In this document: positions 1 through 64,000 of the stretch, in pieces
How the letters are laid out: each line of letters opens with the position of its first letter
How positions within the stretch are numbered: the first letter of the stretch is position 1
Position numbers and translations under genes: made by a program
Notes under the pieces: generated by a model
What the model saw: only the letters and a program-made list of their open reading frames with translations
Databases searched by the model: none
Told to the model about the DNA's origin: nothing
DNA from: Actinobacteria bacterium IMCC26103
GTDB taxonomy: Bacteria > Actinomycetota > Actinomycetes > Nanopelagicales > Nanopelagicaceae
Length of the DNA: 64,000 bases
Reading direction: 5' to 3'
NCBI GenBank assembly: GCA_002284875.1
Contig: CP015604.1
Coordinates: 806,001-870,000, forward strand

Positions 1-76
1 TGGCCTTCCGTACCTTCTGGGCCGACTACCAACGAATATGCACACGCATAGACGTTCTTATCTAAAGGAGAAAAAC

Positions 77-1159
77 GTGGCTGCTGATAAAGCAAATAAA
101 GCCGAAGAGAAAAACACATCCGATCGCCAAAAGGCGCTCGATACCGCGCTCGCCCAGATTGAACGTCAATTTGGAAAAGGCTCAGTAATGAAGATGTCCG
201 ATCGTCAAAACACGATCATCGAAGTTATCCCAACTGGTTCAATCGCACTCGATATCGCACTCGGTATCGGCGGCTTGCCACGTGGACGTATCGTAGAAAT
301 TTATGGACCAGAATCCTCAGGTAAGACAACTCTTACCTTGCATGCAATTGCAAATGCACAGAAAGCCGGCGGTATCTGCGCCTTCATCGATGCTGAACAC
401 GCATTTGATGCAGAGTACGCAAAGAAGCTCGGCGTTGATATCGATGCACTTCTTGTTTCACAACCAGATACCGGTGAACAAGCACTTGAGATCATGGATA
501 TGTTGATCCGTTCCGGCGCACTTGATCTCGTTGTCGTTGACTCTGTTGCAGCACTTGTTCCACGTGCAGAAATCGAAGGCGAAATGGGCGATTCACATAT
601 GGGCTTGCAAGCACGCCTTATGTCACAAGCGCTCCGTAAAATTACCGGCGCACTTCACCAATCAAAGACAACTGCAATCTTTATCAACCAGCTCCGCGAA
701 AAGATCGGTGTCTTCTTCGGATCTCCTGAAACTACAACTGGCGGTAAGGCCCTTAAGTTCTACGCTTCAGTTCGCCTCGATATCCGTCGTATTGAAACAC
801 TTAAAGATGGCACCGAATCTGTCGGTAACCGCACCCGTGTTAAGGTCGTCAAGAACAAGATGGCCCCACCATTTAAGCAAGCAGAATTCGACATCATCTA
901 CGGCACAGGTATCTCACGCGAAGGATCCCTCATCGACCTTGGCGTTGAAGTCGGCATAGTTAAGAAAGCTGGCGCTTGGTATACCTACGAAGCAGATCAG
1001 TTAGGACAGGGCAAGGAAAATTCTCGCGCCTTCTTAATCGATAACCCAGATCTAGCTAACGAGATCGAGACCAAGATCCGCGCTCACTTTGTGCCGATCG
1101 AGGTAGATGCTGAACTCGTTGCCGCAATCGATGAAGCAGCAGCAGAGGTTGATTTCTAA
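77..1159 (+). CDS. recA: Recombinase RecA
   Basis: RecA forms ATP-dependent filaments on single-stranded DNA for homologous recombination and drives LexA autocleavage in the SOS response. The 360-residue product has the Walker [10 protein letters not shown] near residue 76, Walker [10 protein letters not shown] near 152, the L2 loop [10 protein letters not shown] and a typical acidic C-terminus. An in-frame ATG lies 39 bases upstream, but I chose the GTG at 77 because AAAGGAG (64-70) sits at ideal spacing and the protein then begins like other actinobacterial RecA. recX follows at once, as is usual in this phylum. No SOS box is visible in the 76 bases available upstream. Confidence 0.98.
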
Positions 1160-1164
1160 TCAGC

Positions 1165-1665
1165 CTGGAATTTGCAAAGGTTGCAAGAGGCGAAGGCTCC
1201 GACCCTTACGAAGTAGCACATACGATCGCGCTAAATGCGTTGGTTACACGTGCGAAAAGTAAGGGCGAGCTTCTCGCTCATCTGAAGACCCGGGGCGTAG
1301 AGGATGATGTCGCGCAAGCAATTATCTTCCGGTTGCAAGAAGCCGGCCTCGTTAATGATGAAGAGTTCGCTAAAGCTTGGGCTCAGTCACGCCATAACCA
1401 TAAGAAGATTTCCAAGCGAATAATTGCGGGGGAGCTACGCCAAAAAGGCGTTATGCAGAGCGCGATTGATGAAGCCTTAGATGAGATCGATGACTCCGCT
1501 GAATATCGCAGCGCCTTTGATCTCGCCTTCAAGAAATACAACACCATGTCGCGGCTTGAGCCAGAAGTTCAGATCCGCAGAATTCAATCGTTGCTACAAC
1601 GAAAAGGTTTTAGCTTCGGAGTTATTTCGCAAGTATTAAAAGAGTTAGATCTCTTGAATAATTAG
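1165..1665 (+). CDS. recX: Regulatory protein RecX (probable non-standard start)
   Basis: RecX binds RecA filaments and modulates their activity. The product is a small, charged, all-helical protein with the three tandem three-helix repeats of the family (for example KGELLAHLKTRGV, then RIIAGELRQKGV, then QIRRIQSLLQRKGF). The start is a problem. The first ATG/GTG/TTG in frame is TTG at 1240, but family-like sequence (DPYEVAHTIALNAL) is encoded before it. The frame is open back to 1153 and contains only CTG (1165) or ATC (1159, overlapping the recA stop) as conceivable starts. I list CTG 1165, giving 166 residues. The gene is certain; the start is not. Confidence 0.85.
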   Translation: MEFAKVARGEGSDPYEVAHTIALNALVTRAKSKGELLAHLKTRGVEDDVAQAIIFRLQEAGLVNDEEFAKAWAQSRHNHKKISKRIIAGELRQKGVMQSAIDEALDEIDDSAEYRSAFDLAFKKYNTMSRLEPEVQIRRIQSLLQRKGFSFGVISQVLKELDLLNN

Positions 1666-1677
1666 GTCAAGTAATAG

Positions 1678-2394
1678 TTAGTTTTTAGATAAGTGCTCAG
1701 TTAATCGGGCTGCTGTAGCAACTACTGCAGCAGCATGTACGCGACCTGGTTGGCGACCTAAACGTTCGATCGGTCCAGAAATTGATACTGCTGCAATAAC
1801 TTTTCCATTTGGGCCTTTTACTGGGGCGCTGACAGATGCAACACCGGCTTCACGTTCTCCAACTGATTGCGCCCAACCACGGCGACGATCTGCTGCCAAA
1901 TGAGCTGCAGTAAAGCGTGCGTTCTTAACGCCGCGATGAATCTTCTCTGAATCTTCCCAAGCCAATAAAATTTGTGCAGCAGAACCTGCCTGCATAGTTA
2001 GCGATGCGCCAACTGGTACAGAATCACGTAAGCCCGATAAACGTTCAGCCACTGCAACACAGATTCGGATATCGCCTTGGCGGCGGTATAACTGCGCAGA
2101 TTCACCCGTTGCATCACGTAAGGCGGCCAGCGCGGGGGCGGCAGCTGCCAGTAGGCGATCTTCACCGGCGGCAGCTGCTAATTCGCCAGAGCGCACACCC
2201 AATACAAAACGACCCTGCAAGTCGCGTGTGACCAAGCGGTGATGTTCTAGCGCTACGGCTAGGCGGTGTGCGGTAGGACGGGCGATTCCGGTAGCTGCAA
2301 CTAGTTCAGCCAGTGAATGTGGGCCAGATTCGAGGGTGCCTAAGATGGCTACCGCTTTATCTAAGACGCCAACTCCGCTATTCTTCTTATCCAC
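1678..2394 (-). CDS. ndgR: IclR-family transcriptional regulator, NdgR/LtbR type
   Basis: The 238-residue protein has an N-terminal winged helix-turn-helix (about residues 10-70, recognition helix near TGIARPTAHRLAVAL) and a C-terminal IclR effector-binding domain. It is divergent from leuCD, the arrangement of actinobacterial NdgR/LtbR, which control leucine and other amino-acid biosynthesis genes. The start is GTG at 2394. The 61-base gap to leuC holds a 19-bp palindrome that could be its operator. The family call is secure. The NdgR name rests on position and overall similarity as I recall it. Confidence 0.9.
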   Translation of the reverse strand: MDKKNSGVGVLDKAVAILGTLESGPHSLAELVAATGIARPTAHRLAVALEHHRLVTRDLQGRFVLGVRSGELAAAAGEDRLLAAAAPALAALRDATGESAQLYRRQGDIRICVAVAERLSGLRDSVPVGASLTMQAGSAAQILLAWEDSEKIHRGVKNARFTAAHLAADRRRGWAQSVGEREAGVASVSAPVKGPNGKVIAAVSISGPIERLGRQPGRVHAAAVVATAARLTEHLSKN

Positions 2395-2407
2395 GCAGCG
2401 AGATTAG

Positions 2408-2426
2408 CATCCCATTTAATGAGATG
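2408..2426. promoter_or_regulatory. Operator-like palindrome between ndgR and leuC
   Basis: The sequence CATCCCATTTAATGAGATG is an inverted repeat centred on T2417: eight of nine positions per arm pair, with one mismatch (C2412/A2422). It lies in the short divergent gap, 14 bases from the ndgR start and 30 from the leuC start. A site here could serve both autoregulation and leuCD control by the IclR-type protein. The palindrome is directly visible; the binding protein is inferred. Confidence 0.55.
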
Positions 2427-2455
2427 CAAGGCTTAAGGAAATGGATCAGGCAATT

Positions 2456-3847
2456 ATGGGTAAGACACTGGCAGAGAAAATTTGGGAAGACCACGTCGTT
2501 CGTTCGGCGCAGGGTGAACCTGATCTGCTCTACATAGATTTGCAACTAGTTCACGAAGTCACAAGTGCGCAAGCATTCGATGGTCTGCGCCTTGCAGGCC
2601 GAAAAGTGCGCCGCCCTGATTTAACGATCGCAACTGAAGATCACAACACCCCAACTTTAGATATCTTAAAACCGATCGCAGATCCGGTTTCAAAGCTGCA
2701 GATCGATACCTTGCGCAATAACGCAAAAGAGTTCGGTATTCGTATTCACTCATTGGGCGATGCCGATCAAGGCGTGGTTCACGTCGTTGGCCCGCAGCTC
2801 GGGATTACCCAACCAGGGATGACAATTGTCTGCGGAGATTCACATACCTCAACTCATGGCGCATTCGGTGCGATCGCATTTGGTATCGGAACATCCGAAG
2901 TTGAGCACGTGCTTGCCACCCAGACCCTGCCATCTACTCGCCCCAAGATGATGGCGATAAACGTTGAAGGAAAGTTAAAGGCTGGCGTCACCGCAAAAGA
3001 TATTATCTTGGCGATCATCGCTCAGATCGGAACTGGCGGAGGCCAGGGCTACATCATCGAATATCGCGGTTCGGCAATTCGCGAACTTTCGATGGAAGGT
3101 CGCATGACTGTTTGTAATATGTCGATTGAAGCTGGCGCGCGCGCCGGTTTGATAGCACCTGATCAAAAGACCTTTGATTACATTAAGGGCAAGCCACATG
3201 CACCAGAAGATTTTGTCGTTGCCCAAAGTTATTGGCAGACGCTATTTTCAGATAGCGATGCAAAATTTGATCTCGAGATCACTCTCGATGCTGACCAGCT
3301 TGAGCCATTTGTTACTTGGGGAACCAACCCAGGACAAGGCTTGCCACTTAATGCATCTGTTCCAAATCCGGCAGATATTAAAGATTCTGAAGCACGAGGT
3401 GCGGCAGAACGTGCGCTGGAATACATGGGCTTAACCGCCGGCACACCACTTAAAAACATAGCCATTGACACTGTTTTCTTGGGCTCTTGCACCAATGGGC
3501 GCATTGAAGATTTGCGCGCTGCCGCGTCCGTTTTAGAAGGCAAGAAGATCGCGCCAAAACTTCGCATGTTAGTTGTGCCAGGTTCCGAGCGCGTTCGTCA
3601 GCAAGCGATGAAGGAAGGCTTAGATAAAGTCTTTTTAGATGCAGGAGCTGAATGGCGTAACGCGGGTTGTTCTATGTGTTTGGGAATGAACCCTGATCAG
3701 CTAAGCGTTGGCGAACGTGCAGCATCTACTTCCAACCGAAACTTTGAAGGACGCCAAGGTAAAGGCGGTCGTACCCACTTGGTAAGCCCACTAGTTGCAG
3801 CAGCAACCGCTATCCGCGGCACTCTCTCATCGCCAGCGGATCTGTAG
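2456..3847 (+). CDS. leuC: 3-isopropylmalate dehydratase large subunit
   Basis: With LeuD it isomerises 2-isopropylmalate to 3-isopropylmalate in leucine biosynthesis, using a [4Fe-4S] cluster. The cluster cysteines are visible in [10 protein letters not shown] (about residue 344) and [10 protein letters not shown] (about 405-408); [12 protein letters not shown] is also typical. Start: an ATG at 2441 is in frame, but [15 protein letters not shown] from ATG 2456 matches the usual N-terminus, giving 463 residues. leuD follows after 13 bases, so the two are almost certainly co-transcribed. Confidence 0.97.
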
Positions 3848-3860
3848 AAAGGTTATAAAA

Positions 3861-4460
3861 ATGGAGAAATTTATTTCACATACCGGCACCGGAGTACCTC
3901 TGCGCCGAAGTAACGTTGATACTGATCAAATTATCCCAGCGGTTTACCTCAAGCGCGTTACCCGGAGCGGTTTTGAAGACGGCCTATTTGCCGCTTGGCG
4001 CAACGATCCCGAGTTTGTTCTAAATCAACCACAATATAAGGCCGGCACCGTTCTAGTCGCAGGTCCTGAATTCGGAACCGGTTCATCGCGCGAGCACGCA
4101 GTATGGGCGCTACAAAATTACGGCTTTAAAGTTGTTATCTCCAGCCGCTTTGCCGATATCTTCCGCGGTAATTCGCTCAAGGGTGGGCTATTGACTGTGA
4201 TCTTGCCGCAGGAGGCCGTTGAAGAGATCTGGGTAGCCATAGAGGCAGATCCGACCACTGAAATCAAAGTTGACTTGGACTCACGCACTGTTTCCTACGG
4301 AGCAACGACAATCGCATTTGAATTAGACGATTACACCCGCTGGCGCTTGATGGAAGGTCTAGATGACATCGGACTTACCTTGAAGCAGACTGATTCGATT
4401 GATGCATTTGAGGCAAAGCGCCCAAGTTATAAGCCTAAAACGCTGCCAATTCGTATTTAG
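3861..4460 (+). CDS. leuD: 3-isopropylmalate dehydratase small subunit
   Basis: This is the swivel-domain subunit that pairs with LeuC. The 199-residue length is normal for Leu[16 protein letters not shown] near residue 18 and the [14 protein letters not shown] segment near 70 are the substrate-binding motifs of the family. The ATG at 3861 follows GAAAGG at good spacing, and an in-frame ATG inside leuC is not needed. A hairpin with a T-run lies about 90 bases downstream. Confidence 0.97.
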
Positions 4461-4548
4461 ACAAGTGCTCCACTAAATAAACTTTCTTTTCGTAGAGAAA
4501 AGCAGCGTAAAATGCTTACTTCTTAGATGGGGTGAGTTAATTCTGCGT

Positions 4549-4582
4549 AACTCTCAACTTGTAAATGAGAGTTTTTTACGCA
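4549..4582 (+). terminator. Terminator-like hairpin after leuD
   Basis: Arms AACTCTCA (4549-4556) and TGAGAGTT (4566-4573) pair perfectly around a 9-base loop and run into six T residues (4572-4577). A second, outer pair, TGCGTA (4544-4549) and TACGCA (4577-4582), encloses the T-run. It is plausible as an intrinsic terminator for leuCD. The stem is AT-rich, so strength is uncertain. Confidence 0.5.
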
Positions 4583-4690
4583 TAAAAAGTGCGATTTCTT
4601 GCAAATATTAAATCGCGACACGCCCGCGTTAATATCGCTCTCACCCTATAAAAAGGTTTAAGTTTTAGCCACAAGTTAAGCAAAGGCTTA

Positions 4691-4704
4691 ATTTACGCGT
4701 AAAT
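4691..4704. promoter_or_regulatory. 14-bp palindrome in the HU gene leader
   Basis: ATTTACGCGTAAAT is a perfect palindrome ending just before the AAGGGG ribosome-binding site (4707-4712) of the HU gene. It could be an operator or a small RNA stem near the ribosome-binding site. The sequence is seen directly; the role is unknown. Confidence 0.3.
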
Positions 4705-4718
4705 CTAAGGGGATTTAG

Positions 4719-5162
4719 ATGAATAAGGCACAATTTATTGCCGCGTTGGCCCCACACTTCAACGACAGCAAGAAAGAAGCAGCACACGCTGTAGAAATCG
4801 TATTCGACACAATTACACGCACCATGTCAAAGGGTGAAGATGTAATGATCAACGATTTCGGTAAGTTCAAGAAGGTCGATCGCAAGGCACGTATGGGCCG
4901 TAACCCATTTACTGGCGAGACCATCAAGATCAAAGCTTCTAAGAAGGCTCGCTTCCTACCTGCAAAGGGTTTGAAGGATGTCATCTCAGGTGAGCGCAAG
5001 CTAGGTCCTGCTCCAAAGCCAGAACCAAAGCCAGTAGCTAAGAAGGCTGCAGTCAAGAAGGTTGCGAAGAAAAAGCCGGCAGCAAAGAAGACTGTTAAGA
5101 AAGTTGCTAAGCGCAAGCCAGCAGCAAAGAAGGTTGTAAAGAAAGCCGCTAAGAAGCGTTAA
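4719..5162 (+). CDS. hup: HU-family nucleoid protein with lysine-rich tail
   Basis: The first 90 residues are a standard HU fold, with GEDVMINDFGKFKKVDRKAR and the DNA-clasping arm RNPFTGETIKI. Residues from about 98 to 147 form a low-complexity Lys/Ala/Pro tail with KKxAAKK-type repeats. This is the layout of actinobacterial HupB, a DNA-compacting, histone-H1-like tailed HU. Start ATG 4719 is set by AAGGGG six bases upstream. It is monocistronic: a 250-base leader region precedes it and a strong terminator follows. Confidence 0.95.
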   Translation: MNKAQFIAALAPHFNDSKKEAAHAVEIVFDTITRTMSKGEDVMINDFGKFKKVDRKARMGRNPFTGETIKIKASKKARFLPAKGLKDVISGERKLGPAPKPEPKPVAKKAAVKKVAKKKPAAKKTVKKVAKRKPAAKKVVKKAAKKR

Positions 5163-5186
5163 TCAATAACTTCTTAGAACTTTTTT

Positions 5187-5225
5187 AAAACTGGGGTCAG
5201 CATTTGCTGGCCCCAGTTTTTCTTT
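5187..5225 (+). terminator. Strong intrinsic terminator after the HU gene
   Basis: AAAACTGGGG (5187-5196) pairs with CCCCAGTTTT (5211-5220). It continues inward through a T-G wobble and CAGC/GCTG, leaving a four-base ATTT loop, and is followed by a T-rich run. This is the clearest Rho-independent terminator in the window. As the flanking A-run mirrors the T-run, it may act in both directions. Confidence 0.9.
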
Positions 5226-5243
5226 CCCCACTAGAATTGAGTT

Positions 5244-6020
5244 ATGGCCCAGATGCGTGTGTCTTATGCGCCACCGACCGGGCGCCCGCTAGGGACAAAT
5301 CTCACCTTTAAAATCTGTACAAAAATTGCTATCCCAATTATCAAGTTAATTACCAAGCGCACTTGGATCGGCGCAGAGAACATTCCTAAATCTGGCGCAG
5401 TAATCGTTGCCAATAACCATCTCTCTTACTTCGATGTCTTAAATCTTGCGCACTTTCTATATGCGAATGGACGCGCTCCACGGTTTTTGGGGAAGGTAGA
5501 AGTCTTTAAAGTTCCGATCATCGGTCGCATCCTTTTGGCAGCCGGTCAGGTTCCAGTCGAGCGGGAAACTCCCAATGCTGGCAAAGCAGTTGATCATGCC
5601 AAGCGCTTATTGGAAGCAGGACATTTACTTGGCGTCTATCCCGAAGGAACACTCTCGCGCGATCTGGGACATTGGCCGATGGTTGCAAAAACTGGTTTAG
5701 CGCGATTAGCACTTACAACAAATACTCCAGTAATTCCGGTTGCCCAATGGGGTTCACAAATCATGATGCCGACATATTCCAAGAAGTTAAAGATATTTCC
5801 ACGAACTCAGATAACAATGGTTGCAGGTAAACCGGTAGATCTTTCTCCTTGGTATGGCAAAGGCGATGATCCGCAAGCCTTGATCGAGGCGACCGCCAAG
5901 ATTATGCGGGAAATTACAACTCTACTTGAGCAAATTCGTGGCCAGAGGCGCCCTGAAGTAATCTTTGACCCACATACTTCTGATTTGCCGCGAACCGGCA
6001 ACTTTAAGAAGAAGCGTTAA
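5244..6020 (+). CDS. plsC: 1-acyl-sn-glycerol-3-phosphate acyltransferase (PlsC family)
   Basis: The protein transfers an acyl chain to lysophosphatidic acid to make phosphatidate at the membrane. The 258-residue product carries the acyltransferase H-x4-D motif (NHLSYFD, His about 59 and Asp 64) and the glycerophosphate-binding PEGTLSRD block near residue 134. A hydrophobic N-terminal segment (about 22-37) could anchor it. It is followed after 20 bases by gpsA, which makes the glycerol-3-phosphate backbone, so the pair forms a phospholipid unit. Exact acyl acceptor is not proven by sequence. Confidence 0.92.
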   Translation: MAQMRVSYAPPTGRPLGTNLTFKICTKIAIPIIKLITKRTWIGAENIPKSGAVIVANNHLSYFDVLNLAHFLYANGRAPRFLGKVEVFKVPIIGRILLAAGQVPVERETPNAGKAVDHAKRLLEAGHLLGVYPEGTLSRDLGHWPMVAKTGLARLALTTNTPVIPVAQWGSQIMMPTYSKKLKIFPRTQITMVAGKPVDLSPWYGKGDDPQALIEATAKIMREITTLLEQIRGQRRPEVIFDPHTSDLPRTGNFKKKR

Positions 6021-6040
6021 CGAGTAAAGGTAGGCAAGCG

Positions 6041-7042
6041 ATGAGCAAGGTATCGGTATTCGGAGCAGGTGCTTGGGGTTCAACCCTTGCACAAGTTCTC
6101 TGCGATGCCGGAAATGAAGTCTTACTCTGGGGCCGAAGCGCTGATGTCGTAAATGAGATCAATACCAAGCACACCAACTCTAAATACATTGGCACCAATA
6201 TTCTGCCCTCTGAAATCCGTGCAACGACTGATCTCGATGAAACCTTCGCCTTCAGCAAGAACTACGTTCTAGCTATTCCATCCCAACAACTTCGCTCGAC
6301 ACTTCAGCTCTGGAAACCTCATTTTTCAGATGGCTGTTTAATCGTAAGTACGCTCAAAGGCATCGAGATCAGCACCCAATTGCGGATGACTGAAGTAATG
6401 GAAGATGTCATCGGTAAGCATCGAGTGGCTTTGATTACCGGACCGAACTTGGCAGATGAATTAATTCTGCGCCAGCCAGCAGGCGCTGTTGCCGCTGCAA
6501 CAAACCAAGCAACCTCTGAAGAAGTCCGTGCACTTTTCCGCACTCCGTATTACCGCGTCTATACCTCAGTTGACTTACTTGGCTGCGAGTTAGCTGGTGC
6601 GATTAAAAACGTTATCGCACTCGCCGTTGGTATCTCAATCGGTATGGGATTTGGCGAAAATACCCAAGCGATGTTAATTACTCGCGGGTTAAATGAAGTT
6701 GCCCGCTTATGTGCTGCCCACGGTGCAGATCCACTCAGCGCCGCAGGTCTTGCTGGTATGGGTGATCTTGTAGCAACATGTGGTTCACCACTTTCGCGTA
6801 ACCGAACATTTGGCGAACTATTGGGCCGCACCGGTTCCATGGAATCAGCGCTTGGCCAATGGGCTAAGACCGTTGAAGGCGTTGCTTCATCTGGGGCGAT
6901 CGTAGAAATTGCACACCGCGTCGGAGTTGAAGTTCCAGTTATTGAATCAGTTGCCGATATCGTCAATGGATCTTTAAGTCCGGAAGCTGCGCTACAGCGT
7001 TTAATGGAGATCACCACAAAAGCTGAGAACTTCATCCGATGA
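6041..7042 (+). CDS. gpsA: Glycerol-3-phosphate dehydrogenase [NAD(P)+]
   Basis: It reduces dihydroxyacetone phosphate to sn-glycerol 3-phosphate for phospholipid synthesis. The Rossmann GAGAWGS is at residues 8-14, and the ELAGAIKNVIALAVGI segment contains the catalytic lysine. The length of 333 residues is normal. The stop overlaps the ddl start (ATGA at 7039-7042), giving translational coupling. The plsC-gpsA-ddl order links membrane-lipid and cell-wall precursor synthesis and is common in actinobacteria. Confidence 0.97.
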   Translation: MSKVSVFGAGAWGSTLAQVLCDAGNEVLLWGRSADVVNEINTKHTNSKYIGTNILPSEIRATTDLDETFAFSKNYVLAIPSQQLRSTLQLWKPHFSDGCLIVSTLKGIEISTQLRMTEVMEDVIGKHRVALITGPNLADELILRQPAGAVAAATNQATSEEVRALFRTPYYRVYTSVDLLGCELAGAIKNVIALAVGISIGMGFGENTQAMLITRGLNEVARLCAAHGADPLSAAGLAGMGDLVATCGSPLSRNRTFGELLGRTGSMESALGQWAKTVEGVASSGAIVEIAHRVGVEVPVIESVADIVNGSLSPEAALQRLMEITTKAENFIR

Positions 7043-8106
7043 CCCAGCGCGTAGCAATCATCTGCGGTGGGCGCTCTAGCGAGCATGAAATCTCCTGTAT
7101 TTCTGCCGGGGGAGTCCTATCGGCGATCGATCGCAGCAAATACGAACCAGTTTTAATTGGTATCAGCAAGAGCGGAAAGTGGTTCTTACTTCCTGCAAAT
7201 CATTCACTGGCTTTAAGTAATGGAGTACTCCCAACGATTCCAGAGAATGGAATATCGGTTGCACTTAACGCAGATGGATTTATCGCTGCAGGTGAAAATC
7301 TAAATATTCAGATCGCTTTTCCAGTTCTTCACGGACCTTATGGAGAAGATGGCACGATCCAAGGTTTACTTGAAATCGCTGACATTCCATATGTTGGCTC
7401 GGGCGTTTTAGCATCAGCGGTAGCGATGGATAAGTCTTTTGCTAAGCCAATCTTTGCATCTCACGGAATTAAGACAGCTGCCGGTTTTGTGGCGCGTCAA
7501 AGCCAATGGAAAGCAGGTCAAGCTGCAATACAGAAAGCGGCAGATCAACTTGGGTATCCAGTATTTGTAAAGCCTGCGCGAGGTGGATCTTCCCGCGGAA
7601 CAACGAAAGTTAAATCTGCTGCTGAATTTGCTTCTGCAATTAATGAAGCTTTTAAATTCGATACCAAAGCGTTGGTAGAGCAAGAAATTCGCGGGGCGGA
7701 AATTGAATGTGCAGTCTTGGAAATTGATGGCGTGGCAAAAGCCTCGATCGTGGGCCAGATAAAGATTGATCCGAAATACGATTTCTATGATTTTGAAGCA
7801 AAGTACCTAGATGGTGCAACCACCATTGAACTTCCTGCTCCAATTGATCAAAAGCTAAGCGATGAAATTCGCGCCAAAGCTGTGGATGCCTTTATCTCAC
7901 TTGGTTGTTCAGGACTTGCGCGAGTTGATTTCTTCTTAACGCCAAATAACGAGGTAATTATCAACGAGTTGAACACGATGCCGGGATTTACAGCCACATC
8001 AGTCTTCCCAAAGATGTGGGCAGCCACTAACGTGACTTATACGGAAGTGGTCAGCCATCTCCTAAAGACTGCGCAATCTCGCACAAACGGAGTGTTAGGG
8101 AATTAG
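7039..8106 (+). CDS. ddl: D-alanine--D-alanine ligase
   Basis: This ATP-grasp enzyme joins two D-alanines for peptidoglycan. Visible motifs are the N-terminal GGRSSEHEISCISA, HGPYGEDGTIQGLLE, VKPARGGSSRG, the omega-loop region YDFYDFEAKY and the metal-binding INELNTMPGFT near the end. The YDFEAKY form fits D-Ala-D-Ala rather than D-Ala-D-Lac ligases (family knowledge, not tested). The length is 355 residues. The next gene starts on the base after the stop codon, so it is probably in the same transcript. Confidence 0.97.
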   Translation: MTQRVAIICGGRSSEHEISCISAGGVLSAIDRSKYEPVLIGISKSGKWFLLPANHSLALSNGVLPTIPENGISVALNADGFIAAGENLNIQIAFPVLHGPYGEDGTIQGLLEIADIPYVGSGVLASAVAMDKSFAKPIFASHGIKTAAGFVARQSQWKAGQAAIQKAADQLGYPVFVKPARGGSSRGTTKVKSAAEFASAINEAFKFDTKALVEQEIRGAEIECAVLEIDGVAKASIVGQIKIDPKYDFYDFEAKYLDGATTIELPAPIDQKLSDEIRAKAVDAFISLGCSGLARVDFFLTPNNEVIINELNTMPGFTATSVFPKMWAATNVTYTEVVSHLLKTAQSRTNGVLGN

Positions 8107-9798
8107 ATGAATCGAAAAATTATTAAATTAGCTGCCATAGCCAATTTAATACTTTTCACTCTCTTTACAGTCGCCCCAAATACCCCTGCACAAGCCGCTG
8201 ATTCATTTGTCTATACAGATTTCACCGCAAATGACTTTGGACTTTGGAGCCAGTCTTCGCTTTATGGTCAAGATCATTTAGGTAAGCCTAATCAAGAAGA
8301 TTGGAAACAGCTGTGGTGTTCTGGTTGGGATGATCCAAGCTGCGCGGTGTATGACAATCTATTTGCAGATTTGATTCTTAGCCCGTGTGTAAATGAGGCA
8401 GATCGCGCTTGCTTAGATAGCGTTGAAGCGAAGAACTCCTCAGGCTCACTTGAGAAGTTAACTCTTTACGGAGAAGCAACTTCACAAAGAATTGCCAAGT
8501 ATCAATTTAAGAACGGTACCAACCTCGTAGACATGCCAGCTGGTGGCGGATTGTCGGTTTGGAAGAGTTCCGATAAAAATAGTGACGGTACAGATAAATA
8601 CTACGCCGCCCATATTCTCTTACGTTACATAGCAACCTCAAAGAAGAGTGGTTTAGTTGCCGAAGATCAGGTTGTTCTCTCTGATTTCAAAGGACAGGTA
8701 TTTCCAGTAACCCTCAACCCCGGCGGCGTTTGCAAAGAATTTGCCATAGGTACGCAATGCATAAATTCTGCTGATTTTGCAGGCAGCGAGAAGATCGCAG
8801 TTACCTTGCGAATGAATAAGAATTTAACTGGCTGGATCTTTGGACGAATGCAAGATGCTGACTTTTCAGTGACCGCCCTAGATTCTGTCTATAATAAAAT
8901 TAGAATTGCAGGAGATGTAACTTTTGTTCCAGAGCTAGCCGCTACGGTAGCAAAAGCCGATATCGCCAAAGATCCAAAACTGGAGAAATACCTGCGTGAT
9001 TTCTTCACCGTTGGACGAGTTGGATTAAATGTTCCGGATCCGGGTGGAGGATCGTGGAACGACGGAAATATCGGCGGATCGCAATCCAAAACTTACGATA
9101 GCTTCTTAGCCGCCCAAACAACGACCAGACTATATTCGGTTAACTTTGAAAAGTTTGCGCTATTTGCCGCCTTTGAAGATCAATTTAAACCCTTTTCTCC
9201 GGCGGCTAGCAACAACGGCAGGAATATTCTGCGCAAGACCAATTCTATTTTTTGGAACTTCGGAGCAAATTCATACATCGGAAATAACACTTGCTCGGCC
9301 GATAAGAGCAAGCTCCATGGAATGGTCGTAACAAATGCACCGATATTTGAGAATGGTCCGCCTGAATTCAAGGACGGATCACTAAATTATCGAGTTGCTG
9401 GAATTCACAACAATATCGATGGCAGCGAGTTCAAAGGTAGATACACATACATTGTCCGCTCTGACACGGCTCGTTGTTATTATGGTTTCTCCAACGCCCC
9501 AATAGAAGCTAGAGTCGAAGTTGTCTCTTCTAATTCTGCTAGCCAAGTGGCGTCGGTATTAGTATCAGAAAAAGATGGTTTTCTAAAATTACAAGCAGAT
9601 AACTTCACTTTCTCATCCCCAACTATCAAGATGAAGTTTTCACAAAGTAGCGAAACCAAGCCTGCGACACCTGCGGTAGCGACTCCTGTCGAGGCTCCTG
9701 CGAAAAAGATTTTGTCGATTACTTGCATTAAGGGCAAAGTTACGAAGAAGATTTCAGGTGTTAGCCCAAAGTGCCCTAGTGGGTATAAGAAGAAGTAA
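8107..9798 (+). CDS. Secreted protein of unknown function with CPxGYKKK C-terminal module
   Basis: I do not recognise the 563-residue body. Residues 1-31 are a Sec signal peptide (charged start, hydrophobic core, cleavage probably after AQA). The mature part is rich in Ser, Asn, Asp and aromatic residues, with several cysteines near the N-terminus (WCSGW, SCAVYDN, SPCVNEADRAC), so it is likely an extracytoplasmic beta-rich, disulfide-bonded protein. A Pro/Ala/Thr linker leads to a last 28-residue module, CxKGxVxKK then GVxPxCPxGYKKK, which recurs in the protein at 11151. It starts directly after the ddl stop, without a gap. Confidence 0.85.
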   Translation: MNRKIIKLAAIANLILFTLFTVAPNTPAQAADSFVYTDFTANDFGLWSQSSLYGQDHLGKPNQEDWKQLWCSGWDDPSCAVYDNLFADLILSPCVNEADRACLDSVEAKNSSGSLEKLTLYGEATSQRIAKYQFKNGTNLVDMPAGGGLSVWKSSDKNSDGTDKYYAAHILLRYIATSKKSGLVAEDQVVLSDFKGQVFPVTLNPGGVCKEFAIGTQCINSADFAGSEKIAVTLRMNKNLTGWIFGRMQDADFSVTALDSVYNKIRIAGDVTFVPELAATVAKADIAKDPKLEKYLRDFFTVGRVGLNVPDPGGGSWNDGNIGGSQSKTYDSFLAAQTTTRLYSVNFEKFALFAAFEDQFKPFSPAASNNGRNILRKTNSIFWNFGANSYIGNNTCSADKSKLHGMVVTNAPIFENGPPEFKDGSLNYRVAGIHNNIDGSEFKGRYTYIVRSDTARCYYGFSNAPIEARVEVVSSNSASQVASVLVSEKDGFLKLQADNFTFSSPTIKMKFSQSSETKPATPAVATPVEAPAKKILSITCIKGKVTKKISGVSPKCPSGYKKK

Positions 9799-9801
9799 GT
9801 T

Positions 9802-10035
9802 CTAGTAAGTAACTGGGCAAGTTAAAGTACGTGTAATGCCCGCAACTGCCTGAACTTTAGACAAGATGCTGCGTCCGAATTCTTCCATCGAAGGGGCTTC
9901 AGCGCGCATGATCACATCGTATGGACCGGTTACGCCTTCAGCGAGAGTTACGCCTGCGATCGCAGAAACAGATTTGGCAACACTCGAAGCTTTACCGACT
10001 TCAGTTTGAATCAAAATAAATGCTTGAACTGACAT
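9802..10035 (-). CDS. Stand-alone Lrp/AsnC ligand-binding (RAM) domain protein
   Basis: This 77-residue protein consists only of the C-terminal effector-binding alpha/beta domain of Lrp/AsnC regulators, beginning VQAFILIQTEVGKA and containing EGVTGPYDVIMRAEA. It has no DNA-binding helix-turn-helix. Such single-domain proteins are common in actinobacteria and may modulate full-length Lrp proteins by mixed assembly; the role here is inferred. An ATG at 10044 is in frame, but the ATG at 10035 has AAAGG at better spacing. It is convergent with the preceding secreted-protein gene (3-base gap) and divergent from thiL. Confidence 0.88.
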   Translation of the reverse strand: MSVQAFILIQTEVGKASSVAKSVSAIAGVTLAEGVTGPYDVIMRAEAPSMEEFGRSILSKVQAVAGITRTLTCPVTY

Positions 10036-10123
10036 TGTGGTCATACCTTTCTCGTGAAAGCTTCGCCGTTGAAGATAACCGTAAAGGTACTCCTACTTGC
10101 TTTGATGTTCTAGTCTTGGCGCT

Positions 10124-11053
10124 ATGGCAGATCGTTCGGGAGCGTACTCAGAAGCGCAGGTAATTGCGCGACTGCGTGAGATTTTCGCCAGCCCTGATCC
10201 GCGAATTGAAGTTGGAATTGGCGATGATGCTGCCGTTGTTGCCGGTGATAAACGGCAAGTTATGACAACGGATATGGCCGTGGAAGGCGTGCACTTTCGC
10301 AACGATTGGTCTTCCGGATTTGAAATCGGTCGCAAAGTTACTGCGGCAAATGCTGCAGATATTTTGGCGATGGGCGCTACTCCCGATTATCTACTGGTTG
10401 CCGTGGCGCTCATTGGTACTGAAAGTATGGAATGGATTAGCGAACTAGCGCGTGGAATCAAATTTGAAGCAGATCTTGCGGGTATGCAGGTCATTGGTGG
10501 AGATATTTCCCGAAGTGAGAATGTGGTTATCTCAATGACCGCAGTTGGACATTGTGACAACGCAATCACACGGGCTGGCGCGCAGGTCGGTGATGGTATC
10601 TATCTATCATCCTTAACGGGTTGGTCAGCAGCAGGTTTGGCTATATTGCAAAGCGCTAGTGGTGCCAAGAGTGAAGCCGGTCAGTTAGCAGTTCAAGAGT
10701 TTAAATCTCCGACCATTGATTACAAATTTGATTCTGCTAGGGCTACAGCTATGTGTGATGTAAGTGATTGCGTCATTGAACAAAGCGCTCAAATTGCTGA
10801 TGCATCAGGTGTTGAACTAGCTTTTGATATAAATCTAATTGCAAACTCTGCAGAGTTCATCGAATTGCAATCAATCGCAAATGATTTAGATATATCTATC
10901 TGGCAATGGATTTTCGCTGGGGGAGAAGACCACGTATTACTCGCTACTGGCAAAGATCTGCCAGGCTTGCGAATTGGCGATGTCATAAAGGGTTCTGGGG
11001 TATCCGGCGTTCCTACAGGCGTAGAAACCAGCGCATGGCGACACTTTAAATAG
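10124..11053 (+). CDS. thiL: Thiamine-monophosphate kinase
   Basis: ThiL phosphorylates thiamine monophosphate to thiamine pyrophosphate with ATP. The 309-residue product has the PurM-like fold signatures: VGIGDDAAVV near residue 40, TTDMAVEGVHFR near 55, the ANAADILAMGA helix and the GGEDHVLLAT loop near 266. The pattern fits ThiL better than its paralogues (selenophosphate synthetase, HypE). No other thiamine genes are in the window; dxs (57505) supplies DXP, a thiazole precursor. Confidence 0.95.
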   Translation: MADRSGAYSEAQVIARLREIFASPDPRIEVGIGDDAAVVAGDKRQVMTTDMAVEGVHFRNDWSSGFEIGRKVTAANAADILAMGATPDYLLVAVALIGTESMEWISELARGIKFEADLAGMQVIGGDISRSENVVISMTAVGHCDNAITRAGAQVGDGIYLSSLTGWSAAGLAILQSASGAKSEAGQLAVQEFKSPTIDYKFDSARATAMCDVSDCVIEQSAQIADASGVELAFDINLIANSAEFIELQSIANDLDISIWQWIFAGGEDHVLLATGKDLPGLRIGDVIKGSGVSGVPTGVETSAWRHFK

Positions 11054-11150
11054 AGATTGCGATTTTTATGCACCGAAGTTCATTTTTTATTTATTTTTAA
11101 TTGGTCGTGGTTCTATTGCCTAGCCACTGAACAAGCGATAATTTTGCCGC

Positions 11151-12401
11151 ATGAAAAAGTCTTCGTTTATAGCATCCATTGCGACCGCCGCGCTTTCTCT
11201 CTCTGCAGTATTAGTTGGCGTTACCTCAGCTAACGCGAGTATCACACTTCCTAAGGGAGCCTTTCTTCCATGTGCTGCAGGTGGTGGCACATATTGCATC
11301 GAGTCAGTAAGCGTTACACCAAGTGGTGGTAAAGCTATTGCACTTACTTGGGTTGCGACTGGATCGCAAGGTGCGGCAGCAGGAAATACAAATGGAGTTG
11401 CAGCTGGTAAAGAGCTCCCTGGACGCTGGAGCGCAGATGGAGCTTTTGCAAATGAGAATTACGATGGTTTATATGTCGAAGCACAAGCGGCCAATGAATT
11501 TGTCCCATGGATTATGTTGGATGCCAAGCCAACTTATTCACCTGGTAATAAAGTATCACTTGCTGCTACGACTACAAGCGCCACAACTCCAGTAAATCTA
11601 AACGCAGATGCGTTGATTTCTGTGAAGATGAGAATTTCAGATTTTAAGTTAGGCGTTACCTATGGAATCGCAACGGAAGCCACCGTAGATGTTCAAGCGG
11701 GCGTCTTTGAGATTGCGGGCTACCCAGTAAAAGTTCCACAAGCCAAGAGCACAAAAGATTGCAGCGGAGATGCCGGAGTTTCATCTGCACTTGTTACTCA
11801 ATTCCAATCGATATTAGTCCCATCTAACGATCCACTTGGTTTCTCATTCGAAGGTGGCTCAGGCAAGATTTATGTGGGATCAAATGGACTCTGCAAGCTA
11901 TCAACACCGGTGTGGAATTCTGAGAAGAAATCACTTAGCTACAAAGCATCTGCGCCGCGACTTGCTCCAGATGGCAAGACTGTTAATACTGGTTTCTATT
12001 ATGCGACTATCTCAGCAGCTGATGCGCTTGCACTTTGGGGGCTAAAACGTGCTGAAGATGCTGCATCAGCGTTAATGGTTTCAGTTCGTACTACCGATGG
12101 CGGTTCAACTGCTGCTACGAAGACAGTTGCCGTTAAGAATGGGCGCATCATTATTCAGGTATTTGGTTTTGAGTTCCCAGATCCGATGCTCGATATCTCG
12201 CTAAATCCAAGCTTTGATTTGATGGCATCTTCGGCGCTATCTGATAGCAATATGTCAGCTCAAGCAACTGTTAAGAAATCACCAACTCCCAAGCCAACAG
12301 TTGCGCCAAAGACGACAACAATTTCATGCTTGAAGGGTAATGTTTTAAAGAAGGTAACTGGCGTTAAGCCAACTTGCCCAACGGGTTATAAGAAGAAGTA
12401 A
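11151..12401 (+). CDS. Secreted protein of unknown function sharing the CPxGYKKK C-terminal module
   Basis: I do not recognise this 416-residue protein. Residues 1-29 form a clear signal peptide (MKKSSF, hydrophobic core, ANA cleavage site). The mature chain is Ala/Ser/Thr/Gly-rich with cysteines near CAAGGGTYC and KDCSGD, suggesting an exported beta-rich protein. A Pro/Thr/Lys linker leads to a terminal 28 residues matching the protein at 8107 in about 17 positions: CxKGxVxKK, two variable residues, then GVxPxCPxGYKKK. The bodies of the two proteins do not look alike, so the tail behaves as a separate module. It is convergent with rpmB. Confidence 0.88.
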   Translation: MKKSSFIASIATAALSLSAVLVGVTSANASITLPKGAFLPCAAGGGTYCIESVSVTPSGGKAIALTWVATGSQGAAAGNTNGVAAGKELPGRWSADGAFANENYDGLYVEAQAANEFVPWIMLDAKPTYSPGNKVSLAATTTSATTPVNLNADALISVKMRISDFKLGVTYGIATEATVDVQAGVFEIAGYPVKVPQAKSTKDCSGDAGVSSALVTQFQSILVPSNDPLGFSFEGGSGKIYVGSNGLCKLSTPVWNSEKKSLSYKASAPRLAPDGKTVNTGFYYATISAADALALWGLKRAEDAASALMVSVRTTDGGSTAATKTVAVKNGRIIIQVFGFEFPDPMLDISLNPSFDLMASSALSDSNMSAQATVKKSPTPKPTVAPKTTTISCLKGNVLKKVTGVKPTCPTGYKKK

Positions 12402-12420
12402 CTAATTCTAGGCGAGTTAA

Positions 12421-12606
12421 TTAACGAGTTACTTTGCCAGCCTTAAGGCATGAAGTGCAGACATTTTGGCGCTTTGTGCTTCCGCCAACCAGGGTCTTGA
12501 TGCGCTGAATATTTGGATTCCAGCGGCGACGTGTCTTTACCTGAGAGTGGGAAACGTTATTTCCGAAGCTGGGCCCTTTGCCACAGATATCGCATGTTGA
12601 TGCCAC
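12421..12606 (-). CDS. rpmB: 50S ribosomal protein L28 (zinc-ribbon form)
   Basis: This is a 61-residue large-subunit ribosomal protein. It has CDIC near the N-terminus and CTSC near the C-terminus, so it is the zinc-binding (C+) form. [17 protein letters not shown] is the family signature. It is transcribed away from cydA from the shared 245-base gap 12607-12851. Confidence 0.97.
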
Positions 12607-12761
12607 AGCAGTACTCCTTTTAATTTCAAATTCTTAAGCCAGATCCCCAATTGCGGCCCGGCGGGTTAACAGGCCGTAAGGGTAGCAAGAAGTTGGGCAT
12701 GGTGGCTAATCGCCAAGAAAAGAGTGCTGACCCTCAAGGATCTACGCGTAAAAAATAGTGG

Positions 12762-12775
12762 GTGGTGGGCACCAC
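12762..12775. promoter_or_regulatory. Palindrome upstream of cydA
   Basis: GTGGTG (12762-12767) and CACCAC (12770-12775) form an inverted repeat with a two-base centre, 76 bases before the cydA start and in the gap shared with rpmB. It could be an operator for the cyd operon. It does not match the Rex consensus known from actinobacteria (TTGTGAA-n4-TTCACAA). The regulator is unknown. Confidence 0.3.
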
Positions 12776-12851
12776 ACGAAATTCTGCAATAACTCTGCAT
12801 CGGCAGGCGCAAGATAAGAAATGAGAAAGATACCCACTCAGAAATGGAGAA

Positions 12852-14264
12852 ATGAGTTCGATGAATTCACTCGATCTAGCAAGGTGGCAATTCGCCATCA
12901 CAACCGTTTATCACTTCCTATTTGTACCTATCACGATAGGAATGGGTTTCCTCGTAGCAGGTCTACAAACTGCTTGGTATAGAACCAACAAAGTAAAGTA
13001 CTTACGAGCAACTAAATTTTTCGGAAAACTCTTTTTAATAAACTTCGCTATTGGTGTTGTAACTGGAATTGTTCAAGAGTTCCAATTTGGCATGAACTGG
13101 TCGTCATATAGTCGTTTTGTCGGAGATATCTTTGGAGCTCCGTTGGCTATGGAAGGGCTGCTCGCGTTCTTCCTGGAAAGTACTTTCCTTGGACTCTGGA
13201 TCTTCGGCTGGGATCGCCTACCTAAGAAAATTCACCTTGCATCTATTTGGTTGGCTTCGCTTGGAACCTTGTTATCCGCTTACTTCATCCTGGCTGCAAA
13301 TGCCTGGATGCAGCACCCAGTCGGCTACACGATGAATCTCGAAAAAGGTCGAGCTGAGTTAACCAGCATTGTTTCCGTGCTAACTCAGAAAACAGCGCTT
13401 GCAACTTTCTTTCACACCATACCTTCTGCCGCATTCACTGCAGGAGCATTCATCGCTGGGATTTCTGCTTGGCTACTAATAAAGAAGATGGATGCTGAGA
13501 TGTCACGCACGACTCTCAAATTAGGTTTGATTACGATGATGGCATCATTTGTCTTGGTATTTATATCTGGTGACGTCACCTCTAAAATTATGACTGAACA
13601 ACAGCCTATGAAGATGGCAGCGGCGGAAGCGCTTTATCAAACTACCGATTCAGCTCCATTCTCGCTTTTGACCATCGGCACTCTTGATGGCTCACGATCA
13701 GTTTTTCAAATTGATGTTCCTTCCGTCCTGTCATTTCTGGCAACCGGGGACTTTAAGGGAACCGTAAAAGGCGTCAACGATATTCAGGCAGAGTATGAAA
13801 AGACCTACGGCCCCGGTGATTATTCGCCAAATATTCCGCTGGCATATTGGTCGTTCCGATTAATGATTGGTTTTGGCGCCCTTGGGTTCCTCTTTGCCTT
13901 ACTTACGCTTTTTAAAATGCGCCGTGAGGGCACACCAAGAGGTAAGTGGTTCTTGCCGGCGATGATATTCCTTCCATTTACTCCGCTATTGGCAAACTCG
14001 TTCGGATGGATATTTACTGAAGCGGGACGTCAACCATGGGCAGTATTCGGATTGATCCGAACTGCAGATGGAGTAAGAGCGGTTGTATCTGCGGGAAGCG
14101 TCTTATTTACAATGATTGTCTTCACGCTTCTATATGGCGTTCTGGCATTTATAGAAGTGGGCCTCACTCTGAAGGTAATTAAGAACGGACCACAGACTGA
14201 ATTGGATTATGCAGATCCCAAACTCGGTGGTTCCGATAAACAAACTCTCGTGATGGCCTACTAG
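12852..14264 (+). CDS. cydA: Cytochrome bd ubiquinol oxidase subunit I
   Basis: CydA binds haems b558, b595 and d and oxidises quinol, reducing oxygen to water with high affinity. The 470-residue multi-spanning protein shows the N-terminal histidine in TTVYHFLFVPITIG, the EFQFGMNWSSYSRFVGDIFG and GAPLAMEGLLAFFLEST blocks, and GRQPWAVFG near residue 395, the hallmark of the family. ATG 12852 follows a weak GGAGAA. cydB follows after 12 bases with a strong AGGAGG. The operon is cydABDC. Confidence 0.98.
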   Translation: MSSMNSLDLARWQFAITTVYHFLFVPITIGMGFLVAGLQTAWYRTNKVKYLRATKFFGKLFLINFAIGVVTGIVQEFQFGMNWSSYSRFVGDIFGAPLAMEGLLAFFLESTFLGLWIFGWDRLPKKIHLASIWLASLGTLLSAYFILAANAWMQHPVGYTMNLEKGRAELTSIVSVLTQKTALATFFHTIPSAAFTAGAFIAGISAWLLIKKMDAEMSRTTLKLGLITMMASFVLVFISGDVTSKIMTEQQPMKMAAAEALYQTTDSAPFSLLTIGTLDGSRSVFQIDVPSVLSFLATGDFKGTVKGVNDIQAEYEKTYGPGDYSPNIPLAYWSFRLMIGFGALGFLFALLTLFKMRREGTPRGKWFLPAMIFLPFTPLLANSFGWIFTEAGRQPWAVFGLIRTADGVRAVVSAGSVLFTMIVFTLLYGVLAFIEVGLTLKVIKNGPQTELDYADPKLGGSDKQTLVMAY

Positions 14265-14276
14265 GAGGTATCGATC

Positions 14277-15335
14277 ATGTCACTAGAAACTACTTGGTTC
14301 TTACTTATCTCAGTCTTATGGATCGGGTACTTCATCCTGGAAGGTTTTGATTTCGGGGTAGGTGTACTTCTTCCCTTTGTGTCACGAAATGAAGCCGACC
14401 GTCGCGCGGTATTGACGACGCTTGGTCCCGTTTGGGATGGCAACGAGGTTTGGTTGCTAGTTGCCGGTGGTGCAACATTTGCAGCTTTTCCAGAGTGGTA
14501 TGCAACTCTCTTTAGCGGTTTCTATCTTCCACTATTTCTTATTTTAGTTTCACTAATTGTTCGCGGCGTCTCATTTGAATATCGCAGCAAATATGGAAAT
14601 GCAAAGTGGCGTCAACGTTGGGATATCGCAATTGTGATAAGTAGCGCTCTTCCAGCATTATTGTGGGGCGTAGCTTTTGCAAATATCGTGCGTGGAGTTC
14701 CGCTCGAGAAATCGGCGCAAGGACATATTGAATATGTAGGAGGGTTCTTCAATCTGCTGAACCCGTACGCTCTTCTCGGAGGAGTCGTAACCCTTACTGT
14801 TTTCTTGACGCACGGGGCTATCTTTTTATCCTTGAAGACTGCTGGTGGTATTCGCGATCGTGCACATGAACTAGGGCTAAAGATCGGAATGGTCGCAGCA
14901 GTCGCAGCGGTCGCATTCTTGCTTTGGACTAACCTGGCACTCCCTGCATTTAATAGCAAAGTTGCCCTCTTGTCCGCAGGAGTTGCACTTGCCTGGGTAT
15001 CTGGACTGGCTGCAACCCTGAAGCGACGAGAAGGTTGGGCTTTCATATTCTCTGCCACGGCAATTCTCTTATTTGTCTCTGATCTTTTCTATGCGCTATA
15101 TCCACGAGTAATGCCAAGTTCACTCGGAGCGCAGTTTGATCTAACAATCCGTAACGCTTCAAGCACGGCTTATACCCTCAAGGTTATGACTGTTGTTGCG
15201 GTAGTTATGACCCCATTAGTTTTAATTTATCAAGGTTGGACTTATTGGGTGTTCCGCAAACGTGTAAGCGCTTCTCAAATTTCTCATCCAGAGCGAGGAA
15301 TTTTAGATACTGCAACACATATATTGCATCAATGA
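14277..15335 (+). CDS. cydB: Cytochrome bd ubiquinol oxidase subunit II
   Basis: This is the structural partner of CydA in the inner membrane. The 352-residue hydrophobic protein has the family N-terminus WFLLISVLWIGYFILEGFDFGVG and the GPVWDGNEVWLLVAGGATFAAFP block. It has a strong AGGAGG ribosome-binding site. Its stop overlaps the cydD start (ATGA, 15332-15335), so the oxidase and its assembly exporter are translationally coupled. Confidence 0.98.
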   Translation: MSLETTWFLLISVLWIGYFILEGFDFGVGVLLPFVSRNEADRRAVLTTLGPVWDGNEVWLLVAGGATFAAFPEWYATLFSGFYLPLFLILVSLIVRGVSFEYRSKYGNAKWRQRWDIAIVISSALPALLWGVAFANIVRGVPLEKSAQGHIEYVGGFFNLLNPYALLGGVVTLTVFLTHGAIFLSLKTAGGIRDRAHELGLKIGMVAAVAAVAFLLWTNLALPAFNSKVALLSAGVALAWVSGLAATLKRREGWAFIFSATAILLFVSDLFYALYPRVMPSSLGAQFDLTIRNASSTAYTLKVMTVVAVVMTPLVLIYQGWTYWVFRKRVSASQISHPERGILDTATHILHQ

Positions 15336-16957
15336 GATTCGCCCAACTACGACTACTGCTCTCACGGAGCGGTAGTCGTAGCTATTTCCCAGTGATTGCC
15401 GTTGCCGCAGTTATTTCTACTTCGATTGTAATTACTCTTGCACGTTTGATTTCCAAAGTGGTCGTTTCCTTAGTCCAACACTCTGGCGATGTTAAGAAAG
15501 AGATCTTTTGTATATGTTTGATTTGGTTATTCCGTGCCTTTTTTCAAGCGCAATACGAGTATTTCACATCAGTACAAGCCCTTAAGATCAAGGCGCAGAT
15601 ACGTAGTCAGGTGACTTCCGCGTTACCCACGTTCGGAGCAACTTCACCGGCAGCTTTAACAAATTTACTCGTAAAAGGTTTCAACTCACTCGATATCTAT
15701 TTAGGTAGATTCTTTCCACAAATAGTCTCGGCGTTAATTACTCCATTAGCCGTAATTGCAGTTATCGCCCTTTTCGATCCCACTTCTGCATTAATCGCAA
15801 TTATTACCCTTCCCTTGATACCCTTTTTCGGCGCTCTAATAGGCAAGTACACATCAGACTCGGTTGCAAAGAAGTGGGCAACTCTTGGAACTCTATCTAA
15901 ATATTTTGAGGATTCACTAAGAGGTTTTGTCACCCTTCGTATTTTTGGGCGTCATAAATCTCAGGCCAAGCGAATTCGTGAAATGGGAGATCAATATACG
16001 AAGGAGACGATGCAGGTCCTTCGAATATCTTTTCTATCCGCCTTCGCCTTAGAGCTGTGTGCGACGCTTTCGGTTGCGCTTATTGCAGTTGCGATCGGCC
16101 TTCGCCTTGTGAATGGAGATATCTCATTTCTCTCAGGCCTGACCGTCTTGCTCTTAGCGCCAGAAGTTTATTTCCCTCTAAGGAACGCAGCCGCCCTATT
16201 CCATGCATCTGCTGATGGCAAAGCTGCACTGGATGAGATTGGCAAACTCTTTGATCGCGCATCTAGACAAGTTATGCAAGAGGCAAATGACTTCTCAACC
16301 TTTGAAGAGATATCTTGGTCTGAATGGACGATCGATATTCCAACTGTTGCAAAATCGATATTGCCTGCGGCAAAGGTTAAGCGCGGCGAAGTCCTTTTTA
16401 TTACTGGCGAATCAGGTATTGGTAAATCTACTTTCGCGAGGAATTTACTCGGCCTCACCGAGGATCAGATTGTGGAGTTGGATAGTCAGATACGCATTAC
16501 GCCAGCGTCAGCGCAAGCCTGGCGCAAAGTGGTTGGTTGGATCCCGCAAACGCCGCATCTGGCTCCTGGATCTATTGCAGATCAATTTCGTAACTTAATT
16601 CCACAGATAAGTGATTTCGAGATAGCGGAGAAATTACGCCAGGTCGGTTTGGATCTAATTGAATTGCCGCTTGGACTTCAGACACAAGTAGGTGGATTTG
16701 GAGAAAAAAGTGCAGCAATATCGGGCGGCCAACTCCGCAAAATTGCGATTGCTCGGGCGATAGCGGTCAACCCTGCCCTAATCATTGCCGACGAACCTAG
16801 TGCAGATTTAGATGAGGCCAGCACTAGAGTGATAATGAAAGAGTTTCGAAGAATCGTTCGCGAAGGTGCCGCACTTATCTGCATTACTCATGAAACCGCG
16901 ATGATTCACAGCGATGATCGCGTAATCTCATTTTCGCAGGAGTCAGTCAATGCCTAA
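15332..16957 (+). CDS. cydD: Thiol reductant ABC exporter subunit CydD
   Basis: With CydC it forms an ABC exporter of cysteine/glutathione-type thiols, needed for assembly of cytochrome bd. The 541-residue product has an N-terminal six-helix transmembrane domain and a C-terminal ATPase domain: Walker A GESGIGKST near residue 362, signature ISGGQLRK near 464, Walker B IIADEPSAD near 485. The ATG at 15332 (overlapping the cydB stop) is preferred over a TTG 96 bases upstream inside cydB. A large hairpin lies just inside the coding start. Confidence 0.95.
   Translation: MRFAQLRLLLSRSGSRSYFPVIAVAAVISTSIVITLARLISKVVVSLVQHSGDVKKEIFCICLIWLFRAFFQAQYEYFTSVQALKIKAQIRSQVTSALPTFGATSPAALTNLLVKGFNSLDIYLGRFFPQIVSALITPLAVIAVIALFDPTSALIAIITLPLIPFFGALIGKYTSDSVAKKWATLGTLSKYFEDSLRGFVTLRIFGRHKSQAKRIREMGDQYTKETMQVLRISFLSAFALELCATLSVALIAVAIGLRLVNGDISFLSGLTVLLLAPEVYFPLRNAAALFHASADGKAALDEIGKLFDRASRQVMQEANDFSTFEEISWSEWTIDIPTVAKSILPAAKVKRGEVLFITGESGIGKSTFARNLLGLTEDQIVELDSQIRITPASAQAWRKVVGWIPQTPHLAPGSIADQFRNLIPQISDFEIAEKLRQVGLDLIELPLGLQTQVGGFGEKSAAISGGQLRKIAIARAIAVNPALIIADEPSADLDEASTRVIMKEFRRIVREGAALICITHETAMIHSDDRVISFSQESVNA
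15348..15380 (+). repeat. Large inverted repeat in the first codons of cydD
   Basis: TACGACTAC (15348-15356) pairs perfectly with GTAGTCGTA (15372-15380). Inside it a T-G wobble and GCTC/GAGC extend the stem to 14 pairs around the loop TCACG. It begins 16 bases after the cydD ATG. Such a stem in the mRNA could restrain CydD translation unless ribosomes arrive from cydB. The structure is seen; the regulatory role is inferred. Confidence 0.6.
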
Positions 16958-18515
16958 ATTTGAGAAGCGAATGTGGATAGCAGCCCTCGTTGGCGCTGCT
17001 GCATTTATTGCAGGATCTGGGTTAACCATATCTAGCGGCTGGCTAATTACCATGGCATCTCAGCAACCACCGATTTTGACCTTGTCAGTTGCCATCGTTT
17101 TAGTTCGATTTTTTGGAATTTCTCGTTCACTGGCACGATATTGCGAACGCATTATTAGCCATAGTGCGGTCTTTAAAAGACTTACATCAATACGTGTTGA
17201 ACTCTTTCAAAAGCTAAGCAAGAGCAGCGTCGCGCTAGCCCGAGATTTAAATTCTGGTGCAACAGTCAAGGCGATTGTTGATGACGTAGAACGGGCACAG
17301 GAATATCAGCTGCGAGTAACTCTGCCGTACCGTTCTGCCGTTTTAGCTATTATCGCAGGCTTAGGTTTTGGATATTGGATCCGCAAAGACACGATCATCT
17401 TCACTATACCGTCAGCAATTCTCGCTCTCTGGATAATTCCTGGCTATATAAAGCTTACTTGCCGCAAGAGCGCAGAAGATATTGAAGTCTTAGAGAGTGA
17501 ATATGCACAAGCGATTCTAGATTCAACTGCAGGCTTCGTCGAAGCCGAGATGTATGGATATCTTCACAAGAGCGCTAATTTCGCACATGAGACGGAGAAA
17601 GGGTTACTAGAGCGGGAGAAAAAGCTAGTTCGCAACAGTTCGTCGGCTCAGTTTATTACCTTATTAATGATCGGCGTTGCGATCACATCTTCGCTTTGGT
17701 TAGCCAGAGATTTGCAAGGAAAGAACCAAATCGCCTTAGTTGGAATTACGATGTTAATTTTTCTTCCCCTTGTTTTCTTCGAGCCTATAATTGCCTGGTA
17801 TCCAAATCTCTTTGCGGCTGGAAAACTAATAACCGCTCAGAATCGAATAGACGCCTTGTCTTCTAGTAAAAATGAGAACCCACAGATTCAAGCAACTTTA
17901 CTTGAGCGCCCTAAGGATATTTCTCTCCAAGAAATGAAAGTTTCTTGGGGGGAGGAATTCATGGCTCCGGTTTCCTTTAACGCCACTGTGGGAAGTGTCG
18001 TAGTTGTGCGCGGTCCTAGTGGAGTTGGCAAGTCCACTCTCGCAATGGGGCTACTCGGAGCGCTGCCCTACCGAGGTAGCGCGAAAGTGAACGGTTGCGA
18101 AATTTCCGGGATTTCAAATTTAAGTGAAGTGATTTCTGGATCACTCCAACAAGGACATATATTCAATACTTCAATACGCGAAAATTTGAAGATCGCCAAT
18201 CAAGCCGCCTCGGATGCTGCGCTAATCCGAGTTCTAGAAATTTTAGAGATGGCGGATTTAGATTTAGACACCGTAGTCGGTGATTTTGGGAGACCGCTTT
18301 CGGGAGGTGAAGCTAAGCGATTGGGCTTAGCAAGAGCCCTTCTATCACCAGCTGTGATTTTGATTTTGGATGAACCAACTGAACACCTTGACCAAGAGTT
18401 AGCAGAAAGAATTGAAAGTAGAGTTTTGGAAGAGTGCGCTGATCGCATTTTGATCATAATCACCCATTCGGGGTGGGGCAAAGTAGGAAGAACCATCTAT
18501 CTCGCGAGAGAATAG
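16950..18515 (+). CDS. cydC: Thiol reductant ABC exporter subunit CydC
   Basis: This is the second half of the CydDC heterodimeric exporter. The 521-residue product has a membrane domain (about 1-300) and an ATPase domain with Walker A GPSGVGKST near 354, signature LSGGEAKRLG near 450 and Walker B LILDEPTEHLD near 471. It overlaps cydD by 8 bases. CydD before CydC is the usual order; the two are told apart mainly by position. Confidence 0.94.
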   Translation: MPKFEKRMWIAALVGAAAFIAGSGLTISSGWLITMASQQPPILTLSVAIVLVRFFGISRSLARYCERIISHSAVFKRLTSIRVELFQKLSKSSVALARDLNSGATVKAIVDDVERAQEYQLRVTLPYRSAVLAIIAGLGFGYWIRKDTIIFTIPSAILALWIIPGYIKLTCRKSAEDIEVLESEYAQAILDSTAGFVEAEMYGYLHKSANFAHETEKGLLEREKKLVRNSSSAQFITLLMIGVAITSSLWLARDLQGKNQIALVGITMLIFLPLVFFEPIIAWYPNLFAAGKLITAQNRIDALSSSKNENPQIQATLLERPKDISLQEMKVSWGEEFMAPVSFNATVGSVVVVRGPSGVGKSTLAMGLLGALPYRGSAKVNGCEISGISNLSEVISGSLQQGHIFNTSIRENLKIANQAASDAALIRVLEILEMADLDLDTVVGDFGRPLSGGEAKRLGLARALLSPAVILILDEPTEHLDQELAERIESRVLEECADRILIIITHSGWGKVGRTIYLARE

Positions 18516-18520
18516 GCGGC

Positions 18521-20692
18521 ATGGCCGGCCTTGATTCTAAACTCGTAAACGTTGTTGGCGATCGTACGGCAAAGGTCTTGGATTCAGTCTTCGGATATAA
18601 AATTCTTTCCGATCTTATTCACCACTACCCCCGGAGATATTTAGTACGAGGTGAATTAAGCGATATTGCAGAATTAAAAGAGGGAGATGAAGTAACCGTT
18701 CTCGCCGAAATATTTAGCTCAACAAGTCGCAAATTACATGCACGAAAAGGCAGCATTCTTGAAGTTATTGTCACCGACGGAAGCGCGAAAATGTCGCTTA
18801 CCTTTTTTAATCAAGCCTGGCGCGAAAAAGATTTGCGTGTTGGTAGGCAAGGGCTCTTTGCCGGGAAAGTTGGCGTCTTTAACGGGAAGCGACAATTGGC
18901 TCACCCCGATTACGAAATGATTCCGGATGGAAATGATGTGGATTCTGCGGTCGCAGATTTTGCTGGAAAATTTCTACCTATGTATCCGGCTAGCGCGAAA
19001 TTACCTTCATGGAAGATTGCGCAATGTATAAATCTTGCTATCGGTGCACTTGATGATATTCCAGATTTTCTGCCAGAACGGATTTTAATTGAGCGGGGAT
19101 ATCCAACGCTGCAGCAAGCCATCTCGCAGATCCATAATCCAGTAGATCTCGAAAGCGCAGAAAAATCTCGCGAACGCATTACCTTTGATGAAGCTCTTTT
19201 AATGCAACTGCTTCTCCTGGAGCGAAGAGCAGAATTGCGGGCGCTGAAGGCTATCTCCCGTAGCGCTAAAAGCTCCGGGATTCTCTCTGCATTTGATGCA
19301 TCACTGCCGTGGCAACTAACCGCTGGACAATTGGAAGTAAGTAAGGAAATTGAGAATGATTTAGCTGCGCCATATCCCATGCATCGTTTATTACAAGGCG
19401 AAGTTGGTTCCGGTAAGACAGTGGTCGCGCTGCGTGCAATGTTGGCGGTTATCGATAGTGGGGGACAGGCTGCACTTCTTGCGCCAACTGAAGTTTTAGC
19501 TGCGCAACATCTGCGAACAATTGAAAAGTTATTGGGACCCCTTGCGCAAGGCGGAATGCTCGGCGGGGAAGAAAGTGCAACCCAAATAACTTTATTAACC
19601 GGATCACAAAGCGCAGCAGCGCGTAAAGATGCGCTGGCGCTGGCCGCTTCTGGACAGGCTGGGATCGTGATCGGCACTCACGCTTTACTAAGTGAATCTG
19701 TTGTATTTAACGATCTCGGGTTAATCGTTGTCGATGAGCAACATCGCTTTGGCGTTGAACAACGCGATGCACTGAAAGCGAAAGCGGTAAATCCACCACA
19801 TCTTTTAGTAATGACTGCAACGCCGATTCCTCGCACCGTGGCGATGACTGTCTTCGGTGATTTAGATGTATCGACATTGCGTGAACTCCCGCTGGGACGC
19901 CAGCCGATCACAACTCATCTGGTTCCGACTTTAGAGAAGCCAAATTTTTTAGATCGAACTTGGGAACGAATTCGCGAAGAAGTTTCCCAGGGCCACCAGG
20001 CGTATGTAGTTGCACCGCGAATTTCTGCGGGAACTTCGGAAGATGCAGATTTAGATTTTCTTTATGGCGAGAGTTCACCCGATATCGCCTCGGTTGAGGA
20101 GCTGGGGCCAAAATTACAGTCAGGGCCGCTGAAAGGTTTACGTATTGCGCCTTTGCATGGACGCCAGAGCAGTGAAGTAAAGAACGCCACGATGCAGGCC
20201 TTTGCGCAGGGCGATATTGATGTATTGATCTCAACTACCGTTATTGAAGTCGGTGTAGATGTTCCTAACGCCACTGTAATGGTCATCATGGATGCCGATC
20301 GTTTTGGCGTTTCACAATTACACCAATTGCGTGGTCGTGTTGGCCGCGGAACTTCACCAGGGCTTTGTTTATTGGTTACCTCGGCGCCAGCAGATAGCAC
20401 TGCGCGCGAGCGATTGGATGCGGTAAGTAAAACACAAGATGGTTTTGAACTATCGCGGATTGATTTAGAGCAAAGGCGAGAAGGTGATGTACTGGGTGCA
20501 TCGCAATCTGGATCGCGTTCCCATCTTCGTTTGCTTCGTGTATTACGTGATGAGAGTTTGATTGAAAGCGCGCGTGAAGTTGCGGCAGAGCTTCTGGCCG
20601 AAGGGCCTGAATTAAATGGCTATCCTTTGCTAAAAGAAGAGTTAAAGAAATTGCAGGCCGACGCTGCTGCAGAATTTATAGATAAGGGCTGA
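18521..20692 (+). CDS. recG: ATP-dependent DNA helicase RecG
   Basis: RecG remodels stalled replication forks and branched DNA. The 723-residue product has an N-terminal OB/wedge domain, then helicase motifs: Walker A GEVGSGKT, the DEQH box in VVDEQHRFG, TATPIPRT and QLRGRVGRG (motif VI). ATG 18521 gives the usual start MAGLDSKL; an upstream in-frame ATG would overlap cydC. Five bases separate it from rsmD, so recG-rsmD-coaD form one unit. A 255-codon frame opposite it is a shadow. Confidence 0.97.
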   Translation: MAGLDSKLVNVVGDRTAKVLDSVFGYKILSDLIHHYPRRYLVRGELSDIAELKEGDEVTVLAEIFSSTSRKLHARKGSILEVIVTDGSAKMSLTFFNQAWREKDLRVGRQGLFAGKVGVFNGKRQLAHPDYEMIPDGNDVDSAVADFAGKFLPMYPASAKLPSWKIAQCINLAIGALDDIPDFLPERILIERGYPTLQQAISQIHNPVDLESAEKSRERITFDEALLMQLLLLERRAELRALKAISRSAKSSGILSAFDASLPWQLTAGQLEVSKEIENDLAAPYPMHRLLQGEVGSGKTVVALRAMLAVIDSGGQAALLAPTEVLAAQHLRTIEKLLGPLAQGGMLGGEESATQITLLTGSQSAAARKDALALAASGQAGIVIGTHALLSESVVFNDLGLIVVDEQHRFGVEQRDALKAKAVNPPHLLVMTATPIPRTVAMTVFGDLDVSTLRELPLGRQPITTHLVPTLEKPNFLDRTWERIREEVSQGHQAYVVAPRISAGTSEDADLDFLYGESSPDIASVEELGPKLQSGPLKGLRIAPLHGRQSSEVKNATMQAFAQGDIDVLISTTVIEVGVDVPNATVMVIMDADRFGVSQLHQLRGRVGRGTSPGLCLLVTSAPADSTARERLDAVSKTQDGFELSRIDLEQRREGDVLGASQSGSRSHLRLLRVLRDESLIESAREVAAELLAEGPELNGYPLLKEELKKLQADAAAEFIDKG

Positions 20693-20697
20693 ACTAA

Positions 20698-21285
20698 ATG
20701 CGCATCATTGCCGGCAATGCGAAGGGCCGAAATATCTCATCGGTTGCATCCGCTACCCGCCCAACATCTGATCGCGCCCGTGAGGCGCTCTTCTCCACGT
20801 TAACTTCTGAATTTGGAGAGCTAACTGATCTAAATGTGCTCGATCTATATGCGGGCACCGGTGCGATTGCGCTCGAATCACTTTCACGAGGTGCGGCGAT
20901 TGTGCATGCGGTCGAAAAGGATGAACAAGCACAGAAAGCGATCGTGGCAAATTTTGAAGGGTTAAAGACTGCACAGTGCCCCGGAACTTTTCGCTTGTTT
21001 GGACAGAGCGTTCATCGGTTTCTGCAAGATCCGGCACCTTTCAAATATCACTTTATTTACATCGATCCTCCGTATGAAGTAGAAGATCTAGATGTGATTG
21101 AGACGCTAATTCAATTGCACGATGGTGGTTTCTTAGATCCGCAGGCGCTGGTTGCAATCGAAAGAAATTCACGAGTAAAGGAAATTTCCTGGCCCCATGG
21201 ATATGTTGCAGTGCGCGAAAAGAATTATGGGCAAGCGACCATTTTCTATGGCGCTCTGGCCGAAATTGAGCCTGAGAATGGATAA
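20698..21285 (+). CDS. rsmD: 16S rRNA (guanine966-N2)-methyltransferase RsmD
   Basis: It is an S-adenosylmethionine-dependent methyltransferase of small-subunit rRNA. MRIIAGNAKGR at the N-terminus, the SAM-binding LDLYAGTGAIALESLSRGA and the catalytic YIDPPYE are all present in 195 residues. Placement between recG and coaD is conserved in actinobacteria. Confidence 0.96.
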   Translation: MRIIAGNAKGRNISSVASATRPTSDRAREALFSTLTSEFGELTDLNVLDLYAGTGAIALESLSRGAAIVHAVEKDEQAQKAIVANFEGLKTAQCPGTFRLFGQSVHRFLQDPAPFKYHFIYIDPPYEVEDLDVIETLIQLHDGGFLDPQALVAIERNSRVKEISWPHGYVAVREKNYGQATIFYGALAEIEPENG

Positions 21286-21314
21286 GGTTCCCAATCGTTG
21301 CTAGCGTTTACTCT

Positions 21315-21794
21315 ATGAAGCGCGCCGTATGCCCAGGATCATTTGATCCAATCACCTTTGGGCACCTAGATATTATCGAACGCGCTAGCGAACAATTTGA
21401 TGAGGTAGTCGTAGCCGTATTAGCTAACCGCACAAAGGCCAGCCTTTTCACAGTTGAAGAGCGTATGGAGATGATTCGCCAGACGACTGCAAAATATAAG
21501 AACGTCAAAGTTGATTCATGGCATGGCTTGTTGGTTGATTACTGCAAAACTAATTCAATCCAAGCAATCGTCAAGGGTTTGCGCGCTGTGACAGATTTTG
21601 ACTACGAGCTACAAATGGCACAAATAAATTTGCAAGGAACTGGGGTTGAAACAATGTTTATGGCCACCGCACCTGCCCACTCATTCCTCTCATCATCTAT
21701 CGTTAAAGAGCTTGCTCACTTCGGTGGCGATGTTTCTTCTATGGTTCCAAGCATCGTCAATGATGCGCTCAAAGCACGAGTAGCAGGGAAGTAA
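21315..21794 (+). CDS. coaD: Phosphopantetheine adenylyltransferase
   Basis: CoaD adenylylates 4'-phosphopantetheine to dephospho-CoA. The 159-residue protein starts with CPGSFDPITFGHLDIIERA, holding the nucleotidyltransferase [TH]xGH site, and has the family C-terminus FLSSSIVKELAHFGGDVSSMVP. The length is normal. It is followed one base later by the coiled-coil gene. Confidence 0.97.
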   Translation: MKRAVCPGSFDPITFGHLDIIERASEQFDEVVVAVLANRTKASLFTVEERMEMIRQTTAKYKNVKVDSWHGLLVDYCKTNSIQAIVKGLRAVTDFDYELQMAQINLQGTGVETMFMATAPAHSFLSSSIVKELAHFGGDVSSMVPSIVNDALKARVAGK

Positions 21795-21795
21795 A

Positions 21796-22278
21796 ATGGA
21801 CTCAATTGAAAAGTTAAATACCGCGATCACACTTGTTGAAGAAGCACGTGGAGTTCCGCTCTCGGCATCGTGCGTTGTTCACCGTAGCGAGATGCTAGAA
21901 ATTTTAGATGGCGCCCGCGAAAGCCTGCCACATGATCTTTTTCAGGCTGAAGAAATTCTGGCCAAGAAAGATTCTTTAATTGATGAAGGCCGATCAAGTT
22001 CTGAACAGATGATCGCCACCGCTCGTGAAGAAGTTGCCCGGATGATTGAACAGACTGCGATTGTGCAGGCCGCGCGCGATGAAGCTCAGAGAATTCTCGA
22101 TGATGCACGAGCACAGGCCGCCGATGAGCGCGCCGAAGTCGAAAGTTATATCGATGGTCGCTTAGCAACCTTGGAAGTAATTTTAAATAAGACAATGGAT
22201 GCCGTTGCCCGTGGTCGCGATCGATTAGCTGGCGCCAACGATAAAGATGTACTTTCGCAATTAGCTGACGACAAGTAA
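21796..22278 (+). CDS. sepIVA: Coiled-coil cell-division-type protein (SepIVA/DivIVA-like)
   Basis: This 160-residue, acidic, largely helical protein has no membrane segment. Residues about 55-140 form a charged coiled coil rich in Glu, Ala, Arg and Asp. Between coaD and the DUF177 gene, actinobacteria such as Mycobacterium carry SepIVA, a DivIVA-like septation protein. Automatic pipelines sometimes mislabel these as ATP synthase subunit B because of the coiled coil. The call rests on position, size and composition; sequence identity is not checked. Confidence 0.65.
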   Translation: MDSIEKLNTAITLVEEARGVPLSASCVVHRSEMLEILDGARESLPHDLFQAEEILAKKDSLIDEGRSSSEQMIATAREEVARMIEQTAIVQAARDEAQRILDDARAQAADERAEVESYIDGRLATLEVILNKTMDAVARGRDRLAGANDKDVLSQLADDK

Positions 22279-22299
22279 TTTAAGTAAAGCCAAAGCGCC

Positions 22300-22896
22300 A
22301 TGAGCCGAGCCTCCCAAGTATTTCAATTTAATACCCATGAACTGCCCCGTCGTGCGGGGGAGATGAAGGAGTACCAGCTCGATCTTGAGATCCTGGAGCC
22401 GGTAGGCGTAGATTTGCTGGCAGTTCCAGCTGGTGACATCATCGAGATTGATATGCGCTTGGAATCTGTGACTGAAGGGGTATTACTTAGCGCAGAGTTA
22501 TATGCAATCGCTAAAGGCGAATGTATTCGCTGCTTAGATCCAGTTGAAATTATCGTTGAGCGAAAGATTCAAGAGCTCTATCGCTATGAACCGAGTTCGG
22601 ATAAGGGTGGAAAGCGCAAAAAACACTCTGCTCGCGCCGAAGCATCTGATGAAATTGATCTCGATGCAGTTGATGAACTATGGCTTGATGGCAATGAGAT
22701 GAATTTAGAAGCTCCGATCCGTGATGCGATCGTTCTCGATCTGCCAGTTAACCCGCTCTGTTCGCAAGATTGTCTGGGGCTGTGCCCCGATTGCGGTGAG
22801 AAGTGGGCGAACTTGCCAGATGGCCATATCCACGAGGCGGTCGACGCTCGCTGGGCTGGGCTGGCGGGCTTGGATTTTAAGAATTCGGATGAATAA
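22300..22896 (+). CDS. DUF177 (YceD-like) protein
   Basis: This 198-residue protein precedes rpmF, the near-universal place for YceD/DUF177 proteins, which are implicated in 23S rRNA processing. It has a cysteine in ECIRCLDPVE near residue 80 and a C-terminal cluster CSQDCLGLCPDCG that could bind zinc. A lysine-rich stretch (KGGKRKKH) lies in the middle. RNA-related function is inferred from the family. Confidence 0.9.
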   Translation: MSRASQVFQFNTHELPRRAGEMKEYQLDLEILEPVGVDLLAVPAGDIIEIDMRLESVTEGVLLSAELYAIAKGECIRCLDPVEIIVERKIQELYRYEPSSDKGGKRKKHSARAEASDEIDLDAVDELWLDGNEMNLEAPIRDAIVLDLPVNPLCSQDCLGLCPDCGEKWANLPDGHIHEAVDARWAGLAGLDFKNSDE

Positions 22897-22964
22897 GGGA
22901 TACTTCTCCCAGTAAGCCTTGAGCGCGATCTGCTCGGGGTAAATAGAGATTAAGGACGATTACC

Positions 22965-23138
22965 GTGCCAGTACCAAAGCGAAAGATGTCGCGTTCTAAG
23001 ACGCGCTCCCGCCGCGCTATGTGGAAGACAACTGCAGCATCACTTGCAGCTTGCCCACAATGCCAGCAACCAAAGTTGACTCACACAGCTTGCCCAACTT
23101 GCGGAACATATAACCGCCGCCAAGTCCTAGAGGTTTGA
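22965..23138 (+). CDS. rpmF: 50S ribosomal protein L32
   Basis: The start is GTG at 22965. The 57-residue product has VPVPKRKMSRSKTRSRR at the N-terminus, the standard L32 beginning, followed by a zinc ribbon CPQC then CPTC. The DUF177-rpmF-rnc order is conserved. TAAGGA lies seven bases before the GTG. The stop codon lies one base before the probable CTG start of rnc. Confidence 0.97.
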   Translation: MPVPKRKMSRSKTRSRRAMWKTTAASLAACPQCQQPKLTHTACPTCGTYNRRQVLEV

Positions 23139-23139
23139 T

Positions 23140-23817
23140 CTGTACTCTTCTTTAACTTCGCAACTCGGGATTTCACTTTCTCCTGAATTGCTTGAGTTAG
23201 CTTTTACCCACCGTTCTTTCGCATATGAAAGCGGTGCAAAAGAGACGAACGAACGCCTGGAATTTTTAGGCGATTCAGTTCTTGGGCTAATAGTTACAGA
23301 AGAACTTTATCTACGTTATCCAGATTTAGATGAATCACGTTTATCTCCGCTGCGCTCTGGCATAGTAAATATGCGCGCGCTCGCCGACATTGCGCGCACT
23401 CTCGATTTAGGAAAATACATTCGCCTGGGTAAAGGTGAAGAAGTAACTGGTGGACGTGATAAAAACTCACTCCTAGCCGATGCGTTAGAAGCGTTAATTG
23501 GCGCAATTTATTTAGAGCTAGGTTTTGTCAGCACTACAAATGTGGTCCGCGATTTAATTAAAGAGACTATGGAAATTGCGATGGCTAAGGGCGCTGGCCT
23601 AGATGGCAAAACTGCGCTGCAAGAACTTGTCTCATCCCTTGGCAAGGGAACCCTGGAATACCAAGTTACTGAAACTGGTCCAGATCACGATAAGAGTTTT
23701 ACTGCAATTGCAATGGTTGCCAGTGAGGCAGTTGCCGAAGGTACTGGTAAGAGCAAACGTGAAGCCGAACAATCTGCTGCCCGTTTGGCATATGAAATTC
23801 TCGCAACCCTCAAGTAG
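23140..23817 (+). CDS. rnc: Ribonuclease III (probable CTG start)
   Basis: RNase III cleaves double-stranded RNA in rRNA maturation. The signature NERLEFLGDSVLG is near residue 38, and a double-stranded-RNA-binding domain (DGKTALQELVSSLGKG to REAEQSAARLAYEIL) fills the C-terminus. The start is unusual: the first standard codon in frame is TTG 23188, which would remove family-like residues before LLELAFTHRSFAYE. The frame is open back to 23131, and CTG 23140 has AGAGG (23129-23133) six bases upstream, giving 225 residues. Initiation at CTG is inferred. Confidence 0.93.
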   Translation: MYSSLTSQLGISLSPELLELAFTHRSFAYESGAKETNERLEFLGDSVLGLIVTEELYLRYPDLDESRLSPLRSGIVNMRALADIARTLDLGKYIRLGKGEEVTGGRDKNSLLADALEALIGAIYLELGFVSTTNVVRDLIKETMEIAMAKGAGLDGKTALQELVSSLGKGTLEYQVTETGPDHDKSFTAIAMVASEAVAEGTGKSKREAEQSAARLAYEILATLK

Positions 23818-23871
23818 TACTTCACTTGCGCCTTGTATATAAAGACGCCACCTAAACGGTAGGTTTACGCC

Positions 23872-26800
23872 GTGTATTTAAAGAGCATGACGCTAAAGGG
23901 CTTCAAGTCCTTTGCATCGGCGACCACGCTGCGTCTAGAACCCGGCATCACCTGCGTGGTCGGACCTAACGGCTCGGGTAAATCAAATGTTGTGGACGCC
24001 CTCACCTGGGTTATGGGTGAACAAGGTGCGAAATCTTTACGCGGTGGAAAGATGGAAGATGTCATCTTCGCGGGTACCAGCGGCAGAGCACCGCTTGGTC
24101 GCGCTGAAGTTTCGCTAACAATCGATAACACCGATGGCGCACTTCCAATTGAATACGCTGAAGTTACTATTTCACGCATTCTCTTTCGCAATGGCCAGAG
24201 TGAATATCAGATTAACGGCGAAGCCTCACGCTTACTAGATATCCAAGAACTCCTTAGCGATTCTGGCATCGGTCGCGAAATGCACGTCATCGTTGGCCAA
24301 GGCCAACTAGATGCAATTTTGATGGCAACGCCAGAAGAACGTCGTGGATTTATTGAAGAAGCAGCGGGCGTTCTTAAGCATCGCAAGCGAAAAGAGAAAG
24401 CGCTTCGTAAATTAGATTCGATGCAGGCGAATTTAGCGCGCGTTCAAGATTTAACTGTAGAACTTCGTCGCCAGCTTCGCCCACTCGGTAAACAAGCCGA
24501 GGTCGCCAAGAAAGCGGCAACGATCCAAGCCGACCTACGTGATGCAAAACTTCGTTTGCTAGCAGATGATTACATCTCACTGTCTAAAACTCTTGATGCA
24601 GAAGTTGCTGATGAAACGGCGCTACGCGAACGCCGCTCACTTGTTGAAGCCGAAGTTGAAAAAATCAGACTGCGCGAAGAATCACTCGATGCACAAGCTG
24701 CTTTTGAAAGTCCACTATTAATCGCAGCCCAAGAAAACTTCTATTCCTTAAGCGCGCTTCGCGAAAAATTCCGCGGCACGCAATCACTTGCGCAAGAGCG
24801 TTCCCGATTCTTAGCCGAAGAAGCTGAAGAAGCACGTAGCGCAGGACGCGATCCTCAAGCACTTGAGCAAGAAGCGGCAGCGCTTCGCATTGAAGAAGCC
24901 GAACTTCGTGCCGGGGTTGAAAGCTCCCGTAATTCGCTGGCAGCGGCTACGCAAGAGTTAGCAAAATCTGAAGCTCAATTAAAAGCTGAGGAAGATAAAA
25001 TCGCAGCGGCAATGCGCGCAATTGCAGATCAACGCGAAGGCACTGCACGACAAGAAGGACACATTAAATCTCTAGCCGCGCGCTTAGATGCGATCGCCGA
25101 GGAAATTGCTCGCTTAGTTAAAGCCCGCGATGAAGCAGCCGCACGTGCGGCAAGTGCGCAAAGTGAATATTCAACTTTTGAGATGGATATTGCCGGCGCC
25201 GATGCAGGTGAACTCGGGCTAGATTCTGAATTCGAAGTTGCCAAGCAATCACTCGATTCCGCAAAATTGAATTTAGCTAACCTAGTTGAAGCCGAACGCG
25301 CCGCAGATCGCGAACGCAACGCCACAGAATCAAAACTGGAGGCGATGCAGTTAACTTCGCAGACGCGCGATGGGGGAGCGGCGCTAATTCGCGACTCACG
25401 CGGTATCTCTCTTTTGGGAAGCGTTGCCTCGCTTGTAAAGGTAGATAGCGGTTGGGAAGCGGCTACCGCTGCAGCTCTAGGCACACTCGCTGATGCGATC
25501 GTTGTTCGCGATTTAAGTTCTGCCGTAAGCGCGCTAACTACCTTACGCAGCGAAAATCTAGGACAAGCAGATGTACTTGTTTACGAACCAGGATCGCATA
25601 ATGCACCCGCAATTCCTGCCGGACTTACACCACTTGCAAATTATGTCCGCTCTTGTGAGATCGGAGATCTACTCGCATCGTTACTTGGTGCAACAGTTGT
25701 GGTCGAAAGCGCCCGCGATGCGCAAGAAATTCTGCGCACAAATCCTGGACTAACTGTGGTTACCCGCGATGGTGACGTGGTTTCTGCAAAGCGTGCTCGT
25801 GGCGGTTCAGCCTCATCTACATCACTTATTGAAATCAGCGCACTGGTTAAAGATCTAACTAAGAAATTGGAAACGCTTACCCATAATTGTGATCGCCTTA
25901 AATTTGAAATTGTCACTGCACAGAGCGATGTAGATTCCAAGCAAGGCGCTTTCGATGTTGCGCTATCTAAGTTAAATGAATCTGATGCGCGAATTGCTGC
26001 CCTGACTGAACAATTGGCGGTATCTGGTCAAAATATGAAATCAGCTTCAGCTGAAGTAGAACGTCTAAACTTGGCGATTGCCGAAGCAACTTCTGCAAAG
26101 GGGCGCGATGAGAATGAACTCTCTATTGCATCAGCGCAGTTGCATACCCAAGGTGCTACGGCAGAACCAGATCACAGCAACGCCGATAATTTACGTAATC
26201 AAGTCTCACTTGCGCGTACTGCCGAAGTTGAAGCCAGACTCGCAGTTCGAACAAGTGAAGAGCGAGTCGGATCTACTGCAGCGCGCGCCAAAGCGTTAGA
26301 AGATTCTGCGCAGGCCGAACGTGAAGCATCTGAACGCGCCATCTCTCGACGTGGCGCTCGTGCTCGTGGTGCACTCATCTCATCAGCAATCGCTGAAGCA
26401 GCTTATGAAGCGCTAATTCATATTGAACGCTCTATAGCAAAGGCGGCAACTGAACGCGCCCGCTTAGAAGCTTCCCGCTCTGATCGCGAAGGCGAGACTC
26501 TTACAGTTCGCGCCCGTAGTCGCGAGCTAGCCAGCGAACTTGAACAACTAACTTCTTCAGTTCATAAAGATGAAATTGCCAGAGCTGAACAACGCATGCG
26601 CATCGAAGCACTGGAAACCAAGTGCGTTGAAGAACTCGGCGTAGATACAACAACTTTGGTAAATGAATATGGACCACAAAATGATGTGCCGACCTTTATA
26701 GAGACTGAAGATGGCGAGATCATCGCCACTGAGTTAATTCCATATCGTCGCGACCAACAGGAGAAGCGCTTAGCTGCAACCGAGCGCTCTTTGACCTTAC

Positions 26801-27408
26801 TTGGAAAGATCAATCCACTTGCCTTAGAAGAATATAACGCGCTAGAAGAGCGTTTGAAATTCTTAGCCGAGCAGTTGGAAGATCTAAAGCGTACCAAGAA
26901 AGATCTGCTAGATATCATCAAAGAAGTCGATGATCGTGTTCAAAGTATCTTTATGGAAGCCTATGAAGAAACAGCAAAACACTTTGAAGATATCTTCGCC
27001 CGCTTATTCCCTGGTGGAGATGGCCGTCTAATTCTTACTAACCCAGACGATCTGTTAAACACTGGTGTTGATGTCGAAGCGCGCCCACCAGGCACGCGCA
27101 TTAAACGTCTCTCACTTCTATCAGGTGGACAAAAGTCGCTCGCTGCAGTTGCGATGTTGGTAGCGATTTTCAAAGCGCGCCCAAGTCCGTTCTATGTTCT
27201 CGATGAAGTTGAAGCTGCCTTAGATGATATAAACCTAGGACGTCTATTGGTAATTCTGGAAGAACTCCGCGAGAGCTCACAACTAATTATTATTACCCAC
27301 CAGAAGCGCACCATGGAGATCGCCGATGCGCTCTACGGTGTAACTATGCGCGGTGATGGCGTAACTGAAGTTATTTCACAGCGTTTGCGCGACTCTGAAT
27401 CCGCCTGA
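23872..27408 (+). CDS. smc: Chromosome segregation protein SMC
   Basis: SMC dimers compact and segregate the chromosome with ScpAB. The 1178-residue product starts at GTG (MYLKSMTLKGFKSFA). Walker A GPNGSGKSN is near residue 33, two long coiled coils flank a hinge at about 500-640, and the head is completed by LLSGGQKSLAAVAM near 1083 and Walker B YVLDEVEAALDD near 1107. In related actinobacteria the DNA glycosylase fpg and acylphosphatase genes lie between rnc and smc; here only 54 bases do. Confidence 0.98.
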   Translation: MYLKSMTLKGFKSFASATTLRLEPGITCVVGPNGSGKSNVVDALTWVMGEQGAKSLRGGKMEDVIFAGTSGRAPLGRAEVSLTIDNTDGALPIEYAEVTISRILFRNGQSEYQINGEASRLLDIQELLSDSGIGREMHVIVGQGQLDAILMATPEERRGFIEEAAGVLKHRKRKEKALRKLDSMQANLARVQDLTVELRRQLRPLGKQAEVAKKAATIQADLRDAKLRLLADDYISLSKTLDAEVADETALRERRSLVEAEVEKIRLREESLDAQAAFESPLLIAAQENFYSLSALREKFRGTQSLAQERSRFLAEEAEEARSAGRDPQALEQEAAALRIEEAELRAGVESSRNSLAAATQELAKSEAQLKAEEDKIAAAMRAIADQREGTARQEGHIKSLAARLDAIAEEIARLVKARDEAAARAASAQSEYSTFEMDIAGADAGELGLDSEFEVAKQSLDSAKLNLANLVEAERAADRERNATESKLEAMQLTSQTRDGGAALIRDSRGISLLGSVASLVKVDSGWEAATAAALGTLADAIVVRDLSSAVSALTTLRSENLGQADVLVYEPGSHNAPAIPAGLTPLANYVRSCEIGDLLASLLGATVVVESARDAQEILRTNPGLTVVTRDGDVVSAKRARGGSASSTSLIEISALVKDLTKKLETLTHNCDRLKFEIVTAQSDVDSKQGAFDVALSKLNESDARIAALTEQLAVSGQNMKSASAEVERLNLAIAEATSAKGRDENELSIASAQLHTQGATAEPDHSNADNLRNQVSLARTAEVEARLAVRTSEERVGSTAARAKALEDSAQAEREASERAISRRGARARGALISSAIAEAAYEALIHIERSIAKAATERARLEASRSDREGETLTVRARSRELASELEQLTSSVHKDEIARAEQRMRIEALETKCVEELGVDTTTLVNEYGPQNDVPTFIETEDGEIIATELIPYRRDQQEKRLAATERSLTLLGKINPLALEEYNALEERLKFLAEQLEDLKRTKKDLLDIIKEVDDRVQSIFMEAYEETAKHFEDIFARLFPGGDGRLILTNPDDLLNTGVDVEARPPGTRIKRLSLLSGGQKSLAAVAMLVAIFKARPSPFYVLDEVEAALDDINLGRLLVILEELRESSQLIIITHQKRTMEIADALYGVTMRGDGVTEVISQRLRDSESA

Positions 27409-27423
27409 CAACTTTGGTTTGAA

Positions 27424-28263
27424 ATGGGAATTTTTAGTAAATTCGTCGCCAAGTTAAAGGGCCAATCAACTGCCGACCCGCTTGATTGGAAAGAACTTGA
27501 AGCAGAACTCCTGGCTGCAGATCTAGGGCCTAGCCTTACTGCAGAGATTTTAAAGAACGCCAAAGATTTAAAGGGTGATGATGCTGCAGCATCACTTACC
27601 CAGATTCTTAAATCGCATCTGTCCAATAAGCCACGTGCGCTATCTGCCGCAAATCCAGTAAACGTTGTACTCGTAGTCGGCGTAAACGGGACCGGTAAAA
27701 CCACTTCAGTTGCGAAATTAGCAAACCACTTAAAATCTTCTGGATATTCAGTGGCAATGGCAGCAGCTGACACTTTCCGCGCCGCCGCCGTAGATCAACT
27801 ACAAACCTGGGGCCAGCGCATTGGTGCTGCTGTAATAGCCGGCAAAGATGGCGCCGAACCGGCATCAGTTGCCTTCGATGCTGCAATTTCTGCCAAAGAT
27901 TCTGGGGTTAATTACTTATTAATTGATACCGCTGGGCGCTTACATAATAAGCGCGATTTAATGGCCGAACTTGGCAAGGTGCGGCGCGTGGTTGAGAAAA
28001 CGCTGCCAATTTCTGAAGTTCTATTAGTTATTGATGCAACAACCGGTCAGAATGGAATTGCCCAAGCGAAGATATTTACTGAGGCCGTTGATGTGACTGG
28101 ATTAATCGTTACTAAATTAGATGGCAGCGCACGCGGTGGGGTTGCCCTAGCGATCGAGAGCGCTCTAGATATTCCCATTAAATTTATCGGTAACGGCGAA
28201 GGCGAGCGGGATTTTGCGCTATTTGATTCCGGCGCCTACTTGGCAGGGTTAACCAGCGATTAA
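27424..28263 (+). CDS. ftsY: Signal recognition particle receptor FtsY (minimal form)
   Basis: FtsY is the GTPase that receives SRP-ribosome complexes at the membrane. Motifs GVNGTGKTTSVAKLA, DTFRAAAVDQL, DTAGRLHNK and TKLDGSARGG are present. At 279 residues it is nearly bare NG domain, without the acidic N-terminal extension or membrane anchor segment found in many FtsY proteins. Residues 1-15 (MGIFSKFVAKLKGQS) form a short basic amphipathic helix that could attach to lipid. It sits 15 bases after smc. Confidence 0.97.
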   Translation: MGIFSKFVAKLKGQSTADPLDWKELEAELLAADLGPSLTAEILKNAKDLKGDDAAASLTQILKSHLSNKPRALSAANPVNVVLVVGVNGTGKTTSVAKLANHLKSSGYSVAMAAADTFRAAAVDQLQTWGQRIGAAVIAGKDGAEPASVAFDAAISAKDSGVNYLLIDTAGRLHNKRDLMAELGKVRRVVEKTLPISEVLLVIDATTGQNGIAQAKIFTEAVDVTGLIVTKLDGSARGGVALAIESALDIPIKFIGNGEGERDFALFDSGAYLAGLTSD

Positions 28264-28276
28264 TTCGCACTGCTCT

Positions 28277-28323
28277 GTAACAAAGTTGTAACACAAGGCG
28301 CCCTTTTGTGACCTCGTCTTAAC
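28277..28323 (+). promoter_or_regulatory. Candidate GlnR-type binding boxes upstream of amt
   Basis: Two pairs of half-sites are seen: GTAAC-n6-GTAAC (28277-28292) and GTGAC-n6-TTAAC (28308-28323). Each pair has AC-n9-AC spacing (11-bp period), and the pairs start 31 bp apart, about three helical turns. This resembles the GTnAC-n6-GaAAC sites of the actinobacterial nitrogen regulator GlnR, which is known to control amt-glnK-glnD in Streptomyces. They lie 115-160 bases before the amt start. No glnR gene is in the window. Confidence 0.5.
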
Positions 28324-28438
28324 CTAGAAAACGACCCTCCGTAACCCACCATTGGCATCTTTACCCCATCTCAACGGCGAGGTTTCACGCAGTTGGCTCT
28401 CTCGTAAGAAGTCAGCGCATACTTGAAAGAAGAAACTA

Positions 28439-30078
<1,640 letters not shown>

Positions 30079-30138
30079 CCTCCTAGATTGCTATCAATTA
30101 GCGTTATCTCCAGTAAATCAAGTAAGTAAGATAGCTAC

Positions 30139-32388
30139 ATGGGTACACGTGAACGTCGAGAGCGATCGAACGAGAGCGATCGTCTTTTAAGTTCACTCTT
30201 TACTGGTGTAGCAGGGGTAGCACTCGCCGCGGTCGGTGGTTACGGCCGCGGCGAGCTAGCTCCCGGTTCAGATCTAGATATCCTCTTTCTACATAATGGT
30301 CGCCTAGACGATCAAACTCTCGGTGAGTTAGTTAATAAAATTCTCTATCCGCTATGGGATAAATCTTTTAAGGTTGATCACTCGGTTCGCACGCGTGCAG
30401 AAACCCGTGATGCGGCAAGTTCAGATTTAAAGGTCGCCTTAGGTTTATTGGATATCCGCTTAATCTGCGGTGATGCCGATTTAGTCGCTGCTGTTCAACA
30501 CGATGCAATTGATGATTGGCGTGGACGATCGCGCGAGAGGTTGCCCCAACTTCGCACCTCTCTTATTGAACGCCATCTACGAGCCGGTGAGCTGGCGTAT
30601 TTACTCGAACCAGATTTAAAGGAAGCTCGCGGTGGGTTGCGTGATATCACTGCGTTACGTGCAATTGCGCTAAGCGGCGCAGTTAGCGTCTCTTTGGAAC
30701 AAGTAAGCGCGGCTGAATCGATTCTGATGAACGCACGTGAAGCGCTGCATGAAGTCACCGGGCGCGATAAAGATCGCCTGCTTTTTCAGGAGCAAGATAA
30801 AGTCGCGGATCTTTTGAGTTATAAAGATGCTGATGAATTAATGAGTGCGATCGCTCAGGCGGCGCGTTCGGTTGATTATTTGCTTGATTCAACTTGGCAT
30901 CGCTTCGATCACCGAGGCAAAGATGGTCTGGGACGTTTTCTTAAGCGCCCACGTTCAACTCAAATTGCACCTGGCATCGTGATTTCACACCAACAAGTAT
31001 CGATTGCCGATGGTTTTGATTTAACGAGCGATCCGGTAATTGGAATTCGTGCCGCAGCCATCGCTGCCCAAGCTGGACTGCCGATAGCTCCAGCAACTCT
31101 ACAAAGTTTATTTAACTCTTATCAAGAATCAGTTGTCCAAATGCCCACTCCTTGGCCGCGGGCTGCGCGCGAGAATTTAATTGCCTTAATTGGAGCAGGC
31201 CAACCGATGGTGCGTATTTGGGAGGCGTTAGATCAAGAAGAGATTCTCTTTCATTGGCTACCCGAGTGGCGCGCAGTGCGTTCGCTGCCACAACGCAATG
31301 TCTTGCATCGCCATACCGTTGACCGACATATGGTTGAAACTGCCGTCTATGCAGCAGCGTTAACCCGCCGCGTTCACCGTCCAGATCTACTCTTATTCGC
31401 AGCCCTTTTTCACGATATTGGAAAAGGTACGCAAGAAGATCACAGCGAACGTGGAGAACGGTTGATCGAACCGCTAGCGGCCCGTATTGGCTTTGCCGAA
31501 CCAGATATCGCAACCCTAAAACTATTGGTGAAACACCATCTCTTATTGAGCGCGACTGCAACTAGGCGAGATCTCGATGATCCAGCAACGATTGCAACAG
31601 TAACTTCGGTAATTCCAGATCTACAGACGCTAGAACTTTTACATGCTTTGAGCATCGCAGATGGGCAGGCGACGGGACGAGCCGCTTGGAGTGATTGGAA
31701 GGAGAGTTTGTTAAGTGAATTAGTCTCTCGCGTGACTAGCGCACTTACCGATAACACAATCGCAACTGCCCCAATCTTTACTGAGGAGCAAATCACCTTT
31801 GCGCGAACCGGAGAGCTGCGGGTAATCATTGAAGATCGCAATCCAGATTTCGTCATTGAAATTATCGCGCCCGATAAACCTGGGCTGCTCTCGGTGGTTG
31901 CAGGTGTCTTAAATCTGGCGCGCTTTGATGTTCGTTCGGCTCGTACTCAGACAGTAGAGAAAAGTGCTGTGATGAAATGGCTAGTCACGCCAAATCAATA
32001 TGCACCTACTGTAGATAGCGCGCTGATTCATCAGATGATTTCCGATGCCTTGGAAGATGCCAGTGAGCTAAGCGCCAAGATCTCACAACGTATCGCCGAT
32101 TATGCAAGCCTTCCTACTATTCCCGTTCCATCACCCGTCGTTGAAACCTTTATGGATGCAGCAACAGATGCCACGATTATCGAAGTTAGAAGCCACGACC
32201 GCCCGGCGTTGCTCTTTGGTATCGGTGAGGCAATTACCAAGTGCCAGATCGATATCAAATCAGCAATTGTCACAACTCTTGGCGCCGAAGCCATCGATAC
32301 TTTATATGTAACCGAAATTGGTGGTGGAGGCTTAACGCAGTCACGGGCGCAGGAAGTAGCCGATAGATTATCGGCGGCTCTGGCGTAG
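30139..32388 (+). CDS. glnD: [Protein-PII] uridylyl/adenylyltransferase GlnD
   Basis: GlnD adds and removes a nucleotide on PII. Domains run in the standard order: nucleotidyltransferase with GGYGRGELAPGSDLDILF near residue 33, a PII-uridylyltransferase helical part, an HD phosphohydrolase domain (ALFHDIGKGTQEDHSERG near 425), and two ACT domains starting near FVIEIIAPDKPGLLS and ATIIEVRSHDRPALL. At 749 residues it is shorter than the enteric protein, mainly at the N-terminus, as in other actinobacteria. The amt-glnB-glnD order is conserved. Confidence 0.96.
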   Translation: MGTRERRERSNESDRLLSSLFTGVAGVALAAVGGYGRGELAPGSDLDILFLHNGRLDDQTLGELVNKILYPLWDKSFKVDHSVRTRAETRDAASSDLKVALGLLDIRLICGDADLVAAVQHDAIDDWRGRSRERLPQLRTSLIERHLRAGELAYLLEPDLKEARGGLRDITALRAIALSGAVSVSLEQVSAAESILMNAREALHEVTGRDKDRLLFQEQDKVADLLSYKDADELMSAIAQAARSVDYLLDSTWHRFDHRGKDGLGRFLKRPRSTQIAPGIVISHQQVSIADGFDLTSDPVIGIRAAAIAAQAGLPIAPATLQSLFNSYQESVVQMPTPWPRAARENLIALIGAGQPMVRIWEALDQEEILFHWLPEWRAVRSLPQRNVLHRHTVDRHMVETAVYAAALTRRVHRPDLLLFAALFHDIGKGTQEDHSERGERLIEPLAARIGFAEPDIATLKLLVKHHLLLSATATRRDLDDPATIATVTSVIPDLQTLELLHALSIADGQATGRAAWSDWKESLLSELVSRVTSALTDNTIATAPIFTEEQITFARTGELRVIIEDRNPDFVIEIIAPDKPGLLSVVAGVLNLARFDVRSARTQTVEKSAVMKWLVTPNQYAPTVDSALIHQMISDALEDASELSAKISQRIADYASLPTIPVPSPVVETFMDAATDATIIEVRSHDRPALLFGIGEAITKCQIDIKSAIVTTLGAEAIDTLYVTEIGGGGLTQSRAQEVADRLSAALA

Positions 32389-32399
32389 GATCACCTCCT

Positions 32400-33857
32400 A
32401 TGTTTGATTCACTATCGGCCAAATTAACTGGCGCCTTCTCTTCACTGCGTTCGCGCGGCAAGATATCAACTTCAGATATTGAAAATACCTGCGCCGATAT
32501 TCGATCTGCATTACTTGAATCCGATGTCGCACTTTCAGTTGTCGACTCCTTTATAAATGTAATTCGCGAAAAATCACTCACTGCACTGCCCAATATCCAA
32601 TCTGGGACCAACCAAGCGCAAGCGATCTTTGAAATTGTAAATACCGAGCTCGTAGAGATCCTCGGAGGAGCGGCCCGCCGAATTCGCTTTGCTAAAAATC
32701 CACCAACTGTAATTATGTTGGCAGGTTTGCAAGGCGCCGGCAAGACAACTCTGGCAGGTAAATTAGCAAAGTTTTATTTAGATCAAGGCAATACACCGCT
32801 CTTAGTTGCATCAGATCTACAACGCCCAAATGCAGTTACTCAATTACAAGTAGTCGGTGACAGTGTGGGCGTGCCAGTTTTTGCCCCAGAGCCAGGTAAC
32901 GGCGTTGGAGACCCAGTCAAAGTTGCCGAACAAGCGCTGATCTTTGCAAAATCAAAACTTTATAACATGGTGATTGTCGATACCGCAGGGCGGCTAGGCG
33001 TCGATGAAGAGTTGATGAAGCAAGCGATCAAAATTCGCGATGCAGTAAAGCCTGATGAAATTCTCTTTGTTGTAGATTCAATGATCGGCCAAGATGCAGT
33101 TCGAACCGCGAAAGCTTTCGAAGATGGCGTAGGTTTCGATGGCGTTGTATTAACCAAGTTAGATGGCGATGCCCGTGGTGGCGCAGCTCTTTCAATCGCT
33201 AAGTTAACTGGCCGACCAATTATGTTCTCATCAAACGGTGAGAAGTTAACTGATTTCGATATCTTCTATCCAGAACGAATGGCCTCTCGCATCCTTGGTA
33301 TGGGAGATGTTGCAACACTGGCTGAACAAGCTAAGAAAGCTTTAGATGGTCAATCAACTGCAAAGTTAGAAGAGAAATTTGCGCGCGGAGATGACTTCAC
33401 TCTTGAAGATTTCTTGGAGCAGCTGGAAGCGATGTCAAAGATGGGATCAATGTCGAAATTGTTGGGAATGTTGCCTGGCGCCGGCGCAATGAAGAAACAG
33501 ATAGAAAACTTTGATGAATCTGAAATCGTACGCACCAAATCAATTGTTCAATCAATGACGCCTTTGGAACGACGCGATCCCAAGGTATTAAATGGTTCAC
33601 GTCGTGCCCGCATTGCAATTGGCGCAGGCCGAAAAGTTCAAGATGTTAATTCGCTAGTTGATAAATTTGCAGCGGCTCAAAAGATGATGCGACAGATGCG
33701 CAAAGGCGGCGGTATGCCACCGGCCATGGCGCAAAGTATGGGAATGCCACCTGGAATGGGCGCCGGCCAGATGGCGCCGCAGAAGGCGCAGCAACCAGCT
33801 AAGAAGAAGTCCAAATCGGGAAACCCTGCCAAACGGGCCGCTGAAGAACGCGGATAA
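32400..33857 (+). CDS. ffh: Signal recognition particle protein Ffh
   Basis: Ffh binds signal peptides and 4.5S RNA and docks with FtsY. The 485-residue product has N and G domains (GLQGAGKTT near residue 109, DLQRPNAVTQLQ, DTAGRLGVDEEL, TKLDGDARGG). The methionine-rich M domain ends with a Gly/Met-rich stretch (MRKGGGMPPAMAQSMG) and a basic KKKSKSGN tail. No 4.5S RNA gene is seen nearby. It follows glnD after 11 bases, with CACCTCCT immediately before the ATG, an odd anti-Shine-Dalgarno-like sequence. Confidence 0.98.
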   Translation: MFDSLSAKLTGAFSSLRSRGKISTSDIENTCADIRSALLESDVALSVVDSFINVIREKSLTALPNIQSGTNQAQAIFEIVNTELVEILGGAARRIRFAKNPPTVIMLAGLQGAGKTTLAGKLAKFYLDQGNTPLLVASDLQRPNAVTQLQVVGDSVGVPVFAPEPGNGVGDPVKVAEQALIFAKSKLYNMVIVDTAGRLGVDEELMKQAIKIRDAVKPDEILFVVDSMIGQDAVRTAKAFEDGVGFDGVVLTKLDGDARGGAALSIAKLTGRPIMFSSNGEKLTDFDIFYPERMASRILGMGDVATLAEQAKKALDGQSTAKLEEKFARGDDFTLEDFLEQLEAMSKMGSMSKLLGMLPGAGAMKKQIENFDESEIVRTKSIVQSMTPLERRDPKVLNGSRRARIAIGAGRKVQDVNSLVDKFAAAQKMMRQMRKGGGMPPAMAQSMGMPPGMGAGQMAPQKAQQPAKKKSKSGNPAKRAAEERG

Positions 33858-33904
33858 GGGCTCAATTTCGCATCTGCACGCGTTAATGGCAAGATTAGCC
33901 TCCT

Positions 33905-33950
33905 GTTGAGGGGCCCTCTACCCCCACAACATCCATATCCAAAGTTGGAT
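33905..33950 (+). promoter_or_regulatory. Structured leader before rpsP
   Basis: Two adjacent inverted repeats lie in the 157-base gap between ffh and rpsP. GTTG-A-GGGG (33905-33913) pairs with CCCC-CA-CAAC (33922-33930), and ATCCAA (33937-33942) pairs with TTGGAT (33945-33950). There is no T-run after them. They may be a ribosomal-protein leader or simply an mRNA stem. The pairing is seen; the role is not known. Confidence 0.35.
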
Positions 33951-34014
33951 CAAGCAAGTGCGCACCCCGCTGCATGAGCCAAGATTCGACACACTTTTTA
34001 GGAGCACTACTTCT

Positions 34015-34578
34015 TTGTCTACAAAAATTCGCTTAATGCGCATGGGAAAGATCCGCACACCATTTTTCCGCATCGTCGTAACAGATTCACGTAAAGCACG
34101 TAACGGACTTTCAATTGAAGAGATCGGTCGTTACGTTCCAGGGCAAGAGCCATCAATTATGGAAGTTAACTCTGATCGTGCGCAGTACTGGCTCGGCGTC
34201 GGAGCACAACCAACTGCCGCTGTAGAGGCGATCTTTAAGGTCACCGGCGATTGGCAGAAGTTCAAGGGCCTTCCAGGAACTGAAGGAACACTTAGATTTG
34301 CAACACCAAAGCCAGCTAAGAGCATCGCTTACGAAGCAGCTGTTAAGCAGGCGATGGATGAGCCTAAAGAAGGCGCAACAACTATGAAGAAGAAGGCGCA
34401 AGAGAAGTTAGCTGCAAAGGCTAATCCTGCTCCAGTAGTTGAAGTGTCCGAACCAACTGCGACCGAAGTTGTGGCAGAGGTGTCCGAACCAACTGCGACC
34501 GATGTGGTGGCAGAGGTTCCAGCTGAAGTTACGACTACAGACGTTGTGGTTGAAACCGAAGAAGCGGCTGCCGAATAA
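34015..34578 (+). CDS. rpsP: 30S ribosomal protein S16 with repetitive acidic tail
   Basis: The start is TTG 34015 (MSTKIRLMRMGKIRTPFFRIVV), supported by AGGAG at 34000-34004. An in-frame ATG at 33958 would add a non-homologous leader. Residues 1-85 are a normal S16. The protein continues to 187 residues with a Lys-rich part (about 115-138) and then an acidic Glu/Val/Thr/Pro/Ala tail built partly from a 12-residue tandem repeat (VSEPTATEVVAE). Long S16 tails occur in actinobacteria; this one is unusually repetitive. It heads rpsP-khpA-rimM-trmD. Confidence 0.96.
   Translation: MSTKIRLMRMGKIRTPFFRIVVTDSRKARNGLSIEEIGRYVPGQEPSIMEVNSDRAQYWLGVGAQPTAAVEAIFKVTGDWQKFKGLPGTEGTLRFATPKPAKSIAYEAAVKQAMDEPKEGATTMKKKAQEKLAAKANPAPVVEVSEPTATEVVAEVSEPTATDVVAEVPAEVTTTDVVVETEEAAAE
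34444..34515 (+). repeat. 36-bp tandem repeat inside rpsP
   Basis: Two adjacent copies of a 36-base unit beginning GTGTCCGAACCAACTGCGAC (34444-34479 and 34480-34515) differ at two positions. They encode VSEPTATEVVAE and VSEPTATDVVAE. A degenerate third unit (VPAEVTTTDVVVE) follows. As the unit is a multiple of three, copy-number change would keep the frame. Confidence 0.9.
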
Positions 34579-34580
34579 CA

Positions 34581-34820
34581 ATGATGGACGAAGCTCTCGA
34601 GCACCTCGTTAAAGGAATCGTTGATAATCCTGAAGATGTCATCGTCAAGGAGAAGACTCACCGTCGCGGCACAACTCTAGAAGTTCGCGTCAATCCTGAA
34701 GATATCGGCAAGGTGATTGGCCGCAATGGTCGCACTGCAAAGGCGCTACGCACTGTAGTAAGCGCAATTGCCGGTCGCACAGTGCGCGTTGATCTCATCG
34801 ATACCGATGAGGCTCGCTAA
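34581..34820 (+). CDS. khpA: KH-domain RNA-binding protein (KhpA family)
   Basis: This 79-residue single KH domain has its GxxG loop in VIGRNGRTAKALR. It starts two bases after the rpsP stop. The rpsP-KH-rimM order is conserved across actinobacteria and firmicutes, where the protein is named KhpA and binds RNA, often with KhpB/Jag. Two ATGs at 34581 and 34584 are equally possible starts. Confidence 0.93.
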   Translation: MMDEALEHLVKGIVDNPEDVIVKEKTHRRGTTLEVRVNPEDIGKVIGRNGRTAKALRTVVSAIAGRTVRVDLIDTDEAR

Positions 34821-34846
34821 CTTTAAAGAAGTAAAAGTCACTAGCC

Positions 34847-35356
34847 ATGCGCCTTAATGTAGGACGCATCGGTCGCGCTCATGGAATTCTTGGTGAGGCG
34901 ACTATTGAAGTTCGCACCGATTTAGCCGAAGAACGTTTTGCAATCGGTGCTCAATTAGAAACAGATAGCCACGGAGTATTGACCGTGGCTTCTGCACGCG
35001 TACATAACGGGATATTGCTCTTGGGATTTACTGGAATATCTGATCGCAATTCTGTTGAGAAACTGCGAGATGTTCTGCTTTATTCAGAAGTAGATATCGA
35101 TGAACCTGGCTTTGAAGAAGATGATTATCACGTCCTGCAGCTTGTCGGTTGTAAGGCTTATCTCGTAGATGGTGATCTGCTCGGGGAAGTAAGTGATGTG
35201 CTAAACCTGCCTGGCCAAGATGTACTTTCGATTAAATCTGAAAATGGTGAAGTACTTATTCCATTTGTTCACCAACTGGTTCCGGTCGTTGATATCAAAG
35301 CCAAGCGAATGACAGTTATTCCACCGGAATTCTACGAAAGCGAAGCCAAGTCATGA
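34847..35356 (+). CDS. rimM: Ribosome maturation factor RimM
   Basis: RimM assists 30S assembly by binding S19. The 169-residue product has the N-terminal barrel signature VGRIGRAHGILGEATIEVRTD and a PRC-barrel C-terminal half (GEVSDVLNLPGQDVLSI, EVLIPFVHQLVPVVDI). It overlaps trmD by 4 bases (ATGA). Confidence 0.96.
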   Translation: MRLNVGRIGRAHGILGEATIEVRTDLAEERFAIGAQLETDSHGVLTVASARVHNGILLLGFTGISDRNSVEKLRDVLLYSEVDIDEPGFEEDDYHVLQLVGCKAYLVDGDLLGEVSDVLNLPGQDVLSIKSENGEVLIPFVHQLVPVVDIKAKRMTVIPPEFYESEAKS

Positions 35357-36036
35357 AGATTGATGCAGTAACTATCTTCCCGGAGTACTTTGCGCCCGCA
35401 CAGCTCTCCTTGCTTGGTAAAGCTCAGAATAAGGGAATTGTTGATTTAGCTGTTCACGATTTACGATCAATTACTAGCGATAACCACAACACAGTAGATG
35501 ACACTCCATATGGCGGTGGCGCCGGCATGGTTATGCTTCCTGAAGTTTGGGGTAAAGCCCTTGATCCACTTTTGATCTCTGACGTTGATCTAATTATCTT
35601 GACTCCAGCTGGAAAGCGCTTTAACCAAGCGATGGCAGAGAGCTTTGCCAAAGTTAACCATTTAGTCTTTGCCTGCGGGCGATACGAAGGAATCGATGAT
35701 CGCGTTCGTCAGTATTATTCACAACCTGAATTTGTAAAGTCTGGCGTTCGAGTCCACGAAGTCTCGATCGGTGATTATGTTCTCGGCGGGGGAGAAGTAG
35801 CATCGCTTGTAATGATCGAAGCGATCACTCGCTTAATTCCCGGCGTGCTCGGCAACCCAGAATCACTTATGGATGAGTCACATAACTCTGATGGGTATCT
35901 GGAATACCCGAACTTTACAAAGCCACAAGAATGGCGTGGAATTTCAGTGCCTGAGATCTTATTAAGTGGAAATCACGGTGAAATCGCTAAGTGGCGCAAA
36001 TTACAGGCCCAAGAACGCGCCAAAAAAGCTCATTGA
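35353..36036 (+). CDS. trmD: tRNA (guanine37-N1)-methyltransferase
   Basis: This knotted SPOUT methyltransferase makes m1G37 in tRNA and prevents frameshifts. The trefoil-knot motifs DDTPYGGGAGMVM, FACGRYEGIDDRV and SIGDYVLGGGEVASLVMIEA are all seen in 227 residues. In most bacteria rplS follows; here the next gene is an acyl-ACP desaturase, so the ribosomal operon ends at trmD. Confidence 0.98.
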   Translation: MKIDAVTIFPEYFAPAQLSLLGKAQNKGIVDLAVHDLRSITSDNHNTVDDTPYGGGAGMVMLPEVWGKALDPLLISDVDLIILTPAGKRFNQAMAESFAKVNHLVFACGRYEGIDDRVRQYYSQPEFVKSGVRVHEVSIGDYVLGGGEVASLVMIEAITRLIPGVLGNPESLMDESHNSDGYLEYPNFTKPQEWRGISVPEILLSGNHGEIAKWRKLQAQERAKKAH

Positions 36037-36073
36037 CTCGTCAGTAACCACCAAACTCGCGTAGCGTTCACCT

Positions 36074-37042
36074 ATGAGCGATGAGTCAGCAAAGATCCAG
36101 GCACGTTTAATTCGCGATCTGGAACCTGTTGTTGCAGTAGAGCTCGAACGTCATTTATCGGTACAGAAAAATTGGTATCCGCACGAGTATGTCCCTTGGT
36201 CAGAAGGCCGCGATTACGCAGGTCCACTAAATGGCGATGCGTGGGAAGCGAAAGATTCTCGCCTGACTCCGGTTGCGCAAGATTCACTAATTCTTAATTT
36301 ACTTACTGAAGATAATTTACCTAGTTATCACACTGAGATTGCGATCTCTATGGGACGCGATGGCGCCTGGGGCAATTGGATTGAACGCTGGACTGCTGAA
36401 GAAGCGCGCCACGCAATTGTTATCCGCGATTATCTAATGGCAACCCGCGGAGTCGACCCTTACGAACTCGAAGATTTACGTATGGCGCATATGTCACTTG
36501 GTTACCAAACTCCATATGAAAACGATATGTTGCACACAATCGCTTATGTTTCCTTTCAAGAGTTAGCTACGCGTATTTCTCACCGCAATACTGGCAAAAT
36601 TTCTGATGATCCAATCGCCGAAGGCATGATGCAACGCGTTGCTTTAGATGAAAACCTACATATGCTCTTCTATCGAAACACCTTGTCTGCAGCCCTTGAT
36701 ATGGAACCTAACGCTTCCATGCGCGCTATCGCCGATGTAGTAACTAACTTTGATATGCCAGGTGCGAATATGCCGGGCTTTGGTCGCAAGGCGGTGCAGA
36801 TTGCACTGGCCGGCATTTATGATCTGCAACAACATCTTGATGAGGTCGTATCTCCAGTCTTGCGTGCCTGGAACGTCTTTGAAAGAAACGATTTAACTGG
36901 CGATGGTTTGGTCGCGCGAGATGAGATCGCTGCCTTCATGAATAAGTCAGGTAAGGAAGCGGCCATATTCAACGATAAGCGCGAAGTTTACTTCGATCGC
37001 CTGATCGCACGCGGCCAAGAACCAATTCGCATCCAAAAGTAG
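36074..37042 (+). CDS. desA: Acyl-[acyl-carrier-protein] desaturase (ferritin-like di-iron)
   Basis: Soluble stearoyl-ACP-type desaturases insert a cis double bond into acyl-ACP. The 322-residue product has the two di-iron motifs: EEARH (in WTAEEARHAIVIRDYL, near residue 112) and DENLH (near 193), plus ISMGRDGAWGNWIERW. It resembles mycobacterial DesA1/DesA2. It probably sets membrane fluidity. It is followed 19 bases later by the amidotransferase gene, but a functional link to that cluster is not obvious. Confidence 0.9.
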   Translation: MSDESAKIQARLIRDLEPVVAVELERHLSVQKNWYPHEYVPWSEGRDYAGPLNGDAWEAKDSRLTPVAQDSLILNLLTEDNLPSYHTEIAISMGRDGAWGNWIERWTAEEARHAIVIRDYLMATRGVDPYELEDLRMAHMSLGYQTPYENDMLHTIAYVSFQELATRISHRNTGKISDDPIAEGMMQRVALDENLHMLFYRNTLSAALDMEPNASMRAIADVVTNFDMPGANMPGFGRKAVQIALAGIYDLQQHLDEVVSPVLRAWNVFERNDLTGDGLVARDEIAAFMNKSGKEAAIFNDKREVYFDRLIARGQEPIRIQK

Positions 37043-37061
37043 CCGTTAGTAGAGTTCGCCC

Positions 37062-37796
37062 ATGTCTAAACGTGTGCTATTTATCGAACACGACCATGCA
37101 TCCGAGGCAGGTCCAATTTCACAAAGATTTGCTGAACTTGGCTTTGAGATAAATCGCTTTCTAATTGTTGATGAAGCAAATTACTTAACTCCCAACGTAA
37201 CTGTTACTTGGCCAGATTTATTGCAATTTGATGTGTTGGTTGTATTAGGTGCGCCATGGGGAGCTTGGGAAGATGAGCGAATCGGTAATTGGTTAACGCC
37301 TGAAAGAGCAAAAGTTTTAGAAGCCCATAACGCTGGTATTCCTATTCTCGGTATTTGTTTTGGCGGGCAATTAATGGCCCGCGTATTAGGCGGATCGGTT
37401 GCACGTGCCCCAAAGGCCGAACTCGGTTGGTATGAGATCAAGAGCGATGACACTTCTCTAATCGAAACCGGTCCGTGGTTTCAATATCACTGGGATCGCT
37501 GGCAATTGCCTCCTGGCGCAGTAGAAATTGCACGCACTGAAATCGCTTCACAAGCCTTTACCTTTGGGCGCACTTTAGGTCTGCAATTTCATCCCGAAAT
37601 CGATTCGCATGTATTGGATCTTTGGTTAGCCATGGAAGGCGGATGCGTCGAAGTTGAGTCAGAAGGCGTAGTCGTCGAGGAGCTACGAGCCCAAACCAAG
37701 GCGATTGAGCCTGGCTCAAATAAGCGAGGCTACGATCTGGTCGATCGATTCCTCTCTAGAATAGCGACTTCAGAGATAAAAACTTTTAACGCTTAA
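37062..37796 (+). CDS. Class I glutamine amidotransferase / gamma-glutamyl hydrolase-like protein
   Basis: This 244-residue protein is a free-standing class I (triad) amidotransferase. The nucleophile Cys is about residue 99 in LGICFGGQLMARVLGG, and the His and Glu are in LQFHPEID near 185. No synthase domain is fused. Next to a glutamine-synthetase-like ligase, an alcohol dehydrogenase and an aldehyde dehydrogenase, it may hydrolyse a gamma-glutamyl amide, as PuuD does in putrescine breakdown; PuuD itself is a related class I fold. It could instead be a GMP-synthase-like amidotransferase of unknown partner. Substrate is inferred from neighbours only. Confidence 0.8.
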   Translation: MSKRVLFIEHDHASEAGPISQRFAELGFEINRFLIVDEANYLTPNVTVTWPDLLQFDVLVVLGAPWGAWEDERIGNWLTPERAKVLEAHNAGIPILGICFGGQLMARVLGGSVARAPKAELGWYEIKSDDTSLIETGPWFQYHWDRWQLPPGAVEIARTEIASQAFTFGRTLGLQFHPEIDSHVLDLWLAMEGGCVEVESEGVVVEELRAQTKAIEPGSNKRGYDLVDRFLSRIATSEIKTFNA

Positions 37797-37814
37797 CTAT
37801 TTTTAGGAGATGTA

Positions 37815-38993
37815 ATGAACACCTTTGGCGCCTTTAATAACCACCTACCTGTAAAAGTGCGCTTCGGCGAAGGGATCTCTAACTCGCTACCAGTTGTAAT
37901 TGATGAGCTAGGTGCGAGCAAAGTTTTTTTGATGGTCGATGCTGGGATTGAGAAATTTAATCCGGCGGCTAAGGCGCTGATTGATCGCCTAACTTCAATT
38001 TCACATCTGACTGTGACAGTCTTTGAAAAGCCGGCAGGGGAACCAACAATTGAGATGGTTGATGATGCAACTGCTGCCTTTAAGAGTTCTAGTTCAGAAG
38101 TCGTGGTCGCGTTGGGTGGCGGATCTGTTATCGATACGGCAAAAGCAGCGCGTTTATGTGCAGAACTAAATTGTACCTTCCGCGAATTTCAGGCCCAAAG
38201 CCCAAACTATCCAGCGCCAATAGCCTCACTTATCGCTATTCCAACATCAGCAGGAACTGGCTCTGAAGTATCTGGTGGTTCGGTAATTTCAGATAACCAA
38301 TCCGGAATTAAAGCTGGAATCGCCAACGGAAATCTGCGTGCCCAAGTAGCACTTGTTGATCCAGTTCTTACCTACAGCATGCCACCAACTATGACCGCTA
38401 ACACCGGAATTGATGCGCTGGCACAAGCAATTGCTGGAATTATCGCCAAATGCTCAACTCCAATCGGAGATGCAATTGGATATGAAGCAGTTCGCATGAT
38501 GTCTGGCGCGCTAGTTGCCGCTTATAAGAACGGCGAAGATAAAGAAGCGCGTGCTGCGATGTCAGCTGGCAGCATGATGGCGGGCTTAACTATGAATATC
38601 TCTGATTGCACAGCCGAGCATTCACTTGGCCAGGCAATTGGCGGCTTAAAGCATGTGCCGCATGGTTTAACTATTGGATTAGTTTTAGTTGAAACCCTTA
38701 CTCGGGAAGCTAAAGTTGTTCCCGAAAAGATGGAGCGCGTCGCAGATGCACTTGGTGCAGCACCTGACGAGACCCGCAATGGATCTCGCGCGGTCAACGC
38801 AGTTCGTAAAATCCTGGCAGATCTAAATTTCCCAGTACTTTCAAGTATCGGTGTAACCGCAGATGACATTGAACTTCTGTCCGATAACGCTTTAGATGAT
38901 TACTTCATCACCCAATCACCGCGTCCCTGGACGAAGGCCGAGGTCGTTGAAGCCTTTACCGCCGCGCTTAATTTAGAGAGTCGAAGTGCTTAA
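37815..38993 (+). CDS. Iron-type alcohol dehydrogenase family protein with altered metal site
   Basis: This 392-residue group III (Fe-type) alcohol dehydrogenase has NAD-binding GGGSVIDTAKAARL near residue 97 and PTSAGTGSEVSGG near 140. The usual four metal ligands are Asp, His, His, His. Here the first pair reads GIDALAQAI (Gln where His is expected) and the third site reads LGQAIGG (Gln for His); Asp and the final His in HVPHG remain. It may use another metal or be metal-poor. A strong AGGAG precedes the ATG. It is tail-to-tail with the aldehyde dehydrogenase, one base apart. It probably oxidises an amino-alcohol-type substrate (inference). Confidence 0.88.
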   Translation: MNTFGAFNNHLPVKVRFGEGISNSLPVVIDELGASKVFLMVDAGIEKFNPAAKALIDRLTSISHLTVTVFEKPAGEPTIEMVDDATAAFKSSSSEVVVALGGGSVIDTAKAARLCAELNCTFREFQAQSPNYPAPIASLIAIPTSAGTGSEVSGGSVISDNQSGIKAGIANGNLRAQVALVDPVLTYSMPPTMTANTGIDALAQAIAGIIAKCSTPIGDAIGYEAVRMMSGALVAAYKNGEDKEARAAMSAGSMMAGLTMNISDCTAEHSLGQAIGGLKHVPHGLTIGLVLVETLTREAKVVPEKMERVADALGAAPDETRNGSRAVNAVRKILADLNFPVLSSIGVTADDIELLSDNALDDYFITQSPRPWTKAEVVEAFTAALNLESRSA

Positions 38994-38994
38994 T

Positions 38995-40362
38995 TTATTC
39001 AGTTGCGAAGAATACGTTCTTCGTTTCGGTGTAAGCATCGAGTGCATCGGGGCCTAGGGCTCTGCCTAAACCAGATTGCTTAAAGCCACCAAATGGTGTC
39101 CAGAAGCGAACTGATGAATGCGAATTAACCGAGAGGTTTCCACTTTCAATTGCGCGCGATACGCGCATGGCGCGACCTAAATCATTTGTCCAAATGGAAC
39201 CAGATAGCCCGTAATCAGATGCGTTGGCTAGCGAAATAGCTTCTGCTTCATCTTCGAAGGTTAGGACTGAGACAACTGGTCCAAAGATCTCTTCCTGCCA
39301 CGTACGAGTATTGACACTCTTTGGCATCAAAACTGTTGGCGGCATCCAGTACCCAGGGCCAGTTGGTGCACTACCTGTAAAAGCAACTGTGTCATCTTTA
39401 TTGTTTAGAAAAGATTGAACTGTCTCTAACTGCTTCTTGGAAATTAGTGGACCCATTTGAGAAGAATCAAGGTTGGGATCTTCGACGCGATAAGCCTTAA
39501 CGCTCTTTTCAAAACCTTCCATAAAGCGATCGAATGCGCTCTTTTGCACCAGGATACGTGAGCGTGCACAACAATCTTGTCCGGAGTTATCAAAAACCGC
39601 ACCAGGTGCAGCAGCTGCAGCGCGATCGATATCAGAGTCAGCAAAGATTACATTTGCGCTCTTCCCGCCAAGCTCCAGCGTCACGCGCTTAACTTGGTCA
39701 GCACATCCGGCCATGATCGATTTACCGACTGCCGTTGAACCAGTAAAAGAGATCTTGCGAACAGTTGGGTTAGAGACAAAGCGGGCGCCGACGACGCTAC
39801 CTTTTCCGACGATTACATTTAATACACCTTCGGGAATTCCCGCATCGAGTGCTAACTCCGCAAGTCTGACTGCAGTCATGGGAGTTAACTCAGCAGGCTT
39901 TAAGACAACGGTATTGCCTGCGGCAAGTGCTGCGGCAAATCCCCAACTTGCAATCGGCATTGGAAAGTTCCAAGGAACGATAATGCCGACTACACCTATC
40001 GGCTCTTTAAAGGTTATATCTACGCCACCGGCAACTGGAATCTGCTTTCCAAATAAACGCTCAGGGGCGCCTGCGTAGTAATTTAAAACGTTAGCAACGT
40101 TATCGGCTTCCCATAGCGCGTTGCCACGAGTATGGCCAGAGTTAGTTATCTCAAGTTGTGCAAGTTCTTCGCGGTGTGATGTAACCAGCGCTGAGAAACG
40201 GCGGAGCAAGTTAGCGCGGTCACCGGGGGAAACTTTCTTCCAACTTTCAAAGGCTTTGGCCGCTTTGGCAATTACCGCATCGGTTTGGGCTAGATCTGCT
40301 TCTTGCAGCGATACAACAATGGCCTCGGTGGCAGGGTTGATGAGATCAAAAGTTGTAGACAA
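38995..40362 (-). CDS. NAD(P)-dependent aldehyde dehydrogenase
   Basis: This 455-residue member of the ALDH superfamily has PWNFPMPIASWGFAAALAAGNT (cofactor binding), the catalytic Glu in VTLELGGKSANV near residue 227 and the catalytic Cys in NSGQDCCARSR near 261. It resembles betaine-aldehyde/gamma-glutamyl-aminobutyraldehyde dehydrogenases (PuuC type). The glutamine-synthetase-like gene ends 12 bases upstream on the same strand, suggesting an operon SDR-GS-ALDH. It probably oxidises the gamma-glutamyl aldehyde made by a neighbouring dehydrogenase. Confidence 0.9.
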   Translation of the reverse strand: MSTTFDLINPATEAIVVSLQEADLAQTDAVIAKAAKAFESWKKVSPGDRANLLRRFSALVTSHREELAQLEITNSGHTRGNALWEADNVANVLNYYAGAPERLFGKQIPVAGGVDITFKEPIGVVGIIVPWNFPMPIASWGFAAALAAGNTVVLKPAELTPMTAVRLAELALDAGIPEGVLNVIVGKGSVVGARFVSNPTVRKISFTGSTAVGKSIMAGCADQVKRVTLELGGKSANVIFADSDIDRAAAAAPGAVFDNSGQDCCARSRILVQKSAFDRFMEGFEKSVKAYRVEDPNLDSSQMGPLISKKQLETVQSFLNNKDDTVAFTGSAPTGPGYWMPPTVLMPKSVNTRTWQEEIFGPVVSVLTFEDEAEAISLANASDYGLSGSIWTNDLGRAMRVSRAIESGNLSVNSHSSVRFWTPFGGFKQSGLGRALGPDALDAYTETKNVFFATE

Positions 40363-40374
40363 TTTAAGCCTTTC

Positions 40375-41733
40375 TTAGAAGCGTTCGAAGTTACGGAAGA
40401 GTTCCCAATCAGTTACAGCTTTTCCATAAGCGGCAATTTCTACACGAGCCATATTTGCATAATGAGCTTGAACTTGCGCGCCAAAAGTTTCCTTAACCCA
40501 AGCGCTATTTTCCCAAAGTCCGAGCGCTTCGGTCATTGAGGAAGGAACACGAGAAGAATCTGATTCGTAGGCATTTCCTGTGAAGGCGGGCTCTAACTTA
40601 AGTTTCTTATTAACGCCATCAAGACCTGCGGCGATGATGCCAGCAACTGCTAGATAAGGATTTACATCTCCACCCGGAACACGATTTTCTAAACGCAACC
40701 CGGCGCCATGGCCAACTAGGCGCAGTGCGCATGTGCGGTTATCGCGTCCCCAGCGAATGGCAGTTGGTGCAAATGATCCTGGGACATAGCGCTTATAAGA
40801 GTTGATATTTGGAGCAAAGAGAAGAGATAGTTCGCGCAGGTGTGCTATCTGGCCTGCAATGAATTGGCGCCCGATCTCGCTCATACCGTGTTCTTTATCG
40901 GCATCATCGGTCATAACTAACTCGCCTTTAAGTCCACGGAAAGATAGGTGAATGTGGGAGGAGTTTCCTTCTTTTTCATTTGGCTTAGCCATAAAGGTAA
41001 GGGCATATCCCTGTTGTGAGGCGATCTCCTTTGCGCCATTTTTATAGATAACGTGGTTATCGCAATTAGATAGCGCATCTGAATACTTGAAGGCGATCTC
41101 GTGCTGACCGAAGTTACATTCACCTTTTACAGATTCCACAGTCATTCCAGCAGCAGACATTCCTAAACGGATATCGCGCAGCAACGGTTCGATCCGGGAT
41201 CCACCAAGGATCGAATAATCTACGTTGTATTGATTTACTGGAATTAGGTTCTTATAACCCTTATTCCAAGCCTCTTCATAAGTATCTTTAAAAACAACAA
41301 ATTCAAGTTCAGTGCCGCACATTGCCACCATGCCCGCTTTTTCAAGTTCGGCGATTTGCTTGCGCAAAACCTGGCGAGGGGATGCAACGACATCTGTGTG
41401 ATCGAGCCAAGCCACATCAGCAAGAACTAAAACCGCACCAGGCTGCCAAGGAATAAGGCGCAAAGTATTTAGATCTGGAATAAGCGCGAAATCGCTGTAG
41501 CCGCGCTCCCAAGAAGACATCTCGTAACCATCAACAGTATTCATATCTACATCTACGGCAAGTAAATAATTACAACCTTCAGTTCCGTGCTTAACAACCT
41601 CATCTAAAAAGTATTGGCCGTGGATTCGCTTGCCGGTTAAACGACCTTGCATATCGGTCATCGCGACTACAACGGTGTCGATGGTTCCGGCAGCAACAAG
41701 CGCCTTTAACTTCTCAAGGGTTAGCGAACTCAT
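40375..41733 (-). CDS. Glutamine-synthetase-like gamma-glutamyl-amine ligase
   Basis: This 452-residue protein has the glutamine synthetase catalytic core: GTELEFVVF, GECNFGQHEIAFKY, SSHIHLSF, PTAIRWGRDNRTCALR and ENRVPGGDVNPYLA. Its end (WELFRNFERF) and its neighbours fit the GlnA3/GlnA4/PuuA/IpuC branch, which couples glutamate to polyamines, ethanolamine or alkylamines rather than to ammonium. I see none of the adenylylation-site sequence of GlnA I. The substrate cannot be read from sequence. It is likely inducible by its amine or by nitrogen limitation, but no clear operator was found. Confidence 0.87.
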   Translation of the reverse strand: MSSLTLEKLKALVAAGTIDTVVVAMTDMQGRLTGKRIHGQYFLDEVVKHGTEGCNYLLAVDVDMNTVDGYEMSSWERGYSDFALIPDLNTLRLIPWQPGAVLVLADVAWLDHTDVVASPRQVLRKQIAELEKAGMVAMCGTELEFVVFKDTYEEAWNKGYKNLIPVNQYNVDYSILGGSRIEPLLRDIRLGMSAAGMTVESVKGECNFGQHEIAFKYSDALSNCDNHVIYKNGAKEIASQQGYALTFMAKPNEKEGNSSHIHLSFRGLKGELVMTDDADKEHGMSEIGRQFIAGQIAHLRELSLLFAPNINSYKRYVPGSFAPTAIRWGRDNRTCALRLVGHGAGLRLENRVPGGDVNPYLAVAGIIAAGLDGVNKKLKLEPAFTGNAYESDSSRVPSSMTEALGLWENSAWVKETFGAQVQAHYANMARVEIAAYGKAVTDWELFRNFERF

Positions 41734-41749
41734 ATCCGTACTATCTCAG

Positions 41750-42517
41750 TTACTGCGCAGTCATGCCACCATCGGCTGAAACGATGGAACCGGTCATAAA
41801 TGAACTCTCATCTGAGGCTAGAAATAGCACCACATTGGCGATTTCGCGGCTAGTTCCGGGGCGGCCAATTGGCTGGAATGAATCGATGGTTTTATAAACA
41901 TGATCAAGACCACCCAGCATCTTGGCGTGCGCATGATTAATCGGAGTATCAACCCAGCCAGGGCAAATCGCATTGCAGCGGATACCGGTCTTGGCATAAT
42001 CCAAAGCGATTCCTCTAGTAAACATAACGATCGCACCTTTAGAAGCTGAGTAAACGCTTAAGTAAGGCTCAGAGACTAAGCCGTTAACGCTGGACATATT
42101 TACAATCGAACCGCGTGAATTTTTAAGCATGTAAGGCAGAGCTGCGCGCGTTAAATACATCGCGCCCTTGACGTTCACATTTAAAGTTCTATCGATCGTC
42201 TCGTTTGTGACCTCGTGGAAGACACCTGGCAGATTTACTCCTGCGTTATTTACCAAAATATCGATAGCGCCGAATTTCTTAACAGTATCGTCAACGAGTG
42301 AGGTGCAGGCTTGGCTATCTGCGATATCAATTGCATATCCTTCAGCGACAAATCCTGATGCCGTTATTTGTTGAGCAGTCTTATTTGCTGATTCGAGATT
42401 GATATCGGCGCAGATAACTTTGGCGCCTTCTTCAGCTAAACGGATAGCGCTAGCCTCACCGATGCCAGATCCGGCGCCGGTCACTATGGCGATTCGGTCT
42501 TTCACTCGATCAGACAT
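41750..42517 (-). CDS. Short-chain dehydrogenase/reductase
   Basis: This classical SDR of 255 residues has TGAGSGIGEA (cofactor) at 14-23, NNAG near 91, catalytic Ser in IVNMSSVNG and YSASKGA near 156. The SDGG(M) C-terminus is typical of glucose/3-oxoacyl-type SDRs. A likely NAD preference is suggested by an Asp after the second strand (VICADIN). It leads the operon with the GS-like ligase (16-base gap). The substrate is unknown; oxidation of a hydroxyl on the amine substrate is possible. Confidence 0.9.
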   Translation of the reverse strand: MSDRVKDRIAIVTGAGSGIGEASAIRLAEEGAKVICADINLESANKTAQQITASGFVAEGYAIDIADSQACTSLVDDTVKKFGAIDILVNNAGVNLPGVFHEVTNETIDRTLNVNVKGAMYLTRAALPYMLKNSRGSIVNMSSVNGLVSEPYLSVYSASKGAIVMFTRGIALDYAKTGIRCNAICPGWVDTPINHAHAKMLGGLDHVYKTIDSFQPIGRPGTSREIANVVLFLASDESSFMTGSIVSADGGMTAQ

Positions 42518-42532
42518 TGGGTGCTCCTTAAA

Positions 42533-42572
42533 ATAATTAGCCCACCTAACAATTGCTAGGTGGGCTAATTAT
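42533..42572 (-). terminator. Perfect 16-bp stem between permease and SDR genes
   Basis: ATAATTAGCCCACCTA (42533-42548) pairs perfectly with TAGGTGGGCTAATTAT (42557-42572) around an 8-base loop. It begins just after the permease stop. The flanking A/T runs on both sides make it a good intrinsic terminator. It would separate, or only partly insulate, the permease from the SDR-ligase-ALDH genes. Confidence 0.85.
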
Positions 42573-42586
42573 AGGTTAATTAGGAA

Positions 42587-44077
42587 TTAATTTACGTTAC
42601 GAACAATTCCCTTGAAGTGCTTGTGAGCAGATACCCACCACCAGATCATGGCGCCACCGAGGACGACCAAGAAGGCGATAGGTGTGTAGTTAGCAGATAA
42701 GAGCTTGAAGTCTGCAGACCACCAGATACCCGCTGGAGTAGTTGGGAGACAGAAGTAGATAGAGACGATAACAATTTCAAGAATTGCAATCGGTGCCATC
42801 CACTTCCATTTATTTCCCAGGTTCCAATCTCCTTGCTTAAAGGCATCACCTTTACGCCAGCGCAGCCAGATTGGAATTGCGAAAGAACCAAAGAGACCGA
42901 TAACTGCCATCGAAGTAACGGCAAAGAAAGCGACTGCAGACCAGATTGCCGGAAGAGCAATCACAAGAGCTGCTGCACCGAGTGCAAAAGCAGCATTGGA
43001 TGGGTTGTGGTTCATATCTAACTTGATCCAGTTCTTATGTCCTGGAACTGCACGGTCGCGAGAGAAGGCGAACAACATACGAGATCCTGCAGTTACGCAA
43101 GACATGCCGCAGAAGAATTGTCCGACACAAGTAATTATCAGAATTATCTTAGCCCAGCCCATTGATAGCGCTGTTACGAAGATTGCCTGTGAAGCACCGC
43201 CAGCCTTGGTAATTCCAGCCTCATCAGTTGCTGCATATAAGAAAGCAAGAAGCATTAGCCAACCTGCGACTGCAGAGTAAGCAATTGATTTCCATAGCCC
43301 TTGAGCAGCAGCCTTAGTTGCTTGACCAGTCTCCTCAGATACGTGAGCTGAAGCATCGAAACCAGTAATTGTGTATTGGGTAAGCAAGAAACCTACTGGA
43401 AGTACATAGAACCAGTAGTTACCAAATCCACTGTTATTGATCTGGTGGGTGAATACCCAAGAAGTTGATTGATGCTTGGCAGGAACCAATACCAGGATCA
43501 AAATTACTGCCGCCACACCACCTACGTGCCACCAGACATTTATGCCCTGTAAGCGATGGATGATGTTTGCGCCATAGATATTCATTGCAATATGAATTAA
43601 TAGAGTTGCGGCAAAGACTGCGAAGACAATCTTCAAATTCCCTGGATCTATTGAGTTATTAAAAAGATTTGCAGTGTAAACAAAGAAGTTGGCAAATCCA
43701 TAATCAACACCTGCGGTTACTGCGATTAAGCCCATAAGGTTTAGCCAGCCGGTCACCCAACCGTGTACTGGCTTACCTAGGTTTAGCGCCCAATAGTAAA
43801 TTCCACCAGCAGTTGGCATTGCAGATAGCAGTTCTGCCATAACCAAGCCGATGATCATGATCAAGCTGGCGATAATTGGCCAACCGATAGAGATCGCAAC
43901 CGGCCCGCCGTTATTCCAAGCTTGTGCGAATGTTGTAAAACATCCAGAAAGAATTGAAATGATCGAGAATGAGATAGCGAAGTTGTGAAAACCGCTCCAC
44001 TTTCGATCAAACTCTTGTTTATATCCCAGTTCGGCTAACTTAGCCGCATCTGCATCGTGTGTATTAACCAATTGCAT
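42587..44077 (-). CDS. APC-superfamily amino acid/amine permease
   Basis: This 496-residue membrane protein has about 12 hydrophobic spans and the APC-type motif TGFDASAHVSEETGQATKAA in its middle loop. This motif is typical of the amino acid/choline (GABA-permease-like) branch. It is on the same strand and upstream of the SDR-ligase-ALDH genes, so it probably imports the amine or amino acid they consume. AGGAGG lies close to the ATG. The substrate is inferred from neighbours. Confidence 0.9.
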   Translation of the reverse strand: MQLVNTHDADAAKLAELGYKQEFDRKWSGFHNFAISFSIISILSGCFTTFAQAWNNGGPVAISIGWPIIASLIMIIGLVMAELLSAMPTAGGIYYWALNLGKPVHGWVTGWLNLMGLIAVTAGVDYGFANFFVYTANLFNNSIDPGNLKIVFAVFAATLLIHIAMNIYGANIIHRLQGINVWWHVGGVAAVILILVLVPAKHQSTSWVFTHQINNSGFGNYWFYVLPVGFLLTQYTITGFDASAHVSEETGQATKAAAQGLWKSIAYSAVAGWLMLLAFLYAATDEAGITKAGGASQAIFVTALSMGWAKIILIITCVGQFFCGMSCVTAGSRMLFAFSRDRAVPGHKNWIKLDMNHNPSNAAFALGAAALVIALPAIWSAVAFFAVTSMAVIGLFGSFAIPIWLRWRKGDAFKQGDWNLGNKWKWMAPIAILEIVIVSIYFCLPTTPAGIWWSADFKLLSANYTPIAFLVVLGGAMIWWWVSAHKHFKGIVRNVN

Positions 44078-44202
44078 TCCTCCTATAGCCGCTTTAACAG
44101 CAGAACTCCGTGATCTGCAGTCGTTGGTGCTGGATCGGTGAGGGGCACCGAGGTAACCTTTCTACTTCAAGTCTCCTCTAAACGGAAGTGGTTTGTCAGA
44201 AA

Positions 44203-44943
44203 ATGTGCCGACTTTTAGGGTTCGTGTCTTCCCAGCCCGAGTCTTTTGCGCAGGCGGTCGGTGAAAATTTAGATGAATTTATCCATCTATCTACCGTGCA
44301 TTGTGATGGCTGGGGTATAGCGACTCTTGATGAGAAAACGGCGGCAGCCCATGTATCTCGCGCTCCTGAATTAGCTGAATCCAGTTTGCTATTTACAAAA
44401 ACATTACAGACTACAAATACTGACGGGGCTCTGCTGCACCTGCGCTGGGCAACGACCGGAATTCCCGTTAGTGAAAATAACACCCATCCATTTACACACA
44501 ATGGATTTACCTTTATTCACAACGGTGCGATAAATCCACCGAGCGCGCTTGAACCTGAAATCGCACCTAAATTTGCGGAATTTATCTTGGGGCAGTCCGA
44601 TAGCGAGAGATATTTTTACTTTCTATTGACGCAGATAGAGAACTTAGGTCTAGTCGATGGTGTTAAGAGCGCTGTAAATAAAATTCGGGACAGTTATGAT
44701 TTTTCAAGTATTAATGCGATGTTGATGAATGATAAATATTTCATTACTATCTGCGAACATGATCCTGCCCGCAAACCAGCATGGGGACTCGACGGTTATT
44801 ACGATCTATTCTATAAACCAGAGATGGACCAAGTTCTAGTCGCATCCAGTGGTTGGGATCAGGCAGGTTGGATAAATTTGCCAAACCATCACATCTTGGT
44901 AGTAGATAGAGCCAGCCTTAGCCCGAAGGTGCTAGCCCTCTAA
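44203..44943 (+). CDS. Class II glutamine amidotransferase (EgtC/YafJ-like)
   Basis: This Ntn-type amidotransferase has Cys2 as nucleophile once Met is removed (MCRLLGF). The start ATG 44203 is chosen because the catalytic Cys must follow it directly; upstream codons in frame are not needed. CDGWGIA, LLHLRWATTG and THPFTHNGFTFIHNGAIN are the family blocks. The length is 246 residues. EgtC hydrolyses a gamma-glutamyl bond in ergothioneine synthesis, but no egtB or egtD is nearby. It may act on a gamma-glutamyl compound of the adjacent cluster. It is divergent from the permease. Confidence 0.88.
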   Translation: MCRLLGFVSSQPESFAQAVGENLDEFIHLSTVHCDGWGIATLDEKTAAAHVSRAPELAESSLLFTKTLQTTNTDGALLHLRWATTGIPVSENNTHPFTHNGFTFIHNGAINPPSALEPEIAPKFAEFILGQSDSERYFYFLLTQIENLGLVDGVKSAVNKIRDSYDFSSINAMLMNDKYFITICEHDPARKPAWGLDGYYDLFYKPEMDQVLVASSGWDQAGWINLPNHHILVVDRASLSPKVLAL

Positions 44944-44964
44944 TCCACCGATAGTCTTAGCGCT

Positions 44965-46383
44965 ATGACACGCACATATACAGTCGAAACTTATGGCTGT
45001 CAGATGAACGTGCATGACTCTGAACGTATTTCTGGGCTTTTGGATGATGCCGGTTATCTGCCGGTTACTCCAGGTGAGCAAGCAGACATTGTTGTCTTTA
45101 ATACCTGTGCAGTGCGTGAGAATGCCGATAACAAGTTATATGGAAATTTAAGTTTCTTGGCACCAATTAAAAAAGCTAATCCCAATATGCAGATCGCCGT
45201 TGGTGGGTGTTTGGCGCAGAAGGATCAATCGATAATTTTGAAGAAGGCTCCATACGTAGACGTGGTATTCGGCACCCATAATGTGGGTTCGCTGCCTGTT
45301 TTACTTGAGCGTGCTCGAATCGAAGAAGAGTCGCAAATAGAAATACTGGAAGCTTTAGAGCACTTCCCATCCACCCTTCCCGCACGACGCCTATCAGCTT
45401 TTACATCCTGGGTTTCGATCTCGGTCGGGTGCAATAACACTTGCACATTTTGCATCGTCCCCACGTTGCGTGGAATCGAAAAAGATCGACCGGCTAACGA
45501 TATTTTAAAAGAGATCCGCGCCCTGGTCGCGCAAGGCGTTATTGAGATAACGCTACTAGGCCAAAATGTAAATGCCTATGGCGTTGATTTTGCAGATCGC
45601 GGAGCATTCGCAAACTTACTCCGCGAATGTGGTGAAATCGAAGGGCTGGAACGAGTACGTTTCATGTCGCCTCACCCACGTGACTTTACCGACGATGTTA
45701 TTGAAGTCATGGCCAATACAAAGAATGTGATGCCGCATCTTCATATGCCGTTGCAATCTGGATCAGATCGAATTCTGCAGGAAATGCGCCGCTCCTATCG
45801 CAGCAGTCGATATTTAGGAATCTTAGATCGCGTTCGTCAAGCAATGCCACATGCGATGATCACGACCGACATTATCGTTGGCTTCCCAGGTGAAACCGAA
45901 GAAGATTTTCAAGCAACCATGGATTTAGCAACTCAGGCGCAATTCGCCGCGGCTTATACCTATAAATATTCGATTCGCCCCGGAACACCTGCCGGCATCA
46001 TGCCCAATCAGGTTCCTGCTGAAATTGTCGGAGAGCGCTACACGCGTTTACATGAACTCCAACAGGCGATATCACTCGGTGTTAATAAGCGCGCTATAGG
46101 TAGACAGCATCGCGCCTTAGTTTCCGAAGCAGAGGGACGTCGCGATGCCGCACAATCACGGCTTACCGGCAAGACCGAAGATTTTCGCTTGGTGCACTTC
46201 GATGCCACAAGCAACGCTCGGCCCGGTGATTTCGTAGATCTAACAATCACAGATGCATCGGCACACTATTTGATTGGGCGAGAAGATTCACACCTGAAAA
46301 CGCGTGGGGGAGATGCCTATGCTGCGCGCCAAGAACAGGCTGGACCGCAGCGAACGATGCTCGGAATTCCAACGGTGAAATGA
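44965..46383 (+). CDS. miaB: tRNA-2-methylthio-N6-dimethylallyladenosine synthase
   Basis: This radical-SAM methylthiotransferase makes ms2i6A37 in tRNA. The 472-residue product has the UPF0004 domain with three cluster cysteines (TYGCQMN, NTCAVRE, GGCLAQ), radical-SAM CNNTCTFC near residue 156 and a C-terminal TRAM domain. It overlaps miaA by 4 bases, so the two steps of the modification are made together. Confidence 0.98.
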
Positions 46384-47288
46384 AGACCATCGTAATTTGC
46401 GGTGCGACTGCAACTGGCAAAAGTGACTTAGCGGTGAGTTTGGCCCAAGAAATCGGGGGCGAGATAATTAACGCCGATTCAATGCAAATCTATAAAGGCA
46501 TGGATATTGGTACCGCCAAACTTACGGAAAGCGAACGCGCAGGAATAGCCCATCATTTATTAGATGTCTTGCAAGTTACCGAAGATGCCACCGTTGCCTG
46601 GTATCAAGGCTTAGCGCGCGCTGCCGTTACGGAGATTCATGACCGCGGCAAGCACGCAATTATTGTTGGCGGTACCGGCCTTTATATTAAATCGATTTTA
46701 GATGATCTGAATTTCCCGGACACCGATGCCGCAGTACGTCAGAAGTTAACTGAAGAAGCGAAGGAGTTTGGCATTGTGCAGCTATTTCAACGACTGGAAC
46801 TCTTAGATCCGGCTGCAGCCGCGGCGATAGATCGCCAGAATGAACGACGCGTTATCCGCGCGCTAGAGGTCATTGAAATTACTGGTAAACCATTTACCGC
46901 TAATTTGCCACGCGAAGATAGTTCACTTTATCCAGATGCTTTGCAATTCGGATTGGTTATGGATCGTGAAAAAATTGGCGAAAGAGTCCAAGCGCGAGTA
47001 GACCAAATGTGGCAAATGGGCTTTGTCGCGGAAGTTGATCGATTAATTGCAGACGGAATATTGGAGGCCACAACTGCTCGGCGTGCGCTGGGTTATGCGC
47101 AAATTATCGCCATGCGAAATGGCGAAATCACCGAAGATGTCGCGATTGAAGAGACAAAACGTGCTACTCGGCAATATGTCAGGCGACAAGAGACTTGGTT
47201 CTCCCGTGATGCGCGAATCAATTGGATCTCACCTGTGCAACCCCGGTTGGAAACGGTATTGAACAAGATAAACTCAGCCACATCATGA
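46380..47288 (+). CDS. miaA: tRNA dimethylallyltransferase
   Basis: MiaA transfers a dimethylallyl group to A37 of tRNA, the substrate for MiaB. The P-loop [12 protein letters not shown] is near residue 7, with [17 protein letters not shown] and [14 protein letters not shown]. The length is 302 residues. The ATGA overlaps at both ends (miaB and dapF) place it in a tight operon. DXS in this window (57505) feeds its isoprenoid donor. Confidence 0.97.
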
Positions 47289-48109
47289 GCGAAGAAATTA
47301 TCGATAAAGTCATCGGCACCTATGGCCATGGCACAGAAAATGATTTCGTCCTCGTCTTTGATCCTTCCGATGAAATTTCCATTACCACGGCGCAAACAGC
47401 TGCTATCTGTAATCGTGAAACTGGAATCGGCGCTGATGGCTTAATCCGCATTACCAAGCGAGATGAGAAATGGTTTATGGATTATCGCAATGCCGATGGA
47501 TCCTTGGCTGAGATGTGTGGCAATGGAATCCGGGTTATGGCGCGATATTTAGTCGAACGCGGCCACCAACCAGAAGGAATCTTTGCGATTAACACTCGAG
47601 ATGGCATAAAGCATTTACGAGTACCTAAAGTCGATGACATCTCGGTAAATATGGGGAAAGTCAGCGATGAGAATGAGGAGATTACCGCTTCAGTTGAAGG
47701 AAAAATTTGGAATGGCTACAACATAAATACCGGCAATCCACATGCAGTTGTTTTCGTTGAAAAACTAGAGGATGTTGGATCTCTAAAGGATGCACCAGTT
47801 GTTCGCCCTAAGGATGTTTATCCCGAAGGAGTAAACGTGGAATTTGTTGAAATCATGGCAAATCACGAAGCCAAGATGCGGGTGCACGAGCGCGGCAGCG
47901 GAGAGACTAAATCTTGTGGTACCGGAACGTGTGCAGTGGCTCTAGCCGCAACTATTCACTTGAAAGAGAACCTGCCGGCGCGCTGGGTAATCTATCCACC
48001 AGGTGGAAGGTTGGTCGTCGATATTGATCCACATTCCAACGCAACTTTAACTGGCCCGGCACTTTTGATTACAGATCATGATCTAACGCGCTTTTTGCAG
48101 GATGCATGA
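47285..48109 (+). CDS. dapF: Diaminopimelate epimerase
   Basis: It interconverts LL- and meso-diaminopimelate for lysine and peptidoglycan. The two catalytic cysteines are in AEMCGNG and KSCGTGTCAVA, about residues 78 and 213. GHGTENDFVLV at the N-terminus is the actinobacterial form. ATG 47285 overlaps the miaA stop; a TTG further upstream is unnecessary. The product has 274 residues. Confidence 0.97.
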   Translation: MSEEIIDKVIGTYGHGTENDFVLVFDPSDEISITTAQTAAICNRETGIGADGLIRITKRDEKWFMDYRNADGSLAEMCGNGIRVMARYLVERGHQPEGIFAINTRDGIKHLRVPKVDDISVNMGKVSDENEEITASVEGKIWNGYNINTGNPHAVVFVEKLEDVGSLKDAPVVRPKDVYPEGVNVEFVEIMANHEAKMRVHERGSGETKSCGTGTCAVALAATIHLKENLPARWVIYPPGGRLVVDIDPHSNATLTGPALLITDHDLTRFLQDA

Positions 48110-49569
48110 ACGAGGAAACTCCACACGATAACGATCTATTCGAAGAACTGCTGCGCGAAAGTGCCCGAGTTGCCGCAGATTTTGATGCAGATGAGAACGA
48201 TTTCGAAGTCACATCTCAGCCTGACTTAGCTGATCGCCATGCGCTGCGACGCGTAAAAGGTTTCTCTACTGAACTGCAAGATATTTCAGATGCCGAATAC
48301 CGCCAACTCCAATTAGAACGAGTTGTACTTATAGGAGTCTGGACTGACGGCAGCGCTGAGATGGCTGAGAATTCCTTAGCTGAATTAAAAGCCCTTGCCG
48401 AAACCGCTGGATCAGAAGTACTAGATGGCTTAATTCAACGGCGCGATAAACCAGATCCGGCAACCTATATCGGTTCTGGCAAAGTAATTGAATTGCGCCA
48501 GATTGTCGTTGCAACAGGGGCCGATACGGTTATTTGCGATGGTGAACTTTCCCCCTCACAGTTGCGCCAATTAGAAGATAAGTTAAAAGTTAAAGTCGTC
48601 GATCGCACTGCGCTAATTTTGGATATTTTTGCACAGCATGCCAAGAGTAAAGAAGGTAAAGCGCAAGTTGAGTTAGCCCAGATTGCTTATCTATTACCTC
48701 GGCTTCGCGGTTGGGGTGACTCGCTATCTCGCCAAGTAGGTGGACGCGCCGCCGGTGGCGCAGGTATTGGTGGCCGCGGACCGGGTGAGACAAAGATCGA
48801 AACAGATCGCCGCCGAATTCGCGACAAGATGGCTAAGTTACGGCGAGAAATAGCGGAGATGAAAATCTCGCGCGATACTAAGCGACAAGAACGAAAACGC
48901 TTCAATATTCCATCGGTTGCCATCGCAGGTTACACAAATGCCGGCAAGTCTTCACTATTAAATAAATTAACCGATGCTGGGGTATTAGTTGAAAATGCGC
49001 TCTTTGCGACATTGGATCCAACGGTTCGCAAATCTCAGACCGCAGAAGGTCGCGTTTACACTCTTTCAGATACCGTCGGATTTGTTCGACACCTGCCGCA
49101 CCAGTTGATTGATGCCTTTAAATCAACGCTGGAAGAAGTATCTGGATCAGATTTGATTGTCCACGTAGTCGATGGATCCCATCCCGATCCTTTCGAGCAG
49201 ATTCGCGCTGTTCGCGAAGTAATTACTGAAATCGGTGGCGGAGATATACCGGAAATTATTGCGATTAATAAAGTCGATGCGGCAGATCCTGAAGTCGTTA
49301 TGGAGATTTTACGAAAAGAGAAGAATAGTTTTGCGTTTTCGGCACGCACTGGATTTGGAATTGAAGGGTTAGTCCGTGCAATTGAAAAATCTCTTCCACA
49401 TCCAAATGTCGAGATAAATGCGATAATTCCTTATGATCGCGGTGATTTAGTAAGCGCTATTCACGAACGCGGAGAAATTATCAGCGAGGAATATCTTGAG
49501 ACAGGTACGCAATTGCGAGCCCTGGTAGATGGTGGACTAGCGAAGGCTATAGAGGCAGCCCTCTTATAA
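48106..49569 (+). CDS. hflX: GTPase HflX
   Basis: HflX is a ribosome-associated GTPase that splits stalled or hibernating ribosomes. The 487-residue product has an N-terminal HflX domain, the GRGPGETKIETDRRRIR linker helix, then the G domain: G1 GYTNAGKSSLLN near residue 278, G3 DTVGFVRHLP, G4 NKVD. It overlaps dapF by 4 bases. The miaB-miaA-dapF-hflX order is conserved in actinobacteria. Confidence 0.97.
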   Translation: MNEETPHDNDLFEELLRESARVAADFDADENDFEVTSQPDLADRHALRRVKGFSTELQDISDAEYRQLQLERVVLIGVWTDGSAEMAENSLAELKALAETAGSEVLDGLIQRRDKPDPATYIGSGKVIELRQIVVATGADTVICDGELSPSQLRQLEDKLKVKVVDRTALILDIFAQHAKSKEGKAQVELAQIAYLLPRLRGWGDSLSRQVGGRAAGGAGIGGRGPGETKIETDRRRIRDKMAKLRREIAEMKISRDTKRQERKRFNIPSVAIAGYTNAGKSSLLNKLTDAGVLVENALFATLDPTVRKSQTAEGRVYTLSDTVGFVRHLPHQLIDAFKSTLEEVSGSDLIVHVVDGSHPDPFEQIRAVREVITEIGGGDIPEIIAINKVDAADPEVVMEILRKEKNSFAFSARTGFGIEGLVRAIEKSLPHPNVEINAIIPYDRGDLVSAIHERGEIISEEYLETGTQLRALVDGGLAKAIEAALL

Positions 49570-49674
49570 AGCGCTCCATGCCTTAGATCACGGCTCGAAG
49601 TCGGGAATATATGCGACACGCCGCAGGTTGTAAGGGGTAATACTGGTTAGATGCGCGAGTATGCGCCCGTATAC

Positions 49675-49703
49675 GAACTATCTTAAAAAAAAGGTAGTTC
49701 TTT
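49675..49703 (+). terminator. Weak hairpin between hflX and DUF4193 genes
   Basis: GAACTATC (49675-49682) pairs with GGTAGTTC (49693-49700), including one T-G wobble, around an A-rich 10-base loop and is followed by TTT. It may end the hflX operon, but it is 106 bases after the stop and lacks a long T-run, so it may instead be part of the next gene's leader. Confidence 0.35.
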
Positions 49704-49728
49704 GAGTTATAGAAGGTAGGTGAGAGCA

Positions 49729-50025
49729 GTGGCAACAGATTACGACACCCCCCGAAAGACGGATGAAGAACTCCACGAGGAGTCGCTAGAAGAACTCAAA
49801 GCCAAGCGCGTCGATGCTCAATCCGGGCAGATCGATGTTGATGAAGCCGAAGCTGCAGAAAATCTAGAACTTCCAGGTGCAGATTTATCAGGTGAAGAGT
49901 TAGCCGTTCGCGTAGTTCCAAAGCAAGTCGATGAATTTACTTGTTCACGATGCTTCTTGGTACATCACATAACACAACTTGCTAAGGGCGAAGGCGCTAA
50001 AGCAGTCTGTAAAGAGTGTAATTAA
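49729..50025 (+). CDS. DUF4193 family protein
   Basis: This 98-residue acidic protein is highly conserved in actinobacteria: ATDYDTPRKTDEE at the N-terminus, GADLSGEELAVRVVPKQ in the middle and a C-terminal zinc-ribbon-like pair CSRC and CKEC. The GTG at 49729 is chosen over the GTG at 49720 because family members start MATDYDTPRK. Function is unknown; it lies near dut and DUF3093 as in Mycobacterium. Confidence 0.93.
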   Translation: MATDYDTPRKTDEELHEESLEELKAKRVDAQSGQIDVDEAEAAENLELPGADLSGEELAVRVVPKQVDEFTCSRCFLVHHITQLAKGEGAKAVCKECN

Positions 50026-50032
50026 AAAATAG

Positions 50033-50470
50033 TTAAGAATTAATAAGCAGCGCGGCGATTTCTTCGCCGCGTTTGCTCGTTATAAGCCAATAAGGCGTTG
50101 GATCGCGCGGGTCTTTTAACTCAATTTTTACCCCGGTTGGGGTCCAAAATTTGATTGCTAGAAAAGCAGCGGGATCAGCATCACGTGTGCGCAGCAACTT
50201 CATCTCCGGTGCATCCAGGACCGTAATATTTCCTAGGTATTTGACTTCGATATGCGCGTTATCAAATCGGAACTCGTCTTGATTGATAGTAATTGTCGAG
50301 CGCATCTTAAAAGCAAGATAGATAACTGTAATAGTGGCGATTACGAATGCGTAGATAGTAAGAAGGCTGCCAAAGGCGGCCCAAATCGCAATCACAAGTG
50401 AGAGCAAGAGAAAATAGATAAAGGCAAGCACCCAGATAGGCGGGCGCAAGACTTCTTTGAATATCACCAT
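50033..50470 (-). CDS. DUF3093 membrane protein
   Basis: This 145-residue protein has two predicted transmembrane helices in the first 55 residues and a soluble C-terminal domain with ITINQDEFRFDNAHIEVKYLG and LLRTRDADPAAFLAIKFWTPTGVKIEL, typical of DUF3093. Function is unknown. It is convergent with the DUF4193 gene (7-base gap), the same neighbourhood as in Mycobacterium and Streptomyces. Confidence 0.9.
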   Translation of the reverse strand: MVIFKEVLRPPIWVLAFIYFLLLSLVIAIWAAFGSLLTIYAFVIATITVIYLAFKMRSTITINQDEFRFDNAHIEVKYLGNITVLDAPEMKLLRTRDADPAAFLAIKFWTPTGVKIELKDPRDPTPYWLITSKRGEEIAALLINS

Positions 50471-50498
50471 CGCAGTCTAGATGAAGTAAAGTAAGGCT

Positions 50499-51083
50499 AT
50501 GAGTCGCGTTGCCAGTACAACCCCTCCAGAGGGAGCGGTAATTCCACCGCGCCATTCGAAAGCTCCTGAAATCGGAACCAAGATCCCTTCACATTTTGGC
50601 CATTGTTTTGGTTGTGGCGAGCTACATCCGACTGGACTTCACTTAGTTGCACACGCTGGCGCTGGTGCGGATTTAACTGCTGAATTTACAGTCACGGAGA
50701 ATCATCAAGGTGCTCCAGGTTTAGCACATGGTGGTCTTCTCTCATTGGCATTTGATGAAGCTTTGGGAAAGTTAATGTGGTTAATTCGCTCGCCAGCTGT
50801 AACGGCTCGTTTAGAGACAGATTTCTTAAAGCCAGTTCCTATGGGAACAACACTTCACATAACAGCGCGCATTACTGGTCAGGTAAATCGCAAGGTTTAT
50901 ACAGCGGCGGAAGGTCGCTTGGGCGGACCAGATGGTGAAATTGCAGTACGTGCTGCCGCACTCTTTGTGATCGTTCCGATGTCACATTTCTTAGAGAATG
51001 CTCCGAAAGAGTATTTGGAACATATCGCCAAAAGCCCACAAATCTTGGCCTTCGTCGATCCGGAATTTGAGATAAATCCATAA
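50499..51083 (+). CDS. PaaI-family hotdog thioesterase
   Basis: This 194-residue hotdog-fold protein has the acyl-CoA thioesterase motif GLAHGGLLSLAFDEALG near residue 75. An N-terminal CFGCGELHPTGLHL block is common in this actinobacterial group. The substrate is an acyl-CoA of unknown type. It overlaps dut by one base (TAATG). Confidence 0.9.
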   Translation: MSRVASTTPPEGAVIPPRHSKAPEIGTKIPSHFGHCFGCGELHPTGLHLVAHAGAGADLTAEFTVTENHQGAPGLAHGGLLSLAFDEALGKLMWLIRSPAVTARLETDFLKPVPMGTTLHITARITGQVNRKVYTAAEGRLGGPDGEIAVRAAALFVIVPMSHFLENAPKEYLEHIAKSPQILAFVDPEFEINP

Positions 51084-51520
51084 TGGCCGTAAAAGTTTTG
51101 GTTACTCGCTTAGATAAAGATTTGCCGCTACCAAATTATGCAAAGAGTGGCGATGCTGGTGCCGATTTAGTATCACGCGTGGATTTCACCTTGGCTCCGG
51201 GGGAGCGCAAACTGGTACCAACTGGCATTTCGATTGCACTTCCTGATGGTTACGTAGCCCTTGTGCACCCAAGATCAGGTTTGGCAATCAAACACGGAGT
51301 GACGATGGTCAATTCGCCAGGCACTGTTGATGCAGGTTATCGCGGAGAGCTACAAATAATCTTAATTAATCACGATCAGAAAGAAAGTATCTCGTTTCAA
51401 CGCGGAGATCGAATTGCCCAGTTAGTTATTCAACAAGTAGAACGCGCTGAATTTATTGAAGTAGAAAACTTGCCAGGTTCAGGCCGTGGCACTGGCGGAT
51501 TTGGATCGACTGGACGTTAA
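51083..51520 (+). CDS. dut: Deoxyuridine 5'-triphosphate nucleotidohydrolase
   Basis: dUTPase hydrolyses dUTP to dUMP, keeping uracil out of DNA and feeding dTMP synthesis. All trimeric dUTPase motifs are seen in 145 residues: DAGADLVS, PRSGLAIKHGVT, VNSPGTVDAGYRGEL, RGDRIAQLV and the C-terminal GRGTGGFGSTGR. It overlaps the thioesterase and DUF3159 genes by one base each. Confidence 0.98.
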   Translation: MAVKVLVTRLDKDLPLPNYAKSGDAGADLVSRVDFTLAPGERKLVPTGISIALPDGYVALVHPRSGLAIKHGVTMVNSPGTVDAGYRGELQIILINHDQKESISFQRGDRIAQLVIQQVERAEFIEVENLPGSGRGTGGFGSTGR

Positions 51521-52155
51521 TGAGAAATTTACCGATAGATGCTAACGGGTCTGATAAAGATAAAGTCCTAGCTGCCTTTGGTGGCAAGAAAGGTCTAATC
51601 GATTCGGGTATACCTTCGATAATCTTTCTAGTTGTCTTTAATGTGGCAGATGATCTGCGCAAGGCGCTTATCGCCTCACTCATTGTTTCAGCAACGCTAA
51701 CTATCGTTCGATTAGCTAAAAAAGACACTATTCAACATGCGATTTCAGGGCTAGTTGGATCGCTCATTTGCGCATGGTTTGCCAACCGCACAGGAAATGC
51801 CAGTGATCTCTATATCCCAAAGCTATTAACTAATTTGGGATATGGCAGCGTTTATCTAATCGCAAACTTGGCCGGATGGCCCGTACTCGGCCTGCTACTT
51901 GGTCCCATACTTGGCGAGAATTTAACTTGGCGTAAAGATCCTGTGCGCTCTCGCGCTTACAAGCTAGCGAGCTGGCTTTGGGTCTTGATGTTCTTTACTC
52001 GTATCGCAGTGCAATACCCGATCTATCGCAGTGGAAATGTTAATTTGCTTGGAACAGTCAATCTAGCTATGGGATATCCGCTATTTCTGGCTACAGCGTA
52101 TGGATCTTGGATGATCTTAAAGAGCGTTCCTACAACTAAGGTTGCAGATAATTAA
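51520..52155 (+). CDS. DUF3159 membrane protein
   Basis: This 211-residue protein has about five to six hydrophobic helices (for example SIIFLVVFNVADDLRKAL and LGLLLGPILGENLTWRKDP) that match DUF3159, an actinobacterial membrane family sometimes linked to intracellular-septation-type proteins. The function is unknown. Its 3' end overlaps the convergent ceoC-like gene by 4 bases. Confidence 0.88.
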   Translation: MRNLPIDANGSDKDKVLAAFGGKKGLIDSGIPSIIFLVVFNVADDLRKALIASLIVSATLTIVRLAKKDTIQHAISGLVGSLICAWFANRTGNASDLYIPKLLTNLGYGSVYLIANLAGWPVLGLLLGPILGENLTWRKDPVRSRAYKLASWLWVLMFFTRIAVQYPIYRSGNVNLLGTVNLAMGYPLFLATAYGSWMILKSVPTTKVADN

Positions 52156-52811
52156 TTAGCAATAAAGCAAGATTTAATTAAGCCCTCAGCGGTAGCAGAG
52201 GCAACAAAGAGAAGCTCATCGCCGGCGCTAAATACATCAGTCGGTGTCGGGGTAATTACGCGCCCATCACGAACAATCGCTGCAAGCGAGGCATCGTCCG
52301 GCAAGGTAATTTCTTCAACTGTCTTACCGATGCAGCTAGATGAATCGGGCAAGGTTAATTCCACGAGGTTTGCTTGGCCTTTGCGGAATGAGAATAAGCG
52401 AACCACATCGCCCACGCTAACCGCCTCTTCAACGAGAGCCGAGATGATGCGCGGGGTGGATACTGCAACGTCAACGCCCCAAGATGAATCAAAGAGCCAT
52501 TCATTTTTTGGATGATTGATGCGAGCTACGACGCGAGGAACACCATATTCAGTCTTAGCAAGTAGAGATGCAACTAAATTTACTTTGTCATCACCAGTAG
52601 CTGCGACCAGTACCTGACAATTATTTAATACCGCTTTATCTAGTGAAGTGATTTCGCAAGCGTCAGCCATCAACCATTCTGCATCAGGGACTGATTCAAG
52701 TTTGAGCGCCTTCGGATCGCGATCGATCAAGAGCACTTGATGGCCATTATCTAGAAGCTCACGCGCGATGGCGCGACCCACATTTCCAGCTCCGGCGATC
52801 GCAATTCTCAT
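52152..52811 (-). CDS. ceoC: TrkA-type RCK protein (CeoC-like)
   Basis: This cytoplasmic regulator of potassium transport has 219 residues. A TrkA-N NAD-binding fold (AGAGNVGRAIARELLDNGH at 6-24, acidic residue after strand 2 in IDRD) is followed by a TrkA-C domain. It overlaps the upstream paralogue by 4 bases. Mycobacterium has the same pair (CeoB, CeoC) in the same place. No TrkH/Ktr/KUP channel is in the window. Confidence 0.9.
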   Translation of the reverse strand: MRIAIAGAGNVGRAIARELLDNGHQVLLIDRDPKALKLESVPDAEWLMADACEITSLDKAVLNNCQVLVAATGDDKVNLVASLLAKTEYGVPRVVARINHPKNEWLFDSSWGVDVAVSTPRIISALVEEAVSVGDVVRLFSFRKGQANLVELTLPDSSSCIGKTVEEITLPDDASLAAIVRDGRVITPTPTDVFSAGDELLFVASATAEGLIKSCFIAN

Positions 52812-53473
52812 GAATGATCCTCTGGCGAGCGAGAGAAGATATTTTCAACCTGGCTAATCTCATTATCCCGCACGGTTACGTGCAGTAAATCGCCTTCTTG
52901 TAAAACGGTATGTGAATCAGGAATGAGGCCTTCACCTAAACGAGTTATAAATGCCACTCGTGCACCAGTTGCATTTTCAAGATCTGTAATTGCCATTCCG
53001 AACCAACCCTTATGCGGATGCATTTCGCAAAGTTGAATCGCACCGCTGGCATCGCGCCATTCAGATTTTGAACCTTCTGGAACCAGGCGGCGCAGAATTT
53101 GATCAGTTGCCCAAATAACGGTGGCTACTGTCGGAATTCCAAGGCGCTGATAAATTTCGGCGCGGCCAGGATCATAAATTCGAGCAACAACATTTGAGAC
53201 CCCATAAGTTTCGCGAGCAACGCGTGCTGCCAAGATATTTGAGTTATCGCCATTACTTACCGCGGCAAAGGCATCGGCAGTCTCAATTCCGGCTTCGAGC
53301 AAGGTGTCACGATCGAAGCCAACGCCTGAAACTGTGCGACCTTTAAAATCAGGCCCTAAACGGCGGAAAGCCTCACGAGATTGATCGATAATTGCAACTG
53401 AGTGTCCAGCAGCTTCGAGCTCGGTGGCTAATGAAGAACCAACTCGACCGCATCCCATAATCACGACGTGCAC
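52808..53473 (-). CDS. ceoB: TrkA-type RCK protein (CeoB-like)
   Basis: This 221-residue protein has the same layout as its downstream partner: MGCGRVGSSLATELEAAGH nucleotide-binding loop, then a TrkA-C domain (VLQEGDLLHVTVRD). The first gene of a two-gene RCK operon, it is divergent from the RNA methyltransferase with a 32-base gap. The pair probably forms a mixed ring on a potassium transporter encoded elsewhere; in many relatives an APC/KUP-type permease gene lies here but is missing. Confidence 0.9.
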   Translation of the reverse strand: MHVVIMGCGRVGSSLATELEAAGHSVAIIDQSREAFRRLGPDFKGRTVSGVGFDRDTLLEAGIETADAFAAVSNGDNSNILAARVARETYGVSNVVARIYDPGRAEIYQRLGIPTVATVIWATDQILRRLVPEGSKSEWRDASGAIQLCEMHPHKGWFGMAITDLENATGARVAFITRLGEGLIPDSHTVLQEGDLLHVTVRDNEISQVENIFSRSPEDHS

Positions 53474-53505
53474 AAGGTTTAACTTACACCCTTATTCTTA
53501 TCTAT

Positions 53506-54744
53506 ATGACATCAAATGGGCAGAACCAGCAAAATTCGCCAGATCGCGTTGCGTTGGCAGTTGGGGATCGCTTCGTTACCACCATTGAGAAAGTCGCTCA
53601 TGGTGGCCACTTTATAGCGCGCCACCTTGGTGCGGTCATATTTGTCAGACACGCAATTCCTGGCGAAGAGGTAGAAATTGAAATTACCGGTACCGGAAGT
53701 TCATTTAACCGTGCTGATGTTGTAAATGTACTAACTGCATCTGCCGATCGTGTCAGTGCACCGTGCCAATTTGCACATCGCCTAGGTTGTGGCGGTTGCG
53801 ATTTTCAACATATTTCCCTGCCGCGCCAACGTGATTTAAAATCAGAGGTGATTACCGAACAATTTAGTCGAATTGCAAAACGTGAGCTAAAGATAGAAGT
53901 TGAAGAAGTTGGAGCGCCGCTGGGATATCGCACACGATTTAATGCGGTAACAACTAGTAATGGAGATCTAGGATTTAAGCAGGCCAGAAGTAACAAAGTT
54001 GTACCAGTAAGTGATTGCCGAATCTTGCAGCCAGAAATTAAATACCAAGAGCTAAGTTCTCGTAAATGGAAAGGTAATTTACGAGTTGAAGTCTCGCTAT
54101 CCTCAACCGGTGAGCGCACCATTGCAACCGGGTATGCCAGCGACGAGTCTGCTGTGCGCACTAGCGAAGGCCCAGATGTGGCTGAGTACTCAGTAAATGG
54201 ATTTAAGTTGGAAGTGGCACAGCGCTCCTTCTGGCAGAGCCATAAATTGGCGCCAACTGTTCTGACCGAAATAGTAAATGGCTATGCCAAGTTGCAAGCA
54301 GGCGATCAGGTCTTAGATCTATATGGTGGAGTCGGGCTCTTTACATCGCAATTCCTCGAAGCGATTGGTGAAAGCGGCCGCGTTGATCTCGTAGAAGGCA
54401 GTAAGAGCGCTACTACCGATGCCATGCGCAACTTTTCCACTTTTACAAATGTGAAGGTTCACACCGGTGATGTCGCAAAGTTGCTGCCCCGTTTTGCTAA
54501 GGCAGATGTAATTGTTTTAGATCCGCCGCGCGAAGGCGCCGGTAAAGAAGTGGTTGCGGCTATGGTTGCACTTAAGCCGCGCGCGATCATCTATGTCGCT
54601 TGCGATCCAGCTGCGCTAGCCCGTGACACCACTTACTTGAGCAGCGCCGGATATGAGATGGCAAAAGTTCGCGCCTTTGACCTTTTTCCCATGACTCACC
54701 ACATCGAAACGGTTGCCTTATTTACACAAGATAAGGTATCTTGA
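53506..54744 (+). CDS. TRAM-domain class I RNA (uracil-5-)methyltransferase
   Basis: This is a SAM-dependent RNA methyltransferase of the TrmA/RlmD (RumA) family, 412 residues. A TRAM domain (about 15-75) precedes iron-sulfur-type cysteines (CQFAHRLGCGGC near 86 and VSDCRI). The SAM motif LDLYGGVGLFTSQFL follows, then the catalytic motif DPPREGAG and the nucleophile Cys in YVACDPAALARD near residue 367. Whether the target is tRNA U54 or rRNA is not decided by sequence. Its stop lies inside a palindrome that precedes acnA. Confidence 0.93.
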   Translation: MTSNGQNQQNSPDRVALAVGDRFVTTIEKVAHGGHFIARHLGAVIFVRHAIPGEEVEIEITGTGSSFNRADVVNVLTASADRVSAPCQFAHRLGCGGCDFQHISLPRQRDLKSEVITEQFSRIAKRELKIEVEEVGAPLGYRTRFNAVTTSNGDLGFKQARSNKVVPVSDCRILQPEIKYQELSSRKWKGNLRVEVSLSSTGERTIATGYASDESAVRTSEGPDVAEYSVNGFKLEVAQRSFWQSHKLAPTVLTEIVNGYAKLQAGDQVLDLYGGVGLFTSQFLEAIGESGRVDLVEGSKSATTDAMRNFSTFTNVKVHTGDVAKLLPRFAKADVIVLDPPREGAGKEVVAAMVALKPRAIIYVACDPAALARDTTYLSSAGYEMAKVRAFDLFPMTHHIETVALFTQDKVS

Positions 54745-54754
54745 TATCAAGATA
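54737..54754. promoter_or_regulatory. Perfect 18-bp palindrome upstream of acnA
   Basis: TATCTTGATATCAAGATA is a perfect inverted repeat, 19 bases before the acnA start and overlapping the previous gene's stop. An extra CAAGATAA half-site (54727-54734) repeats the right arm (54748-54755). It looks like an operator for a dimeric MarR-type repressor. In Streptomyces the MarR protein TamR binds the acnA promoter; whether this is that site is inference. Confidence 0.65.
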
Positions 54755-54773
54755 AATTGAGTAAAGGATTAAA

Positions 54774-57431
54774 ATGAGCAAGAATTCATTGGGCGCCAAG
54801 AAGAATTTAAATGTAGCCGGTAAAGATTTTGAAATATTTGATATTTCAAAGATCGAGGGCGCCACTAACCTACCTTTCTCACTCAAGATCCTTTTAGAAA
54901 ATCTCTTGCGCACAGAAGATGGCGCTAACATCACCGCAGATCACATCAAGGCGCTTGCACAATGGGATCCATCAGTTGAACCCGATACGGAAATTCAATT
55001 CACTCCAGCACGAGTTGTAATGCAAGATTTCACCGGCGTTCCTTGCATCGTAGATCTAGCAACTATGCGCGAGGCGATCGTGGACCTGGGGGGAGATCCC
55101 GCAAAGGTAAATCCGCTAGCTCCTGCTGAACTTGTAATTGATCACTCTGTTATCGCCGATGTCTTTGGCACTAAAGATTCTTTTGAAAAAAACACAGATA
55201 TTGAATATGAGCGTAACCGTGAGCGCTATCGCTTCTTGCGCTGGGGACAAGGTGCTTTTGATGAATTCAAAGTTGTGCCACCTGGAACTGGAATCGTCCA
55301 CCAGGTAAATATTGAATTCTTAGCCCGTGTTGTAATGACACGCACCGTAAATGGAGTTCTGCGCGCTTATCCAGATACTGTCGTTGGTACTGATTCACAC
55401 ACCACGATGGTTAACGGTTTGGGCGTACTCGGCTGGGGCGTCGGTGGCATTGAGGCAGAAGCAGCTCTTCTGGGGCAGCCGGTATCAATGTTGATTCCGC
55501 GAGTAGTCGGATTCAAATTAAGTGGCGCGTTGCCGGTTGGCACAACAGCGACTGATATGGCGCTAACTATTACTGAGATGCTGCGCAAACATGGCGTGGT
55601 TGGTAAATTCGTAGAATTTTATGGCCCAGGTGTTGTATCGGTGCCAATGGCAAATCGCACGACGATCGGCAACATGAGCCCAGAGTATGGTTCGACTTGT
55701 GCAATCTTCCCAATCGATGAAGAGACTTTGCGTTATCTACGTTTAACCGGTCGCAGCGATGAGCAAGTTGCTCTCGTTGAGCAATATGCGAAAGCGCAAG
55801 GCATGTGGCATGACCCAGCGGTTAGTCCAAGATTCTCAGAACATATCGAATTAGATCTTGCGACAGTGGTTCCATCTATTTCTGGTCCGAAGCGTCCACA
55901 AGATCGCATCTCACTTAGCGCATCAAAGAGCTCTTTCGAGAAAATTCTGCCAACGTACTTCACTGAAAAAACTGGCCGAGAGGCTTATCCGGTAAAAGTT
56001 GGCGCAAAAGATACGACCATCAAAAATGGCGATGTAGTAATTGCTTCAATTACCTCTTGCACAAATACTTCAAATCCATCAGTAATGATTGGTGCTGCGC
56101 TTCTTGCAAAAAAGGCAGTTGAACGAGGGCTGACTTCAAAGCCATGGGTTAAGACCACTTTGGCGCCAGGCTCAAAGGTCGTCACCGATTACTACGATCG
56201 CGCAGATTTAACCAAATACATGGAAGCCCTTGGCTTTAACTTGGTTGGTTATGGCTGCGTAACTTGCATCGGTAACTCTGGTCCACTGCCAATTGAGATC
56301 AGTAAATCAGTTAACGAACATGATTTAGCGGTAACTGCAGTTCTCTCTGGAAACCGTAACTTTGAGGGACGTATTAGCCCAGATGTGAAGATGAACTACT
56401 TGGCATCTCCTCCGCTAGTTGTGGCCTACGCCTTGGCCGGAACCATGGACCATGATTTTGAAAAGGATTCATTGGGTAAAGATAAAGATGGCAGAGATGT
56501 ACTTTTGGCTGAAATCTGGCCAAGTGCAAAAGAGATTCAAGATGTTATTGATTCATCAATTTCTTCTGAGATGTTTAAGAAGGATTATGCAACTGTCTTC
56601 GATGGTGATCACCGCTGGAAATCTTTAGATACTCCAACCGGTAAGACCTTTGAATGGGATGCGCAATCAACTTACGTGCGCAAACCTCCTTATTTCGATG
56701 GCATGCCAGCAAATCCAACTCCAGTAACTGATATCTCCGGAGCGCGCGTCTTGGCGATTCTGGGAGATTCTGTGACAACAGATCACATCTCACCTGCCGG
56801 AAATATCAAGGTTGATTCACCTGCTGGTAAATATCTGGAAGCGCATGGAGTAGCGCGCGCTGATTTCAACTCTTATGGATCACGACGTGGCAATCATGAA
56901 GTCATGATCCGCGGAACTTTTGCAAATATTCGCTTGAAGAATATGTTGCTAGATGGAGTAGAAGGCGGCTTTACCCGCAACTTCCTCAGTGCGGGAGAGC
57001 AGAGCACAATTTACGATGCATCTATTGCCTATCAAAGCGCTGGTGTGCCGCTAGTAATTCTGGCTGGCAAGGAATATGGATCGGGTTCATCTCGCGACTG
57101 GGCGGCAAAGGGCACAGCGTTGCTCGGAGTCCGCGCCGTAATCGCTGAAAGTTTTGAACGTATCCATCGCTCAAATTTAATTGGTATGGGAGTTCTGCCA
57201 TTGCAATTTAAGGATGGCGACACTGCGCAATCACTTGGTCTAACCGGCTCTGAGGTATTTGCAATCACTGGAATCACTGAGCTAAATGGCGGTGGGATTC
57301 CTAGAGAGGTACAGGTAACTGCGGGGGATAAGTCATTTGCAGCCAAGGTGCGCATCGATACACCTGGTGAGGGTGATTATTATCGCCATGGGGGGATCAT
57401 GCAGTACGTGCTCCGCCAATTACTGCAGTAA
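54774..57431 (+). CDS. acnA: Aconitate hydratase A
   Basis: Aconitase converts citrate to isocitrate in the TCA cycle with a [4Fe-4S] cluster. The 885-residue product has the cluster cysteines in [14 protein letters not shown] near residue 432 and [15 protein letters not shown] near 498-501, [22 protein letters not shown], and the swivel-domain [12 protein letters not shown] near residue 767. AAAGGATT precedes the ATG. A palindromic operator candidate lies directly upstream. Confidence 0.98.
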
Positions 57432-57504
57432 TGGCGAATAGGCATGGCCGGTCTCTGCTCGCGTAAAAATCGCGGTTTACTTCGCTCCAAACTAGAATAA
57501 ATAC

Positions 57505-59448
57505 ATGCTTGAACGAATTGAGTCACCTGCCGATATCAAGGCGCTGGATCTTGCTCAACTAAATTCTTTAAGTGATGAGATTCGCCAATTTTTAATTACC
57601 AAGGTCTCTAAGACCGGTGGACATCTCGGCCCTAACTTAGGCGTAGTTGAGTTGACTCTGGCCATACATCGCACCTTTGATTCACCGCGCGATATCGTCT
57701 TATTTGATACTGGCCATCAATCATATGTTCATAAAATTATTACGGGGCGTGCCGATAGATTTGATGGGCTGCGCCAACGAGGTGGCATTGCGGGTTACCC
57801 AAATCGCAGTGAGAGCGAGCACGATGTAATCGAAAATTCACATGCTTCAACGGCGCTTTCTTGGGGCGATGGAATCTCTTATGGTTTCTCGCAAACTGGT
57901 CAAAGTGATCGCCATGTCGTCGTCGTTGTTGGAGATGGTGCGTTAACCGGTGGCATGTCTTGGGAGGCGCTCAACAATATCGCCGCGACCGAGAAGCGAA
58001 ATCTAGTTATCGTCGTAAATGACAATGAACGTTCTTACTCACCAACTATCGGTGGACTGGCAACTTATTTAGCCACCCTGCGAGTAACTAAAGGTTATGA
58101 GCGTTTCCTTGATTGGGGTAAAGAAGTTCTTCATAAGACCCCAGTTGTAGGAACGCCGATCTATGAAACTTTGCACGGAATGAAAAAGGGCATTAAAGAT
58201 ATCGTCGCGCCACAAGGCATGTTTGAAGATCTCGGTTTGAAATATATGGGGCCAATTGATGGCCACGACATCGCCGCTCTTGAAAAGGCGTTACTCAAAG
58301 CTAAAGCCTTTGGAGCGCCAGTTCTTGTTCACGCAATTACTGAAAAGGGTCGCGGCCATAAGCCAGCGATGGATGATGAGGCCGAGAAGTTCCACGCCGT
58401 CGGAATCGTAGATCCTGAAACTGGCGCGCCAATTGCCAAGAGCGCGATGAGTTGGACCAAGGTATTTTCGGCTGAGTTAATTGAAATTGCCCGCGAGCGT
58501 GAAGATATCGTTGCGATAACCGCTGCAATGCTTGGACCCACAGGCCTTGATTCCTTTGCCAAAGAATTTCCGGAACGCACAATTGATGTTGGTATTGCAG
58601 AACAACATGCTGTTACTAGCGCAGCCGGAATGGCTTATGCGGGTCTACACCCAGTTGTCGCCGTTTATTCAACATTCTTAAATCGCGCCTTCGATCAACT
58701 GCTTTTGGATGTTGCCCTTCATAAAGCTGGCGTCACCTTTGTATTAGATCGCGCTGGCGTAACTGGCGATGACGGTCCATCACATCACGGAATTTGGGAT
58801 TTAGCGCTAACTGGAATTGTGCCGACTATGCACGTTGCCGCACCTCGCGATGCAGCGCGCTTGCGTGAGACGCTTCGTGAAGCAGTTGCTATCTCAGATG
58901 CGCCTTCAATGGTGCGTTACCCAAAGGGCGCAGTACAAAGTGATATTCCAGCATTTGAACGGCGCGATGGCATTGACGTTCTCTATCGCGGCGAAAGCGC
59001 AGATGTCTTATTGGTAAGTATCGGAGCAATGGCGGCGATCGCAGTTGAAGCAGCTTCGATGGCTTATCGCGAAGGAGTTGGTGTAACGGTCATAGATCCA
59101 CGTTGGGTAAAACCGCTTCCTGCAACTCTTGTCACCATTGCACAAAGATATAAGAGCGTCGTCGTTCTAGAAGATGGCATCAAACACGGGGGAATCGCCA
59201 GCGCAATCTCCGAAATGTTCCGCGAAGCAGAGTTAAGCACGCCAATTCATTCAATTGGAGTTCCTTTGGAATTTATAGAACATTCCAAGCGCGCTGAAAT
59301 ATTGAGCGATTTAGGAATTACCGCGCAAAATATCGCACGCAGCATCGTTGAATGGAACAGCTCAAACGGTGCAGCAGGCACAAATTCGATTATGGAAGAG
59401 ATGCAATCCCCGGCGCGTGAAAACGTTGACCGCAAACCGCTTGGCTAA
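57505..59448 (+). CDS. dxs: 1-deoxy-D-xylulose-5-phosphate synthase
   Basis: DXS condenses pyruvate and glyceraldehyde 3-phosphate, the first step of the MEP isoprenoid pathway, and also feeds thiamine and pyridoxal synthesis. The 647-residue product has the thiamine-diphosphate motif GDGALTGGMSWEALNN near residue 148, VNDNERSYSPTIGGL and the transketolase-type RAGVTGDDGPSHHG. The last 20 residues or so run past the usual end into sequence antisense to the fadB-like gene, a 59-base tail-to-tail overlap. Confidence 0.97.
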   Translation: MLERIESPADIKALDLAQLNSLSDEIRQFLITKVSKTGGHLGPNLGVVELTLAIHRTFDSPRDIVLFDTGHQSYVHKIITGRADRFDGLRQRGGIAGYPNRSESEHDVIENSHASTALSWGDGISYGFSQTGQSDRHVVVVVGDGALTGGMSWEALNNIAATEKRNLVIVVNDNERSYSPTIGGLATYLATLRVTKGYERFLDWGKEVLHKTPVVGTPIYETLHGMKKGIKDIVAPQGMFEDLGLKYMGPIDGHDIAALEKALLKAKAFGAPVLVHAITEKGRGHKPAMDDEAEKFHAVGIVDPETGAPIAKSAMSWTKVFSAELIEIAREREDIVAITAAMLGPTGLDSFAKEFPERTIDVGIAEQHAVTSAAGMAYAGLHPVVAVYSTFLNRAFDQLLLDVALHKAGVTFVLDRAGVTGDDGPSHHGIWDLALTGIVPTMHVAAPRDAARLRETLREAVAISDAPSMVRYPKGAVQSDIPAFERRDGIDVLYRGESADVLLVSIGAMAAIAVEAASMAYREGVGVTVIDPRWVKPLPATLVTIAQRYKSVVVLEDGIKHGGIASAISEMFREAELSTPIHSIGVPLEFIEHSKRAEILSDLGITAQNIARSIVEWNSSNGAAGTNSIMEEMQSPARENVDRKPLG

Positions 59449-61498
59449 TTCCTTCACGATCTAAGTACGGCAAGATTCCGCCGAGATGCATGGGCCAACC
59501 TGACCCCATCAACATGCAGAGATCGATTTCGGCAGCAGTTGAAACCACACCTTCATCGAGCATCATTCGCGCTTCAACGGCCAGCGCTTTAAGTGCGCGA
59601 TCACGAACTTGTTCTGCAGTAGATGCGCTGGTTCCTTGTTTTATTAAGGCTAACGCTTCTGGGTTGGCAACGACTTTCCCATCGCTGTCCTTTATATAGA
59701 AGTTGCGGACTTTTGCGCCAACCATCGCTTGCATGGTTGGGGAGATGCGATAGCGCTCACCAAGATTTTCATGCAAAGTTTCTGAAACATGCAGCGCAAC
59801 ACCTGGACCAACTAAATCTAGGAGTTCAAAGGGAGACATTGGGAATCCGATACTGCGCATTGCGCTATCGGCAATCGCCGGTGGAGTACCTTCATCTACT
59901 GCATCAGTTACTTCACCCATAAACCGCGTCAAGAGACGATTTACAACAAAGCCAGGTGCATCTTTACAGATGATCATCGTCTTCTTTAGCTCTTTACCAA
60001 CGCTTACAGCTGTTGCAGTAGTTGCATCATCTGTCTTTGAGGTACGAGCAATTTCAAGTAGCGGCATTACTGCAACTGGATTGAAGAAGTGAAAGCCAAT
60101 GACTCGCTCTGGATTGGCAAGTCCATCACTCATACGTTCTACCGAAAGTGATGAGGTATTTGTAGCAAGCACACATTCGGGGGAGATGATTGTTTCCAGC
60201 TTTTTAAATAGCTCTTGCTTTAGCGAGAGTTCTTCAAAGATCGCTTCGATAATAAAATCACAGCCAGCAAAGCTAGCTTGATCTGCCGAACCGCTAATAA
60301 GAAGAGAGAGGCGACGAGCAGATTCTTCGCTCATACGCTTCTTCTCAACTGATTTAGCGAGTTCATTCTTAACCCAGGCCACACCTTTATCGGCGCGTTC
60401 TTGATCAATATCTGTCATGACGATTGGGCATTTCAAATTCCGCAGCAATAACAGCGCCAATTGCGAAGCCATTAAACCTGCACCAACAACACCGACCTTG
60501 GTTACCTTGCGGGCCAGAGCGGGCTTAGGAGCGCCTTCTACTTTCTTACGCTTCTTCTGAATTAAGTTAAAGGCATAAAGGGATGCGCGCAGTGGGTCAG
60601 ACATGGTCAGATCAGCAAGTGCTTGATCTTCGGCATCAAAGCCGGCGCCGCGAGTATTTGTACGCGCAGCTGCAATTAATTCCAGAGCGCGCATTGGTGA
60701 TGCAATTTCGGCACCGCCATATTTCTTAAGAGCCGCCGCTTTTCCGGTTGCCAGTGCCAAATCCCATGCTGGATCGTTTGAGTAATCTTTGCGTTCAATT
60801 TTATTCTTACCCGATAAAACGTTTGCTGCAAAGGCGACAGAACGTTCTAGGAAATCAGCAGGCTCGTAAACGGCATCGACAACACCAAGTGCAAGCGCGT
60901 CTTTTGCCTTCATCATGGTGTTGTTATTAAGGGCATTTAGCATAATTACTTGCACGGCGCGTTCTGGGCCAATTAGCTTGGGCAAGATTGTGGCTCCACC
61001 CCAACCTGGAACTAAACCAAGGAAGACTTCTGGCAGGCCAGTAAATGCAGTCGATGCCAAAGTCCGGTAATTGCAGTGCAAGCCAACTTCCAGGCCACCA
61101 CCGAGAGCTAGACCATTTATAAAAGCAAATGTAGGAATTGCGCATTCATCTAACCTGCGAAAGACATCGTGGCCAAGTTTTCCAATCGCCAGCGATTGTT
61201 CGCGTTTGGTTAAGAAAGCTAACGCAGATAAATCTGCGCCAGCGGCGAAGATAAATGGCTTTCCCGTAATTGCGATAGCCGCAGGTGTGCGAGCAATCGC
61301 ATCAGTGATTGCATTATTTAGCGCAGCAAGTGATTGTGGACCAAAGGTATTTGGGCGAGTGTGATCTAAACCGTTATCTAAAGTAATTAAAGCCAGTGAG
61401 CCATTATGGCCAAATGGCGTCAGATCAACGTCGCGAACAAGTGCGTTGGTAATTACTTCTTCAGGAGCGCCTTCTGGCAAGATCATTTCGGCAGCCAT
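59390..61498 (-). CDS. fadB: Fatty acid oxidation multifunctional protein (enoyl-CoA hydratase / 3-hydroxyacyl-CoA dehydrogenase)
   Basis: This 702-residue bifunctional beta-oxidation protein has an N-terminal crotonase domain (KPFIFAAGADLSALA oxyanion hole, catalytic Glu in GGGLEVGLH and LPEVFLGLVPGWGG), NAD-binding VGVVGAGLMASQLALLLL near 335 and two 3-hydroxyacyl-CoA dehydrogenase C-terminal domains (GFHFFNPVAVMPLLE, GWPMHLGGILPYLD). Start ATG 61498 shares one base with the thiolase stop; in-frame codons inside the thiolase gene are not needed. With fadA it shortens acyl-CoA. Confidence 0.96.
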   Translation of the reverse strand: MAAEMILPEGAPEEVITNALVRDVDLTPFGHNGSLALITLDNGLDHTRPNTFGPQSLAALNNAITDAIARTPAAIAITGKPFIFAAGADLSALAFLTKREQSLAIGKLGHDVFRRLDECAIPTFAFINGLALGGGLEVGLHCNYRTLASTAFTGLPEVFLGLVPGWGGATILPKLIGPERAVQVIMLNALNNNTMMKAKDALALGVVDAVYEPADFLERSVAFAANVLSGKNKIERKDYSNDPAWDLALATGKAAALKKYGGAEIASPMRALELIAAARTNTRGAGFDAEDQALADLTMSDPLRASLYAFNLIQKKRKKVEGAPKPALARKVTKVGVVGAGLMASQLALLLLRNLKCPIVMTDIDQERADKGVAWVKNELAKSVEKKRMSEESARRLSLLISGSADQASFAGCDFIIEAIFEELSLKQELFKKLETIISPECVLATNTSSLSVERMSDGLANPERVIGFHFFNPVAVMPLLEIARTSKTDDATTATAVSVGKELKKTMIICKDAPGFVVNRLLTRFMGEVTDAVDEGTPPAIADSAMRSIGFPMSPFELLDLVGPGVALHVSETLHENLGERYRISPTMQAMVGAKVRNFYIKDSDGKVVANPEALALIKQGTSASTAEQVRDRALKALAVEARMMLDEGVVSTAAEIDLCMLMGSGWPMHLGGILPYLDREGISQAVCGQRFHAPGIASLP

Positions 61499-62688
61499 TA
61501 TTTCTTTCCTCCTGTGAAATGTGGGTTCTCCCAAATAACGGTGCCGCCCATTCCGAGTCCGATACACATAGTTGTTAAGCCATAGCGAACATCGGTGTGC
61601 TCTTCAAAGGTACGCGCCAGGTTTAGCATTAAGCGAATTCCAGAAGAGGCCAATGGGTGGCCAACCGCAATTGCGCCACCGTAAGGATTGACTCGTGGAT
61701 CATCATCTGCAATTCCAAAGTGATCTAGAAATGCGATGACTTGAACTGCAAAGGCCTCGTTAACTTCAAAGGCGCCGATATCTGAAATCTGCAAACCTGC
61801 TTTGGCTAGCGCTTTAATAGTTGAGGGAACTGGTCCATATCCCATTACTTCTGGTTCGACTCCGGCAAAAGCAAATGAAACTAACTTTGCTTTAATAGTT
61901 AGCCCAAGTTCTTTAGCCTTATCTTCACTAGCAAGAAGAGCGGCAGTTGCGCCATCGTTTAAGCCAGATGAATTTCCCGGAGTTACGCGACCTGCGGGAC
62001 GAAATGGTGTCTTAAGCGTTGCTAAGCCTTCCATCGTTGTTGTTGGACGTGGTGGCTCATCAACTGTTGCAATACCCCAACCGATTTCTGCAATGCGAGC
62101 AGCAGTTGGAATCAAATCGCGTTGAATCTTGCCGGCGGCATACGCGGCAGCGGTCTTCATCTGAGAGTTATAGGCAAAGCGATCGGCGCGCTCTTTCGTC
62201 AAATGCGGAAAGCGATCGTGTAAACGCTCTGCCGTTGCACCCATGGCGAGCGCATCTTGTTCCACAATCTTCTCTGCTAAAAATCTTGGGTTGGGATCTA
62301 TGCCTTCACCGATTGGGTGATTGCCCATATGTTCAACCCCACCGGCGATTGCGATATCGATGGAACCAATTGCAATTGCACCGGCCAACGAAGTAGTTGC
62401 AGTCATTGCACCTGCACACCAGCGATCTACTGAATATCCGGGAACTGTATTTGGCAGTCCCGCGAGAAGTGAAGCGCTTCTACCGATATTCATTCCTTGA
62501 TCGCCGCTCTGTGTCGCAGCTGCGATCGCCACATCTTCAATATCACTTGGGTTAACTTTGGGATTTCGCTCCAAGAGCCCGCGCATTGCACGCACCATCA
62601 GATCATCGGCTCGAGTACCGGAGTACATGCTGCCGGCCTTTCCAAATGGAGTACGGACAGCATCAACTAGGACAACGGTGCGAGACAT
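61498..62688 (-). CDS. fadA: Acetyl-CoA acyltransferase (3-ketoacyl-CoA thiolase)
   Basis: Thiolase cleaves 3-ketoacyl-CoA in beta-oxidation. The 396-residue product has the acyl-accepting Cys in DRWCAGAMTATTS near residue 91, the catalytic His in GGAIAVGHPLASSG near 352 and the second Cys in TMCIGLGMGG near 382. It overlaps fadB by one base (TAATG), the order fadA-fadB being typical of actinobacteria. Confidence 0.97.
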   Translation of the reverse strand: MSRTVVLVDAVRTPFGKAGSMYSGTRADDLMVRAMRGLLERNPKVNPSDIEDVAIAAATQSGDQGMNIGRSASLLAGLPNTVPGYSVDRWCAGAMTATTSLAGAIAIGSIDIAIAGGVEHMGNHPIGEGIDPNPRFLAEKIVEQDALAMGATAERLHDRFPHLTKERADRFAYNSQMKTAAAYAAGKIQRDLIPTAARIAEIGWGIATVDEPPRPTTTMEGLATLKTPFRPAGRVTPGNSSGLNDGATAALLASEDKAKELGLTIKAKLVSFAFAGVEPEVMGYGPVPSTIKALAKAGLQISDIGAFEVNEAFAVQVIAFLDHFGIADDDPRVNPYGGAIAVGHPLASSGIRLMLNLARTFEEHTDVRYGLTTMCIGLGMGGTVIWENPHFTGGKK

Positions 62689-62773
62689 TTGGACTGCTTT
62701 CTAAGGGCTCTTGTCTAGGTAACTACGAAGGATAGGTTACTCGCCAGTAGCAGAAAGCGGAAGAAGGGTAGAA

Positions 62774-63601
62774 CTAAACCGCTGCAGGAATGCGTGGAGC
62801 AGGCGCGCTCTTCTTAGATAGATATGGCGCCAGAACGGCGACGAGGTATCCCGCCCAAGCAAAGAATTGCAGAAAAGATGTAGTGGTATCAAAACCGATA
62901 GTGCCGCCCAGGATTGATCCCAGGATTGACTCCTTGGCAACCCACGGGGTTACATCCCAGATAAAAGCATCTGCGCCAGGAAGCCAACCGAGTTCTTGGA
63001 ATTCGTGGATGCCATAAGAGAGAACGCCGCCGGCGACAATAATAAGAGCAACGCCGGTTACGGTGAAAAATTTAGAGAGATTTAATTTTACAGAGCGGTT
63101 ATAAATCAAATAACCGAGAGCAACTGCCAGCGCTAAACCAAGTACCAATCCAACTGTTGCAGATGATGCTGCACCGACAGTTTTAAAGTTGGTATATATA
63201 AAGAGCGCTGTTTCAAGGCCTTCGCGAGCAACTGCGAAAAAAGCCACTAAAGCAAGGCTTATTGGCCCACCCATGATTGCGCTATCGACCTTGCCATGTA
63301 ATTCATCTCGCAATGTGCGAGCTGTGCGCTTCATCCAGAAGACCATCCAAGTAACTAGACCGACGGCGATAAATGAAGTTAAGCCAGCGAAAAGCTCTTC
63401 ACCACGAGGCGTTAATTCAGCGGATGTGAAGGAGAGAATTGCGCCAAGTCCCAAACTCACTATTACTGCTATAGCCACGCCAGTCCAAAGCGGCTTGAGC
63501 AGTTGTTGGCGGTTGGTTCTGACTAAATAGGCGACCAAGATGCCGACTATTAGGGCGGCTTCTAGCCCCTCACGAAGGGCGATCACGAAGGTGCTAAGCA
63601 T
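62774..63601 (-). CDS. efeU: FTR1-family iron permease (EfeU-like)
   Basis: This high-affinity ferrous-iron-type permease has 275 residues and seven predicted helices. It has two R-E-x-x-E iron motifs: REGLEAAL at 10-17 and REGLETAL near 125, as in EfeU/Ftr1. The partner genes efeO and efeB are not next to it. A perfect 12+12 inverted repeat lies 24 bases upstream of the start and may carry iron control. The gene symbol is by family; substrate proof is absent. Confidence 0.93.
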   Translation of the reverse strand: MLSTFVIALREGLEAALIVGILVAYLVRTNRQQLLKPLWTGVAIAVIVSLGLGAILSFTSAELTPRGEELFAGLTSFIAVGLVTWMVFWMKRTARTLRDELHGKVDSAIMGGPISLALVAFFAVAREGLETALFIYTNFKTVGAASSATVGLVLGLALAVALGYLIYNRSVKLNLSKFFTVTGVALIIVAGGVLSYGIHEFQELGWLPGADAFIWDVTPWVAKESILGSILGGTIGFDTTTSFLQFFAWAGYLVAVLAPYLSKKSAPAPRIPAAV

Positions 63602-63625
63602 GGGTCAAATCTAGAACTGCTTGGC

Positions 63626-63655
63626 GAATTACGCAACTTAAGTGTTGCGTAATTC
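63626..63655. promoter_or_regulatory. Perfect inverted repeat upstream of the FTR1 gene
   Basis: GAATTACGCAAC (63626-63637) pairs with GTTGCGTAATTC (63644-63655) around TTAAGT. It sits 24 bases before the FTR1 start and directly after the rnd stop. There is no T-run in either direction, so it is less likely a terminator than an operator or mRNA stem. It does not match the DtxR/IdeR box I know. The regulator is unknown. Confidence 0.5.
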
Positions 63656-63656
63656 C

Positions 63657-64000
63657 TCACACCTGGTCGGGTTGGTCTTCTTGCTCTGTTGCCTCCGGCG
63701 TGGCCAGGGGGATCGTCTCTAGGAGGGCGGACTCGAGAATGGGCGCTGCGATCTCGATCTGCCAGTTACGAGCGCCCAGAGCGGCTAGAGCCTGGGCTAC
63801 TGCGCCTTGTGGTGTATTCCAACAGATACGACGGACATATTCCGGAGTGATCATATTTTCTAGCGGAATAGAGAGCTCTTCAGCCTTAGCGCTAAGGCGG
63901 GCCTTGGCATGGGTAAGAGGGGCATACTTTTCGGGAAAGCGCTCGCGCCAAATTTTTAATGGTGGCAGCGAATCTGAATCGGTACGAACTTGTGGCCACT
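63657..64000 (-). CDS. rnd: Ribonuclease D, C-terminal part (runs off the window)
   Basis: The frame stays open to the right edge, so the 5' end lies outside. The visible 113 residues have the HRDC/C-terminal pattern of actinobacterial RNase D: LPPLKIWRERFPEKYAPL, then ENMITPEYVRRICW, then ALGARNWQIEIAAPILESAL. RNase D trims tRNA and stable RNA 3' ends. Its place by dxs and fadAB agrees with Streptomyces and Mycobacterium synteny. Confidence 0.9.
   Translation of the reverse strand, partial: WPQVRTDSDSLPPLKIWRERFPEKYAPLTHAKARLSAKAEELSIPLENMITPEYVRRICWNTPQGAVAQALAALGARNWQIEIAAPILESALLETIPLATPEATEQEDQPDQV

Follow-up and report, generated by a model that had tools for sequence, protein, structure and literature searches.

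In Corynebacterium and Mycobacterium, aconitase is controlled locally by AcnR, a repressor of the TetR family that acts at acn and is encoded next to it. A different type of control has been described in Streptomyces, where malate dehydrogenase is said to be one of the targets of TamR of Streptomyces coelicolor, a protein of the MarR family. The S. coelicolor protein is reported to repress the genes of aconitase and of other enzymes of the citric-acid cycle and to be responsive to citrate and trans-aconitate, both of which weaken its binding to DNA (PMC5487221). The urate-responsive MarR proteins HucR and PecS are distant relatives; unlike them, TamR is reported to respond to citrate and not to urate (PMC6391409), and 2FBK, identified as HucR in PMC12838073, matches the TamR analyzed in this work at E 1.4e-8.

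The locus described here resembles the S. coelicolor TamR regulon in that a MarR-family protein is paired with a predicted palindromic operator at the aconitase promoter; it differs from it in that no tam gene was found, no site is present at tamR, and the intergenic targets found in the genome are only two. It also differs from the AcnR systems, since the regulator belongs to the MarR family and its gene is distant from acnA. Indeed, the TetR-family gene adjacent to aconitase that characterizes AcnR was not found here, the genes flanking acnA being that of an rRNA methyltransferase (TIGR00479) and one that reads as 1-deoxyxylulose-5-phosphate synthase. We regard the system as a further example of the known TamR regulon, which has shrunk here to two TCA genes. 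TamR was not described for this freshwater lineage in the literature searched, whose coverage excludes most subscription journals.

The palindrome upstream of acnA

The window (i.e., the whole stretch of 64 kb that was analyzed) contains, around the start of acnA, the following features:

53506-54744, + strand: 23S rRNA (uracil-C5)-methyltransferase gene (RlmD/RumA-like), upstream of acnA (TIGR00479 over its cut-off)
54727-54734, + strand: CAAGATAA, proposed third half-site, probably incidental coding sequence (3/26 TamR-positive family genomes)
54737-54754, no strand: predicted TamR operator, 18-bp perfect palindrome TATCTTGATATCAAGATA (sequence and conservation)
54763-54768, + strand: AAAGGA, likely ribosome-binding site of acnA (read from the sequence)
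54774-57431, + strand: acnA, aconitate hydratase, predicted regulated gene (NF006757 and TIGR01341 over their cut-offs)

As the preliminary description had claimed, the 18-bp palindrome is perfect and overlaps the stop of the upstream gene: its left half coincides with the last codons (V-S-stop) of the RlmD-like gene, whose TGA stop lies at 54742-54744, and its 3' end falls 19 bases short of acnA, which starts with the ATG at 54774. No promoter consensus was found around it. TATCTTGATATCAAGATA is the sole perfect palindrome of at least 18 bp in the window, against 0.25 expected there from base composition; no further match to it with up to three mismatches was found elsewhere in the window.

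The same description had placed an extra half-site one helical turn upstream of the palindrome. The additional copy of CAAGATAA does exist at 54727-54734, and it is identical to the copy inside the palindrome at 54748-54755; however, the spacing is 21 bp, that is, about two turns. As a part of the operator this third half-site is not supported: of the 26 genomes of the family that have TamR, only three keep it (G000, G012, and G025). Because of this rarity and of its location within the final codons of the RlmD-like gene, it is probably incidental, and it was rejected.

A second site and the candidate regulator

The genome carrying the window (1.46 Mb, single contig) was searched with the pattern TATCTYGANNTCRAGATA, the reversed pattern serving as a control. 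At up to two mismatches, the whole genome yielded the acnA site (no mismatches), a second site at C1:580467-580484 (one mismatch), and nothing beyond these two. The second site and the gene of the candidate regulator are the following:

G000:C1:580467-580484: near-copy TATCTTGACGTCAAGAGA of the palindrome in the mdh promoter (one mismatch to TATCTYGANNTCRAGATA)
G000:C1:105120-105611: tamR, TamR-like MarR protein of 164 residues (PF12802 and PF01047 over their cut-offs)

The mdh site is intergenic and ends 11 bases ahead of a start codon; the gene that begins there is identified as malate dehydrogenase by TIGR01763 and NF004863 (both over cut-off). Operators at further TCA genes are a feature of the TamR regulon, and the one at mdh was found both in this genome and in 16 of the 17 TamR-positive genomes of the genus. 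Of the places where the preliminary description expected a genome search to retrieve the palindrome, another TCA gene (mdh) has it, but no marR-type gene does, the genome's own tamR being without a site. If up to three mismatches are allowed, 27 places per strand match in the genome and 27 in the reversed control; since the two counts are the same, these places look like chance, and a larger regulon in this genome was rejected. One of them, 1 kb from tamR and within a gene reading as rsmA, likewise looks like chance. A third place matching the inner core exactly (C1:1263623) falls within a gene, by its reading that of a photolyase.

The MarR_2 cut-off is exceeded by three proteins of the genome, and the other regulator matches are below cut-off. 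The TamR of this genome, in which five residues precede the stretch DEVDRLIAAWKRERPDLD, shares 57-63% identity with its counterparts in other families, the majority of them tam-linked, and paralogues reach at most 50%. All 12 TamRs that were aligned have the segment VTSGTMT unchanged, and it is probably part of the recognition helix. The tamR gene is flanked by a glmU-like gene and by one reading as ispE, a placement that is kept in the family members examined. The nearest titled TamR loci come mostly from freshwater actinobacterial assemblies, including Candidatus Planktophila limnetica and a Candidatus Nanopelagicaceae bacterium, which suggests that the window probably belongs to the acI/Nanopelagicaceae lineage. 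A TamR of freshwater or other actinobacterial type is also carried by three metagenome assemblies (L215, L216, and L228) whose title, Bifidobacterium breve, is probably wrong. The second MarR protein of the genome is a distant relative, missed by the TamR search at E 1e-8. A lysine/alanine-rich, highly repetitive short reading frame with AAAKKAAPKRRKK-like repeats (L052 869-1258), perhaps histone-like, adjoins the second MarR gene.

Distribution of the site and of TamR

The class-wide set comprised 128 genomes that are at least 95% complete; acnA was found in 124 of them, for all of which the upstream DNA was retrieved (108 new and 16 from before), and one was dropped (short contig), which left 123. 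A site was scored within 350 bp upstream of acnA. A genome was considered TamR-positive with a match at E 1.5e-42 or better (at least 50% identity), a line set after the identity gap had been seen; three genomes with 42%-identical paralogues only (G118, G124, and G144) were scored negative and, if scored positive, would be exceptions. The resulting co-distribution of operator and regulator is unusually clean: the site precedes acnA in 81/81 TamR-positive genomes and in 0/42 TamR-negative ones, whose best match has five mismatches, so that the conservation in relatives proposed as a check was found throughout the TamR-positive genomes of the class. The association has a Fisher p of 7e-34, which ignores relatedness, and the reversed pattern was found in 0/123 genomes. 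Within the window's own family the site is present in 8/8 TamR-positive and 0/4 TamR-negative genomes of this set, and both states occur, perfectly matched, inside families f1 (8 and 4), f28 (4 and 1), and f33 (1 and 2).

A second and partly overlapping set included 60 relatives, 37 of which, the window's genome among them, belong to one genus (acnA found in 32 of the 37); the acnA site was scored here at up to two mismatches within 300 bp. In the genus, it is present in 19/19 TamR-positive vs. 2/13 TamR-negative genomes, and the mdh site in 16/17 vs. 1/14; the corresponding figures in other families are 11/11 vs. 0/7 for acnA and 4/6 vs. 0/7 for mdh, and the reversed-pattern controls gave 0/51 and 0/44. 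For the two genomes having an acnA site and scored TamR-negative, the completeness is 60% (G009) and 69% (G031); their tamR may just not have been assembled. The TamR-positive genomes without an mdh site at the threshold are G014, where it has three mismatches, and G048 and G050 of other families.

The co-occurrence of site and TamR is inflated by relatedness, and independent pairs were therefore counted on trees built from the first 187 AcnA codons or residues. In the class tree (first 187 residues), 13 changes were counted for each trait and the two well-supported independent pairs are both concordant, and in a smaller tree of 50 rows three pairs agree, none opposes, and two show no difference; both tests are under-powered.

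The fate of the site in the absence of TamR differs between its two halves. In 9 of the 11 TamR-negative, site-less genomes of the genus, the left half TATCTTGA is kept and the non-coding right half is lost. The left half survives without TamR because TATCTTGA also spells the V-S-stop of the upstream gene; since the right half is lost where this coding half is kept, selection linked to TamR seems to maintain the right half. Three genomes without TamR, i.e., G004 (L109), G008 (L103), and G015 (L106), exhibit upstream of acnA what seems to be a decayed site, its halves being separated by one additional base.

The association of tamR with tam

Among 62 named TamR loci outside the family, tam is divergent from tamR in 49, and the site lies between the two genes in 42 of these 49 (up to two mismatches); many of the tamR-tam promoters carrying the same palindrome belong to Streptomyces. 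The representative P0001 of the methyltransferases neighboring tamR passes the trans-aconitate 2-methyltransferase equivalog NF010703. In tamR loci of other families the site was found upstream of tamR in 9/10 cases (up to three mismatches), and in G058 tamR and acnA are divergent, with two sites between them.

The arrangement with tamR divergent from tam and an operator in between, a feature of the TamR regulon, was not found in the window's genus. The site is upstream of tamR in 0/20 loci of the genus, own genome included, and in 0/18 related titled loci, some of which have short upstream DNA. Hence, the site expected at a marR-type gene is missing in this genus but is there in most other families. 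A search for tam homologues (one query, E 1e-10) retrieved none in the 37 genus genomes and none in 10 further family genomes; as judged from the lack of a tam homologue at this threshold, the genome seems to have kept TamR and to have lost the methyltransferase that TamR is named after. As tamR is without a site and no tam gene was found, the circuit of this lineage looks open-loop, apparently not autoregulated. In other families, four TamR-positive genomes in which tam was not found (G067, G092, G093, and G113) have the acnA site; since TamR-positive genomes without tam still possess it, the predicted control of aconitase, and not the link with tam, is the constant element.

Discussion

The guess of a TamR-like MarR repressor made in the preliminary description is well supported by the TamR encoded by this genome, the mdh site, the co-occurrence of site and regulator, and the palindromes of the tamR-tam promoters. 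On the basis of the sites, the genes, their conservation, and their co-distribution, we suggest, with a probability of roughly 0.93, that a TamR-type dimer binds the acnA palindrome and the mdh near-copy and represses both genes, and that citrate or trans-aconitate might relieve this repression. By homology with S. coelicolor TamR, the dimer encoded at G000:C1:105120-105611 would bind the acnA palindrome and the near-copy before mdh, covering the start regions of both genes, which would be repressed; the accumulation of citrate, or of trans-aconitate from damaged aconitase, would then weaken the binding of TamR, and aconitase and malate dehydrogenase would be derepressed. The response to citrate or aconitate, in particular, is attributed to this TamR by analogy with its S. 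coelicolor homologue.

It might be argued that the site is bound by some other dimeric regulator (TetR/AcnR-like, LysR, or IclR) whose distribution coincides with that of TamR, given that a perfect palindrome alone does not identify its binder and that the genome encodes three proteins above the MarR_2 cut-off, as well as further regulator matches below it. However, another regulator would have to account for the same palindrome in the tamR-tam promoter of 42 of the 49 named tam-linked loci and for a site that tracks TamR exactly through 123 genomes, with both states within f1, f28, and f33; moreover, the second MarR protein is only distantly related and absent from the TamR search at E 1e-8. 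We consider this explanation very unlikely. Even less credit can be given to the possibility that the palindrome separates the rlmD-like gene from acnA as a transcription terminator or an RNA hairpin: the 76-nt region is indeed more stable than its shuffled versions (z -3.0), but this stability comes mostly from the upstream CCTTAT/ATAAGG arms (54716-54736), the palindrome is A+T-rich without a T tract, and it recurs at the mdh and tamR promoters behind unrelated upstream genes. This reading was rejected, the terminator scan being empty and the folding arms not being conserved in relatives. Lastly, a chance feature, conserved via its coding left half in a short gap, is hardly credible: a window is expected to contain about 0.25 perfect 18-mers and TATCTTGA persists in TamR-negative relatives, but the non-coding right half is kept only with TamR (bar the two incomplete genomes), mdh has a near-copy as well, and the reversed-pattern controls gave 0/51, 0/44, and 0/123.

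Returning to the proposed control of acnA and mdh by TamR, we regard it as reasonably likely that the class-wide invariant core of the TamR system is aconitase rather than the methyltransferase, whole lineages being without tam and without autoregulation of tamR, and that in Nanopelagicaceae-like bacteria it has become an open-loop citrate sensor with two targets, the loss of tamR being accompanied by the decay of both operators.

The finding offers a candidate transcriptional switch of the TCA cycle that can be put to the test in freshwater bacteria of a streamlined lineage. It also indicates that the regulation of aconitase by TamR, known from Streptomyces, is widespread in the class and is kept when tam is lost. 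As the genus is split into members with and without TamR, their responses to citrate or to oxidative stress can be compared in a natural setting.
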